Source of the DNA: Methylobacter sp.
GTDB lineage: Bacteria; Pseudomonadota; Gammaproteobacteria; Methylococcales; Methylomonadaceae
Direction: 5' to 3'
Length of the DNA: 48,946 bases
NCBI RefSeq assembly: GCF_004322395.1
Contig: NZ_SCTW01000045.1
Coordinates: 1-48,946 of the forward strand
Positions 1-48,946 of the stretch are shown piece by piece; position 1 is the first letter of the stretch, and each line of letters begins with the position of its first letter. Made by a program: the position numbers and the translations under genes. The notes under the pieces are model-generated. The model searched no databases and had not been told where the DNA came from. It was given only the letters and a program-made list of their open reading frames with translations.

Positions 1-310
1 GTTCCGCCTGTTCAGAATGTTGCCGCTTAGACCTTCCAGGTTTTGAAAACCTGGAAGGTCTGCCGATCGGCTTGTTTCCCGACTAATGCTTTTTCCTTAA
101 CTGAATGGCCGAATATAGTCTGGAAAAAAAATTGTCTCAAGAACCTCGAAAGGGATGTGAAAAATGCCGGATATGACGCCGTCAACGGCGAATCCAAGGC
201 TGATATTTTTCGTGCCTTTCGTGTCGCCTAGAGGCGCCTACTTTTGGTTTTCGTGGACAGGGCGTAACATCAGTGATCAAAATGCTTTTTGTGGTTTTCG
301 TGGACAATAC
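1..310. repeat. Dispersed repeat region, partial copy of an element also present near 40.2-40.5 kb
   Basis: No gene is supported here. Positions 29-61 form a near-perfect palindrome (AGACCTTCCAGG...CCTGGAAGGTCT) that recurs at 40325-40357. The flanking text (GTTCCGCCTGTTC, the GATATGACGC stretch, and the TTTCGTG and TTTTCGTGGACA stretches) is also shared with 40360-40522. A short motif, CGTAACATCAGT, at 265-276 matches the terminal inverted repeat of the elements at 43731 and 48761. The left end is cut by the window edge. The 62-codon frame across this stretch is repeat sequence, not a convincing gene. Confidence 0.7.
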
Positions 311-340
311 CGGCGTTGTGAGTCAAATTGCCGATAATCT

Positions 341-937
341 TTAGGCATCCTTTTTCTTTAAGCTGCTCACCACTAAAAAACCAATCACCCAAACCAATAA
401 TCCGCCGGCAATCATCACCATGATTTTAGTCACCGGAATACCCACCAGAAACATAAGATGTTGCTGCTGCCGATTACCTGAAGCATCCTGCAACGTGACA
501 TTAAGTCTGTAGACACCGCGCTCCCGGATGGTTTGCGAAATTGAAGCCAAGCCTGTATCGATCAGCTGTTCCGGCTGTTGTTTAATCACGGTAAATGCTT
601 GGGCGGGATTTAGCCACGACGACAATGCCGCCAACTCCAGCGTGACCAAGGTCTTTTCCTGTCCTTCTGCCAACGGTTCCACTGCCAGTACTATTTGCCC
701 AAGCTCAGGGAAAAAATGGCAGAAATGTTTTCCTTCCAACTCCGGCTGGAACTGGTAACCGCTTATTCGTAATTTGGTATCTCCCACAGTCAGAAAACAA
801 CTATTGTTGTGATCCACTCCGCCATGAGCAAATGCCGGTTGATGAATCATTAAACTGAACAGTGCGATGATCGGAAGGCGCGCGCGGCACGTCCTACTTA
901 GCCGGGTTATCAAATGTCTCAAAATACTTTCCGCCAA
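341..937 (-). CDS. Secreted, C-terminally membrane-anchored protein of unknown function
   Basis: I do not recognise this 198-residue protein. It has a basic N-terminus, then a hydrophobic stretch ending in a plausible signal-peptidase site (PAFA, about residue 37), followed at once by the His-rich HGGVDHNN. The middle is a mixed, probably beta-rich, extracytoplasmic region of about 130 residues. A hydrophobic segment near residues 169-191 and a lysine-rich tail (SSLKKKDA) suggest it stays anchored in the inner membrane facing the periplasm. The HGGVDH stretch could bind a metal, but nothing proves it. The first 15 or so residues may not be translated, since a later start would still leave a signal peptide. 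It is divergent from the acyl-CoA synthetase/GNAT gene. Confidence 0.6.
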   Translation of the reverse strand: MAESILRHLITRLSRTCRARLPIIALFSLMIHQPAFAHGGVDHNNSCFLTVGDTKLRISGYQFQPELEGKHFCHFFPELGQIVLAVEPLAEGQEKTLVTLELAALSSWLNPAQAFTVIKQQPEQLIDTGLASISQTIRERGVYRLNVTLQDASGNRQQQHLMFLVGIPVTKIMVMIAGGLLVWVIGFLVVSSLKKKDA

Positions 938-1072
938 TTCAAAAGCACTAGTGTATCAATTTATGGCGCTGCTTATGACTCCGCCATTAAAATTTAATCA
1001 GCGCAACAGCCTAATAATGCTAGAATTTTGAACCATAAACCGCACTTTATTTCCGTTATTTCTGGAGCATCA

Positions 1073-3754
1073 ATGGGCCCTCATTATCTGAACCGTTTTT
1101 TCACCCCAAAATCCGTTGCTATCGTTGGTGCATCCGAGCGCGAGGCTAGTGTAGGCTACCGACTGCTGCTTAACATGCAGGAGGCCGGCTTTAAGCGCGG
1201 ACTTTATCCGGTTAATAACAAACGCGAAACCTTATTAGGCTTAAAAGCCTATCCCGATCTCAATGCCGTTCCCGAGGATCTCGACCTGGTGGTGATCGCC
1301 ACGCCTGCACCTAGTGTTCCGGGCGTTGTGCGCCAGTGCGGCGAAAAAGGCGTTACTTCGGTCATCATTATCAGCGCTGGCTTTGGCGAGTTGGGGGCGG
1401 AAGGCAAGCGGTTGCAACAGGAAGTTCTGGACATCGCCCATCGCTACAGTATTCGTATCATCGGCCCGAACTGTTTGGGCGTAGCTCGCCCCAACGGACA
1501 GCTTAATGCCACTTTCGGCGACGGCACGATCAAGGACGGCAGTCTGGCGCTGCTGTCTCAATCGGGCGCGGTGTGTACGGCGATTTTGGATTGGGCCAAA
1601 TCCCAGGACATCGGTTTCTCAACGGTGGTATCGATGGGCGGCGCGGCGGATATCGATTTTGGCGAGGTGCTGGATTATCTGGCGACCGACAGCAAAACCA
1701 CCGGTATTTTGATGTATGTCGAAGGCATACGCGACGCCCGCCGTTTTTTGAGCGGCCTTAAAGCGGCTGCGCGCCTAAAGCCGGTGATTTTGATTAAGTC
1801 CGGCCGTCATGAAGCCGGTTGCAAGGCGGCAATGTCGCACACCGGTGCGATGGTCGGCGGCGATAATGTATTCGATGCGGCGATTGCAAGAGCCGGTGTA
1901 GTTCGAGTCTATAGCATCAATGAGCTGTTTTCCGCCGCCCGCGTTTTGGCCAACAATTACGTAGTCAAAAAAGACCGTCTGGCAATTATCACCAATGCCG
2001 GCGGTCCCGGCGTGATGAGTACCGACCGCGCCGAAGATGTCGGCGTGCAAATGGCTGAACTGAGCCCTGCCAGCATTGCCGCGCTGGACGAGGTTTTGCC
2101 GGTGCACTGGTCGCATGCGAATCCTGTCGATATTCTGGGCGATGCGACGTCCGAGCGTTACCAGAAAGCGCTGGAAATCTGCCTTAAAGACAAAAATATC
2201 GACGGCATACTGGTCATTTTGACGCCTCAGGCGATGACCAATCCGACGCAGGTCGCCGAATGTGTGATTGAAGGCGCAAAATCCAGCAAAAAACCGGTAT
2301 TGGCTTCATGGACCGGCGGCGCAAGGGTTCAGGAAGGCCGCAATCTTTTTGCCAACAGTAAAGTGGCTCATTTTAGTACGCCGGAAGTGGCTGTCGATGC
2401 GTTTTCATTCCTGGCCAGCTATACCCAGAATCAAATCCTGCTGAAACAAATCCCGTCGCCTACCGATGAATTGGCGGCGCCCGATGTTACCGGCGCACGG
2501 TTGATTATCGAACGGGTGCTGTCGGAAGGTCGGCAGGTTTTAACCGCACAGGAAGCCAAAGCCATCCTGGCCGCATTCCATATTCCGGTCAACCAGACGA
2601 TCAAAGTTTCCAGCGCCAAGGATGCGATGATTGCCGCAGAGACAATACGTTTTCCGGTCGTATTAAAAATCAATATGGCCGAGTTCAGCCATAAATCCGA
2701 TATTGGCGGCGTGCGGCTTAACATCAACAGCGTCCAGGAAGTCTCACACAACTTCATGGAAATGGAATCGGCCATTAAGCAAAAATATCCCGAGATTACC
2801 GAAGTCGGCATGACGGTTGAACCGATGTTTAAATCGCCCAGCGGCCGCGAACTGATGATAGGCGTGGTCAGGGACCCTGTATTCGGCCCTGCGATCAGCG
2901 TCGGCTTAGGCGGCACGATGGTGGAAATTTTGCAGGATAACGCCGTCGCGCTGCCGCCGCTGAATGCGTATATGGTTGAACAAATGATCGCCAAAACCAA
3001 GGCGGCCAAATACCTGGAAGCATTCCGCCAATTACCGGTCGCCAATAAACAAGCTCTGGTGGATGTGTTGCTGAATATATCGACCATGGTCAGCGAGCTG
3101 CCGGAGATTTTGGAACTGGATATTAATCCGCTGATCGTCGATGAACGTGGCGTGATGGCGGTTGACGCCCGTATTAAAGCGGAAACGTCACATCAGCTCG
3201 GCCCGTATTCGCACATGGCGATCCATCCTTATCCCCATCAATTAATTCAGCATCATCAATTATCGAACGGCGTGAATATTACAATCAGGCCTATTCGCCC
3301 TGAAGATGCGGTCATGGAAAAAGATTTTGTGCACCGCTTATCGGAACGCACTAAATATTTCCGCTTTATGCAAGCTATGCATGAATTGACGCCGGAGATG
3401 GTCGTGCGCTTCACCCAGATCGATTACGACCGCGAAATGGCTTTTGTTGCGGTAACCAACGATAAAAGCATGTCGAATGAGTTGGGTGTGGGCCGCTACA
3501 TGGTCAACCCGGACGGTCATTCGGTGGAGTTCGCGCTGGTCGTTGCCGACGACTGCCAGTGCATGGGCATAGGCACCCGGTTGATGAAAACCTTGTTGCA
3601 AACCGCCAAAGCCAAAGGCATGTCGTTCTTTGAAGGCGAGGTGTTGGCTATCAACAAACCGATGCTGTCGCTAGTGACCAAGCTGGGTTTCAGCATAGAG
3701 AACATCGCCGGCGATCAGGAAGTGGTGCGGGTTGTTAAGGATTTGAGGCAGTAA
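1073..3754 (+). CDS. NDP-forming acyl-CoA synthetase/GNAT fusion, Pat (PatZ/YfiQ)-type protein acetyltransferase
   Basis: The 893-residue protein has the layout of Pat/PatZ lysine acetyltransferases, which acetylate and silence enzymes such as acetyl-CoA synthetase. A CoA-binding Rossmann domain comes first (about 10-130, SVAIVGAS). The succinyl-CoA-ligase-like flavodoxin domains (about 140-460) and an ATP-grasp domain (about 480-705) follow. A C-terminal GNAT domain (about 730-890) contains the acetyl-CoA loop GIGTRL. The ATG at 1073 is preferred because GGAG lies 5 nt upstream; a TTG at 1028 would add 15 residues. The loop carrying the catalytic histidine of ADP-forming synthetases is intact here (SHTGAMVGG, His256), whereas as I recall E. 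coli PatZ has Asn there. The synthetase half may therefore still be active. It stands alone, without the acs gene nearby. Confidence 0.9.
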   Translation: MGPHYLNRFFTPKSVAIVGASEREASVGYRLLLNMQEAGFKRGLYPVNNKRETLLGLKAYPDLNAVPEDLDLVVIATPAPSVPGVVRQCGEKGVTSVIIISAGFGELGAEGKRLQQEVLDIAHRYSIRIIGPNCLGVARPNGQLNATFGDGTIKDGSLALLSQSGAVCTAILDWAKSQDIGFSTVVSMGGAADIDFGEVLDYLATDSKTTGILMYVEGIRDARRFLSGLKAAARLKPVILIKSGRHEAGCKAAMSHTGAMVGGDNVFDAAIARAGVVRVYSINELFSAARVLANNYVVKKDRLAIITNAGGPGVMSTDRAEDVGVQMAELSPASIAALDEVLPVHWSHANPVDILGDATSERYQKALEICLKDKNIDGILVILTPQAMTNPTQVAECVIEGAKSSKKPVLASWTGGARVQEGRNLFANSKVAHFSTPEVAVDAFSFLASYTQNQILLKQIPSPTDELAAPDVTGARLIIERVLSEGRQVLTAQEAKAILAAFHIPVNQTIKVSSAKDAMIAAETIRFPVVLKINMAEFSHKSDIGGVRLNINSVQEVSHNFMEMESAIKQKYPEITEVGMTVEPMFKSPSGRELMIGVVRDPVFGPAISVGLGGTMVEILQDNAVALPPLNAYMVEQMIAKTKAAKYLEAFRQLPVANKQALVDVLLNISTMVSELPEILELDINPLIVDERGVMAVDARIKAETSHQLGPYSHMAIHPYPHQLIQHHQLSNGVNITIRPIRPEDAVMEKDFVHRLSERTKYFRFMQAMHELTPEMVVRFTQIDYDREMAFVAVTNDKSMSNELGVGRYMVNPDGHSVEFALVVADDCQCMGIGTRLMKTLLQTAKAKGMSFFEGEVLAINKPMLSLVTKLGFSIENIAGDQEVVRVVKDLRQ

Positions 3755-3854
3755 ATCATTTCACCAGGAAGAAAACAATAGAACACCAATGACACTGATT
3801 GAGCGGATTTAAACGGATTTTTTAACTCTAAACTCGGCTTGACAGAGTTGTAGC

Positions 3855-3880
3855 CGGGCGACATTTTTTCGTTGCCCGAC
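3855..3880. repeat. Hairpin repeat between convergent genes, possible terminator
   Basis: GGGCGAC, a T-rich loop, then GTTGCCC forms a 7-bp stem with one G-T pair between the convergent acyl-CoA synthetase and CorC-like genes. A near-identical hairpin occurs at 9214-9237, so this is a small dispersed repeat that may also end transcription. No strong U tract follows. Confidence 0.45.
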
Positions 3881-3895
3881 TATTGATTTTCCCGA

Positions 3896-5212
3896 TCAGT
3901 TATTTGGTTGGGGGTAAATCTGGACAAAGACGATCCGCGATCCATACATTTTTCTGACCACAACATCGAATTGATTAAATTCAATTTTTTGACCTTCTAC
4001 TGGAATATCACGTAGTTTGGCCATAATCAGGCCGCCAATTGAAATCTCATCTTCCAATTCAAGTTCTTCATTTTCGATATCGATTCCCAGAATCCGTTCC
4101 AGCGAAAATATCGGCAGACTGCCCTTGCCAATCAATGTGTCGTCGTCAAGCCTTGTCCAATCATTGTTATTTGGACGAAACTCGTCGCGTATCTCGCCGA
4201 CCATTGCGCTTAACAAATTATCCAGTGTAATGAAGCCTTGCGGTTTTTGTCCTTTTTGTCCAATAACTGCGAAATGTGATGTGCCCGTACGAAATTGACG
4301 GAATAGCTCCAGGGCGGGTGTATGCGGCGATATATATAAGATAGGCCGCAGATAATTACTTAAATCATCAATCGTTTGGTCTTCCTGCTGGGCGAAAAAC
4401 AAATCTTTCAAATGAATCACCCCTAACACATCAATGTCATTAGTGTCGAAATAAGGATAACGGCTGAAGCGTTTTTGAGACACTATTTGCAGGTTTTTTT
4501 GTAAGGATGCGTCGCGATGCAATGCAGTAATCTCATGGATCGGGCGCATCAGGTCGGACACTTCGAGCTCGCTGAAATCGAGTGTTTTGGCCATAATGTT
4601 CCACTCATCGCGGGTAAAGCGAGCGTCTGGGCGATTGCTGCGCAAAATAAGTTTCAGCTCGTCGGCCGAGTAGTGTCCGTCATGGCTATGAACATTACTC
4701 AAGCGGAACAGGCGCAGTACCAAATTGGCGCTGGAATTCAGCAACCAGATGGCTGGATACATCAGCCAATAAAATCCGAAAAGCGGCACAGCACTCCATA
4801 AGCCAATCTTTTCAGGATTACGGATCGCCATAGATTTCGGCGCAAGTTCACCGACGACGATATGCAAAAATGAAATTGCGGAAAATGCGAAAGCAAATGA
4901 GATGCCGTGTATCAGCTCCGGCGACATAACACCGATCCTGCCAAACACGGGTTCCAGTAGATTGGCAAAAGCAGGTTCGCCAATCCAGCCCAAGCCGAGC
5001 GAAGCAAGAGTAATACCCAGCTGACAGGCCGATAAATAAGCGTCAAGTTTTGCGTGTACCTTGCCCAAAATGCGTCCACGCCAACCTTGTGTTTTAACAA
5101 TCGAGCGGATGCGCGTTTGTCGCAGTTTAACGAGACCGAATTCTGCGGCCACAAAAAAGCCATTGAGCGCAACCAGCAATAACGCGCCAACGACCAAGAA
5201 AAAATTATTCAT
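3896..5212 (-). CDS. CorC/HlyC (CNNM-like) family transporter with DUF21 and CBS domains
   Basis: This 438-residue protein has the standard order of the hemolysin C/CorC family, linked to Mg2+/Co2+ efflux and transport. An N-terminal DUF21 membrane domain (about 1-190) has four hydrophobic segments, including an opening one (FFLVVGALLLVALNGFFVAA). A CBS pair (about 205-335, DLMRPIHEIT, GVIHLKDLFF) and a C-terminal CorC/HlyC domain (about 350-432, IGGLIMAKL) follow. The basic helix after TM1 (VKLRQTRIRSIV) is typical. The length is normal. The gene stands alone, convergent with the upstream synthetase gene and divergent from the SmbP-like gene. The ion carried cannot be told from sequence. Confidence 0.9.
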   Translation of the reverse strand: MNNFFLVVGALLLVALNGFFVAAEFGLVKLRQTRIRSIVKTQGWRGRILGKVHAKLDAYLSACQLGITLASLGLGWIGEPAFANLLEPVFGRIGVMSPELIHGISFAFAFSAISFLHIVVGELAPKSMAIRNPEKIGLWSAVPLFGFYWLMYPAIWLLNSSANLVLRLFRLSNVHSHDGHYSADELKLILRSNRPDARFTRDEWNIMAKTLDFSELEVSDLMRPIHEITALHRDASLQKNLQIVSQKRFSRYPYFDTNDIDVLGVIHLKDLFFAQQEDQTIDDLSNYLRPILYISPHTPALELFRQFRTGTSHFAVIGQKGQKPQGFITLDNLLSAMVGEIRDEFRPNNNDWTRLDDDTLIGKGSLPIFSLERILGIDIENEELELEDEISIGGLIMAKLRDIPVEGQKIEFNQFDVVVRKMYGSRIVFVQIYPQPNN

Positions 5213-5548
5213 GACACTTAAACTTTAATGGAGAGGAGCATTAGTATCGCCGATCATTCGGCAATCATTCCATTTAATTCAACATTAACTGCAACAATGT
5301 GTCATTGCTGACCCAGTAACTTCGGCATTTCATGAAAAAGCTTGGTTGATAACCAGCCGGCTTTGTCATGTATGAGGCTGTTTTTTTTAATGAATTAGTT
5401 TCCACTGAACTTATGGATATTGCAAAGTAAATAATCTAATATTAAGAATATATACGCTGATGAGCTTTCGCTTCTTTTTTCAAGGAGAAGGCAAAGAGTT
5501 TTCTGAAACTGAATATCCATAACTAAATATAAATATGACGAGTGAATT
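5213..5548. other. Intergenic region between divergent CorC-like and SmbP-like genes
   Basis: These 336 nt are AT-rich and hold the divergent promoters. CAGCC (5354-5358) can pair with GGCTG (5376-5380) directly before eight T residues, a weak terminator-like hairpin on the plus strand with no gene upstream of it. I see no open frame and no recognised riboswitch. A purine-rich stretch (AAGGAGAAGG, about 5481-5490) is too far from the ATG at 5549 to be its ribosome-binding site. Confidence 0.4.
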
Positions 5549-5944
5549 ATGAAGAAATTAATATTAATATGCGCAGGTTTATTGCTCTTAAGTGCTTCTG
5601 CTTCTGCTTTTGCTGATGATCATCATGCTGCTGCGGCGCTGGAGCACACTAGTGCGGCGGTAATTTATGGTAAGAATGGTCATACAGCGATTTTGCTCGA
5701 ACATGCAAAGGCGGCATTGGATCACACGCTAGCAGCCTCCTTAAAAGCAAAGGGTGTGTCAATAAACCATTTAGAGTCTGCGGTCATGGAACTGCAAGAA
5801 GCTATTGATCTGAGTGAGTCGGGGCATGTAGGCACGGCTACTAAACATGCTCAAGCCGCTCTAAGACACATTAAAAACAGCAACAAAAATATCGAGGATG
5901 CACACACTAAAGTAAAAAACATTCAGCGTGACGACCAAAAGTGA
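5549..5944 (+). CDS. SmbP-like small His-rich metal-binding periplasmic protein
   Basis: The 131-residue product starts with a clear signal peptide (MKKLILICAGLLLLSASASA, cleavage after AFA near 22). The mature part is a helical, Ala/His-rich chain of about 108 residues with repeating HAxxAL(x)H units (HHAAAALEHTSAA, EHAKAALDHTLAA, KHAQAALRH). This matches the small metal-binding protein SmbP of ammonia oxidisers, a four-helix bundle that binds copper and other divalent metals in the periplasm. In a methanotroph, which needs much copper for particulate methane monooxygenase, a copper buffer is plausible but inferred. The gene stands alone; the nearest neighbour is the CorC-type transporter. 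Confidence 0.75.
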   Translation: MKKLILICAGLLLLSASASAFADDHHAAAALEHTSAAVIYGKNGHTAILLEHAKAALDHTLAASLKAKGVSINHLESAVMELQEAIDLSESGHVGTATKHAQAALRHIKNSNKNIEDAHTKVKNIQRDDQK

Positions 5945-6045
5945 AAAACGGCTTCCTCGCCTTACAAAGCTGAATAACTGGGACAGCAAAGTAAACTTAG
6001 CCTTTCCCATGTTCTATTTTATTCGTGCTCTTTGTGGTGAATTAA

Positions 6046-7665
6046 TCAATTCCGAAAAAACCAGCTGTACCCCATAAAGCCCAACAATAAAATAACCATT
6101 ACCCCAATAACCGGCTTGTCGCCCCATCTCGCATAAGGCGTCATGCCGCCCATCGGCGTTATCGTTCCGGTCAGCGCTGTTTCCTGAAACAACGGCGCTT
6201 GACTGACAATTTCACCCTTTGGCGAAACAATTCCCGTCATACCGGTATTTGTCGCCCGCAACAAAAAGCGCCCGGTTTCGATTGCTCGCATTCTTGCCAT
6301 TTGCATGTGCTGATGGGGTTCTATCGAATTTCCGAACCAGCCGTCATTGGTCACGTTAACGAGATAAGCTGCGTCCGGCAGTCCTCGAATACCCAAATCG
6401 CCGAATACGTCCTCGTAACAGATCAATGTTATAAACGGGTAGCCGCCCGCTTTCAACAAGGGCTGGCTTGCTGTTCCGGCGGTAAAGTTCCCAAGCTTTA
6501 TGTTTATCATGTTCAGTACAAAACCCGACAAAGGTTGCAGCGGTAAATATTCGCCAAAAGGCAATAAATGAGTTTTACGATAGATGTCTTCGTCTTTGCC
6601 TATGGTTATTACGGCATTGTATTTTTGATCGATGGGTCTGTCGTGCACCGGAACGCTGATTATTAAATCGGTATTATGCAGCTTGGCATTGTTGCGTAAG
6701 GGCGCTAAAAAAGTTTCTTGAACCTGATCCAGAAAGGCCGGAATCGCGGTTTCCGGCCAGATAATGGCTTGGGAATCCCAATGTTCTTCGGTCATCTTTT
6801 TATATTTTAACAGGGTACTGATTTTATTTTCCGGCCGCCATTTTTGGTCCTGCGCAATATTGCCTTGAATCATCGAAACGCGAATCGGCGGACCTATTTG
6901 ATGCGTCCATGTTATATTCCGCAATAAGCCGCCCGTTCCCCACAAAACGGCAAGCATCATTATTAAATGTAGAGGCGGCTTTATTTGTGCGGGGCTAAGG
7001 AATCCGCCCCTACAATGCTCTACCGCCTGCATAATCCGCAGGGATGAGGGAAATGCAGATTTTGCATAGGAGTGATTAACGGTGAGCAAAATATCCGCCG
7101 ATGCAGTCGCCCATACAATTTCTACGACAATTGAAGCGGTTAAGGCCAAAATAAAACCGGTACCGTAAACGCCGGCTACCGCTATGTATCCGGCCAAAGG
7201 CATCTCCAATTGGGAGTATGCCACATGCAACCAAGGAAATCCGTTAAGCACCCAATAGCCTCGTAAATATTCAATAAGTATCCAAACGGCGGGGACTCCT
7301 ACGACTCGAGCAAACCCTTTATTTATCGGGATCGTTTTTACCGAAAGGTAGCCGGACAATGCAGGAAACAATGCCCAAAAACCGGCAAATAAACCGGTCA
7401 GCAGGCTCGAACCAAACACATTTGCCCCGCCGAAATCGTGCATACTGATGTAGACCCAGGATACACCCGAGCCGAATGCTCCCAAGCCGAATAAATAGCC
7501 GCGCAAAGCCGCGCGTTTAGCCGATACGTTTCGCCAAGAGGCAAACAAAATCGCCAGCGCTATCAGCGCAAAACTCGAATAATCAAAGGGAGCAAAGGAT
7601 AAGGTAAGTAAAATACCGGCAGGCAGAACGCAAAAATCCCACGATTTACTGTATGAATAATGCAT
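6046..7665 (-). CDS. lnt: Apolipoprotein N-acyltransferase
   Basis: Lnt adds the third acyl chain to the N-terminal cysteine of lipoproteins in the inner membrane. The N-terminal half has several membrane segments (LLTLSFAPFDYSSFALIAL onward). The C-terminal half is a nitrilase-like domain with the triad Glu305 (WPETAIP), Lys364 (RKTHLLPFGEY) and Cys416 (ICYED), followed by a last membrane helix. I start at 7665 (MHYSYS), giving 539 residues; the frame stays open upstream to 7758 but that extension looks unlike Lnt. The triad is 29-38 residues later than in E. coli. Extra sequence near residues 200-235 explains much of this shift, and part of it is a dispersed repeat (6986-7050) read in frame. 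Confidence 0.9.
   Translation of the reverse strand: MHYSYSKSWDFCVLPAGILLTLSFAPFDYSSFALIALAILFASWRNVSAKRAALRGYLFGLGAFGSGVSWVYISMHDFGGANVFGSSLLTGLFAGFWALFPALSGYLSVKTIPINKGFARVVGVPAVWILIEYLRGYWVLNGFPWLHVAYSQLEMPLAGYIAVAGVYGTGFILALTASIVVEIVWATASADILLTVNHSYAKSAFPSSLRIMQAVEHCRGGFLSPAQIKPPLHLIMMLAVLWGTGGLLRNITWTHQIGPPIRVSMIQGNIAQDQKWRPENKISTLLKYKKMTEEHWDSQAIIWPETAIPAFLDQVQETFLAPLRNNAKLHNTDLIISVPVHDRPIDQKYNAVITIGKDEDIYRKTHLLPFGEYLPLQPLSGFVLNMINIKLGNFTAGTASQPLLKAGGYPFITLICYEDVFGDLGIRGLPDAAYLVNVTNDGWFGNSIEPHQHMQMARMRAIETGRFLLRATNTGMTGIVSPKGEIVSQAPLFQETALTGTITPMGGMTPYARWGDKPVIGVMVILLLGFMGYSWFFRN
6986..7050. repeat. Dispersed inverted repeat embedded in frame inside lnt
   Basis: On the minus strand this reads TGTAGGGGCGGATTCC...CCCCGCACA, a palindrome-like unit (GGGGC/GCCCC) that looks intergenic in style. 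Here it is translated within Lnt, giving about residues 206-227 (QAVEHCRGGFLSPAQ), in the loop between the membrane part and the nitrilase domain. The frame stays open on both sides. Confidence 0.55.
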
Positions 7666-7954
7666 GTTTTTTAACCGGATTATGATCGTTTTTGTAAATG
7701 GACACTCATTAGAATTAACTGTCATAATACCAAAAAACCAAGTGAAGCCCATTATCAAGACAGAAACGACGTACCGGCAGCTGTGCCCCTGCGTCTACTG
7801 TTGGCGCTCTTCTATAGAGCTGATCATGGCCTTATGAAACATCTGCTTTACCACATCCTGGCGAATTATTCAGGGTAGTTTTCAAACGCAATGAAGCGCA
7901 TCAAACTCACGAACAATACGCTTCAACAAGACTATTGACCATAAGGAATATACT

Positions 7955-8209
7955 TTGAAAGTTATTAAAATGCCTCGGCCTATGCGTATGGTATGGGGAA
8001 GCGCGGTAGCTTATTGGTTGTCAGGTATTATCAACCCTGCTTTTGTTGCAATCGCGGTAATGATTGCACTGTTTATTCCGATTTTGATTTCTGAATATCT
8101 TTTTCTTGACTCGTCCTACCAGCAACCTGACATGAACCATCAACCTGATCACGCCGCTCAAAAACCAAAGCTTCCAAGCAGCCGCATATTAATGGATGAA
8201 GATGAATAG
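7955..8209 (+). CDS. Small membrane protein of unknown function
   Basis: An 84-residue protein that I do not recognise. It has a basic N-terminus, one long hydrophobic segment (about residues 27-51, INPAFVAIAVMIALFIPILI) and a polar, acidic C-terminal tail (ILMDEDE). The TTG start at 7955 is supported by AAGGA seven nucleotides upstream (7943-7947). It lies 15 nt ahead of the M23 peptidase gene on the same strand, which suggests cotranscription and perhaps a role at the envelope. The 289 nt before it, up to lnt, show no gene. Confidence 0.6.
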   Translation: MKVIKMPRPMRMVWGSAVAYWLSGIINPAFVAIAVMIALFIPILISEYLFLDSSYQQPDMNHQPDHAAQKPKLPSSRILMDEDE

Positions 8210-8224
8210 TTTAAAAGGTGTCCA

Positions 8225-9196
8225 ATGATACGGATTTCATTATCAATTTTTATCCTGTTACTACTGTGTTCGTTTAATGCAGCAGGCAAAAAGCTCTATA
8301 AATTTCAGGATGAGCAAGGCATATGGCATTATACCGATAAGCCGACGGCTTCCGAACAAAAGCAAACCGAGCTAAAAGTTGAAGTCAGACAACTTAAAGT
8401 TGCACCCAAGCAAATGGTCTGGCTATTGCAGTCGGGCGAAGAGCGTCATCCTCAATATTATATTCGTAATGATTATGCCGGCCCCGTGGAGGTCGAAATC
8501 GATTTTACCGAACAAGACAATGTTCAGGCCACGCCCGACTTGCCCAGACTGTTTGTTATTGAGCCTGGGGCATCGGACACGCTGTTTAAAATAGATGGCA
8601 TTGATGAACATAAATCATGGCGGCTTGGACTTAAATACCGCTATATCATCGGCAGACCCTTAACGCATTACAGTTCGACGAGCAGCTATTTGCCGCCGAT
8701 GGCTCCCAATGCATCGTTTCAAATTTCCCAGGCTTTCGGCGGCAGTTTCAGCCATACCGACGAACAAAACAAATATGCCGTAGATATAGTCATGCCGATT
8801 GGCACACCGGTTCACGCGGCCAGATCGGGCATTGTCCTGGAAGCCGAGGATGATTTTTATAAAGGCGGTACCAATAAGGCGTACAGCTCCGAAGCCAACA
8901 ACATCAGGATTTTGCACGATGACGGCTCTATGGCGATTTACGCCCACTTGGAATTGGAGAAAGCCCAGGTTTATCCGGGCCTGGCGGTGACGGCTGGGCA
9001 ATTGATCGGTTATTCGGGCAATACCGGTTTTACCTCCGGCCCGCATTTGCATTTTGCGGTTCAGATAAATAGAGGCATGAGGTTGGTTTCTGTGCCGTTT
9101 ACTTTTATTAATCAGGCGGGGCAAGCCGAGGAGCCAACGGCTAATGCATGGCTTAAAGGAGTTGCGCCCTCTCAGGTGGGTAGTGCTGTTGAATGA
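8225..9196 (+). CDS. M23 family metallopeptidase with N-terminal DUF4124 domain
   Basis: A 323-residue secreted protein. A signal peptide (ISLSIFILLLLCSFNAAG) is followed by a DUF4124-type segment (YKFQDEQGIWHYTDKPT), a beta-rich middle region and a LytM/M23 domain at about residues 170-300. The zinc ligands are visible: the H...D pair in SHTDEQNKYAVDI and the HLH of SGPHLHFAV, with a further His in YAHLELE. Such proteins cut peptidoglycan cross-bridges or, when degenerate, activate amidases; the intact ligands favour a real endopeptidase. It probably forms an operon with the small membrane protein 15 nt upstream. Confidence 0.85.
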   Translation: MIRISLSIFILLLLCSFNAAGKKLYKFQDEQGIWHYTDKPTASEQKQTELKVEVRQLKVAPKQMVWLLQSGEERHPQYYIRNDYAGPVEVEIDFTEQDNVQATPDLPRLFVIEPGASDTLFKIDGIDEHKSWRLGLKYRYIIGRPLTHYSSTSSYLPPMAPNASFQISQAFGGSFSHTDEQNKYAVDIVMPIGTPVHAARSGIVLEAEDDFYKGGTNKAYSSEANNIRILHDDGSMAIYAHLELEKAQVYPGLAVTAGQLIGYSGNTGFTSGPHLHFAVQINRGMRLVSVPFTFINQAGQAEEPTANAWLKGVAPSQVGSAVE

Positions 9197-9213
9197 TACT
9201 TGCAACTTATGGA

Positions 9214-9237
9214 CGGGTAACAGCTTTTCGTTGCCCG
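9214..9237. repeat. Hairpin repeat, second copy of the 3855-3880 type
   Basis: CGGGTAAC, an 8-nt loop, then GTTGCCCG forms an 8-bp stem with one G-T pair just after the M23 peptidase gene, which converges with the DUF3574 gene. It shares the TTTTCGTTGCCCGA end with the hairpin at 3855-3880. Confidence 0.45.
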
Positions 9238-9315
9238 ATTTACAGCGTTCATCCTAACATTCAGTGCCGCTCTATACGGACTACTTAGCTTATAAACACG
9301 CTAACAGATTGACTG

Positions 9316-9690
9316 TTAGTGAAAAATAATTTCAGATTGACTTTTAATTACCATCACTGCCTCTTGTGCAAACAATGCTTTATATTTTGCAGCGATGACA
9401 GCGACTTTATCGCGATTTTCCGGCGTATCATCACAAACGATTTCTACCACTCGGCTTTTTTCCTGTTCAATCGTACCTTTTGCATTTTGCCATTGCCCTT
9501 TTGCTTCAAACAGCGTTAAGCCTTCAGGGAAACGCGAGCTGATTTCTTGATGCAAAAATTGATTAAACTCCTGTTCACTGACAGCCCCGCCTGTGGGTTT
9601 ATTCATACCGAAATACAGACGGTTCAGTTGGTTGGCGGGCGCGCATCCTAAACAGGCTAAGACAGTAAATAGCAATAAGTAGCTTTTCAT
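9316..9690 (-). CDS. DUF3574 family putative lipoprotein
   Basis: A 124-residue protein with a lipoprotein-like signal (LLFTVLACLGC, lipobox cysteine at 16). The rest matches DUF3574 as I recall the family: LYFGMNKPTGGAVSEQEFNQFL near the start, then GLTLFEAKGQW and a final beta strand with an SEIIFH end. Members are small envelope proteins of unknown function. The gene lies downstream of, and in the same direction as, the brnTA pair, separated by about 140 nt, so cotranscription is doubtful. Confidence 0.75.
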   Translation of the reverse strand: MKSYLLLFTVLACLGCAPANQLNRLYFGMNKPTGGAVSEQEFNQFLHQEISSRFPEGLTLFEAKGQWQNAKGTIEQEKSRVVEIVCDDTPENRDKVAVIAAKYKALFAQEAVMVIKSQSEIIFH

Positions 9691-9830
9691 GGAGTATTTT
9701 TCTTATTGTATTTTGGTTGCCTATTCTAACTGCCAGCCCGGGCATGTTGCTCCGGCCGAAGCGTTTTGTATTGGTTAAGTACGTTGGTTTCGCGAAAATG
9801 TTAGAAACGGGATTACAAACTCCATCCCGC

Positions 9831-10031
9831 TCAGGCCACTCTTTTGGCGATTTCAATGTCTTTACGCAATAAGTCATTGACTAATGATTGCAAGCTTTCC
9901 TGTGTCGTTAAATTTTTTTCATTAAGGTACTGAATAACATCCTTATCTAAATATATTGGTAATTGAACGTCTTCAACAGGCACATAAAATTTGCCTTGTT
10001 CGGCATTAGAAAAATCATATTCTTCTTTCAT
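9831..10031 (-). CDS. BrnA-type antitoxin
   Basis: A 66-residue protein whose start overlaps the BrnT toxin stop by 4 nt, the usual toxin-first layout of brnTA modules. The C-terminal half (PIYLDKDVIQYLNEKNLTTQ then SLQSLVNDLLRKDI) looks like a ribbon-helix-helix: a strand followed by two helices, as in BrnA. In characterised systems the antitoxin binds BrnT and represses the shared promoter. The N-terminus is shorter than in classical BrnA. Low sequence conservation leaves the family call resting partly on context. Confidence 0.7.
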   Translation of the reverse strand: MKEEYDFSNAEQGKFYVPVEDVQLPIYLDKDVIQYLNEKNLTTQESLQSLVNDLLRKDIEIAKRVA

Positions 10032-10312
10032 TTTGTAAGCCTCTTCATATAAGTAGCGGTCTCGGTTGCGGTTGCTTTTCTGGCGGAAATAATTCTGACG
10101 ACGTCATCATATCGAAAGGTATGAACAACTAACAGCATTTGTTCATTCAAACTTTTGCCCAATAAAAGCCAACGCTCTTCCGTTTCCGAATGTTCATCAT
10201 CAGGTATGCTTAAGGCAAAAGGGTCGGAAAACACATAGGCGGCACTGCTAAAATCAATGCCGTGCTTACGAATATTCAACTGGTTTTTATTTTCATCCCA
10301 TGTGAATTTCAT
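10028..10312 (-). CDS. BrnT-type ribonuclease toxin
   Basis: A 94-residue protein with the BrnT signature: an FTWDENKNQLNIRKHGIDF start, then FSDPFA, ERWLLLG, and a RIISARKAT end. BrnT toxins have a RelE-like fold and stop growth by cutting RNA; the basic and aromatic residues near the C-terminus (RIISARKA) are conserved in the family. It forms a 4-nt-overlap operon with the BrnA-like antitoxin. The pair sits beside a gene with a HEPN RNase motif, in a small accessory patch. This genome also carries an RNA-repair locus at 40.5-45.9 kb; any link between them is speculative. Confidence 0.85.
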   Translation of the reverse strand: MKFTWDENKNQLNIRKHGIDFSSAAYVFSDPFALSIPDDEHSETEERWLLLGKSLNEQMLLVVHTFRYDDVVRIISARKATATETATYMKRLTK

Positions 10313-10474
10313 TTGTGTTTTTTTAAGATGGATTGTTTTGTTTCAATAATATTTTTGCGCCATTTTCGAGTTTCAACTACATTGGAAATCTTGGTTTTGA
10401 AATAAATTTCCTGCTGAAATATTTTAGTGCAATACAGTCTTCTTGTATTCATAAACGGAGCGCGATGCTCTCCC

Positions 10475-11446
10475 CTACCGGACTGCTTCAGTTACACGTT
10501 GAAATCGAGTCAAAAGCACCCGCTGTACAAGTGACTTCGCTCCCGATGTAGCTAAGTCTAGCTGACGAATTTCTAGGAAACCCTGATGCACCAAAGTGCT
10601 TCGAAGGTCGTATAGACGGACTGCCTCTTTGGCTTGATCAAATGCATCTGGGTAATTTACAAGTTCTCGTTGCACGAGCTTACGAATCTGTGAGCGAATC
10701 GAATCGTCCTTCCGAAAGAGCAGTTCACGCTGAAGCGCATCAAGTGCAGCAGCGTCTTCTGAATCCTTTGGTAGGCTTACCAGCAGCGCCTGCGTCTCAA
10801 TTGTCCAGCGTTCAAGTAGTTCAACGGCAACTCTTGACTTCAAGGTGGAAGTTGCAAGCGCTTCGAGCGACATAATCAGTGTCAGAAATCGCGCAGTCGC
10901 GGACTGCTCAGTGAAATATGCCGCGTACAACTTCAGTGCAGTCAACAGCTTTGGATCATCAAGCAGTTTTCGGCTGCCTCGAAGCGCAGCCCCTCGCAGA
11001 ATCACTTGAAGCACCTGATCCGATGGTGTCGTTGTGTAGATGTTTGCCTGCCCAAATGTTGCTACTCGCAGGTTCTTTGCGCTCAGATAAATTGCGGCCT
11101 TTGATCCATCAATGATTCCGTCAACAGGGCCTTCAATTTTTGCACCAAGACTCTTGGAAAGATTGGCGGCGGCTTCCATAGGATCTGGGTAGTACTTGAG
11201 CGCCTGCTGTTGAAGTGCCCCTTCCGCTGCAATGCCCTTTTCGAGGAGTAAACAGGCAAGTGAGGAGCTCGCTCGCGTCATGAAATCTACTGCTGCTTGT
11301 TCTGTGAGGAACCCCTCAGCCTGAAGGACGTGATATCTGCCGTCGAATTTGAGCGTGAACTCAATATCTTCGAGCAGTGCTTGAGCCTCATTAGTGCCGA
11401 TACGTGTACTAGGTGGTACTTGGAAGGGAATGCGAACTGTGTACAC
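10475..11446 (-). CDS. Protein with C-terminal HEPN-like RxxxxH motif, possible RNase or accessory gene
   Basis: I do not recognise a named family. The mostly helical protein (323 residues from a GTG at 11446, which has AGGTG 4 nt upstream; a GTG at 11488 would add 14) ends in a helical region with YDLRSTLVHQG. Arg282 and His287 there form the Rx4H motif of HEPN RNases (Apea-like or related). The N-terminal half (about 1-190) has no motif I can name. Codon use is more GC-rich and Gln/Ala/Leu-rich than its neighbours. The flanks are AT-rich, and it lies next to brnTA, so horizontal acquisition is likely. A role in defence or RNA cleavage is inference from the motif only. Confidence 0.6.
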   Translation of the reverse strand: MYTVRIPFQVPPSTRIGTNEAQALLEDIEFTLKFDGRYHVLQAEGFLTEQAAVDFMTRASSSLACLLLEKGIAAEGALQQQALKYYPDPMEAAANLSKSLGAKIEGPVDGIIDGSKAAIYLSAKNLRVATFGQANIYTTTPSDQVLQVILRGAALRGSRKLLDDPKLLTALKLYAAYFTEQSATARFLTLIMSLEALATSTLKSRVAVELLERWTIETQALLVSLPKDSEDAAALDALQRELLFRKDDSIRSQIRKLVQRELVNYPDAFDQAKEAVRLYDLRSTLVHQGFLEIRQLDLATSGAKSLVQRVLLTRFQRVTEAVR

Positions 11447-11619
11447 GAGGCACCTAATGCAACTTATTACAACTAACGTAATATACACGACATTGATTGT
11501 CGTATATAAAATCTAATTTGTCGCATATTTTCCATAATTTCATCTAATTATTTGTTTTATTATTAAGCGGGCAGCCTGAATGGAGCTTGTGGAACCCAGG
11601 GCTTCGTAGCTCCAATCAT

Positions 11620-11655
11620 CCCGTATTCCGCTACGCTACATACGGGCTACGCGAC
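11620..11655. repeat. Hairpin repeat overlapping the 3' end of the glutaredoxin-like gene
   Basis: CCCGTAT (11620-11626) pairs with ATACGGG (11640-11646) around a CTACGCTAC-containing loop. On the minus strand the unit encodes the last residues (GRVARM) and supplies the stop codon of the glutaredoxin-like gene. Confidence 0.5.
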
Positions 11656-11875
11656 CAACAAAATTTTCAACATCCGATTGACCAAACGGCCACCCCAACT
11701 CCTGCTTGGTTTCCTGATCATACAAAACCGGAATACGCACAGCATATTGCTCCTGCCACTGTTCCTGCTCGGCAATATCCACAGTCTCAACGCCATCCGG
11801 CACGCAAGCATTAACAATAACCTCCGCCTGTTCGCAAAGATGGCAGCCGGAGGTACCGAACAGTATTAAGTGCAT
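11636..11875 (-). CDS. Glutaredoxin-like (DUF836) thiol protein
   Basis: A 79-residue thioredoxin-fold protein. It starts with a beta strand and a CxxC redox site (LFGTSGCHLCEQAEVIV, Cys11 and Cys14), and has the cis-proline strand IPVLYD. This is typical of short DUF836 glutaredoxin-like proteins, presumed cytosolic thiol-disulfide exchangers. It lies 2 nt after metH on the same strand and is surely cotranscribed with it. The last six or so residues (GRVARM) come from a dispersed hairpin repeat, so the original C-terminus may have been replaced. Confidence 0.8.
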   Translation of the reverse strand: MHLILFGTSGCHLCEQAEVIVNACVPDGVETVDIAEQEQWQEQYAVRIPVLYDQETKQELGWPFGQSDVENFVGRVARM

Positions 11876-11877
11876 AT

Positions 11878-14800
11878 CTAATGGTGCAAATGCGCCGCCA
11901 GCCAGCGCTCGGCGATTTCTTCGGCAATGCCTTTACGTTTGGCGTAATCTTGCAGCTGGTCTCTGTCTATCTTGCCGACATTAAAATACTGCGACTCGGG
12001 ATGGGAGAAATACCAACCGCTTACCGCCGAAGCCGGGTACATCGCATAGCTTTCGGTCAATTCTATGCTGGTATGCTCGGTCACGTTGAGCAATTCAAAC
12101 AGCTTGCCTTTCTCGGTATGATCGGGACATGCAGGGTAGCCGGGCGCAGGACGTATGCCTTGATAGGCTTCGTTGATTAACTGCTCTGCTTTATGAGCCT
12201 CATCTTTGGCATAGCCCCAATATTCTTTCCTAACCACCTGATGCATATATTCCGCAAACGCTTCGGCCAGTCTGTCGGCCAACGCTTTAAGCATGATCGC
12301 GCTGTAATCGTCATGATCCCGTTCAAACTCTTGCAGCTTTTGCTCGATGCCGATGCCGGTCGTGACCGCAAAAGCGCCGATATAATCGGCTTTGCCGCTT
12401 TCAATCGGGGCGATAAAATCGGACAGGCAATAGTTCGGCCTGCCCGGCGCTTTGACGTTTTGCTGACGCAAATGATGCAGGGTTTCTTTTTTCTCGGTGC
12501 GAGCGTCATCGGTGTATAGCACGACATCATCGCCGTCGCTGTTGGCCGGGAAGAAACCGACTACGGCGCGGGCGCTCAGCCATTCTTCAGTGATGATTTT
12601 TTTCAGCATGTCCTGCGCATCGTCAAACAGCTTTCTGGCTTCGACGCCGATGACTTTATCATCGAGTATCTTGGGATAGCTTCCGGCCATTTCCCAGGTT
12701 TGGAAAAACGGCGACCAGTCGATGTACCAGACCAATGTATCCAATGGGAAATGATCGATGACTTTTATGCCAAGGAACGACGGTTTAACCGGCTGATAAT
12801 TGCCCCAATTGAATTTATTGCGCCGTGCTTCTTCTATATTAAGTTGCTTGGTTTTGGCTTCGCGGCCTTTATGCCGTTCCCTAACTTCTTCATATTCTTC
12901 GCTGATGTTTTTTACGAACTCGTCTTTCAAATCGGCGCTCAGCAAGTTGCTGGCTACACCGACGCCGCGCGATGCGTCGGTTACGTAAACAATCGGACCG
13001 TCATAATTCGGGGCGATCTTTACTGCGGTATGCGCGCGCGAAGTGGTTGCGCCGCCTATCATCAACGGCATGGTAAAACCTTGGCGTTGCATTTCTTTGG
13101 CAACATGCACCATTTCATCCAGCGACGGGGTAATCAGGCCGCTTAAGCCGATAATGTCGACGTTTTCGAGGCGTGCGGTTTGCAGTATCTTTTCGGCAGG
13201 CACCATCACGCCCAGGTCAATCACGTCATAGTTATTGCATTGCAAAACCACCGCGACGATGTTTTTGCCGATGTCATGCACATCGCCTTTAACGGTCGCC
13301 ATCAGGATTTTGCCGTTGGTTTGCCGGTCGCCTGCGGCTTTGTCGGCTTCCATAAACGGCATTAAATAAGCCACGGCTTTCTTCATGACTCGAGCCGATT
13401 TGACCACTTGCGGCAGGAACATTTTGCCCGCGCCGAACAAATCGCCGACCACGTTCATGCCATCCATTAGCGGACCTTCGATAACATGCAATGGCCGTTC
13501 GGCTTCCAGTCTTGCTTGCTCGGTATCTTCGTCGATGTAATCGGTAATGCCTTTTACCAGCGCATGTTCCAGACGCTTGCTAACCGCCCAACTGCGCCAT
13601 TCCAAGTCCTGCTCTTTTGATGAGCTGCTGCCGTCGCCGCGATATTTTTCGGCAATTTCCAGCAATTTATCAGTGCCGCTACCGTCGTGTGTATTTAATA
13701 TGACTTCTTCAACCGCTTCACGCAGGTCTTTGGGAATATCTTCATAAATCGCCAATTGCCCGGCATTGACGATGCCCATATCCATGCCCGCCTGGATCGC
13801 ATGGTATAAAAATACCGCATGAATCGCTTCCCGTACAGGGTTGTTGCCACGGAATGAAAACGAGACGTTGGATACGCCGCCGGAAATCAGTGCGTACGGT
13901 AAGGTGCGTTTGATCTCTTCGGTGGCTTCGATAAAATCGAGGCCGTAATTGTTGTGTTCGTCGATGCCGGTGGCAACAGCGAATATATTCGGGTCGAAGA
14001 TAATGTCTTCAGGCGGAAAGCCGATTTGTTCGGTCAGGATTTTATAAGCGCGTTGGCATATTTCGATTTTCCGGGCTTTGGTGTCGGCCTGCCCTTGCTC
14101 ATCAAAAGCCATAACGATAACCGCCGCGCCATAGCGGCGCACCAGTTTGGCATGTTCGATAAACGCTGCTTCGCCTTCTTTCAAAGAGATGGAGTTTACG
14201 ACGCCTTTGCCTTGAATACATTTAAGCCCGGCTTCCAAAATTTCCCATTTCGACGAATCCAGCATGACCGGTACTTTGGCAATGTCCGGCTCGGACGCAA
14301 TCAGCATCAAAAAGCGCACCATCGCTTCTTTAGAATCCAGCATGCCTTCATCCATGTTGATGTCGATAATTTGCGCGCCGTTTTCGACTTGCTGCTTGGC
14401 GACATCCAGCGCCGTTTCAAAATCGCCTTCAATAACGAGGCGTTTGAATACCGCTGAGCCGGTTACGTTGGTGCGCTCGCCGACATTGACGAATAACGAA
14501 TCAGGGCCAATATTTAACGGTTCAAGTCCTGATAACCGGCATTGTTTGGCTATTTCGGGAATTTTTCTGGGGCTATAGTGCTGCAAGGCCTCGACTATCG
14601 CTTTGATGTTCGCAGGCGAGGTTCCGCAACAGCCGCCGATAATATTCAGGTAGCCGTTTTTTGCCCAGTCGGCCAACTCTGCGGCCATCGCTTCGGACGT
14701 TTCGTCGTATTCGCCGAACTCGTTAGGCAAGCCCGCATTGGGATGAGCGGAAATGTAGGTGTCGGCAATGCCCGATAACTCATCGATATGTTGGCGCAAT

Positions 14801-15555
14801 TCCGTTGCGCCTAACGCGCAGTTAAAGCCGAACGAGATGGGGTTTACATGTTTTAGGGAATTCCAGAAAGCGGCAACGGTTTGCCCGGACAGCGTTCTAC
14901 CTGAGGCATCGGTAATAGTGCCGGAAATCATTACCGGCAGCTTGTAGCCGATCTGTTCGAAATATTGTTCAACCGCAAAAATAGCGGCTTTGGCATTCAG
15001 GGTATCGAACACGGTTTCAATCAGGATAATATCCGCGCCGCCGTCGATCAAGCCTTTGGTGGCTTCTGTGTAAGCTACGACCAAGTCATCGAAAAAGATA
15101 TTGCGAAAACCCGGATCGTTAACATCTGGCGACATGGACGCCGTGCGGTTGGTAGGGCCTAGTACGCCCGCCACGAAACGCGGTTTTCCCGGCGTTTTTT
15201 GCGTGTATTCATCAGCGGCTTGCCTTGCCACACGCGCACCGGCAACATTGATCTCATACGCCAGCGATTCCATTTTGTAATCGGCCATCGCAATGCTGGT
15301 CGCATTGAAAGTGTTGGTTTCGACAATGTCGGAGCCTACTTCAAAATAAGCGCTATGAATCGCTTTAATGATGTCAGGTTGAGTCAATGATAAAAGGTCG
15401 TTATTGCCTTTAAGATCGACTTCCCATTGGGCAAAACGTTCTCCGCGATAATCTTTTTCTTCCAGCTTGTAACTTTGGATCATCGTACCCATCGCACCGT
15501 CGAGAAATAAAATGCGCTGGGATAATTGCTGCTTTAATAGTTCTGTTTTGCTCAT
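11878..15555 (-). CDS. metH: Cobalamin-dependent methionine synthase
   Basis: MetH transfers the methyl group of 5-methyltetrahydrofolate to homocysteine through cobalamin. At 1225 residues it is full length (E. coli about 1227). The homocysteine domain (about 1-330) carries the zinc cysteines in FNCALG and GGCC (Cys309, Cys310). The pterin domain (about 350-620) includes [11 protein letters not shown]. The cobalamin module (about 650-890) has the lower-ligand His760 in DVHDIGKN and the SGLITPS strand. The AdoMet reactivation domain (about 900-1225) has the [15 protein letters not shown] motif. I see no cobalamin riboswitch in the short upstream region. The glutaredoxin-like gene follows by 2 nt. 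A DUF2970 gene is divergent. Confidence 0.98.
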
Positions 15556-15644
15556 GGAACGATCCAGGGTTATTGGTGGATATAATCATTGCTTAAAATG
15601 TTATCAAGCACTATTATTTTTAACTATTTTTGCCGGAGATGAGC

Positions 15645-15836
15645 ATGTCAAAACCAACGATCACTCAAGTCATAAGAAGCGTTCTAGCTGCCGTTATTGG
15701 CATACAAAGCGACGCTAACAGGCAAAGAGATTTAAAAGAGGGATATCTTTCAGTGTATCTTATTGGAGGAGTGATTTTTACTGTGCTTTTCGTGATCGGC
15801 CTGGTATATCTGGTTTCTTCTATTTTAGGCAATTAA
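15645..15836 (+). CDS. DUF2970 small membrane protein
   Basis: A 63-residue protein matching DUF2970 in length and pattern: an N-terminal amphipathic stretch (TQVIRSVLAAVIGIQSDANR), the polar RQRDLKEG, then one transmembrane helix (VYLIGGVIFTVLFVIGLVYL). The function of the family is unknown. The ATG at 15645 is chosen because GGAG lies 6 nt upstream; starts at 15630 or 15639 would fall on or before that site. It is divergent from metH and followed by a strong terminator hairpin. Confidence 0.8.
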   Translation: MSKPTITQVIRSVLAAVIGIQSDANRQRDLKEGYLSVYLIGGVIFTVLFVIGLVYLVSSILGN

Positions 15837-15877
15837 CATTTAGAAACCAGAGCTTACGTAATCCGCAACCATAAAAA

Positions 15878-15906
15878 AAGCCCAAGTATCGCTTGGGCTT
15901 TTTTTT
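15878..15906. terminator. Bidirectional intrinsic terminator
   Basis: AAGCCCAAG, a 5-nt loop (TATCG), then CTTGGGCTT followed by T residues; A residues precede the stem, so it works in both directions. It separates the DUF2970 gene (+) from the membrane-protein gene (-). Confidence 0.9.
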
Positions 15907-15924
15907 ACAACCAACTTAAATACC

Positions 15925-16353
15925 TTACTTCTCAGTCGTTTTAAAACTTTGTTTTATGCTTTGAAACATCTCTTTGATGTCGCTAAACAAATTGCCGACT
16001 GTCAGTGGTTCTTTGGTAATAAACTTTATCCGAACCAGCGCTGCTGCCAAAAAGCCAACGATTTGCGGCATTAACTCCATATACACCGAAAGCAGGACGC
16101 CTCCAAAACCCTGAAAACCGCCTTCATTTTTTCTATCGCCAATGCTGGTCAAATCGCGCTCGTAGCCGCTATCGCCCTCACCGCCTTTTATTGCTTCCAT
16201 AATATAAATATTGACGTCAATAAATGCCAGCTGCACTACAAAAAAGGTAACCGCACCAATTGCAACCCACATCATTACATTACTCGTTTTCGCTCTCATA
16301 GCCGACTGGTAAATCCAGAGAGCTACCAAAATCATTACAATGCCACCTATCAT
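15925..16353 (-). CDS. Integral membrane protein of unknown function
   Basis: A 142-residue protein with two hydrophobic segments near the N-terminus (about 2-16 and 28-47, WVAIGAVTFFVVQLAFIDV). A glycine-rich polar stretch (GGEGDSGYERD) and a third segment (about 88-106, PQIVGFLAAALVRI) follow, with a basic amphipathic tail. I do not recognise the family. It lies 20 nt downstream of a secreted lipocalin-like gene on the same strand, so the two are likely cotranscribed. Confidence 0.65.
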   Translation of the reverse strand: MIGGIVMILVALWIYQSAMRAKTSNVMMWVAIGAVTFFVVQLAFIDVNIYIMEAIKGGEGDSGYERDLTSIGDRKNEGGFQGFGGVLLSVYMELMPQIVGFLAAALVRIKFITKEPLTVGNLFSDIKEMFQSIKQSFKTTEK

Positions 16354-16373
16354 AGCTATATCCTTTTTTTAAA

Positions 16374-16760
16374 TTATTTTTTTGTTAGAAAGAAAAAGTA
16401 TGTACACTTTAATATCATGTTTGAACCCTCTTTTTCAACCACTTTGCAGGATTCATATTTTTCTCGTCCAGGAGAGGACTGTTTTTTGATTTCCCCGTTT
16501 TCGACGGAGTACTTTAACACAATCTTTAACGCACTGATCCGCCCAGCGACATCGGATGCCGATGAAATAAGGGTCCCATCTTCCTTAAATTCCCATTCCT
16601 GAGTCACAGCTTTTTTGGGGCTAGTTAACGAAACCGCTTCATCATGAAGATTCCATTTTCCTAAAATTTCAGAATTATCTTTTAGTTGAACGTCAGCATT
16701 TGCCGATAACGTAAAGAAAATTGCGACCAGTGGTAATATTTTAACGCATCTATTCATCAT
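16374..16760 (-). CDS. Secreted lipocalin-like protein (paralogue of 31100-31498)
   Basis: A 128-residue protein with a signal peptide (ILPLVAIFFTLSANA, cleavage near 23). The mature part reads as a small beta-barrel-like domain: an opening ILGKWNL strand, a QEWEFKEDGTLI strand and a C-terminal YFFFLTKK. Its layout (signal peptide, GxW start, WxF strand, late YF.TKK end) is shared with the 132-residue protein at 31100-31498, so the two appear to be distant paralogues. The lipocalin-like label is by pattern only, and the function is unknown. It is probably in an operon with the membrane protein downstream. Confidence 0.65.
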   Translation of the reverse strand: MMNRCVKILPLVAIFFTLSANADVQLKDNSEILGKWNLHDEAVSLTSPKKAVTQEWEFKEDGTLISSASDVAGRISALKIVLKYSVENGEIKKQSSPGREKYESCKVVEKEGSNMILKCTYFFFLTKK

Positions 16761-16903
16761 AATTCCTTAATCTTAAAATGTATCAGCACTCAAAAAGAAG
16801 ATTCTAAACTATACCACACCGGCTATCGAGCAATAAATTTTAACAAGAAACAATATTTACATCCTCGTCTGGAAACATCACATGAAACCCTACATAATAA
16901 GCC

Positions 16904-16931
16904 TTGACTTTAACTTTTCCTAAAGTATTAT
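16904..16931 (+). promoter_or_regulatory. Candidate sigma-70 promoter for the 43-residue membrane protein gene
   Basis: TTGACT (16904-16909) and TATTAT (16926-16931) are separated by 16 nt, with an AT-rich spacer. Transcription would start near 16938, giving a leader of about 60 nt before the ATG at 17000. Confidence 0.5.
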
Positions 16932-16999
16932 GGTCATTCCGTTTGCTATGTAATTAGCAATTTTCAAATATACAAAATTATTAGGTAGGGGACACTTAC

Positions 17000-17131
17000 A
17001 TGGGATTTATTTTAGATCTAACGGAAATCATAAGAACACCAGCAGGTATGGTCGGCGCTGTTGTAGTTATAGGCGCGGTATATTTTCTTGTGAAATGGGT
17101 ATTCGCTGAACATCCAGACGACGAAAAATAA
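17000..17131 (+). CDS. Small single-pass membrane protein (43 residues)
   Basis: A short frame encoding MGFILDLTEIIRTPAGMVGA, then VVVIGAVYFLVKWVFA and an acidic tail (EHPDDEK). It has an amphipathic start, one transmembrane helix (about 17-36) and a charged C-terminus. Support: a purine-rich GGTAGGGGA ribosome-binding site about 8 nt before the ATG, a candidate sigma-70 promoter at 16904, and a strong terminator 30 nt after the stop. I know no family for it. A freestanding transcription unit with all these signals is good evidence that it is expressed. Confidence 0.65.
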   Translation: MGFILDLTEIIRTPAGMVGAVVVIGAVYFLVKWVFAEHPDDEK

Positions 17132-17162
17132 GAGTAGCCAGCCAGTTTCGTTCAATCTTTAG

Positions 17163-17204
17163 AGCCCCTATCCATTCGGCACGAATGGTTAGGGGCTTTA
17201 TTTT
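17163..17204 (+). terminator. Intrinsic terminator after the 43-residue membrane protein gene
   Basis: AGCCCCTA-TCCATTC, a short loop, then GAATGG-TTAGGGGCT forms a long stem (about 15 bp with minor mismatches) followed by TTATTTTG. Confidence 0.85.
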
Positions 17205-17279
17205 GTCTGCATATTTAAATACATCAAACTGACATTTTTTATATAATTCATACATCTTATCGATTTTTTGAATTATGAA

Positions 17280-19184
17280 ATGCTTAGACTTATTTCCACT
17301 AAAATTTTAGAACTTTATTCCAAACAAGCCCCTGCTACAGGCATAGGTTTATTCCGGCTTTTTTACGGCCTAATCACCTTCCAGGAAATTATTTTCCTGC
17401 TGTATTTCAACCATTTAATTTTCGACCCTATCCCCTATATAGATGTCGAATTTCCGATGATCCCATTTTTCTTGTGCCTTTGGGGAATCATTGCCGGCTT
17501 TCTGATTGTTGGCTATCGCTATCAATTTGCCGTTATCAGCAATTACATTTTTTGGATCATCTTTGTTAATTTCACTTCCATGCAGCGTGATTTTGACGGG
17601 GGCTTTGACACATTCATGATCGGAGCCGGTTTTTTTCTGCTTTTTATGCCTGGCGACCGCGCATTTTCTATAGACAGTCTTAGATACAAACTCAGCACCC
17701 CTTTTACACATTACAGTAATTACCCAAAACCAACTGTCTCAGCGCTTGCCTACTATCTGCCCGTTGCCATTTGCCTTGGTTTTCTATATTTCGACTCGGC
17801 TGTTCATAAGCTATTTGCCGAACACTGGCGTAACGGCCTTGGCACTTGGCTGCCCGCAACACAGCCTTATTATGTTTCAGCCATCGATATGTCGTACTTG
17901 CTGAATAATAAGCTCTTGCAAAACACCATCGGGTACATAATTTTAATCTTTCAATTTACCTTTATCTTCTTTTTTGCCAAGCGTCAGTTACGTATAGCCT
18001 ATTTATTGGTCGGCCTTGGGCTTCATCTTGGCATTACCTTGTCCTTTAACATTTATCCTTTTGGCTTAGGGATGGTCTGCTTTTATACCCTGATGATCCC
18101 TTTTAAATGGTGGCGATGCATCGGCCGATTGGTTACGTCAAAACAGCCATCTCTTACCGTGTTTTATGACCAGCTGTGCCCGCTGTGTAATCGCACCGTG
18201 CTGATCCTTAATCATTTCGATATATTCAGTTGCATTGACTTTAAAAGCGCTCAGGAACATGCCGCACGCTATCCTGCGCTTGCCGCCATTAATAGTGAAA
18301 CTTTGTTAACCGATCTGTACGCATTGGATTCTACGGGCCACATTTATTCAGGTATTGACACCTACAGCCGGATATTTATAAAAATGCGCTACCTATTCCC
18401 TGTCGGCATTATTTTGGGCCTTCCGGGAATTCATCAATTGGCGTTAAAAAAATACCGGTCTATTGCCGATATGCGCCAGCGCATCTCATGCTCATCCGCT
18501 TGCCTGGCGCCGCAAGCCCTGCCGGACACCAGCCTCTATCATCTACTTTTTGAAGATGTTGCCTCAAAAAAACCGAATGCATTTTCCAGAAAACTCTCAA
18601 AGATATTAATTGCGATATTCCTATTGCAATTGAACAGCACTATCCATTACGGGCTTATTTACAGACTTGATTTTGCAGCTAAGAAGAGCTCCGTCGGCGT
18701 ACCTATTGCTGAAGCCAGTAACGCGCTTCTTAACGTCTCTCTGACCTTTTTAGGCATTACCCCACACGCCCTTTATCTACACGACCATTTTGCCGGCTAC
18801 GATCATATTTTAGCGATCACCTATACCGACTCAAATGGAAATGAACATTGGTTGCCTTTTGTCAATGAACAAGGGCGTCTTCTTGCCCCCAACTGGGGCA
18901 GAGTTCATTCCATGTGGGCCAACATTGCCGTAACGCCAAACATTAACAATAAACGTTTGCATAAATTTATCATGAAAGTTACCGCTTTCTGGGCACAGAA
19001 AACCGGTTTGAATATTGAGAACGTTGTTTTCAACATAAAACTTAAAAAAATCAGTGCGCCTTCTTATTGGGTTTACGATCAATTGCATCTTAACTTTACC
19101 TCTCCATGGACTACTATCGGAACGGCAAAATGGCGCGATAATCGAATTTCATTTGATTTACCCGACAACATCAATGAGCTTTAA
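17280..19184 (+). CDS. HTTM-type membrane protein fused to a DCC (DUF393) thiol-disulfide domain
   Basis: A roughly 634-residue fusion. The N-terminal 280 residues are a multi-pass HTTM-like (gamma-carboxylase-like) membrane domain (GIGLFRLFYGLITFQEI, DGGFDTFM, YFDSAVHKLF). A DCC-family domain follows (about 290-410) with the signature VFYDQLCPLCNRTV, where the two cysteines form a thioredoxin-like redox site. The last 200 residues contain another membrane segment and a lumen-side region seen in HTTM proteins. Known HTTM-DCC combinations are uncharacterised. Start choice is open: ATG 17280, or an in-frame TTG at 17268; neither has a clear ribosome-binding site. It stands alone between terminators. 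Confidence 0.8.
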   Translation: MLRLISTKILELYSKQAPATGIGLFRLFYGLITFQEIIFLLYFNHLIFDPIPYIDVEFPMIPFFLCLWGIIAGFLIVGYRYQFAVISNYIFWIIFVNFTSMQRDFDGGFDTFMIGAGFFLLFMPGDRAFSIDSLRYKLSTPFTHYSNYPKPTVSALAYYLPVAICLGFLYFDSAVHKLFAEHWRNGLGTWLPATQPYYVSAIDMSYLLNNKLLQNTIGYIILIFQFTFIFFFAKRQLRIAYLLVGLGLHLGITLSFNIYPFGLGMVCFYTLMIPFKWWRCIGRLVTSKQPSLTVFYDQLCPLCNRTVLILNHFDIFSCIDFKSAQEHAARYPALAAINSETLLTDLYALDSTGHIYSGIDTYSRIFIKMRYLFPVGIILGLPGIHQLALKKYRSIADMRQRISCSSACLAPQALPDTSLYHLLFEDVASKKPNAFSRKLSKILIAIFLLQLNSTIHYGLIYRLDFAAKKSSVGVPIAEASNALLNVSLTFLGITPHALYLHDHFAGYDHILAITYTDSNGNEHWLPFVNEQGRLLAPNWGRVHSMWANIAVTPNINNKRLHKFIMKVTAFWAQKTGLNIENVVFNIKLKKISAPSYWVYDQLHLNFTSPWTTIGTAKWRDNRISFDLPDNINEL

Positions 19185-19309
19185 TTGCGCAGATGATTAT
19201 TGAATTTTTATTATTGCATCATCATTCCAGTCATGATATAAAATGCATGTGCTTTAATTTATGGCGCAAATTAATAAAAATAATTGAAACCCCTTTGGAG
19301 GATATTCTT

Positions 19310-19423
19310 ATGAATAAAATTTTATCTCTTATAGCTATGGCATTAATGATTGTTGGCTTATCTGGCTGCCTGGATGATCCAGATAAATCTGCACAAAAAG
19401 TTTCTAGTTCTATTCAACTGTAA
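19310..19423 (+). CDS. Small lipoprotein (37 residues)
   Basis: A short frame encoding MNKILSLIAMALMIVGLSGC followed by a 17-residue polar tail (LDDPDKSAQKVSSSIQL). LSGC is a lipobox, so the mature product is a lipid-anchored 18-mer like other tiny entericidin-sized lipoproteins. A strong GGAGG site lies 8 nt before the ATG, and a terminator follows within 25 nt. Upstream in-frame ATGs have no ribosome-binding site. Confidence 0.7.
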   Translation: MNKILSLIAMALMIVGLSGCLDDPDKSAQKVSSSIQL

Positions 19424-19445
19424 ATAGAACACTTAAGTAGTACCA

Positions 19446-19474
19446 AAAAGCCCAGCTTAAAGCTGGGTTTTTTG
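19446..19474. terminator. Intrinsic terminator between the small lipoprotein gene and trkH
   Basis: CCCAGCTT/AAGCTGGG stem (19451-19467) flanked by A residues on the left and TTTTTT on the right. It can end transcription from either of the convergent genes. Confidence 0.9.
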
Positions 19475-19566
19475 TTTATATTAACTTCGAATTTGCTTGC
19501 ACCCCATACGAAATCGGATCATCCAAACCTCAACGCAGAACTTCCGCCACCCTCGCTCAGACCTGA

Positions 19567-21024
19567 TTATTTTCTCCAGAATTCCGGTACAAATAAAATA
19601 ACAATGGAAAATATCTGCACTCGACCCAACAGCATTGCAAAGATACAAACACCCGTTTGAATATCGCTCAGACTGGAATAGTTGGTCGCAGGCCCCACCT
19701 GATTGAGGCCGGGTCCTGCGTTATTAAAACAGGCAATAATGGCCGAAAAGGCGCTTATGAAATCCATGCCGCTCAACAGTAGCATGAATACCAAAATAAC
19801 GATGCTGATGAAATACAGAAAAATAAACCCGGTCACGGAAGCTATGATTTTATTGTTCACCATGGTGTCGCCTATTTTCATGGATCGAACTGCAAAAGGA
19901 TGAATAAACTTGAACAGCTCAAGCCTCGCCTGCTTCATCAGGATGATGGTGCGAATCATACGAATACCACCACCGGTGGAACCGGAAGACGCCGAAATAC
20001 AACTTAAAAACAGCATCCACATCGGCACAAAAATAGGCCACTGGTTAAAGTCCTGAGTAGCAAAGCCGCAATCGGTAGCGATGGTGACCAGATTAAACGT
20101 TGCATGGCGTAATGCGGTCAAATAGTCCGAATAGGTGCCTGCATGCCACAGCACCGCAGCCGTTACTAGGCAACTCCCTAACACCAGAATAAGAAAAGCT
20201 CGCGCCTCCCGGTCATCGATATAAGGATTGAATGATAATTTTCTAAGCGCTACAAAATGGGTCGCAAAATTGATCGCCGCCAGCAATTGGAAGACGGTTA
20301 ACACCATCTCAATGGACAGCGAATTAAAAAAGCCGACATTAAGGTCATGGGTAGAAAACCCGCCTAGACTCATCGCTGCAAAGGCATGGCAGATCGCATC
20401 GAACCACTCCATGCCCGCTAAGCGCAAGGCAAGAATACAGGCCAGAGTAATGCCCGCATAAACCAACCATAAAGCTTTCGCGGTTTGCGCTATGCGTGGC
20501 GGCAAATCCGATTCCTTGACCGTTCCCGGCGATTCCGCAATATACAACTGCATGCCGCCGATGCCCAGAATGGGCAAAATAGCGACCGCAAATATAATGA
20601 TACCCATACCCGCTATCCAGTTCAATTCATGCCGCCACAGGTTGATCGACATCGGCAAGTGGTCAATACCGCTAAATATGGTCGCTCCAGTGGTAGTCAG
20701 GCCGGAAACAGTCTCAAAATAAGCATCGATAAAACTCAATTCCGGCAGGTAGCTCATCAGCGGTATCGTGCAAAATACCGGCGTTACTGACCAAGTAATT
20801 GCCACCATCAAAAAACCTGTCTGCCTTGATACTTTTTTGGGGATGCGTAGCGTCGGAATAAACATCAATGCACCCAACAACAAGGTAATCAAAGTACCAT
20901 CATAAAAAGCAGTAGTGGCACCATCATCAGCTATCGCGGAAGTCAACCAGCAAGTAGCCATCAAGCCGCTGAATCCTATGGTGACTAAACCGAAAATATT
21001 GATGATAGTAAAAATGACATTCAT
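19567..21024 (-). CDS. trkH: Trk-type potassium uptake membrane subunit
   Basis: A 485-residue channel-like subunit (E. coli TrkH 483) that moves K+ across the inner membrane, gated by TrkA. Four pore-loop repeats are visible: ETVSGLTTTGATIFS, FAAMSLGGFSTHD, TDCGFATQDF and CFNNAGPGL, each with the filter glycine. A GSTGGGIRM motif follows the third pore. It lies 71 nt downstream of trkA on the same strand, and the two probably form an operon. TrkE/SapD-type ATPase genes are not visible here. Confidence 0.95.
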   Translation of the reverse strand: MNVIFTIINIFGLVTIGFSGLMATCWLTSAIADDGATTAFYDGTLITLLLGALMFIPTLRIPKKVSRQTGFLMVAITWSVTPVFCTIPLMSYLPELSFIDAYFETVSGLTTTGATIFSGIDHLPMSINLWRHELNWIAGMGIIIFAVAILPILGIGGMQLYIAESPGTVKESDLPPRIAQTAKALWLVYAGITLACILALRLAGMEWFDAICHAFAAMSLGGFSTHDLNVGFFNSLSIEMVLTVFQLLAAINFATHFVALRKLSFNPYIDDREARAFLILVLGSCLVTAAVLWHAGTYSDYLTALRHATFNLVTIATDCGFATQDFNQWPIFVPMWMLFLSCISASSGSTGGGIRMIRTIILMKQARLELFKFIHPFAVRSMKIGDTMVNNKIIASVTGFIFLYFISIVILVFMLLLSGMDFISAFSAIIACFNNAGPGLNQVGPATNYSSLSDIQTGVCIFAMLLGRVQIFSIVILFVPEFWRK

Positions 21025-21095
21025 GAGATTAGATTCAAGGCGAAAGGTTCAAGACTTAAAGGCGAAGGCTAAGATTTTTTTTCGCCCGCTCTTAA

Positions 21096-22457
21096 TTAAA
21101 GAGGCTGGAATTTTTTCTCGATGTTTACGACCAGCTTTTTATCCATTACAAACATGACTACATGATCGCCTTCTTCAAATACTGTGTCGCAATGAATGGC
21201 AATAACCTGTTTGTTGCGTATTAATGCACCCATCACAATGCCTTCAGGGAAGCTGATAGCATCCACCCGGCGTCCAACAACAGAATTCAAATCGTTACTT
21301 TGGTGCGCAATAGCCTCGATAGCCTCGGCAGTACCACCGCAAAGGGAACTGACTTGTGCTACGTCGCCACGGCGTACGTGCTTTAGAATACTGCCAAGCG
21401 TTTCCTGATTGGGCAGCACTGCGACATCGATACCCGTTCCAGGTAATAGCTTGCTGTACGAAACATGATTGAGCAAACAGATAGCTTTTCGCGCCCCCAA
21501 GCTTTTTGCCAAAGACGCGGAAACAATATTGACACCGTCATTTTCGGTAATCGCACAAAACAAGTCGGTACTGTCGATAGATTCGTCAAGCAGCAATGTT
21601 TCATCAGCACAATCGCCAAGAAGCACCACAGTATGATCAAGATCGTTGGCTATCTTATGCGCGCGTCTGGGATCTTTTTCAATAATTTTCACCTGATGAT
21701 CGCTTTCCAGCGCTAGCGCCAAGCGTTTGCCGACATGACCGCCCCCAGCAATGATAATCCGCTTTAACGGAGCCTCCAGCTTGTTCAATTCTTTCAATAC
21801 CCCTCGTACTTCTTCGCGCGGGGCTACAAAAAAAACTTCATCACCTGTTTCGATAACGGCTTCACCGCTTATTACCAACGGAATGCCTTGCCGAAAAATA
21901 GCCACTACGCGAATTTTACCGCTGACCAAGCGTTCTTTCAGGGTTTTAATTTCTTTGCCCGTTAACGAACCGTCCGCCACGACCTTGACCGAAAAAAGCC
22001 GTACCAGTCCATCGGCAAAATCGGAAATATGTTGAACACCGGGAAACTCGATTAAATTACGGATAGCTTCCATGACGATTTGCTCTGGGCTGATCACAAT
22101 ATCCACTGGAATACCGTTCAAGCCGAACAATTGCGCGTTGTTCAGGTAATCGACGGCGCGAACCCGCGCAATCGTTTTCGGCCGGCTATACAGCGCATTA
22201 ATAATCACACATGCCAACATGTTAGTCTCGTCGCTGTCGGTAACCGCGATAATAATATCGGCAGTCCGGGCGCCAGCCTGATCGAGCACTTTAGGATGTG
22301 CAGCATTACCGGCGACTGTGGCAATATCGAAACGCTCCTTCAAAGCGTCCAGCAACTCCGTCCTGAAATCAACGACCACAATATCGTTTTCTTCGCTTGC
22401 CAGCGCCCCGGCAACCGATGAACCGGTAACACCGGCACCAAGAATAAGTATTTTCAT
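21096..22457 (-). CDS. trkA: Trk potassium uptake regulatory subunit, NAD-binding
   Basis: A 453-residue peripheral protein with two RCK units, as in TrkA. Each has a Rossmann nucleotide site: GAGVTGSSVAGAL with the acidic VVVDF strand (about 7-31), and GGGHVGKRLALALE with IIEKD (about 238-262). Each is followed by a TrkA_C domain (about 140-225 and 365-450). TrkA binds NAD(H) and gates TrkH. It starts 66 nt after the mtkB stop on the same strand, so read-through from the serine-cycle genes is possible. I see no clear terminator between them. Confidence 0.95.
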   Translation of the reverse strand: MKILILGAGVTGSSVAGALASEENDIVVVDFRTELLDALKERFDIATVAGNAAHPKVLDQAGARTADIIIAVTDSDETNMLACVIINALYSRPKTIARVRAVDYLNNAQLFGLNGIPVDIVISPEQIVMEAIRNLIEFPGVQHISDFADGLVRLFSVKVVADGSLTGKEIKTLKERLVSGKIRVVAIFRQGIPLVISGEAVIETGDEVFFVAPREEVRGVLKELNKLEAPLKRIIIAGGGHVGKRLALALESDHQVKIIEKDPRRAHKIANDLDHTVVLLGDCADETLLLDESIDSTDLFCAITENDGVNIVSASLAKSLGARKAICLLNHVSYSKLLPGTGIDVAVLPNQETLGSILKHVRRGDVAQVSSLCGGTAEAIEAIAHQSNDLNSVVGRRVDAISFPEGIVMGALIRNKQVIAIHCDTVFEEGDHVVMFVMDKKLVVNIEKKFQPL

Positions 22458-22523
22458 TTACGCCCTGCGGATATTAAAAAATTCGCCAACATAACATTGC
22501 CAACTCATGCCGTAATGTGTCAT

Positions 22524-23411
22524 TTACATTCCGGCCAACACCTTTGCCACCGTTTCGCCCATGGCCGCCGGTGTTGGACAGATGGTAACTCCCAATTCTT
22601 TCAATACAGCTACTTTTTCTGCGGCACTTTCACCGGCCGACGAAATAATCGCACCGGCATGTCCCATGCGACGACCTTCCGGCGCAGTTAAACCGGCTAT
22701 ATAGGCAACTACCGGTTTACTCATGTGTTTTTTGGCAAAAATACCCGCTTCAACTTCTTGGGGTCCTCCAATTTCACCAATCATAACGACTACTTTGGTT
22801 TCCGGATCGGCTTCAAATTTTTCCAGAATATCGCGATGTGAACTGCCGTTAATAGGATCGCCGCCGATGCCGACGGAAGTTGAAATGCCGATACCCAAAC
22901 GTTTCATCTGGTCAGCCGCTTCATAACCCAGAGTGCCAGAACGCCCGACGATACCGACATTGCCTTGCATGTAAATATGTCCCGGCATAATGCCCAGCAT
23001 CGCACGTCCCGGGCTGATAGTGCCCGCGCAGTTGGGACCTGTCAGGATCATTCTTTGCTCTACAGGAAAACGGCGCAGAAAGTTTTTAACCGTCATCATG
23101 TCCTGAGTCGGAATACCGTCGGTAATCGCCACGCAATATTTAATGCCTGCATCGGCTGCTTCCATAATGGAATCGGCGGCAAACGCAGGAGGAACGAAAA
23201 TAATACTGGCTTCCGCTCCAACTTCGCGTACAGCTTCTTTTACAGTATTAAAAACCGGCAAACCTAAATGGGTTTGACCGCCTTTGCCGGGAGTGATGCC
23301 GCCGACTACGTTAGAGCCGTAGTTAATCATGTCTTGGGCATGGAAGCTGCCGATTTTTCCGGTAAAGCCTTGAACAATAATGCGGGTTGTTTCGTCAATT
23401 AAAATAGCCAT
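22524..23411 (-). CDS. mtkB: Malate-CoA ligase (malate thiokinase) alpha subunit
   Basis: A 295-residue protein of the succinyl-CoA synthetase alpha family: a CoA-binding domain (about 1-130, TRIIVQGFTGKIGS) and a ligase domain with the phospho-histidine His251 in RMGHAGAI. On sequence alone it could be SucD. It is called MtkB because the gene lies 2 nt after the beta subunit and downstream of malyl-CoA lyase, with sga and hpr divergent. With MtkA it makes malyl-CoA from malate, ATP and CoA, which malyl-CoA lyase then splits to glyoxylate and acetyl-CoA. Confidence 0.9.
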   Translation of the reverse strand: MAILIDETTRIIVQGFTGKIGSFHAQDMINYGSNVVGGITPGKGGQTHLGLPVFNTVKEAVREVGAEASIIFVPPAFAADSIMEAADAGIKYCVAITDGIPTQDMMTVKNFLRRFPVEQRMILTGPNCAGTISPGRAMLGIMPGHIYMQGNVGIVGRSGTLGYEAADQMKRLGIGISTSVGIGGDPINGSSHRDILEKFEADPETKVVVMIGEIGGPQEVEAGIFAKKHMSKPVVAYIAGLTAPEGRRMGHAGAIISSAGESAAEKVAVLKELGVTICPTPAAMGETVAKVLAGM

Positions 23412-23413
23412 AT

Positions 23414-24592
23414 TTATGCTCCCTGTACCGCTTCATTGCGTGCTTGCACCGCTTTTTCAGCCGCTTCGGCCAAGGTTTCGGCGGTAATAATAGGCAAGCC
23501 GCTTTCTGCGATAATACGACGGCCTTCTTCTACGTTAGTGCCTGACAATCTGACAATTAGCGGTATTTTCATATCGATTTTTTTGACTGCCTCAACAACG
23601 CCTTCGGCAATCCAGTCGCAACGATTGATACCAGCAAAAATATTAACCAGCATGGCTTTTACGTTCTTATCAGCCAATACCAGCCGAAAAGCTTTTTCGG
23701 TACGTTCAGCCGATGCACCGCCGCCAACATCAAGAAAATTGGCAGGCTCTCCGCCAGCCAGTTTAATCATGTCCATGGTAGCCATCGCCAAACCCGCACC
23801 GTTAATCATACAGCCAATGTCTCCGTCCAGGCCGACATAACTTAAGCCACGGTCGGCGGCAGCCATTTCACGGGGATCTTCCTGGGTTTTATCGCGCAAC
23901 TCGGAAATTTTTTGCTGACGGAATAACGCGTTGTCATCAAAGCCCATTTTGGCATCCAGTGCAACCAACCCGTTACTACGGGTAACCACCAACGGGTTAA
24001 TTTCCAGCATGCTGGCGTCAAGTTCGCGCAGGGCACGATAACAACCTCTGATGGTTTTAACCGCGTGGCTCAACAATTCAGGATCAAGACCCAATGCAAA
24101 AGCCATTTCACGCGCTTGATAGTCTTGCAGACCCACTGCGGGTTCAATGTAAATTTTGGTAATAGCGTCGGGATTGTTTTCGGCCAGTTCCTCGATTTCC
24201 ATGCCGCCTTGAGCTGAACCGACCATCACAATGCGCTCTGTGCTGCGGTCAACCAAAAAACAGAAATACATTTCCTTGGCAATATCGGTTCCGGCTTCAA
24301 CATACAATCTGCCACATACTTTACCTGCAGGGCCGGTTTGATGAGTAATCAGTCTTTTGCCTAATAAAGCTCCTGCCGCCGCTTCAACTTCATCGTGTGT
24401 TTTGCAGATTTTAATGCCGCCCGCTTTACCACGCGCACCGGAATGAATTTGCGCTTTTACCGCCCAAATATGTCCGCCAATATCTCTAGCGCGTTGCACC
24501 GCTTCTTCCGGGCTGTAGGCCATACCGCCTTCGGCGATTTTAACGCCATAACCGCTTAAAATTTCTTTCGCCTGATACTCATGAATATCCAC
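23414..24592 (-). CDS. mtkA: Malate-CoA ligase (malate thiokinase) beta subunit
   Basis: A 392-residue ATP-grasp subunit. The N-terminal domain starts [19 protein letters not shown] and has the [10 protein letters not shown] phosphate loop (about residues 52-61). The C-terminal CoA-ligase domain has [10 protein letters not shown] and [10 protein letters not shown], as in SucC. It pairs with MtkB 2 nt downstream. The gene set mcl-mtkA-mtkB with divergent sga-hpr marks it as the serine-cycle malate thiokinase, not the TCA enzyme. Substrate choice cannot be read from the sequence directly. Confidence 0.9.
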
Positions 24593-24606
24593 AGCTTCTC
24601 CTTATA

Positions 24607-24650
24607 TGTTGCGTAAGTCGGGGTACGCTAAGCTAACCCAACCTACAAGA
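24607..24650. repeat. Short hairpin-like repeat between mcl and mtkA
   Basis: The imperfect palindrome GTCGGGGTACGC...GCTAACCCAACC resembles the CGGGTAGCGTAACCCG unit at 25634-25655. It fills the 58-nt gap between mcl and mtkA and could stabilise or process the message. Confidence 0.4.
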
Positions 24651-25601
24651 CTATTGATTTTTTGCTGCTATAGCTTCGGCAGCCCTGACTACATTATTCG
24701 CCATTTTTTCCGATGCAGCATCAATTAAACGGCCATCTAATGCCGCAGCGCCTTTACCTTGCGCTGCCGCTTCTTTCAAAGCTGCCAATATGCGTTTTGC
24801 TTTTTCAACTTCAGACGCGGGCGGGGTGAATATTTCATTGGCTAATTCGACTTGCGACGGATGTATCGCCCATTTACCTTCACAGCCCAAAGCCGCCGCC
24901 CGTCTTGCGGCTAATTTATAACCTTCGGGATCTTTAATATCGCCAAAAGGCCCATCGATAGGACGCAAGCCGTAGGCGCGGCACGCAACCGTCATCCGGC
25001 TGATCGCAAAATGCCATTGGTCGCCGGGATAATCGGGATTTAAACCGCCGATATTCGTAGTTCTGGCACGGTTACTTGCTGCGTAATCGGCTACACCGAA
25101 ATGCAAGGCCTCAAGACGGCCCGATGCGCCATTGCGGGCAATGTCTTCAACATTAGCCATACCCAATGCAGTTTCAATCAAAGCCTCAATACCGATTTTG
25201 TTTTTCAGCCCCTGCTGCATTTCCAGCTGGTTAAGCATCGCTTCGACCATATAAACATCGGCATAAACACCGACTTTAGGAATCAAAATCGTGTCGATCT
25301 TTGCGCCGCATTGTTCGACCAGATCCACCACGTCGCGCACCATGTACTGGGTATCCAGGCCGTTGATACGAACTGAAACGGTTACGCCATGCCCTTTCCA
25401 GTCCAAGTCGTTAATCGCCTCAATAATGTTCTTTCTGGCTTGTAACTTGTCATCGGGAGCTACAGCATCCTCAAGATCCAGAAAAATAAAATCAGCGCCA
25501 CTTCTCATCGCTTTTTCGAACATTTCAGGGCTGGAGCCCGGAACAGCTAATTCACAGCGTTGAACACGTTGAACTGATGCTGAATATAAGGTGTGGCTCA
25601 T
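24651..25601 (-). CDS. mcl: Malyl-CoA lyase
   Basis: A 316-residue member of the CitE/malyl-CoA lyase family. It cleaves L-malyl-CoA to acetyl-CoA and glyoxylate, closing the serine cycle. Visible signatures: RCELAVPGSSPEMFEKA, the metal-site FLDLEDAVAPDDK (about 42-54), VSVRINGLDT, LIPKVGVYADV, IGIEALIETALG and GKWAIHPSQVELANE. The start at 25601 (MSHTLYS) has AGGAAAG 5 to 8 nt upstream and is where conservation begins; the frame is open to 25766 but that part is hydrophobic and derives from repeat-bearing leader. It is followed by mtkA and mtkB. The divergent sga-hpr lies across a 407-nt control region. Confidence 0.93.
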   Translation of the reverse strand: MSHTLYSASVQRVQRCELAVPGSSPEMFEKAMRSGADFIFLDLEDAVAPDDKLQARKNIIEAINDLDWKGHGVTVSVRINGLDTQYMVRDVVDLVEQCGAKIDTILIPKVGVYADVYMVEAMLNQLEMQQGLKNKIGIEALIETALGMANVEDIARNGASGRLEALHFGVADYAASNRARTTNIGGLNPDYPGDQWHFAISRMTVACRAYGLRPIDGPFGDIKDPEGYKLAARRAAALGCEGKWAIHPSQVELANEIFTPPASEVEKAKRILAALKEAAAQGKGAAALDGRLIDAASEKMANNVVRAAEAIAAKNQ

Positions 25602-26008
25602 TTTTACTTTCCTAATTTCATTGTTGTAAATCCGGTCGGGTAGCGTAACCCGATGTTTTTCGGCTGCCGTTACCCGTACCAGAAATGCTAGGTAAACCAA
25701 GACCACATAGCTTAAGCCGAACTTAAAATTAACCGCACATTTTACTTCGAGAGACTTCAAAGTCAATTTTTAAAGCTTCCGCTCCTCGGCAACTGCTCCC
25801 TGCGTTGCTCTACCTCCTGCATCCATGCAGTCGTGCTCACGCCCCTTACCTACATCCCTGTAGGCACCGCGTGTTTTTCGGTTTAAACCTCAATCCGACC
25901 TTGCCGATTTTCAGCGGCTATGTCATTATTATTGGTTTTTGGACATTGGCTTTTTCAATATTCAAGCCGCGTTAATCACTCAACTACTATTTTTAAAGAG
26001 GCAATGCA
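25602..26008. other. Divergent control region of the serine-cycle genes, carrying dispersed repeats
   Basis: A gene-free stretch between mcl (-) and sga (+). The hairpin CGGGTAGCGTAACCCG sits at about 25637-25652. About 25785-25840 carries a repeat (CTCGGCAACTGCTCCCTGCG, then CCTCCTGCATCCATGCAGTCG split by a few bases) whose relative is read in frame inside algC at 33017-33113. The TGCATCCATGCA palindrome and a CTACATCCCTGTAGG palindrome (25850-25864) follow. An AAAGAGG site lies just before the sga ATG. I can assign no regulator site. Confidence 0.5.
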
Positions 26009-27175
26009 ATGGCTGGTCGTAACCACCTATATATCCCAGGCCCTACCAATGTGCCAAATGAAGTCCTGAACGCTATGCATGTCAACATGGAGGACCATCG
26101 TTCTCCTGTGTTCCCTAAGCTACTGACACCTCTTTTACAAGATCTGAAAAAAATCTTTAGAACAGAAGACGGGCAAGCCTTTATTTTTCCTGCGACCGGT
26201 ACCGCAGGCTGGGAAGTCGCATTGACCAACACCTTGAATCCGGGCGACAAAGTTTTAATCTATCGCTTTGGCCAATTCAGCCATTTATGGGCCGAAATGG
26301 CTAAACGCCTGGGCTTCGATGTTGAAATTCATCAGGAAGTCTGGGGCAGAGGCATTCCACTGGATAAATTGGAAGCCCGCTTAAAAGAAGACACCAACCA
26401 CGAAATCAAGGCCGTTTTAGCAACACACAATGAAACCGCTACCGGCGTTACCAGCGATATTGGCGGTGTTCGTAAAGCCATGAATGCAGCAAACCATCCG
26501 GCATTATTATTCGTAGACGGCGTCAGCTCTATTGCCAGCCTTGATTTCCGTATGGACGAATGGGGCATTGACGGCGCAATCAGCGGCTCGCAAAAAGGTT
26601 TTATGATGCCTGCCGGCGGCGCATTTTTGGCATTCAGCCAAAAAGCCTTAAAAGCCGTTGAAACGTCAACCTACCCGCGTTGCTTCCTGGACTTAAAAGA
26701 CCAGATGAATTCCAACAAAGACGGCTACACACCTTATACTCCGGCGCTGCCTATTTTATACGGCTTACGTAAAGCGTTAGACTTATTGTTGGATGAAGGC
26801 CTGGAGAATGTTTATGCTCGTCATCACCGTTTGGCCGAAGGCGTTCGTAAAGCTGTTGCTGCGTGGGGATTAACCATCTGCGCCCAACCCGGTTTCGAGT
26901 CAAACACCGTAACTGCGATTGTTGTCCCTGCCGACAAAGACGCCAGAGACGTGATCAGCACCGCTTTTAGCCGATACGACATCTCTTTAGGCGCCGGCTT
27001 ATCCGAACTGGCCGGTAAAGCTTTCCGTATCGGTCATGTCGGCGATATGAACGACGTTTCTATGTTGGGCTGTATCGCGGGCGTTGAAATGGCGATGTTG
27101 GACAATGGCTTTGACATCAAACCGGGTTCCGGCGTTGCTGCGGCGATTGAATACTATCGTTCAACTGCAAATTAA
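26009..27175 (+). CDS. sga: Serine-glyoxylate aminotransferase
   Basis: A 388-residue class V (fold type I) PLP enzyme that converts serine and glyoxylate to hydroxypyruvate and glycine. The start HLYIPGPTNVPNEVLNAMHV is typical of the Sga/AGT group. The PLP lysine is Lys196 in SGSQKGFMMP, and the cofactor-ring aspartate is in LFVDGVSSI. AAGAGG precedes the ATG. It is the first gene of a plus-strand pair with hpr (164 nt apart), divergent from mcl-mtkAB, so the products and substrates of the two arms meet at glyoxylate. Confidence 0.96.
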   Translation: MAGRNHLYIPGPTNVPNEVLNAMHVNMEDHRSPVFPKLLTPLLQDLKKIFRTEDGQAFIFPATGTAGWEVALTNTLNPGDKVLIYRFGQFSHLWAEMAKRLGFDVEIHQEVWGRGIPLDKLEARLKEDTNHEIKAVLATHNETATGVTSDIGGVRKAMNAANHPALLFVDGVSSIASLDFRMDEWGIDGAISGSQKGFMMPAGGAFLAFSQKALKAVETSTYPRCFLDLKDQMNSNKDGYTPYTPALPILYGLRKALDLLLDEGLENVYARHHRLAEGVRKAVAAWGLTICAQPGFESNTVTAIVVPADKDARDVISTAFSRYDISLGAGLSELAGKAFRIGHVGDMNDVSMLGCIAGVEMAMLDNGFDIKPGSGVAAAIEYYRSTAN

Positions 27176-27187
27176 ACGATAACAAAT

Positions 27188-27280
27188 AGAACGCGGATGA
27201 CGCAGATGAATATGATGAACGCAGATAATTCAAGAAAAATCTTATTTAATCATAATTATCAGCGTCATCAGCGTTCCATT
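27188..27280. repeat. Imperfect inverted repeat between sga and hpr
   Basis: GAACGCGGATGACGCAGAT (about 27190-27208) is roughly inverted as ATCAGCGTCATCAGCGTTCC (27259-27279, with changes). A shorter relative (GATTGAGCGGATTTAAACGG) is at 3796-3817. It may fold in the sga-hpr message. Confidence 0.5.
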
Positions 27281-27339
27281 ACAAATTCAATAAATGCTGA
27301 ATCCTTTACTTAGCGGCATTGCCCTTATGAGGATACCCC

Positions 27340-28311
27340 ATGAACAAACCCAAAGTTTTTGTTACCCGCAAATGGCCCGCCTCAGTCGAAGCAAAACTCC
27401 AAACTCTTTACGACGTCACTTTAAACAAAGATGACCGGCCGTTAAGCGCAGACGAATTCAAATCTGCACTGCAAAATTACGACGCCGTTTGTCCTACCGT
27501 TTGCGACTCATTCCCCGCCGATGTTATCAATGTCGAAAACAAACGCTGCAAAATCCTCGGTAATTTCGGTGTAGGCTACAACCATATCGATATTAGTGCC
27601 GCCAAAGCGCAGGGTTTAGTTGTGACCAACACACCCGGCGTGTTGACGCACAGCACCGCCGATATTGCGATGACCTTGCTGTTAATGTCCGCACGCCGCG
27701 GCGCAGAAGGCGACCGCTTGGTTCGCAGCAAACAATGGAAAGGCTGGTGCCCAACACAGATGCTGAGCAGTGACGTAACCGGTGCAACCTTGGGCCTGAT
27801 CGGCTTCGGCCGTATCGCACAAGCCATGGCAAGAAAAGCCCATCACGGCTTTGGCATGAAAATCGTCTATTTCAAGCCCAGCCCTGCCGAAGAATACGTC
27901 GTCGACGACCTTAACGCCACCCGTTGCGAATCTATAGAAGAACTGCTGAAAATAGCCGATTATGTTTCGCTGCACTGCCCCGGCGGCGATGCAACCCGGC
28001 ATTTAATCAATGCTGAAATGATTAACCTGATGAAGCCGTCCGCGCATTTAATCAACACCGCCCGGGGCGATGTTGTTGATAGCGTCGCGTTAATTGACGC
28101 GCTTAAGAACAAAAGAATTGCCGGGGCAGGTCTTGATGTTTATGAAGGAGAGCCTAATGTACACGAAGGCTTCCTGACGTTGGATAATGTATCGCTGCTG
28201 CCGCATTTGGGAAGCGCCACATTAGGGACACGTACCGCAATGGGTGAAAAAGTTTTAGCCAACCTATCCGCATTTTTTGCCGGAGCTCCTCTCCCTGATC
28301 GGATTATTTAA
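27340..28311 (+). CDS. hpr: Hydroxypyruvate reductase (glycerate dehydrogenase)
   Basis: A 323-residue D-2-hydroxyacid dehydrogenase that reduces hydroxypyruvate to D-glycerate in the serine cycle. The Rossmann loop is GLIGFGRIAQAMA (about 151-163). The catalytic triad is Arg242 (NTARGD), Glu271 (YEGEP) and His289 (LPHLGSA), with the spacing of the glycerate dehydrogenase branch. AGGA precedes the ATG by several nucleotides. It follows sga; the 164-nt gap contains an inverted repeat. Cofactor preference (NADH or NADPH) cannot be settled by eye. Confidence 0.95.
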   Translation: MNKPKVFVTRKWPASVEAKLQTLYDVTLNKDDRPLSADEFKSALQNYDAVCPTVCDSFPADVINVENKRCKILGNFGVGYNHIDISAAKAQGLVVTNTPGVLTHSTADIAMTLLLMSARRGAEGDRLVRSKQWKGWCPTQMLSSDVTGATLGLIGFGRIAQAMARKAHHGFGMKIVYFKPSPAEEYVVDDLNATRCESIEELLKIADYVSLHCPGGDATRHLINAEMINLMKPSAHLINTARGDVVDSVALIDALKNKRIAGAGLDVYEGEPNVHEGFLTLDNVSLLPHLGSATLGTRTAMGEKVLANLSAFFAGAPLPDRII

Positions 28312-28419
28312 AACCGAACCAAAGAATTTATAGCGCGGGTCCCCATGCCTGCATCCAGACCTAACATAACTTTTTATAGTCAATTTCGTCGAGTGGATTA
28401 GCACATGATGAATTAATTT

Positions 28420-29013
28420 TTATTGATTACTCACTTCCATAACAATCACATCAATTCCGTTTTCCCTTAATCGACCCCGAATGGTGCTGACGCTGGTCAT
28501 CTGAGTGTAAGGCCCCATTTTAACTCGATTCCAGACTACAGAACCGACTTTTGCTTTCTCAACTTTGGATTCAATCCCCATTAAGGCCAGCTTGGCTCTT
28601 AAGCTGTCGGCATCTTTGAAGTCTTTGAACGATCCGGCCTGCAAAATATAACTGGCGGTTTTTGCCTGCCCAACTCTTTCTTCCCGAGTGCGCGTGTTAA
28701 TTTCGTAATCCGGCACGATAACTTCTTTTTCAGGCAGAATGGTATAAAAATCGAATTGCGGCAGCACCGGCCCCGGTTCGGGCTTTTTCTCCTGCACCGG
28801 CTCTTCAACTTTTGCCGCTTCCGGTTTAACCGGTACAACCTGCTGAGGAGTTACTTGTTTAGATCCGGAACTAGCCAAATAAACTAAAAACACGACGAAC
28901 GAGATAATCAATGCTGTAATCAGCATCCATCGCCACAAACCAACACTTTTCGAGTTTTGCCTGTATGACGAGGTATTCTTATTCTGCGTTCTGTGTTTGT
29001 AGTCTTTAGCCAT
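28420..29013 (-). CDS. SPOR domain membrane protein
   Basis: A 197-residue protein: a basic cytoplasmic N-terminus (YKHRTQNKNTSSYRQN), one membrane helix (about 28-48), a Pro/Glu/Lys-rich linker (about 55-88) and a C-terminal SPOR domain (about 115-195, ASYILQAGSFKDFKDADSLR, then VRMGPY-like VKMGPYTQMT). SPOR domains bind denuded peptidoglycan at the division septum; this is the FtsN-like layout. It starts 1 nt after argS stops, which matches the argS-ftsN-like pairing common in gammaproteobacteria. Confidence 0.88.
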   Translation of the reverse strand: MAKDYKHRTQNKNTSSYRQNSKSVGLWRWMLITALIISFVVFLVYLASSGSKQVTPQQVVPVKPEAAKVEEPVQEKKPEPGPVLPQFDFYTILPEKEVIVPDYEINTRTREERVGQAKTASYILQAGSFKDFKDADSLRAKLALMGIESKVEKAKVGSVVWNRVKMGPYTQMTSVSTIRGRLRENGIDVIVMEVSNQ

Positions 29014-29014
29014 G

Positions 29015-30775
29015 TTACATTGCTTCAGGAGTGTTGATATTCAGCAAGCCTAAGCCGTTCGCCAATACCTGTTTCACACCACAAATCAGATTGAGTCTTG
29101 CATTACGGGTTTTTGCATCTTCAACAAGAAATTGATGTGCGTTGTAATAAGTATGAAACTCGGTTGCCAATTCACGCAGATATTGAATTAGCTGATGCGG
29201 CTCGTATTGCAATGCGGCACGTTCCAGCGTTTCAGGATAGCGCGCCAGCGTTCCCAGCAAATTAGCCTCGTGCTCTTCGGTCAATAGCGTCAGGTTTGCC
29301 ATGCCCATCAGCAAATCGCGTTCCAAGTTTTTTTCATCCAATTGCCGCAATACGCTGCATACCCTCGCGTAGGCATATTGCACATAAAATACCGGATTCT
29401 CGTTGGATCTGGAGGTCGCCAGTTTTAGGTCGAAATCCATATGTTGTTCCGATCTGCGCATCACATAAAAGAAGCGTGCTGCATCTTTACCGACTTCATT
29501 GCGCAATTGCCGTAAGGTGACAAATTCGCCGGAACGAGTCGACATTTGCACTTTTTCTTCGCCGCGATACAGCGAGGCAAACTGCACCAGCAATACTTTT
29601 AGCTTGGACTCGTCAGCACCCAAGGCCTGAATAGCCGCTCTGACCCGAGGAATATAGCCGTGATGATCGGCACCCCAAATGTTAATGATCCGGTCAAAAC
29701 CACGATCCAGCTTGTTCATGTGGTAGGCAATATCGGATGCAAAATAGGTGGACTGACCATTATCGCGTACTACCACTCGGTCTTTCTCGTCGCCTAAATC
29801 GGCGCAGGCAAACCAGGTCGCGCCATCCTTTTCATAAAGGTGACCGCCGGCACGTAAGCGCTCCAGGGCTTTTTCCACTGAACCGTCATCCATCAACTGG
29901 CGTTCTGAAAACCATTCCTGATAGTCAACGCCAAACTCGCTCAAGTCCAGCTTGATGTCTTCCAAAATGCTGTTCAGGCCTATTTGAAAGAAGTCCTCAT
30001 ATAACGGCGCACCCAGCAAGGTTTTAGCGCGGGCTATCAGCGCATCGATATGTTCTTCCTTGTCGCCGCCCGCCGGTTCATCGGGCGGTATGTCTTCAAA
30101 CACCAATTCTACCGGTCTGCGGTATTCATTATTGGCATTTCTATAGATGTCGCCGGCAATTTCGCGCACATATTCGCCCCGATAACCATTACTGGGAAAA
30201 TGCACAACTTCTCCACAATCTTCCAAGTATCTCAGCCAGATACTGGTCGCGAGTATATCCATCTGCCGTCCGGCATCATTGACATAATACTCGCGATGCA
30301 CATCAAAGCCGACTGCCTGTAATAAGTCGGCGACTACAGAGCCGTAGGCGGCTCCGCGCCCATGACCGACATGCAACGGGCCGGTAGGGTTGGCGGAAAC
30401 AAACTCGACCTGGACTTTTTTACCCGCGCCGACATTACTTAAGCCAAATTCCCGACCTTGGTCGTGAATTTGCCTGATAATCTGGTATTGGGAGTCGAGA
30501 CCGATAAAAAAATTGATGAAGCCCGGTCCTGCCAGCTCAACTTTAATAATTGATGGGTCTTTAGGCAGAGCCGTAATCAGTTTTTCAGCCAGTTGGCGCG
30601 GGTTTATCTTTGTCGGTTTTGCCAGTATTAATGCCAGATTCGAAGCAAAATCGCCGTGTTGAGGGTCACGGGTTCGATCGATACTAATGTTCGGGGTAAT
30701 TTCCTGAGTGAGAACGCCGTCTGATTTGAGCGTTTCAACGGCTTGCAGGATAAGTTCCTCTATCTTTTTTTTCAT
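29015..30775 (-). CDS. argS: Arginyl-tRNA synthetase
   Basis: A 586-residue class I synthetase of normal length. The N-terminal Add-1 domain (about 1-90) is followed by the HIGH-type motif in [16 protein letters not shown] (about 131-146). A KMSKS-equivalent [14 protein letters not shown] and a C-terminal DALR anticodon-binding domain (about 460-586, [10 protein letters not shown]) complete it. It charges tRNA-Arg. The SPOR protein gene follows with 1 nt between. Confidence 0.97.
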
Positions 30776-31099
30776 TGCTTCACTGCGTAGGTTAGATCAA
30801 GTAAATAGGCGTGCATTATCCATTAAAATCATTCGATTATCCATTCAAACAATATCAATGCCCATTCATGGGGCAGCACCAGGAGGTCAACGCGGCCTTT
30901 TGCCTGCGCTGCTCGTTAACGAAATAGATCGTGAGCGATGTGAAGAAGATAATGCACCAAAAAGGCGCACCGTCGGCAAGGAGCGGACCGACCAGATATT
31001 GCTCCTGTATTTCCCACATCCATGCGGGTTACACAAGAGCAATTGCGGACTTAAAAGTTGTGTTTATAACGCATAAATCTTGCCAAGGAATGGATGAGC
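30776..31099. other. Intergenic region upstream of argS
   Basis: These 324 nt hold the argS leader. TTATCCATT occurs twice, about 23 nt apart (30817 and 30838 region). No hairpin terminator or gene is convincing. A 122-codon plus-strand frame across it begins inside argS and ends here without a ribosome-binding site. Confidence 0.3.
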
Positions 31100-31498
31100 T
31101 TATTTTTTAGTAAAATACATATAAGTTCCGTACTTATTGTCTTTAAGCACCATAGCCGTATCGGTTTTTTCCACTAATGAATAAACATCGAATTTACCCG
31201 CTCTGCCAAGTATGCTGACTTTTAAATTGCCGTCTTCAACAATATAGTCAACTGCCGGTGCATCATAGGGGTTTCCTCTGACTTGAGGAATATCTTTTTG
31301 AGTGAGTTGATTGTTGCTAAACACCCAGGTCATGCCCATAGGCTTTTTTTCGGAATCTTCCGGCGATTTTTTTGTATATTCCAAAAACCAACTACCGATG
31401 AGATCCTTATCGGAACTCAGGGTATCGGCAAATACAGCTAAGCTTGACAATCCAAACAACAAAGATAATGCAAGTAATAATTTTATTTTTTTCATCAT
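31100..31498 (-). CDS. Secreted lipocalin-like protein (paralogue of 16374-16760)
   Basis: A 132-residue protein with a strong signal peptide (LLLALSLLFGLSSLAVFA, cleavage near 24). The mature domain begins DLIGSWFLEY, has a MTWVFSNNQL strand and ends KYGTYMYFTKK, as expected for a small lipocalin-like beta barrel. The same outline is seen in the protein at 16374-16760. The function is unknown; the gene stands alone. Confidence 0.7.
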   Translation of the reverse strand: MMKKIKLLLALSLLFGLSSLAVFADTLSSDKDLIGSWFLEYTKKSPEDSEKKPMGMTWVFSNNQLTQKDIPQVRGNPYDAPAVDYIVEDGNLKVSILGRAGKFDVYSLVEKTDTAMVLKDNKYGTYMYFTKK

Positions 31499-31632
31499 TT
31501 TTCCTAGGTTAAAAAACTGGATATATAAACTACGGTTTCACTATAGCAATGCTATTGTACAAGAAACTCAGTTGGGCAGTATTTAACTTTATCTTTATAG
31601 GGTTTCTCCGGCAATACGATTTTGCAGGTTTA

Positions 31633-34299
31633 TTAAAAAGGTAAGGCAATATCGGGTTTGACCTTTTTCATCAACCGCCTGAATTGCTCCTGAATATTAC
31701 TCATTGCCGCTTCCGTGTCGGCCTCAAAACGAATAACCAGTGACGGTGTTGTGTTTGATGCTCGCACCAATCCCCAGCCGTTCGGGAAGTCGACACGCAT
31801 ACCGTCTATATCGGTGATTTTGCCGTCGGTAAAGTTTGCTGCTGCAAACATGCTATCTATAAAGGTGAAGTTTTCACCTTCTTCCAGCGTAACATTTAAT
31901 TCCGGCGTATTAATGCTATCCGGAAAGTCGGCAAATACATCGGCGCTGCTACGCGAGTCTCTGGACAGTATTTCAATCAAACGCGCAGCCGAATACAAGG
32001 CGTCATCAAAGCCGAACCAACGATCATTAAAGAAAATGTGCCCGCTCATTTCACCGGCCAGTTTGGCGCCGGTTTCTTTAAGTTTTGCCTTCATCAGTGA
32101 ATGCCCGGTTTTCCACATGGTCGGCCTGCCGCCGTATTTTGTGATCTGATCGGGAAGATGACGGGTACATTTCACATCGTAAATAATTTCCGATCCGGGT
32201 TTGGCAGCCAGCACATCTTTGGCAAACAGCATCATTTGCCTGTCCGGCCAGATGATTTTGCCGTTTGAGTCGACGACGCCCAAACGATCGCCATCGCCAT
32301 CGAAAGCGATGCCAATGTCGGCTTTGTAATGTTTGACCGTTGCAATTAATTCAGTCAAGTTTTTGGGATTGCTGGGATCCGGATGATGATTAGGGAAACT
32401 GCCGTCGATGTCGCAGAACAACTCTCTCACTTCACAGCCCAGGGTTTTCAGCAACATTGGCCCCAGCTCTCCGGCAACGCCATTACCACAATCCAGCACA
32501 ATACTCATCGGTCTGGCGATATGTATATCCTCGGAAATAATACCTATATATTCATTGCTGAATTGGCTGTTCTGTTCGATACTGCCGGGTGTGCCCGTTG
32601 CGTAAGCCTGATTGTCGATACAGGTTTTAAGCTGCCGGATTCTTTCGCCGGCCAGAGTTTCGCCGTTGATGACCATTTTCAGCCCGTTATAATCGGCAGG
32701 GTTATGGCTACCGGTAATCATCACGCCGGACCGTCCTTCGGTGTGCCGTGCCACAAAATAAAGCACCGGTGTAGGCACCATGCCGATATCCAGCACATTG
32801 ACTCCGGTTGCGATAATCCCTTTGGCAAGAGCGTCCGCCAAGGCAGGGCTGGAGGTTCTTCCATCTTGGCCGACCACCACTGTTCTACAGTCATGCTCTT
32901 TAGCCTGGGTACCCAATGCACGGCCAATATCGTAAACCACCTCTTTAGTCAGCGTTTTGCCGACGATTCCCCGGATATCGTAAGCCCTGAAAATAATGCC
33001 TGAATCGGCTGTTTTTTTCTCGGCAATTGCTCCATGCATTGCTCTCGATTGCTGTTCCCGACGCAATTCTACCTCCCCAGTCCTTGGGGTCGTACCTCCT
33101 ACATCCATGTAGTCGACAGAAAGAGGCATATCAAAAGAGTCCGGCACCGTTTTTTCAATTATTTCAGGTTCACTCAATGCAATGGCCGGTTTATTAATAG
33201 GGTTTCCTCCGGTTTGCATATCTACAACCGTTGCAGTCTTGAACTTATGATCCTGATATTTGGCTGTTTCTTCCATTATTGGTGTATCCATATAATCGTT
33301 AGATTCATCGAAAAAACTATCCATTTCAAAAGCAAAAGTATTATTGCCAACAGCTATATCATCGTCCTGATTGTCCATAACCCGCTTAAACTGCGCCAAA
33401 GTTGAAATAACGGTATTCATTTCAGTTAACTTAACGGGGTAAGTGCCTTGTAGTTTATGAGTCAACATGTCCTTACAGGCTTTCAGCACGCTGCCCATAT
33501 CTTGAGTCAGCAAACTTGAAAGCTTCCGGTATCCCATAAAAAAACCCAACATCGCCAGCGATGCTGAAAGCAAAATTATGCCTAAGATGATGGATAAGTC
33601 AGCCAAACTTGCTGTACCGGCAGGCCGGTAATGCAACTCCCAGCCGGTGTTGGCTACGTTTGTTTTTTGCGCATCGTCTCCAGGCTGTGCGTCGACCGAT
33701 TGGCCGGCAGAACCTAGCACCAGCTCTGCTTGTTTCAACTCAAGATGCCCGTCTTTCAATCCCGCCGCTTGTACTGTTTTGCTGATAAAACCATAGTTTA
33801 AGCTGGCAAGAATAACCCCGACTACTTGATCGTTTTGCATAATTCTGCGAGTTATCGCCAAATGCCTGTCAGGCCCATTATCGCCTTGTACTGCCGGCAG
33901 TTGGGCTTTGGCAAATGTTTCCCGGACCATATCCAAATCGGCATAACCCATTTTAGGTACGCTTTTGTCATCAAGCTCGCTGATGCCAGGCAATAACAGC
34001 CTGACCTTCAATATATCGGGTAAGTGTTTTTCAAGCTTTGCTGCCATCGTGGTTAATTGGGCTGCGTCTCCACTGGTAACCGCAGCCAATACCTCGGGAT
34101 CCTGTGCCATTTTTTCCAGCATGTTGGTCAGCAGATTTACTTGCGCGCTTATGCCTAATGCAACGCTTTGTGCAACAGCCGCCGCTGAATCCTGCTTCGA
34201 TTGCGCGATTTGAGCTGCGCTAATCAAATAAACACCGGCGCCGGCAGTCAGAATCATTAAAACAGCAAGCGCTGACACTAGAGAAAATAGTCGAACCAT
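31633..34299 (-). CDS. algC: Phosphomannomutase/phosphoglucomutase with N-terminal membrane sensor-like extension
   Basis: An 888-residue protein. The N-terminal part has a membrane helix (about 5-27), an extracytoplasmic region (about 30-230) and a second helix (about 233-255); a low-complexity linker follows (about 300-430). The C-terminal 460 residues are a full alpha-phosphohexomutase: phosphoserine Ser531 in TGSHNPADYN, metal loop DGDGDRLG, sugar loop GEMSGHIFF and phosphate loop RASNTTPS. AlgC interconverts mannose- and glucose-phosphates for polysaccharide and LPS synthesis. Long AlgC forms with this N-terminus are known in gammaproteobacteria. A dispersed repeat at 33017-33113 is translated in the linker. 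The gene sits downstream of dut in the coaBC-dut-algC order. Confidence 0.93.
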   Translation of the reverse strand: MVRLFSLVSALAVLMILTAGAGVYLISAAQIAQSKQDSAAAVAQSVALGISAQVNLLTNMLEKMAQDPEVLAAVTSGDAAQLTTMAAKLEKHLPDILKVRLLLPGISELDDKSVPKMGYADLDMVRETFAKAQLPAVQGDNGPDRHLAITRRIMQNDQVVGVILASLNYGFISKTVQAAGLKDGHLELKQAELVLGSAGQSVDAQPGDDAQKTNVANTGWELHYRPAGTASLADLSIILGIILLSASLAMLGFFMGYRKLSSLLTQDMGSVLKACKDMLTHKLQGTYPVKLTEMNTVISTLAQFKRVMDNQDDDIAVGNNTFAFEMDSFFDESNDYMDTPIMEETAKYQDHKFKTATVVDMQTGGNPINKPAIALSEPEIIEKTVPDSFDMPLSVDYMDVGGTTPRTGEVELRREQQSRAMHGAIAEKKTADSGIIFRAYDIRGIVGKTLTKEVVYDIGRALGTQAKEHDCRTVVVGQDGRTSSPALADALAKGIIATGVNVLDIGMVPTPVLYFVARHTEGRSGVMITGSHNPADYNGLKMVINGETLAGERIRQLKTCIDNQAYATGTPGSIEQNSQFSNEYIGIISEDIHIARPMSIVLDCGNGVAGELGPMLLKTLGCEVRELFCDIDGSFPNHHPDPSNPKNLTELIATVKHYKADIGIAFDGDGDRLGVVDSNGKIIWPDRQMMLFAKDVLAAKPGSEIIYDVKCTRHLPDQITKYGGRPTMWKTGHSLMKAKLKETGAKLAGEMSGHIFFNDRWFGFDDALYSAARLIEILSRDSRSSADVFADFPDSINTPELNVTLEEGENFTFIDSMFAAANFTDGKITDIDGMRVDFPNGWGLVRASNTTPSLVIRFEADTEAAMSNIQEQFRRLMKKVKPDIALPF
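33017..33113. repeat. Dispersed repeat translated in frame within algC
   Basis: It contains CTCGGCAATTGCTCCATGCA at its left and CCTCCTACATCCATGTAGTCG-like sequence at its right, as in the intergenic copy near 25785-25840. In AlgC it gives about residues 396-428 (DVGGTTPRTGEVELRREQQ and following) in the linker just before the mutase domain. The extra central part includes a CCCCAGTCCTTGGGG palindrome. Confidence 0.6.
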
Positions 34300-34325
34300 A
34301 TTTATGCCCCTAAAAGAAAAACAGC

Positions 34326-34790
34326 TTAATGACGACCTGTATGACCAAAGCCGCCGAAACCGCGCAAACTTTGATCAAACTCGGCGACTTGTTCAAATTC
34401 CACCTGCGCCACCGGCACAAAAACCATTTGTGCGATGCGCTCCCCGATGTTAATTGTAAAAGCGGTATCCCCCCGGTTCCAGCAGGAGATAAAAACCTGT
34501 CCCTGATAGTCTGAATCGATCAGCCCGACCAGGTTGCCCAATACAATGCCGTGCTTATGACCCAATCCGGATCTGGGCAATAAAACGGCAGCTAACTGAT
34601 GGTCATTAATATAGATAGCCAGACCGGTTGGAATTAATAGTGTTTCTCCCGGCTTTAACTCGACCGGCTCATCCAGGCAGGCGCGCAAATCCAAGCCCGC
34701 CGAACCTGATGTTGCATATTCAGGTAACGGAATGTCTTTGCCTAAACGGCTATCCAGAATTTTAAGCTGTATTTTTGTTGCACCTTTCAT
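34326..34790 (-). CDS. dut: dUTP diphosphatase
   Basis: A 154-residue trimeric dUTPase with all five motifs: [34 protein letters not shown] and the C-terminal [10 protein letters not shown] arm. It hydrolyses dUTP to dUMP, which keeps uracil out of DNA and feeds thymidylate synthesis. The start overlaps the end of coaBC by 29 nt, the usual coaBC-dut coupling in gammaproteobacteria. algC follows after 26 nt. Confidence 0.97.
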
Positions 34791-35994
34791 GTTCCATTCT
34801 CTCTGCGATTAAGCTGATTAGTTGCTCGGCTAAGTGATTTTTATCAGTCATTGGCAAGCTTTTTTGGCCGTTTTTCCAGAAAACCTGCAATGCATTTTGC
34901 TCGCTATCAAAGCCTCCCTGATCGCGTCCTACCCAGTTTGCGGCAATCATATCCAGATTCTTGCGCGTCAATTTGTCTTGGGCATGTTGTTCAAGATCAT
35001 GGGTTTCTGCGGCAAAGCCGACCGTGAACGGTCGTTTAGTGAGTTGTGCAACTTCCGCCAGAATATCTCTGGTTTTTTGCAGCGTTAGCGTGGATTGTTC
35101 GGCCTGTTTTTTTATTTTTTCTTGTTCCATCTGCACGGGACTATAATCGGCAACAGCGGCCGCACCGATGTAAATATCATATTCCGCGGCTTTGGATATA
35201 ACCGCCGCATGCATTTGCGCGGCTGTTTCCACGCTTATAATATCTGCGTTATCAGGCGCGGCCAGCGCCACCGGACCGCTCACCAACGTGACTTTTGCGC
35301 CTGCTTTTAATGCGGCGTTGGCAAGCGCATAGCCCATTTTTCCTGAACTGCGATTGGTGATGTAGCGTACCGGATCCAGCGGTTCGCGGGTGGGTCCGGC
35401 ACTGATTAAAACCTTAAGCCCTTTTAAACACTGAGCGGCCGGCTCACTCATTAAACGTCTGCAAATTTCGTCAGGCTCCGACATCCTGCCGAATCCGGTT
35501 TCACCGCAAGCCTGATCGCCCGTTTCGGGGCCGATAATAGTAACGCCGTGTCTTTTAAGTTTTTGAATATTTTCCTGAGTAATAGCCTTATGCCACATGG
35601 CTTGGTTCATGGCCGGAGCAACGTAGACGGGACAGGTTGTAGCCAGATACAGCGTTGATAATAGGTCGTCAGCCAAACCATGACTGCATTTTGCAATCGT
35701 ATTGGCTGTTGCCGGGGCAATAATCAATGCATCAGCCCAGCGCGCCAGATTGATATGCCCCATCGCATACTCTTGATTCTCATCAAGCAATTCGCTATGC
35801 ACCGGATTGCCGGACAGCGCCTGAAAAGTCAGAGGGCTGACAAACTGCATGGCTGAGCGGGTCATTACCACTCGCACTTCAGCGCCTTGTTTTCGCAACA
35901 ACCTGACCAGTTCAGCCGACTTATACGCAGCAATTCCCCCGCTGACGGCCAATAAAATATGCTTGTTAATAATTATGCCCGGAAACTTTAACAA
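34762..35994 (-). CDS. coaBC: Bifunctional phosphopantothenoylcysteine decarboxylase/synthetase
   Basis: A 410-residue two-domain enzyme of coenzyme A synthesis. The CoaC flavoprotein half (about 1-190) shows [42 protein letters not shown] and the Cys of [13 protein letters not shown]. The CoaB half (about 195-405) has [27 protein letters not shown] and KIKKQ. The frame could start a few codons later, at the [15 protein letters not shown] boundary, since the family core begins at about residue 11. Its 3' end overlaps dut. radC is divergent, 70 nt upstream. Confidence 0.96.
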
Positions 35995-36064
35995 AGCCGG
36001 TATTATGGCAATTATAAAGAAATTCTTCTATGCTTAAATTTCTATTGTATTAACGGAGAGGTCT

Positions 36065-36739
36065 ATGTCCATTAAGAATTGGTCGGCTGAAGATCGGCCT
36101 AGAGAAAAACTATTGCAACGCGGCTCAGCCGCATTAACCGATGCAGAACTGCTGGCTATTTTTTTGCGCACCGGTTCGCCAGGCAAATCAGCGGTTGATC
36201 TGGCTCGTGAGCTGCTCACCGATTTTGGCTCCCTCAACGCTTTATTAGGCTCCGACCAGCAACACTTTTGCCGTGGTAAAGGCTTGGGCGAGGCCACTTA
36301 TGTTCAGCTCCAGGCCGTATTGGAAATGGCGCGGCGGCATTTTAAAGAAACTTTGCAGCGCGGCAATGCGCTAACTAGTCCGGAAATTACCCGTTCTTAT
36401 CTCAGCGCACAACTGAGAGGCTACACTTATGAAGTATTTGCCTGTTTATTCCTCGATAACCAACACCGGGTCATACAACTGGATGAATTATTCAAAGGGA
36501 CGATAGACGGCGCAAGCGTTTACCCTAGAGAAGTAGCCAAGCAGGCGCTACGCCATAATGCGGCGGCGGTCATTTTTGCCCATAATCACCCGTCCGGCAT
36601 TTCCGAGCCCAGTCAGGCTGATAAACATATAACCGAAAAACTTAAGCAGACATTGGCCTTGTTTGATATACGGGTGCTGGATCATTTTATTATCGGTGAC
36701 GGGCAGCCTTATTCGTTCGCGGAGCATGGACTATTGTAA
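36065..36739 (+). CDS. radC: RadC family JAB/MPN metalloprotease-fold protein
   Basis: A 224-residue protein of usual length. An N-terminal helix-hairpin-helix part (about 1-100, [21 protein letters not shown]) is followed by a JAB1/MPN domain with the zinc motif [14 protein letters not shown] (HxH-S-D). Once linked to DNA repair, its function is unsettled. The ATG follows a GGAGAGG ribosome-binding site. It is divergent from coaBC, as in E. coli and relatives. Confidence 0.95.
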
Positions 36740-37342
36740 GACGGAGTAAATTTAACCGGTTTACAGACGGCTATGTATTGCCGGCATTCAGGAATAACCG
36801 GTGCGCAATTTCCGCCAAGCTTTCCTCGTCCTTATCCGCCAAAATTCTAACCAGCTGTTAGATAATGCAATTAAATAAATGGCATTTTTTATGCTGACAA
36901 ATAAAGTGTCTGAATAACTTAATTTTGAGAAATACAGATGTAATTTTTGCTGCTTCAGTTTTATTGAAATGGCTTTATTTAGGATGTACGGAACAATAGG
37001 AAACTGATATTCGCCTTTAATAATAAAAATGTCAGCCGATAATGAAATCAAGAATGTTGCTGACATGACTGACGATTGCAAGCATAAATTTAACACATTC
37101 ACCTTGAGGATATCGCCATGAAAAGCATAGGATGGATATTTGATATTATTGTTCAACTCACATTAATGGTAGTGCTATTCTTCAACCGGAAGACCTATTT
37201 ACACTGTATTGACCTTGACAGCTAATTGGCAAGCGAGCGCATGGCGTGTGAGTTTTTTAATAAATGTAGCTGACCAGTCTCTGATTTTTTCAAAGACTGG
37301 TGCAGCCATAGACTTGAAGTCTTTATTATCGAAAAGCGCTAC
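36740..37342. other. Long intergenic region after radC with one possible tiny gene
   Basis: About 600 AT-rich nt. The only plausible gene is a 35-codon frame at 37118. A longer minus-strand frame (36788-37156) is AT-driven and lacks a ribosome-binding site. Near 37275-37300 an AGTCTCTGATTTTTTC...CAAAGACTGG hairpin could terminate the minus-strand AMMECR1 gene poorly or plus-strand transcription. No RNA gene is recognised. Confidence 0.35.
37118..37225 (+). CDS. Possible small membrane protein (35 residues)
   Basis: The frame encodes MKSIGWIFDIIVQLTLMVVL, then FFNRKTYLHCIDLDS. It would be one membrane helix with a short basic and then acidic tail. GAGGA lies 7 nt before the ATG. There is no other support (no family, no clear promoter), so it may be chance. 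Confidence 0.35.
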   Translation: MKSIGWIFDIIVQLTLMVVLFFNRKTYLHCIDLDS

Positions 37343-37906
37343 TCAACTGATTATTTCAGTCTGATAGCGAAGAATTCGAATATTTGGAGACCAGTAATCA
37401 GGCAATAACCCGGCTTTTCGCTTTAACTGCCTCAAAAACTGTTCCGGCTCCGGCAATGACTCCCATACCGACGGTAAAAACGTGCCGCGCCGATGCCCTT
37501 CTTCCAAAATCAAGCCGTCAATGCCGGGCTGCAATTGGGATAGTAAATCCTGTTCCGAACTAAACACTACCGGACTCGCGGGCGTGAGTATCGACAAATG
37601 CACATCCAAATCGTCGAACTCATAGGCTTCCAGCGGTGGAAACCTCGGATCTCTAAACGCTGCCGAATACGCATTCTCGGCAATATCGTGGGCAAGCGGT
37701 CTGATCGGCTCTAACATGCCGATACAACCGCGCAATTGCTGATTTATTTGTAAGGTAGTAAAGGTGGCACGCAATTCGGTCAATTCTGCCGGATAATCAT
37801 CCAAGTCGACTTTTATCGGCCGACCTGTTTGCAGTCCGTGCCAAATGGAGTCTTTCGCCAAAGTTATTAAGCGTTGCTGATTTATTTCATTCAATGACAT
37901 AAGCAC
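37343..37906 (-). CDS. amrA: AmmeMemoRadiSam system protein A (AMMECR1 domain)
   Basis: A 187-residue AMMECR1-domain protein. Features: FTTLQINQQLRGCIGMLEPI with the invariant LRGCIG, RDPRFPPL, and HLSILTP, GLILEEGHRRGTFLPSVWES near the end. AMMECR1 proteins are conserved from archaea to humans. In bacteria they are often encoded with a MEMO1-like protein and a radical SAM enzyme; the reaction is unknown. Its start overlaps the MEMO1 gene end by 20 nt, so the two are translationally coupled. Confidence 0.93.
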   Translation of the reverse strand: MLMSLNEINQQRLITLAKDSIWHGLQTGRPIKVDLDDYPAELTELRATFTTLQINQQLRGCIGMLEPIRPLAHDIAENAYSAAFRDPRFPPLEAYEFDDLDVHLSILTPASPVVFSSEQDLLSQLQPGIDGLILEEGHRRGTFLPSVWESLPEPEQFLRQLKRKAGLLPDYWSPNIRILRYQTEIIS

Positions 37907-38666
37907 CGTAACCTACCACACGGCTTTTATCGCCCGCCGTATCCCCGGAATTACGCAGATCGACAGTTTTAATTGATAACATTTTTTTCCTGGCCAATTT
38001 CAGCAACCCGCTGACCGGCACTTTACCGCAAGCCGACTCAAAGCCGAGCTGCTCATATTGCAGTTGTTCTATACTCTGGCTGGTCGCTTTATCCATCTGC
38101 TGAGCCGTTGCATAATCATGGTAATGGCTCAGGTCCGAGCTGATTACAACCAGTGTTTCATCGCCGCCCCATAGCGCCTCAAGCACTTGGCTGACTTGCT
38201 CCGGCGACGCTTCGCCTGCAACGATGGGTACGATTTTAAAGTTATCCAGCACTTCCTGTAAAAAAGGCAGATGCACTTCCAGACTATGCTCATAGGTATG
38301 AGCTTGCTCAATGTATTCGACAAAAGGCAGTTTCACTATAGCCTGCACTGCCGACTGATCTACCAGAACCTTACCCAAAGGCGTGGTGAATGTTTCTGAT
38401 CTGCTCACCGCCAAACCCCTGAAAGCAACCCGGTGCGAAGGACCGATCAGCACGACACGGGTTATTTTATCATGAGCATTTTTTAAGCTTGCATAAGCGC
38501 TTGCCGCGATCGGGCCGGAATAAATATAACCGGCATGAGGCACAATCATAGCTTTGGGGATTTTTTGATGGATTTCAGCAGCATTCAAAAACCGATCCAG
38601 CATCAGATGGAGCTGCTCTGGATTTGCAGGGTAAAAAGAACCTGCTACAGCGGGTTGTCTAGTCAT
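37887..38666 (-). CDS. amrB: AmmeMemoRadiSam system protein B (MEMO1 family)
   Basis: A 259-residue MEMO1-like protein, related in fold to extradiol dioxygenases. Conserved metal-site stretches are present: RQPAVAGSFYPANP at the start, MIVPHAGYIYSGP (His49 region), VLIGPSHRV, YEHSLEVHLPFLQ and VVISSDLSHYH. It is cotranscribed with the AMMECR1-domain gene and divergent from the radical SAM member. Confidence 0.94.
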   Translation of the reverse strand: MTRQPAVAGSFYPANPEQLHLMLDRFLNAAEIHQKIPKAMIVPHAGYIYSGPIAASAYASLKNAHDKITRVVLIGPSHRVAFRGLAVSRSETFTTPLGKVLVDQSAVQAIVKLPFVEYIEQAHTYEHSLEVHLPFLQEVLDNFKIVPIVAGEASPEQVSQVLEALWGGDETLVVISSDLSHYHDYATAQQMDKATSQSIEQLQYEQLGFESACGKVPVSGLLKLARKKMLSIKTVDLRNSGDTAGDKSRVVGYGAYVIE

Positions 38667-39046
38667 TTAGCATGTCCTGTTATTTAATCCGTACAACTGT
38701 ATGGAACAGAGCAACGGATTAGAGATAACTTCTGCGGGATAAGTCATTTTCGGAAAAACTCTGATGGCGGCTCTGATGTCTCAGACCGTAAGATAGTAAC
38801 ACTTAATTGTTACCGGGTTATTAATAAATCATTCTGGTACAAAACGCCTTTTTCAATGGCCCGAAATAATAGAGTCAACGCCATCCGATAGCCATACGTA
38901 TCATTACTTACATGTACGAAAATCATTTATTTTATTCTGTCGATAAGTCATGCTAGAAAATGAACATCTTAATCGCAATATCGATAATTTGCCCTGTTGT
39001 TGCATGAGCAAATCGGCGATTAATCAGTGAAATCGGGAGAATGATG
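38667..39046. other. Divergent control region of the AmmeMemoRadiSam genes
   Basis: These 380 nt separate the MEMO1-like gene (-) and the radical SAM gene (+). The inverted repeat GTAAC-N8-GTTAC at 38796-38813 could be an operator for a shared regulator. No gene or RNA is recognised. CGGGAG at 39034-39039 is the ribosome-binding site for the radical SAM gene. Confidence 0.35.
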
Positions 39047-40132
39047 ATGACTGAATTTATTAGCAAAGACACCGTAAAAACCCGCTACTGGCATGTCCTG
39101 AAAGACGGCCGCATACAATGCGACCTCTGCCCCAGGTTTTGTAAATTGCACACCGGCCAGCGCGGCCTGTGTTTTGTCAGGCAGAATCTGGACGATCAGA
39201 TCGTGATGACCAGTTACGGACGTTCCAGCGGCTTTGCGATTGACCCTATCGAAAAGAAACCGCTGAACCATTTTCTACCCGGCACTTCGGTATTTTCTTT
39301 CGGCACCGCCGGCTGCAACCTGGCCTGCAATTTTTGCCAGAACTGGGACATCAGCAAATCACGGGAAATGGACACCCTGATGAGCAAGGCATCGCCCGAT
39401 GCAATTGCACAGGCGGCACGAGATAACGGTTGCCACAGCGTCGCTTATACCTATAACGATCCGGTGGTTTTCCATGAATATGCGATCGATACCGCCCAAG
39501 CCTGCCGGGACCTGGGCATAAAATCGGTCGCGGTATCCGCAGGCTATGTTTGCGCGGAGCCTAGAGCCGAGTTTTATCAATATATGGATGCGGCCAATAT
39601 TGATTTAAAAGCCTTTACCGAGCATTTTTATTACAAAATTGCCGGCGGGCATCTGGATCCGGTATTGGAAACGATTAAATATATCAAACATGAAACATCG
39701 GTCTGGCTGGAGCTAACCACGCTGATCATTCCTGACGAGAACGATTCGGAAGCAGAGTTGGAAGCCATGACCCAATGGGTCATCGAGAATCTGGGGCCGG
39801 ATGTGCCGATGCACTTTACTGCGTTTCACCCGGACTGGAAAATGCGCAACAAGCCCTCCACTCCGCTTTCATCGTTATTGCTGGCCCGGCAGATCGCGTT
39901 AAAAAACGGGATACGTTATGCCTATGTCGGCAATGTGCATGACAAAGCCGAACAGAGCACCTATTGCCACAGTTGCAAGAAGCTGCTGATAGGCCGAGAT
40001 TGGTATGAATTGTCCGACTGGAATCTGGACGCGTCAGGGAATTGCCGCTTTTGCGGCGAACATTGTGCGGGGGTATTCGCTCCAAAACCGGGGAACTGGG
40101 GAGCTAAACGAAAAGCGGTTGCTATGGGATGA
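39047..40132 (+). CDS. amrS: AmmeMemoRadiSam system radical SAM enzyme
   Basis: A 361-residue radical SAM protein. The cluster motif is CNLACNFCQNW (Cys90, Cys94, Cys97). An N-terminal CDLCPRFC (Cys25, Cys28, Cys32) and C-terminal Cys pairs (CHSCKK, CRFCGEHC) suggest a zinc or second metal site. The family resembles pyruvate formate-lyase activators, and its substrate is unknown. Three ATGs occur in a row at 39041, 39044 and 39047; the last is best spaced (7 nt) from CGGGAG. All three AmmeMemoRadiSam parts are present here, split across a divergent promoter. Confidence 0.95.
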   Translation: MTEFISKDTVKTRYWHVLKDGRIQCDLCPRFCKLHTGQRGLCFVRQNLDDQIVMTSYGRSSGFAIDPIEKKPLNHFLPGTSVFSFGTAGCNLACNFCQNWDISKSREMDTLMSKASPDAIAQAARDNGCHSVAYTYNDPVVFHEYAIDTAQACRDLGIKSVAVSAGYVCAEPRAEFYQYMDAANIDLKAFTEHFYYKIAGGHLDPVLETIKYIKHETSVWLELTTLIIPDENDSEAELEAMTQWVIENLGPDVPMHFTAFHPDWKMRNKPSTPLSSLLLARQIALKNGIRYAYVGNVHDKAEQSTYCHSCKKLLIGRDWYELSDWNLDASGNCRFCGEHCAGVFAPKPGNWGAKRKAVAMG

Positions 40133-40181
40133 TGAAATGAAGCTCAATTAGTTACTGATGTTACGCATGCGCATGATAAAA

Positions 40182-40522
40182 AGTGTCGTCCACGAAAGAC
40201 ACGAAAATATTTAAAATACCTCGTTCCCACACTCCGGCACTCATCGTTATACACAAGTCTCTGCGGGCTGTCGTCATTTCGAAAGTCCCTGACCTGGCGT
40301 TAGGTGAGAAACGTGCCGATAGGCAGACCTTCCAGGTTTTAAAAACCTGGAAGGTCTAACCGGCAACGTTCCGAACAGGCGGGACGTTTCGAACGGAGCC
40401 TGTCCTAAGCGTAGACGATGGCTTATCTTGGAGTATGTGAATGAATGCCGGGTATGACGCTGTCCGCGACAAATCTACAGCTGATATTTTTTCGTGTCTT
40501 TCGTGCTTTTCGTGGACAATAC
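40182..40522. mobile_element. Miniature inverted-repeat element (about 340 bp) without coding capacity
   Basis: The left end, GTCCACGAAAGACACGAAAA, reappears inverted at the right end (TTTTTTCGTGTCTTTCGTGC, then TTTTCGTGGAC). The interior carries the palindrome AGACCTTCCAGG...CCTGGAAGGTCT at 40325-40357. A partial copy of the right half is at 1-310. No transposase is encoded. It lies between the convergent radical SAM and slipin genes. An ACTGATGTTACGC motif (40153-40165), the end sequence of the other MITE family, sits just outside. Confidence 0.6.
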
Positions 40523-40538
40523 GTAAGCCCTATTCCGC

Positions 40539-41705
40539 TCAATAAAGCGATTTGCTCCGCTCAGTCAAGCGAACCATATCATTCATCACGCCCTCCAAGC
40601 CGCCGTAAACATTCAGCGTATTGATCCGGCCGGTGATTTTTTCCAATATCTCCAGCTCTTTTAACCGCAACAACACGGGGTTGCCTTCCATGACTTTCGC
40701 GGTGTTATGCAAAGAGCGCGTGGCCTGGGTTTCTTCCTGACGCTTGATTAAATTCGCTTCGGCGAGTTTTTGCGCCTCAACCACTTGGGTCAATATCGCT
40801 TTCATTTCACCGGGCAAGACAATATCGCGCGCTCCGACGGTTTTTACTTCAATGCCATAAACGGCCGCTTTTTCAGAAACAATCGCTAACACCTGCGTGT
40901 TCAAGGAGTTTTTATCGGCCAACAACTCATCCAACGTTTGCGTGCTGACAACGGTTCGCAACGCCAATTGCAATTCGCGGTACAAATAATCCTTGGCATC
41001 GGCCAACTCGGCTTTAACCACTTCGGCTTGTTTAATCTGCCAGGTTGCCGACAAATTCACCCGTAAACTCACGCGGTCTTTAGTCAAAATTTCCTGGCCA
41101 TTGACTTCCATGTTTTGCAATCGGCCATCGAATAACGTCACGGCGATATTGCGATTAAACCTCCACCAAACATGCGTGCCCGACTTTAATGTCGCGACCG
41201 TTTCTCCGTCCACCGTCAAAAAACCCAGGTGATTTTCCGGCACTGTCGCTACGACTATCGCTCTCAAAGCGGCACACCGCAACATATCTTCTTTGGCATT
41301 CGCCAACAAGGCCGCCAATTTTTTGGGTACGGTAAAGTCCTGGCTGATGTCCAGCTTATCTACATGTATCTCTTGCTGAGTTTTCCAGTAAGCGCCGCGT
41401 TGTCCGGGAGCTTTTATGTCTTTTAGAACATTTTTTTGATAAACCAGACCGACTTCCTGCTCGCCTGTTTCCCATTGCGTCAGCACCTCGGCGAACGCAT
41501 CCGGATGTAATTGGGCCAAGTGCAGCAAGTCTTTGTCAATCTCTTCCTGTAAAGTATTGGTCAGGGTGACTATATGAACGTGGTATTGATCGAACCAATC
41601 CCAAAATCTATAGACACCGGCGGATAATATTTTTGAAAATTGCCGCTCTTTGAACAACAAACCTTTTTGCGTTTCCGCGATGATTATTTTTTTGATTAAA
41701 CGCAT
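40539..41705 (-). CDS. Slipin (SPFH/Band 7 family) protein of the rtc locus
   Basis: A 388-residue SPFH protein. The N-terminal region (IIIAETQKGLLFKERQFSKIL) is followed by a Band 7 domain (about 140-310: FTVPKKLAALL, LTKDRVSLRVNLSATWQI, YRELQLALRTVVSTQTLDEL, VKTVGARDIVLPGEMK) and a coiled-coil tail with EAQKLAEANLIKRQEE. There is no long N-terminal membrane helix. The ATG at 41705 has a perfect AAGGAGG 6 nt upstream. It lies in the same direction as rtcB, separated by 775 nt of structured RNA. SPFH proteins scaffold membrane assemblies; a link with RNA repair is suggested by the locus and not shown by sequence. Confidence 0.85.
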   Translation of the reverse strand: MRLIKKIIIAETQKGLLFKERQFSKILSAGVYRFWDWFDQYHVHIVTLTNTLQEEIDKDLLHLAQLHPDAFAEVLTQWETGEQEVGLVYQKNVLKDIKAPGQRGAYWKTQQEIHVDKLDISQDFTVPKKLAALLANAKEDMLRCAALRAIVVATVPENHLGFLTVDGETVATLKSGTHVWWRFNRNIAVTLFDGRLQNMEVNGQEILTKDRVSLRVNLSATWQIKQAEVVKAELADAKDYLYRELQLALRTVVSTQTLDELLADKNSLNTQVLAIVSEKAAVYGIEVKTVGARDIVLPGEMKAILTQVVEAQKLAEANLIKRQEETQATRSLHNTAKVMEGNPVLLRLKELEILEKITGRINTLNVYGGLEGVMNDMVRLTERSKSLY

Positions 41706-41730
41706 TGTTACCTCCTTAAAATTAAAGTGA

Positions 41731-41933
41731 TAAAGCCTCCGCACAGCCACCGGCTCCAAGCTTTATGGCGAGCGGGCAAACCCACGCCAGCTGTTTGCGC
41801 ACCCGTCAGACCCGGCCCAAAGGCGTTGTCTGTGCTGATGTCCGGCGACCGTGACGTGACGACAGACCAACCGCATCTGCTACACGCAACCGCCGCCTTC
41901 AATCGGGAGGCCCTATCTGATGCCCTTTCGGGC
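41731..41933 (-). ncRNA. Structured RNA leader between the tRNA-like modules and slipin
   Basis: Four stems can be drawn by eye. GCCC-TTTC-GGGC is at 41922-41933. A stem of GTTGTCTGT (41825-41833) with ACAGAC-CAAC (41862-41871) has one bulge. GCAAAC (about 41776-41781) pairs with GTTTGC (about 41793-41798). The nested hairpin TAAAGC...AGCC/GGCT...GCTTTA spans 41731-41765. All stems are self-complementary on the minus strand, in the slipin 5' leader. No Rfam family is recognised. Whether it is one RNA or several is open. Confidence 0.5.
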
Positions 41934-41946
41934 TTTGCTTTTCAAG

Positions 41947-41963
41947 CTACCTTGGCAGGGTAG
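41947..41963 (-). ncRNA. Free-standing hairpin resembling a tRNA-Gly(GCC) anticodon arm
   Basis: On the minus strand this reads CTACC-CTGCCAA-GGTAG: exactly a 5-bp stem and a 7-nt loop. Loop positions match an anticodon loop (C32, U33, anticodon GCC, A37, A38). The arm of gammaproteobacterial tRNA-Gly(GCC) has a loop of TTGCCAA and a stem ending in ACC/GGT. It begins one nucleotide after the 3' end of the second tRNA-like module. Confidence 0.5.
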
Positions 41964-41964
41964 T

Positions 41965-42037
41965 TTCACTAGCCGGATTCGAACCGGCTACACACTGATT
42001 AATAGTCAGTTGCTCTACCAGATTGAGCTATAGTGAA
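41965..42037 (-). tRNA. tRNA-like RNA B, anticodon AUU (tRNA-Asn-like), no encoded CCA
   Basis: A full 73-nt cloverleaf. The acceptor TTCACTA/TAGTGAA is seven perfect pairs. TA lies at positions 8-9. The D-arm is GCTC/GAGC with a GG-containing loop, and the anticodon arm is ACTGA-CTATTAA-TCAGT (anticodon ATT at 42003-42001). A 5-nt variable loop and a T-arm GCCGG-TTCGAAT-CCGGC follow. The anticodon AUU (A34) is not used for bacterial Asn, which is read by GUU. No CCA is encoded (ACTA follows), unlike most gammaproteobacterial tRNA genes. It abuts the next module directly. It lies inside the rtcB-slipin unit on the same strand, which argues for an operon-specific mimic. Confidence 0.8.
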
Positions 42038-42108
42038 GCTGCCAGTTGGATTCGAACCAACGACCTACCGATAATCTCGGTTGCTCTACCGGGCTGAGCT
42101 ATGGCAGC
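42038..42108 (-). tRNA. tRNA-like RNA A with shortened anticodon loop, no discriminator or CCA
   Basis: A 71-nt cloverleaf. The acceptor GCTGCCA/TGGCAGC is seven perfect pairs. TA and the D-arm GCTC-AGCCCGGTA-GAGC follow. The anticodon arm is ACCGA-GATTA-TCGGT, leaving only a 5-nt loop (or a 4-bp stem with the 7-nt loop AGATTAT). The variable loop is 5 nt and the T-arm is GTTGG-TTCGAAT-CCAAC. The last acceptor base is followed immediately by the first base of tRNA-like B, so there is no separate discriminator or CCA. A U33 with a normal triplet is absent, so it probably cannot decode. The stems are too regular to be a decayed relic. Confidence 0.75.
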
Positions 42109-42112
42109 GTTA

Positions 42113-42209
42113 TTTGACACCGTCTCAACACCGATACGCAGATTGCCTACAAGGTTTGCGTCAGTCAGGCGTTCTGAACCTGATCCGCTGGTGTTGTTGG
42201 TATGTCAAA
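42113..42209 (-). ncRNA. Candidate three-way-junction RNA preceding the tRNA-like modules
   Basis: Outer stem TTTGACA (42113-42119) with TGTCAAA (42203-42209), then AACACC (42127-42132) with GGTGTT (42190-42195). Inside on the minus strand are two hairpins: TCAGG-N9-CCTGA, and ACGCA...TGCGT with an inner CCT/AGG. It ends 4 nt before tRNA-like A. It does not fold as a tRNA and matches no family I know. Confidence 0.45.
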
Positions 42210-42218
42210 TTCTTGTTT

Positions 42219-42244
42219 GCGTTGCCTATGCTTTGCGGCAACGC
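42219..42244. repeat. Hairpin downstream of rtcB
   Basis: GCGTTGCC (42219-42226) pairs with GGCAACGC (42237-42244) around a 10-nt loop. On the minus strand no U tract follows, so it is more likely a processing or stability element than a terminator. Confidence 0.45.
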
Positions 42245-42300
42245 CGAATATATTTATCCTAAAAAATCAATTGGAACGTGTGGAAACCGTTCGTACTGAG

Positions 42301-42400
42301 CCCTCTCCAGCGGGAGAGGGTTGGGTGAGGGGAAATCAAAATCAAGGAAAAATGCTTGTTTTTATCCCCTCATCCCAACCTTCTCCCTGAGGGAGAAGGA
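42301..42400. repeat. About 100-bp imperfect palindromic repeat after rtcB
   Basis: CCCTCTCC...GGGAGAGGGTTGGGTGAGG on the left is inverted as CCCCTCATCCCAACC...TTCTCCCTGAGGGAGAAGG on the right. GAGAGGGTTGGGTGAGGG-type units are widespread intergenic repeats in proteobacteria. It lies 80 nt after the rtcB stop and could fold in the rtcB message. Confidence 0.65.
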
Positions 42401-42480
42401 GCTCGCAATCTTAAACCCTACCCCTTTCAATAGGCTCAGAGCGAACGGGATTTTAGTGTGCTCAACTGCATGTTTTGGAT

Positions 42481-43704
42481 TTATCCCTTAACACAAACCA
42501 CTTGTTTCAAGGTATGCACGATTTCAACCAAATCCGCCTGCGCCGCCATGACCGCATCAATAGGCTTGTAGGCCGAAGGCGTTTCATCAATCACCGCTTC
42601 ATCTTTACGGCATTCCACACCTGCCGTGGCTTGAATATGCTGGGCCAAAGACACCAGCTTTTTCGCTTGGGTGCGCGACATAACCCGCCCTGCACCGTGG
42701 CTGCAACTACAAAAACTTTCTTCGTTGCCCAAGCCGCGCACGATGAATGATTTGGCGCCCATGCTCCCAGGAATAATGCCCATCTCGCCCAGCTTGGCGC
42801 TGACCGCGCCTTTCCGGGTAACCAGCACGTTTTTATCGTAATGATGCTCGCGGCTGATATAGTTGTGATGGCAGTTCACCGCTTCCAGCTCAGCGCTAAA
42901 CGGTACCGGCAACACATCCCGCATTGCGCTTAACACGTTGTTCATCATGATTACCCGATTAGCCAGCGCAAAATCCTGCGCCCAGCCCACCGCTTCCAGA
43001 TAGTTTTTAAAATGCTCGCTGCCTTCGGGAATGTAGGCCAAATCTTTATCGGGCAGATGGATAAACCAGCGTTCCATATCTTTTTTAGCCAGCTCGATAA
43101 AATGCGTACCGATCCGGTTGCCGACACCGCGCGAACCGCTATGCAGCATCACCCACACCGCATCTGCCTCATCCAGGCAAATCTCGATAAAATGGTTGCC
43201 TGTTCCCAAGGTACCCAAGTGATTCAGGTTGTTGGTGTTTTTCAAGCATGGGTGTTTTTCGCACAAGCGTTGAAAACCCTCGCTTAGCGGCAGCCATGCC
43301 TGCACAACGTCTTCAGGCGCTTGCCCCCAGCTCCCGGTATCGCGTCCTTTAAAATTGGCAACGCGGCCATGCGGCACCCGTTTTTCAATCTCGCTTCGTA
43401 ACGCGGTCAACGAATCGGGCAAATGCGCGGCGGTTAAGCTGGTTTTAGTCGCCATCATGCCGCAGCCTAAATCCACGCCAACGGCAGCAGGAATCACCGC
43501 GCCGACGGTAGGAATGACGCTGCCGATCGTCGCGCCTTTACCCAAATGGACATCGGGCATTACCGCGATCCATTTGTGAATAAACGGCAGCCCGGCGATA
43601 TTCAGCAATTGTTGCCTGGAGTTTTCATCAAAGCTTACGCCGCGTGTCCATGCCTTAATAGGATGTTGGCCTTGTTGGTGTAAGACTTCGTAGGAACTAG
43701 TCAT
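42481..43704 (-). CDS. rtcB: RNA-splicing ligase RtcB
   Basis: A 407-residue protein (E. coli 408) that joins 2',3'-cyclic phosphate or 3'-phosphate RNA ends to 5'-OH ends, using GTP and Mn2+. The guanylylated histidine is His336 (SHGAGRVMSR). Metal ligands are in VDLGCGMMA (Cys), GTGNHFIE and SGSRGVGNR. The C-terminal basic motif is KPIDAVMAAQADLVEIV. The ATG at 43704 (MTSSYEV) is preferred, with AAGGAA about 8 nt upstream; the frame runs open to 43755 through the MITE border. No rtcA is present. It is the first gene of a minus-strand unit ending in slipin, facing the divergent rtcR. Confidence 0.97.
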   Translation of the reverse strand: MTSSYEVLHQQGQHPIKAWTRGVSFDENSRQQLLNIAGLPFIHKWIAVMPDVHLGKGATIGSVIPTVGAVIPAAVGVDLGCGMMATKTSLTAAHLPDSLTALRSEIEKRVPHGRVANFKGRDTGSWGQAPEDVVQAWLPLSEGFQRLCEKHPCLKNTNNLNHLGTLGTGNHFIEICLDEADAVWVMLHSGSRGVGNRIGTHFIELAKKDMERWFIHLPDKDLAYIPEGSEHFKNYLEAVGWAQDFALANRVIMMNNVLSAMRDVLPVPFSAELEAVNCHHNYISREHHYDKNVLVTRKGAVSAKLGEMGIIPGSMGAKSFIVRGLGNEESFCSCSHGAGRVMSRTQAKKLVSLAQHIQATAGVECRKDEAVIDETPSAYKPIDAVMAAQADLVEIVHTLKQVVCVKG

Positions 43705-43730
43705 GGTTGAGATTCCTTGAGTTTGTTTAC

Positions 43731-44137
43731 TAACTGATGTTACGCAGTTAGCCAAAGGAGTCGCTAGTGCGACAGTTATTTGAATCGGGGTCTCGCCCCC
43801 GAGGGCGAGTTACTTTCTTTTGCTCCGCCAAAAGAAAGTAACCAAAGAAAAGGCGGCCCGGTTGCCGCTTGCTTCCTGCGTTCCTCGCTTTCACCGGGGG
43901 TTGCCAGAAGGGCCATCCCTGGCCCTCTGGCAACGCGCTGCATCCATGCAGCGCCCCTACGGGCTGTTCCCGCCGAAAGCTCCGGTACTCGGCGCGGCAT
44001 ACGGGATTCAATCCGTGCTATTGTCACTAACCTTCCGCTCGTTCCCACGCGCTGCGCCACAAGTTGAGCTCATCCTTGCTCTACATCCAGGCAGTGCAAC
44101 AAACAGGATAAAAACTATCTGTCCGTAACATCAGTTA
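43731..44137. mobile_element. MITE-like element (about 410 bp) between the sigma-54 promoter and rtcB
   Basis: Ends are the inverted repeats TAACTGATGTTACG (43731-43744) and CGTAACATCAGTTA (44124-44137). ACTAAC occurs on both outer edges (43729-43734 and 44137-44142), a possible target duplication. The interior has strong palindromes (ACTTTCTTTTG...CAAAAGAAAGT; GGTTGCCAGAAGGGCC...GGCCCTCTGGCAAC; CTGCATCCATGCAG) and no transposase. A related copy, with the interior in the opposite orientation, begins at 48761. Frames across it are repeat-derived. Confidence 0.75.
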
Positions 44138-44153
44138 CTAACGATTTGTTTAC

Positions 44154-44170
44154 AGCAAGGCCTGTGCCAA
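44154..44170 (-). promoter_or_regulatory. Sigma-54 promoter directed toward rtcB
   Basis: On the minus strand: TTGGCAC-AGGCC-TTGCT, a full match to the -24/-12 consensus (TGGCAC-N5-TTGC). Transcription would start near 44142, at the edge of the MITE, giving a leader of about 440 nt before rtcB. A sigma-54 site facing rtcB is expected, since RtcR is a sigma-54 activator. Confidence 0.88.
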
Positions 44171-44211
44171 ATCGCATGCCATTGGCTGGACCACCTTTAA
44201 TCATGAGGGAT

Positions 44212-44228
44212 TGAGCTTAAATTGCTCA
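44212..44228. promoter_or_regulatory. Candidate RtcR upstream activating site
   Basis: TGAGC-TTAAATT-GCTCA is a perfect 5-bp inverted repeat placed about 70-86 nt upstream of the predicted sigma-54 start, between that promoter and rtcR. The position fits a bacterial enhancer-binding protein site; the assignment to RtcR is inference. Confidence 0.45.
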
Positions 44229-44306
44229 GCTAGAGTAGATTTACATCTCCCAAGAAGCTAAACTCCAAGTAAATTTTATTATCGATATAGATACCGGATT
44301 ATCAAA

Positions 44307-45899
44307 ATGGATACAGTCATCATCGGCATTTTAGGATCTCGCCTGGATCACGGCGGTTTGGGTAGCAGACGGCACGAACGCTGGCGGCCCAGCATCTCGC
44401 TATTGATGCACGACAACTTGCCCGTCGATGAGTTTGTGTTGATTTATCACCGCGAAGAACAACAGCTCGCCACGTTGACGCTCGACGACATGGCGGCCCT
44501 GTCTCCGCAAATACGGCTGACGTCGTATCAAGTCGATTACGAAAACCCTTGGGACTTTGAACAGGTTTACAGCCAGCTGCACGAATTCACCCGCAGCTAT
44601 CCTTTCGATCCCGAGCAGCATGATTATTATGTCCACATCACGACCGGCACTCATGTCGCGCAAATCTGCTTGTATCTGTTGACCGAAGCCAACTACATTC
44701 CGGCCAAGTTGCTGCAAACCTCGCCAAGCAAAGAAGGCGTACAAGGTTGTTATCAAGTCATCGATCTGGATTTATCGCGTTACGATCAAATCGCCTCGCG
44801 CTTTGCCCGTGAAGCCCAAGACGGCATCGCTTATTTAAAAGGCGGTATAGCGACTCACAATCCTGCATTTAATAATCTGATTTCCCAACTGGAACATGTA
44901 TCGATCAAATCGTCGGCACCGATGTTATTAACCGGCCCGACAGGCGCGGGAAAATCGCGCTTGGCAAAACGCATTTACGAGCTGAAAAAACAGCGCGGCC
45001 TGGTAACGGGGAAATTGGTTGAAGTCAATTGCGCGATCCTGCGCGGCGATAACGCGATGTCGGCTTTATTCGGCCATGTGCGAGGCGCTTATACCGGCGC
45101 GATGAATCAGCGCATGGGCTTATTGCGCGAAGCCGATAAAGGCTTGCTGTTTTTAGACGAAATCGGCGAATTGGGTCTGGACGAGCAAGCCATGCTGTTG
45201 CGCGCCATTGAAGATAAAGTGTTTATGCCGTTGGGCAGTGACCGGGAAGTCGGTAGCGATTTTCAATTGATAGCCGGGACTAACCGCGACTTGTTTGAGC
45301 AAGTACAGCAGGGGCAGTTTCGTGAAGATTTATTGGCTCGGATTAATTTATGGACTTATCAACTACCCTCGCTAAAGCAGCGCATCGAAGATTTAGAACC
45401 TAATATTGAACACGAGCTGCAACAATTCACCACTAAGGCAGGCTATAAAGTCAGTTTTAACAAAGCCGCACGCGAGCAATATTTAAAATTTGCGCGTTCA
45501 GCGCAGGCGCTATGGAGAGCGAATTTTCGGGATTTAAATTCCAGCATTACCCGCATGGCAACCTTGGCAACCGGCGGGCGCATTACCGAAGAACTGGTGA
45601 GCGAAGAAATCGGCCGCTTGCAGTACGCATGGTCCGGTTTCGGGCAACAATCGCCGGTTGACGATGGACTTGCCGGCGTATTGTCGGCGCAAGCCTTGGC
45701 AGAGCTGGATTTATTCGGCCGCTTGCAACTTGCCGAAGTAGTGCGCGTATGCCGTGCCAGCCGCAGCTTAGCCGAAGCGGGACGGGTTTTGTTCAATCAT
45801 AGCCGCACCCAAAAAGCCAGCGCCAACGACTCGCACCGGCTTAAGCAATATTTGCAGAAGTTTGGCTTGGAGTTTCAGGCTATTGTAAAAAGTTCGTAA
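44307..45899 (+). CDS. rtcR: Sigma-54-dependent transcriptional activator RtcR
   Basis: A 530-residue regulator (E. coli 532). The N-terminal CARF-like sensor (about 1-180; VIIGILGSRLDHGG, ERWRPSISLL, HDYYVHITTGTHVAQI) is followed by a sigma-54 AAA+ domain. That domain has Walker A GPTGAGKS (210-217), the sigma-54 contact loop GAYTGA (260-265, a variant of GAFTGA), Walker B LFLDE (Asp284, Glu285) and REDLLARINLW. A helical DNA-binding C-terminus follows (about 470-530). In Salmonella, RtcR is reported to respond to tRNA fragments ending in 2',3'-cyclic phosphate. It is divergent from rtcB across the sigma-54 promoter. Confidence 0.96.
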   Translation: MDTVIIGILGSRLDHGGLGSRRHERWRPSISLLMHDNLPVDEFVLIYHREEQQLATLTLDDMAALSPQIRLTSYQVDYENPWDFEQVYSQLHEFTRSYPFDPEQHDYYVHITTGTHVAQICLYLLTEANYIPAKLLQTSPSKEGVQGCYQVIDLDLSRYDQIASRFAREAQDGIAYLKGGIATHNPAFNNLISQLEHVSIKSSAPMLLTGPTGAGKSRLAKRIYELKKQRGLVTGKLVEVNCAILRGDNAMSALFGHVRGAYTGAMNQRMGLLREADKGLLFLDEIGELGLDEQAMLLRAIEDKVFMPLGSDREVGSDFQLIAGTNRDLFEQVQQGQFREDLLARINLWTYQLPSLKQRIEDLEPNIEHELQQFTTKAGYKVSFNKAAREQYLKFARSAQALWRANFRDLNSSITRMATLATGGRITEELVSEEIGRLQYAWSGFGQQSPVDDGLAGVLSAQALAELDLFGRLQLAEVVRVCRASRSLAEAGRVLFNHSRTQKASANDSHRLKQYLQKFGLEFQAIVKSS

Positions 45900-46047
45900 C
45901 CGTTTAGTTCAATGCCACGCACAGCTAAACAATGTCAAAATCGACCATGAAAGATAATTATTACATTGTTTTTTATGCTTTACTTGTACAAAACCAACAT
46001 TGAACGCTAATTGACAGGATTATTACTAATGCTCCGGACTTATACAA

Positions 46048-47295
46048 ATGATTGAGCTGGAAAACTTCAAGCTTCTGGGTATTGCATTAGCAATAGGTTT
46101 GCTAATCGGCCTGGAGCGTGGCTGGCGTACCCGTGACTTGAATGAAGGTATGCGGGTTGCCGGGCTGCGTACCTACGGGATGATTAGCTTGTTGGGAGGT
46201 TTATCGGGCATTCTGGCTCAACAGGTAGATATTTATTTTATCGGCTTTGCTTTTCTGGGACTGACATCAATCTTGCTGCTTGCTTATAGCAAAAGCCTCG
46301 ATGAATTTAAAGACTTCAGCATCACCGGCACCATAGCATCGCTGATTACCTTTACGTTGGGTGCGCTAACCGTTTTCGGCCACATTACGCTTGCGGCCGC
46401 GAGTGCCGTGGTGATTACCGCATTGCTCGGTTTTAAGCCCTTGCTCCACGGTTGGGTGAAAAAACTGGAGCAGTACGAATTGCATGCAACGCTGAAATTG
46501 TTGTTGATATCGGTCGTCATGCTACCGATACTGCCGGACCAGAACTATGGTCCTTGGGCCGCTTTTAATCCCTATCATATCTGGTGGATGGTTGTACTGA
46601 TTGCCGGTATTTCCTATCTGGGCTATTTTGCGATCAAGATTGTCGGCAATCAGCAAGGACCGGTTTTGACCGGCGCATTGGGAGGACTGGTATCTTCTAC
46701 AGCCGTTACTCTTAATCTATCGAAGTTATCAACGCAGTGTCCACACATGGAAAATGTGCTGGCTGCCGGTATTTTAACAGCCTGCGCTACCATGTTTGCA
46801 CGCACTCTTCTGTTAACTTCGGTTATGAACCCGACATTATTCCTGGTACTGTTCCCTGCCTTGCTGATAATGTCCATTTTTACCTACCTTGTTGCTTATC
46901 TGTTATGGCAAAGAGAGCGGGGCTTCCAAAACATTGAAGAAATAAAACTGGAAAACCCTTTCCAATTAGGCATGGCGCTAAAGTTCGGGGCATTTCTGGT
47001 CGTTATCATGTTCCTATCCAAACTGCTAAAAGTTTATTTCGGCGATATGGGCGCCTATTTTCTAGCTGCAACCTCCGGTTTGGCGGATGTTGATCCTATT
47101 ACTCTTTCGATATCGCAAATGAGCAATGATGGATTGGACGTCAGTGTCGCCGCCAACGCAATTCTTATTGCAGTATCCGTTAATTCAGGCGTTAAAAGTA
47201 TTTTTTCATGGGTTATCGGCAGTCGGGCCTTGGCGCTCAGAGTCGGAGGTGCTTTGGTGGGAGCCGTTGTCGCAGGCTTATTGATCGCGCAGTAG
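46048..47295 (+). CDS. MgtC/SapB-DUF4010 family membrane protein
   Basis: A 415-residue integral membrane protein with about twelve hydrophobic segments. The start (LGIALAIGLLIGLERGWRTR, then GLRTYGMISLLGGLSGIL) is the MgtC/SapB motif. The rest (GALGGLVSSTAVTLNLSKL, ATSGLADVDPITLSISQM) is the DUF4010 half. The paired halves suggest a transporter or channel of unknown substrate. The gene is single, 148 nt after rtcR on the same strand, and converges with the porin gene. Confidence 0.88.
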   Translation: MIELENFKLLGIALAIGLLIGLERGWRTRDLNEGMRVAGLRTYGMISLLGGLSGILAQQVDIYFIGFAFLGLTSILLLAYSKSLDEFKDFSITGTIASLITFTLGALTVFGHITLAAASAVVITALLGFKPLLHGWVKKLEQYELHATLKLLLISVVMLPILPDQNYGPWAAFNPYHIWWMVVLIAGISYLGYFAIKIVGNQQGPVLTGALGGLVSSTAVTLNLSKLSTQCPHMENVLAAGILTACATMFARTLLLTSVMNPTLFLVLFPALLIMSIFTYLVAYLLWQRERGFQNIEEIKLENPFQLGMALKFGAFLVVIMFLSKLLKVYFGDMGAYFLAATSGLADVDPITLSISQMSNDGLDVSVAANAILIAVSVNSGVKSIFSWVIGSRALALRVGGALVGAVVAGLLIAQ

Positions 47296-47307
47296 CTAAG
47301 GATTTCG

Positions 47308-48690
47308 TCAAAAATTCAGGTTCGTTCTCACACCGACTACCCATGCCTCCTTCGGCCCGGGCAGGTTCACTGCCGGTAGGGGGCCCGCACCCAATAGGTT
47401 CGCTCCGGTCAAGGCCGAATCAATATACTGTACGTCAGCGGTTACATGCAGCCAAGGTGTCAGGGCGGCATTATAAAATGCTTCAAAACCGGTTTCGTCA
47501 TGGATCCCCAGCCGGTTGATCAAGGGTTCATTGCTTGCGCCCAGCGCATAGCCGCCTAATCCCCAATTGTCATCGGGCCGCCAGGATCCCACACCGACAC
47601 CGCCGATACCGAAAGCGAAATTCCATTTGATAGGATTGGGATGACCATCAGATACCCCGGCACGCACGAAAGGTCCCCATCCTCCCTTCGAATCGCCTTG
47701 AATATATTGATGGGCGTTATAGTAAAGAGCCCATGTGTCTGCGTTGGTCTTGACGGCCTCCCCGGTTCTTAAGAGTGACGCCAGTTGCAAACGGGGGTCA
47801 GTGCCGAAATCGAGCTTCTTCCGGTCGAAGCCATAAACGAAACCTGCTGTTTGCTTTCCGGGCAAACCGGCAAGGGTATGACTGACCTGCCATTCGGTCA
47901 TAAAAGTCGTTCCTTTGTCCCGTTCGAAGGGATTATAGCCCGCTGTTTCTTCAGCATTAATAAAACCCGCTGTTCCGATAATATTTTTATTCGGCAGAAA
48001 AATTGCCGTTGCTCCTAATGTTGTCAACAACGGTGCTGCGGCGCCAATGACCGGCGAAACACGCATCCCTATATTCATAAAATGGGAACGGGAGCGTAGC
48101 GATCCGGCAAATTCATTCTTGTCTCCATCCGCGACGTTAATCAGGCCGAATGCCACCCCGAACTGTTTCGACAAAAACTGGGCATAAGTCAATTCAGTGA
48201 GCGCCAGGACGTCTTGGTTTGAATGCCTCGGCACGGCTGGAGATATAGCATCGCCGTTGGTCGGCATGAGACTGCCGGACCGAATCCCAATCGAATCGCC
48301 GACTCGTCCCTCCCCGCGCACCGTCAGGAAACCGCCTTGCCAAAGCCCTGCTTTGCCGGTATCCACCTTTAACAGCATGTTGAACATTGCATCGCTTTCC
48401 GTCTCGCTAATACCCGGCAACAATTCGCTGATGCGATTGCCGGGGGATTTACTTAGCAGCGATCCATCATAACCACCGGAAGCAACGTGCTGGGTCACTT
48501 GGGTAGCATCCAGATCCAGCGTCACACCTTTTTCAGCCATCTCATTACGAATGCCTCTCCAATCGCCGGTTAGTTTGGATCGCGAAAGAAGATCCCCGGA
48601 AAAATTTGTCTCGTCGGCGGTCTCGTCACATTGAGCGGCATTACTCAATGCTATTGAACTCAATAATGCGATTTTAATGATCGTACGCAT
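47308..48690 (-). CDS. OprB-family carbohydrate-type outer-membrane porin
   Basis: A 460-residue outer-membrane protein with a signal peptide (IKIALLSSIALSNAAQC, cleavage near 20) and the OprB start RSKLTGDWRGIRNEMAEKGV. The barrel shows alternating beta strands (GGFLTVRGEGRVGD, NIGMRVSPVIGA, GPFVRAGVSDGHP). The end, AWVVGVRTNLNF, has the terminal Phe for barrel insertion. OprB porins pass sugars in pseudomonads; in a methanotroph the substrate is unclear. It converges with the MgtC-like gene, 12 nt apart. Confidence 0.9.
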   Translation of the reverse strand: MRTIIKIALLSSIALSNAAQCDETADETNFSGDLLSRSKLTGDWRGIRNEMAEKGVTLDLDATQVTQHVASGGYDGSLLSKSPGNRISELLPGISETESDAMFNMLLKVDTGKAGLWQGGFLTVRGEGRVGDSIGIRSGSLMPTNGDAISPAVPRHSNQDVLALTELTYAQFLSKQFGVAFGLINVADGDKNEFAGSLRSRSHFMNIGMRVSPVIGAAAPLLTTLGATAIFLPNKNIIGTAGFINAEETAGYNPFERDKGTTFMTEWQVSHTLAGLPGKQTAGFVYGFDRKKLDFGTDPRLQLASLLRTGEAVKTNADTWALYYNAHQYIQGDSKGGWGPFVRAGVSDGHPNPIKWNFAFGIGGVGVGSWRPDDNWGLGGYALGASNEPLINRLGIHDETGFEAFYNAALTPWLHVTADVQYIDSALTGANLLGAGPLPAVNLPGPKEAWVVGVRTNLNF

Positions 48691-48760
48691 AGTTAATGCC
48701 CTGTTTTAAAATCCATTCAATGAAACAGCTTTATGGGATTGTGAAAAAATTAAATTAGAA

Positions 48761-48946
48761 AACTGATGTTACGCACAGATAATATTTCTCCCGTTTGCCG
48801 CGCCGAGCACCGGAGCTTTTGTCGAAAACAGCCCGTGAGGGGTGCGGCAGGGAGGCCGCACGTCAGCAGAGGGGCAGGAGCCCCTTCTGCTGACCCTCGA
48901 CAAAAGCGAGGAGCACAGGAACAAAGCGGCAACCGGGTCGCCTTTT
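48761..48946. mobile_element. MITE-like element, second copy, truncated by the window edge
   Basis: It begins with AACTGATGTTACGC, as at 43731, followed by a palindromic interior (GTCAGCAGAGGGGCAGG...CCCCTTCTGCTGAC; GCGGCAGGGAGGCCGC; GCCGCGCCGAGCACCGGAGC). Read in reverse complement, the interior matches about 43845-44000 (CGGTTGCCGCTT, GGGCTGTT, AAAGCTCCGGT, CTCGGCGCGGCA). The interior is therefore inverted relative to the end repeat. Confidence 0.7.

What the first reader, a model, noticed from the sequence alone, without database searches (positions are those of the whole stretch)
41965..42108. Two abutting tRNA-like modules encoded inside an rtcB-slipin RNA-repair operon
Two complete cloverleaves lie head to tail on the operon strand, with no spacer between the acceptor end of the first and the start of the second. 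Neither encodes CCA. One has an AUU anticodon that bacterial Asn tRNA does not use; the other has a 5-nt anticodon loop. All stems are perfect, so they are maintained, not decayed. RtcB seals and RtcR senses cleaved tRNA. Such mimics could be decoys for anticodon nucleases, dedicated repair substrates, or sources of RtcR-activating fragments. I recall tRNA-like Y RNAs (YrlA) in some rtc operons, but these lack an Rsr/Ro partner and look like whole tRNAs.
Basis: partly seen in the sequence, partly recalled or inferred. Interest (0 to 1): 0.92.

Follow-up and report, generated by a model that had tools for sequence, protein, structure and literature searches.

The report
Conserved tRNA-mimic RNA beside slipin gene
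Between two genes of a bacterial RNA-repair operon lies a pair of RNA pieces folded like transfer RNAs but apparently not built for making protein; related bacteria keep the same shape while freely changing the part that would read the genetic code, which points to an overlooked helper RNA of RNA repair.

Summary
Two cloverleaves (42108-42038 and 42037-41963, minus strand) abut between rtcB and a slipin gene; rtcR is divergent and a sigma-54 element precedes rtcB. They are not chance or decay. A homologous module lies upstream of the rtc-type slipin in 74 of 78 loci with enough upstream DNA and in 18 of 20 other genomes of a class-wide sample. Other slipins: 0 of 16. Stems covary strongly.

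They are very unlikely to be ordinary tRNAs. Slipin-proximal modules rarely encode CCA (6 of 64), and the anticodon changes between relatives at about the rate of synonymous sites while the rest stays fixed. The wobble base is free; U33 and U36-A37-A38 are favoured, not universal. Extra T-arms follow in 41 of 74 loci. Nine related operons also hold 3-19 further tRNAs, mostly CCA-bearing.

Best reading: a stress-induced tRNA-mimic RNA working through its elbow, probably with slipin, comparable to YrlA with Rsr. Anticodon-nuclease decoy and RNase P/Z punctuation remain live rivals. Function is untested, and one key earlier paper could not be read.

The parts
44307..45899 (+). rtcR, sigma-54 activator with CARF-type RtcR domain, divergent from the operon
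   Evidence: PF06956 E 4e-73 and Sigma54_activat; NCBIfam NF038308 RtcR above cut-off
44155..44169 (-). candidate sigma-54 promoter -24/-12 element TGGCAC-N5-TTGC facing rtcB
   Evidence: only exact match in the window; a relaxed form occurs in 23 of 35 rtcR-rtcB gaps of relatives, the exact form in 11 of 35
42481..43704 (-). rtcB RNA ligase
   Evidence: PF01139 E 3e-130; start codon chosen by eye
42038..42108 (-). tRNA-mimic module 1: cloverleaf with shortened anticodon arm, no CCA
   Evidence: ARAGORN, RF00005 57.3 bits (not listed by cmscan), model R1 65.5 bits, fold
41963..42037 (-). tRNA-mimic module 2 (slipin-proximal): cloverleaf, loop CUAUUAA (anticodon AUU), no CCA
   Evidence: ARAGORN, RF00005 67.4 bits, R1 90.3 bits (R1 was built with this sequence), covariation in an alignment of 65 modules
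41947..41963 (-). hairpin directly 3' of module 2 (CTACCCTGCCAAGGTAG)
   Evidence: read from the sequence; a similar hairpin follows the module in relatives (by eye)
41922..41933 (-). GCCCGAAAGGGC hairpin
   Evidence: read from the sequence; similar hairpins in many Methylococcales and Thiothrix loci shown (by eye)
40539..41705 (-). slipin/SPFH protein, no membrane anchor evident by eye: three tandem SPFH1-like beta repeats, SPFH core, long helix
   Evidence: PF01145; models with mean pLDDT 77 and 88 for residues 1-200

Best explanation
The two cloverleaves are the core of a non-coding tRNA-mimic RNA that belongs to the rtc-type slipin gene of RtcR-controlled RNA-repair operons. Shown by sequence comparison: the cloverleaf is kept across Gammaproteobacteria and some Betaproteobacteria, next to slipin even where rtcB lies elsewhere; acceptor, D-arm and T-arm are held by selection; the codon-reading bases are not. 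Inferred: when RtcR senses cleaved tRNAs it fires the sigma-54 promoter, the transcript is cut out by tRNA-processing enzymes, and the RNA acts in trans. It would present a tRNA elbow and acceptor to a tRNA-binding partner, most likely slipin (assembling on it or being caged by it) or a tRNA-degrading or processing enzyme that it occupies. It would not decode codons. It would be the counterpart, in slipin-type operons, of YrlA RNA in Rsr-type operons.
For: A module lies upstream of slipin in 74 of 78 loci with at least 260 bp upstream DNA, and in 18 of 20 non-own genomes of a class-wide sample in which 21 of 369 genomes carry the slipin. None of 16 other slipin loci has a tRNA. The module tracks slipin: it ends 244-1169 nt (median 353) before it, while rtcB is upstream of the module in 43 loci, downstream in 6, and not in the DNA held in 27 of 78. 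Covariation: 94.3% of cells paired, 17 of 21 pairs with double changes, score 0.597 against 0.197 for shuffles and at most 0.14 for slid controls. Not decoding: CCA in 6 of 64 slipin-proximal modules; outermost acceptor pair, as aligned, broken in 38 of 64; 16 anticodons among 53 modules with a 7-nt loop, and identical anticodon columns in only 14 of 58 pairs with bodies at least 85% identical; one module would read UAA (L152). Loop divergence follows four-fold sites (0.24/0.65/0.57/0.43 against 0.20/0.42/0.55/0.67) while the body diverges 0.05-0.12. The elbow is the constant: an extra T-arm between module and slipin in 41 of 74 loci against 1 on the opposite strand, and a T-arm motif in the two enterobacterial leaders examined. 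Sigma-54 element before the operon.
Against: No expression, processing or binding data were available here for this locus. U33, U36, A37 and A38 are favoured in the loop, which an elbow-only function does not need. L054 and L069 have 5 kb of upstream DNA but no module, L108 none, L049 only one cut by the contig end; L153 and L159 of the class sample lack one. Of four plasmid-collection loci examined (of 9 hits), the Escherichia and Citrobacter ones have no cloverleaf. Adjacency to slipin could reflect gene order rather than partnership. The system is patchy: 13 of 101 genomes of the family have a long match, and of the five other same-genus genomes none does. Module 1 encodes CCA in 13 of 23 relatives, so some modules could be charged. 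The enteric T-arm is a sequence motif whose predicted fold is not clearly a T-arm.
Confidence: 0.48

Rival explanations
1. Anticodon-nuclease decoy or bait. The modules are induced when tRNAs are cut; they absorb the nuclease, or are cut to give 5' fragments that keep RtcR on, and RtcB reseals them. The loop changes fast because the nucleases do.
For: The loop is the fast-changing part on a fixed body. U-turn and U36-A37-A38 features of real loops are kept in most clusters while position 34 is free (1.96 of 2 bits). CUCAUAA, the loop of two host Met tRNAs, is the commonest (11 of 53). [quoted passage not shown] its finding that the RtcR CARF domain binds tRNA fragments I saw as cited in PMC9650030.
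Against: Loop divergence is close to, not clearly above, synonymous divergence, so neutral drift explains most of it. A Burkholderia module has a GAAA cap and 12 of 65 modules have 4-6-nt loops. Of 23 module-1 calls, 7 have a loop with no assignable anticodon. PMC7790460 reports that YrlA itself is not cut by the nuclease. PMC9650030 found that fragments bind the isolated CARF domain but not full-length RtcR and do not activate transcription in vitro (passage).
Confidence: 0.2
2. Processing punctuation. The cloverleaves are RNase P and RNase Z sites that split rtcB mRNA from slipin mRNA and set their ratio; the RNA itself has no later role and the anticodon arm is free to drift.
For: Tandem abutting cloverleaves in a polycistronic leader. 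Acceptor plus T-arm are kept, and module 1 looks reduced to something like a minihelix in L012, L013 and L141 (by eye). A neutral anticodon loop is expected. RNase P and RNase Z read the elbow (PMC4810234, passages).
Against: Does not explain the favoured U33/U36/A37/A38, the extra T-arms, the modules lying only about 100-200 nt after a sigma-54-like site (by eye) in the Photobacterium and Burkholderia loci, which leaves no room for an upstream gene, or three modules in a row (L066, L161).
Confidence: 0.2
3. Stress tRNAs for translation. The modules are spare tRNAs made when the normal ones are cut.
For: Nine related loci carry 3-19 further tRNAs, 77 of 88 with CCA and 81 of 88 with a 7-nt loop and U33. 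In Anabaena, rtcB, a slipin, HNH genes and a 26-tRNA array share the repressor TrcR and answer translational stress (PMC10272220, passages).
Against: Applies to the arrays, not to the window modules: anticodon not conserved between relatives, CCA mostly absent next to slipin, first acceptor pair mostly broken, A34 anticodons, non-canonical loops.
Confidence: 0.07
4. Relics of a lost tRNA array or of a mobile-element integration site, without function.
For: Tandem tRNAs and arrays occur in relatives, and interspersed repeats flank the site.
Against: Strong covariation and presence in 74 of 78 loci beside slipin.
Confidence: 0.03

Closest known systems
YrlA / Y RNA with Rsr (Ro60 orthologue) in the rsr-yrlBA-rtcBA operon of Salmonella
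   Same: Non-coding RNA with a tRNA-like domain, encoded in an RtcR-regulated rtcB operon (PMC7790460: start of abstract, passages, one section)
   Different: Here there are whole cloverleaves in tandem; no TROVE gene found in the genome; the neighbour gene is slipin; the Rfam YrlA score of 33.3 bits is far below the 69-bit cut-off and is matched by ordinary tandem host tRNAs at 27-36 bits
Anabaena trn operon and TrcR regulon
   Same: Extra tRNA array, rtcB, slipin and HNH genes under one stress control (PMC10272220, passages read)
   Different: The genes are named at separate loci and held by a repressor; the trn genes are an array of isoacceptors; no slipin-leader mimic is described in the passages read
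Bacillus cereus pseudo-tRNA tRNA-Other
   Same: tRNA-like element that does not act in translation and sits in a larger RNA (PMC3399842, abstract read)
   Different: The abstract names no rtc operon; a single case; iron-responsive
Jumbo-phage tRNAs with RtcB
   Same: tRNAs supplied together with RNA ligase against tRNA cleavage (PMC7824862, passages read)
   Different: Phage-borne; no match to this slipin at E 1e-20 in 50,697 phage records
Vault particle (major vault protein plus vault RNA)

Membership tests
Functional elongator tRNA | cloverleaf with D- and T-arm elbow | tested here: met
Functional elongator tRNA | anticodon conserved among orthologues | tested here: not met
   identical in 14 of 58 pairs with bodies at least 85% identical
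Functional elongator tRNA | CCA end encoded, as in 35 of 36 other tRNAs of this genome | tested here: not met
   absent in both window modules; whether a CCA-adding enzyme adds it was not tested
Functional elongator tRNA | aminoacylated and used by the ribosome | not testable with these tools
   needs experiment
YrlA (RF02553) | reaches the Rfam gathering score | tested here: not met
   33.3 bits against 69; host tandem tRNAs 36.2, 31.2, 26.8
YrlA (RF02553) | Rsr/Ro (TROVE) partner in the genome | tested here: not met
   no PF05731 match in the assembly of 157 contigs
YrlA (RF02553) | encoded in an RtcR-controlled rtc operon | tested here: met
   rtcR, rtcB and sigma-54 element
RtcR-controlled RNA-repair operon | rtcB with divergent rtcR and sigma-54 element | tested here: met
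RtcR-controlled RNA-repair operon | rtcA in the same operon | tested here: not met
   no rtcA seen by eye among open reading frames of at least 90 aa, none in L001; 23 of 93 loci have it in the DNA held; rest of the genome not searched
Vault-like protein | tandem repeats plus SPFH shoulder plus helix assembling as a cage | tested here: inconclusive
   layout predicted, weak repeat match, assembly not testable here

The most novel reading that the evidence does not exclude
The rtc-type slipin, a soluble-looking SPFH protein with three tandem SPFH1-like repeats, and its tRNA-mimic RNA form a bacterial vault-like or Ro-like ribonucleoprotein. RtcR builds it on tRNA damage to hold, sort or shield cut tRNAs for RtcB, with the RNA's elbow as address and its freely varying loop as the variable part. 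This would make the slipin/tRNA-mimic pair the counterpart of Rsr/YrlA and give a bacterial model for why SPFH cages and small tRNA-like RNAs go together.
Probability: 0.12. Interest if true: 0.93.

Novelty: new variant of a known kind. Interest (0 to 1): 0.7.

Why it matters
The role of non-coding RNAs in bacterial RNA repair is open: even for YrlA, Hughes et al. 2020 (PMC7790460) say that they did not address it and list possibilities (section). Here is a second tRNA-mimic family in the same pathway, tied to a different neighbour protein and with a clear constraint map (elbow fixed, wobble base free). It yields testable predictions, and a leader with a T-arm motif that precedes slipin in one E. 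coli record matches 1624 of 5426 complete E. coli genomes, with nothing annotated under the match in the 8 rows shown. The arrays of mostly CCA-bearing tRNAs in some of these operons suggest that bacteria pair tRNA repair with tRNA replacement.

Tried and rejected
YrlA membership: the 33-bit hit across the junction looked exciting, but ordinary tandem tRNAs of the same genome score 27-36 bits.

Antisense or kissing-loop role: module-2 loops are no more complementary to their own leader or to the slipin start than loops swapped among loci (139 and 61 of 200 swaps at least as high).

Positive selection on the loop: in three of four divergence bins the loop lies close to or below the four-fold rate (0.24 against 0.20, 0.57 against 0.55, 0.43 against 0.67). 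One bin exceeds it (0.65 against 0.42), and three Microbulbifer pairs whose gaps count as differences supply 21 of its 48 differences. Not claimed.

Phage origin: no slipin match at E 1e-20 in the phage collection.

PADLOC: no defence family for slipin or RtcB; it does list RtcR.

Prior art: Burroughs and Aravind 2016 (PMC5062991) and Chen et al. 2014 (PMID 25232022) are not held, so I cannot say whether they mention tRNA-like genes beside rtcB-slipin. Text searches showed me no such report, but I saw only listings and passages, and several lists were capped (for example 20 of 233 papers, 20 of 385, 15 of 168, 12 of 160). PMC10272220 and PMC9938897 are the only two papers with both 'slipin' and 'RtcB'. 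PMC13086221 notes a slipin (PaFlo8) in the P. aeruginosa rtc locus, and its main text holds no word starting with 'tRNA' (passages).

Rows left out: of 70 nearest module calls I dropped L070, L074, L057, L060, L061 and L109 before alignment A2 (odd, duplicate, module-1 type or long variable arm) and added the window, giving 65. A1 left out L004 (a stop inside) and L008. A4 left out L047 and L054, and took 39 of the loci besides the window. The array count took nine loci; others with one or a few extra tRNAs (L060, L063, L083, L099, L109) and L160 with an array were not counted. The genome-contig scan kept the best 80 of 464 relatives, so counts lean towards slipins like the window's. L002-L013 and the Methylococcales loci from L031 on also overlap. 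Of 9 plasmid-collection hits I looked at 4.

Full report
WHAT IS THERE. The window carries, on the minus strand, rtcB (42481-43704), two abutting cloverleaves (42108-42038 and 42037-41963), two hairpins, and a slipin/SPFH gene (40539-41705). rtcR is divergent at 44307-45899 plus. A TGGCAC-N5-TTGC sigma-54 element lies at 44155-44169 minus; it is the only exact match in the window, although matches with one mismatch are no commoner than chance (4 against 5.3). In 23 of 35 relatives where the rtcR-rtcB gap could be read a relaxed form is present (exact in 11). Both cloverleaves fold better than all 200 shuffles. Rfam tRNA scores are 67.4 and 57.3 bits in the genome search; cmscan of the window lists only the first. 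Neither encodes CCA. ARAGORN reads AUU in both, but the upstream one has either a 4-bp anticodon stem or a 5-nt loop, and in ARAGORN's reading lacks U33.

NOT HOUSEKEEPING tRNAs. Of 36 other tRNAs read from the genome, 35 end in CCA and one is the expected tRNA-Asn(GUU). The closest host tRNAs are only 71-75% identical to the modules.

CONSERVED WITH SLIPIN. Of 101 sampled genomes of the family, the own one included, 13 carry a long match to this slipin; a same-genus genome (L014) keeps only a 48-residue piece with no tRNA near it. So the system is patchy even within the genus. ARAGORN finds upstream cloverleaves in 12 of the 13, and model R1 finds one in the thirteenth, L008. A scan of named genome contigs gave 80 loci, the best of 464 relatives. 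Of the 78 with at least 260 bp upstream, 74 have a module, ending 244-1169 nt (median 353) before slipin. The four without are L049 (module cut by the contig end), L054, L069 and L108. In a class-wide sample of 369 genomes, 21 carry the slipin. Of the 20 that are not the window's own, 18 have a module (L153 and L159 do not); at least six of the 20 seem to be genomes already among the 80. Sixteen loci of other slipins in the family have no tRNA at all. rtcB lies upstream of the module in 43 loci, downstream in 6, and is not in the DNA held in 27 of 78, so the module tracks slipin more closely than rtcB. Of four plasmid-collection loci examined, ARAGORN finds two tandem modules in Photobacterium and one in Burkholderia, and none in Escherichia and Citrobacter (R1 agrees on the last two).

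STRUCTURE IS UNDER SELECTION. In 65 slipin-proximal modules (alignment A2), 94.3% of base-pair cells are standard, 17 of 21 pairs have changes on both sides, and the covariation score is 0.597 against 0.197 in shuffles and at most 0.14 for slid controls. The outermost acceptor pair, as aligned, is broken in 38 of 64.

THE ANTICODON IS NOT. Among 53 modules with a 7-nt loop there are 16 different anticodons; 12 modules have 4-6 nt. In 58 pairs with at least 85% identical bodies, the anticodon columns agree in 14. Mismatch is 0.55 in the anticodon against 0.07 in the acceptor stem and 0.06 in the T-stem. Three Microbulbifer loci (L080, L090, L098) are identical in the 66 body columns and differ in the loop. 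Against four-fold synonymous sites of slipin and rtcB, the loop runs at 0.24, 0.65, 0.57 and 0.43 where the sites run at 0.20, 0.42, 0.55 and 0.67. So the loop changes at roughly the neutral rate at short range and is partly held at long range. Weighted over 37 clusters, position 34 is almost random (1.96 bits) while U33, U36, A37 and A38 are favoured. CCA is encoded in 6 of 64 slipin-proximal modules and in 13 of 23 upstream ones. One sampled module would read UAA (L152). In a Burkholderia locus the anticodon arm ends in GAAA (by eye).

THE ELBOW IS. Between module and slipin, 41 of 74 loci carry a further T-arm, against 1 on the opposite strand. In the Escherichia and Citrobacter loci the leader keeps a T-arm motif behind a sigma-54-like site (by eye), although the predicted fold there is unclear. 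In Citrobacter the locus order is rtcR, leader, slipin, and a protein with the RlaP RNA-repair domain; in the E. coli record no rtcR is listed beside it (that gene table is incomplete). A 356-base stretch of the E. coli leader matches 1624 of 5426 complete E. coli genomes; what follows it there was not checked.

ARRAYS. Nine loci (L072, L077, L078, L084, L087, L092, L096, L107, L110) hold 88 further tRNAs on the operon strand, in L078 downstream of slipin; 77 have CCA and 81 a 7-nt loop and U33. The genomes of five of these loci hold 42-58 tRNA matches each, so the arrays come on top of many others. An HNH endonuclease gene related to that of L110 occurs in 14 of 93 loci searched, all nine array loci included, and rtcA in 23 of 93. 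The same parts are known from Anabaena, where rtcB, a slipin, HNH genes and a 26-tRNA operon are repressed by TrcR and released by translational stress (PMC10272220, passages). I read the arrays as genuine replacement tRNAs (inference). The modules are something else.

HOW IT MOST LIKELY WORKS. The features that selection keeps are those read by elbow- and acceptor-binding partners, and the constant neighbour is slipin. I therefore favour a tRNA-mimic RNA made on RtcR induction that acts with slipin or occupies a tRNA-handling enzyme. That RtcR drives this transcript is itself inferred from the gene order and the sigma-54 element, and every later step is inferred too. The decoy reading gains from the kept U-turn and U36-A37-A38, and loses from short caps and near-neutral loop change. 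The punctuation reading explains the free loop and the reduced module 1, but not the extra T-arms or the modules that follow the promoter-like site directly.

NOVELTY. tRNA-like RNA in RNA-repair operons is a known kind (YrlA). Whole tandem cloverleaves with a free anticodon, tied to slipin and sometimes accompanied by tRNA arrays, are a new variant as far as the listings and passages I saw from the open library show. Burroughs and Aravind 2016 could not be read, so priority is uncertain.

Noticed in passing
window 42296-42405: Palindromic interspersed repeat between rtcB and the modules; 29 matching places in the own genome, itself included.
   Followed up: partly
window 43790-44070: Dispersed repeat between the sigma-54 element and rtcB, 50 matching places in the own genome, itself included, several at contig ends. 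It lengthens the rtcB leader.
   Followed up: partly
window 37343-40132: Cluster resembling the AMMECR1, Memo and radical-SAM trio next to the operon, judged by eye from the translations; no family search was run.
   Followed up: no
G000:C53:20088-21383: A second RtcB gene in the same genome.
   Followed up: no
L110:3755-4318 and 13 other loci: HNH endonuclease gene; in 11 of 14 loci it lies within about 1.3 kb before slipin. HNH genes are also in the Anabaena TrcR regulon.
   Followed up: partly
L066 and L161: Three tandem tRNA-like modules instead of two.
   Followed up: no
L072:6201-7163: 320-aa protein without a Pfam match at E 0.001, with relatives in 6 of 93 loci, itself included.
   Followed up: no
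L047:5001-5600: Slipin reading frame of Thiothrix caldifontis shows an in-frame stop in this stretch; left as it is.
   Followed up: no
L008:2980-3260: Module 1 is replaced by unrelated sequence while module 2 is kept, next to the intact relative L007.
   Followed up: partly
L139:5640-5995: E. coli leader with T-arm motif before slipin; matches in 1624 of 5426 complete genomes, unannotated in the 8 rows shown.
   Followed up: partly
L014 (G065:C94): Same-genus genome with only a 48-residue, 88% identical piece of the slipin and no tRNA in the 3.1-kb locus, perhaps a lost copy.
   Followed up: no
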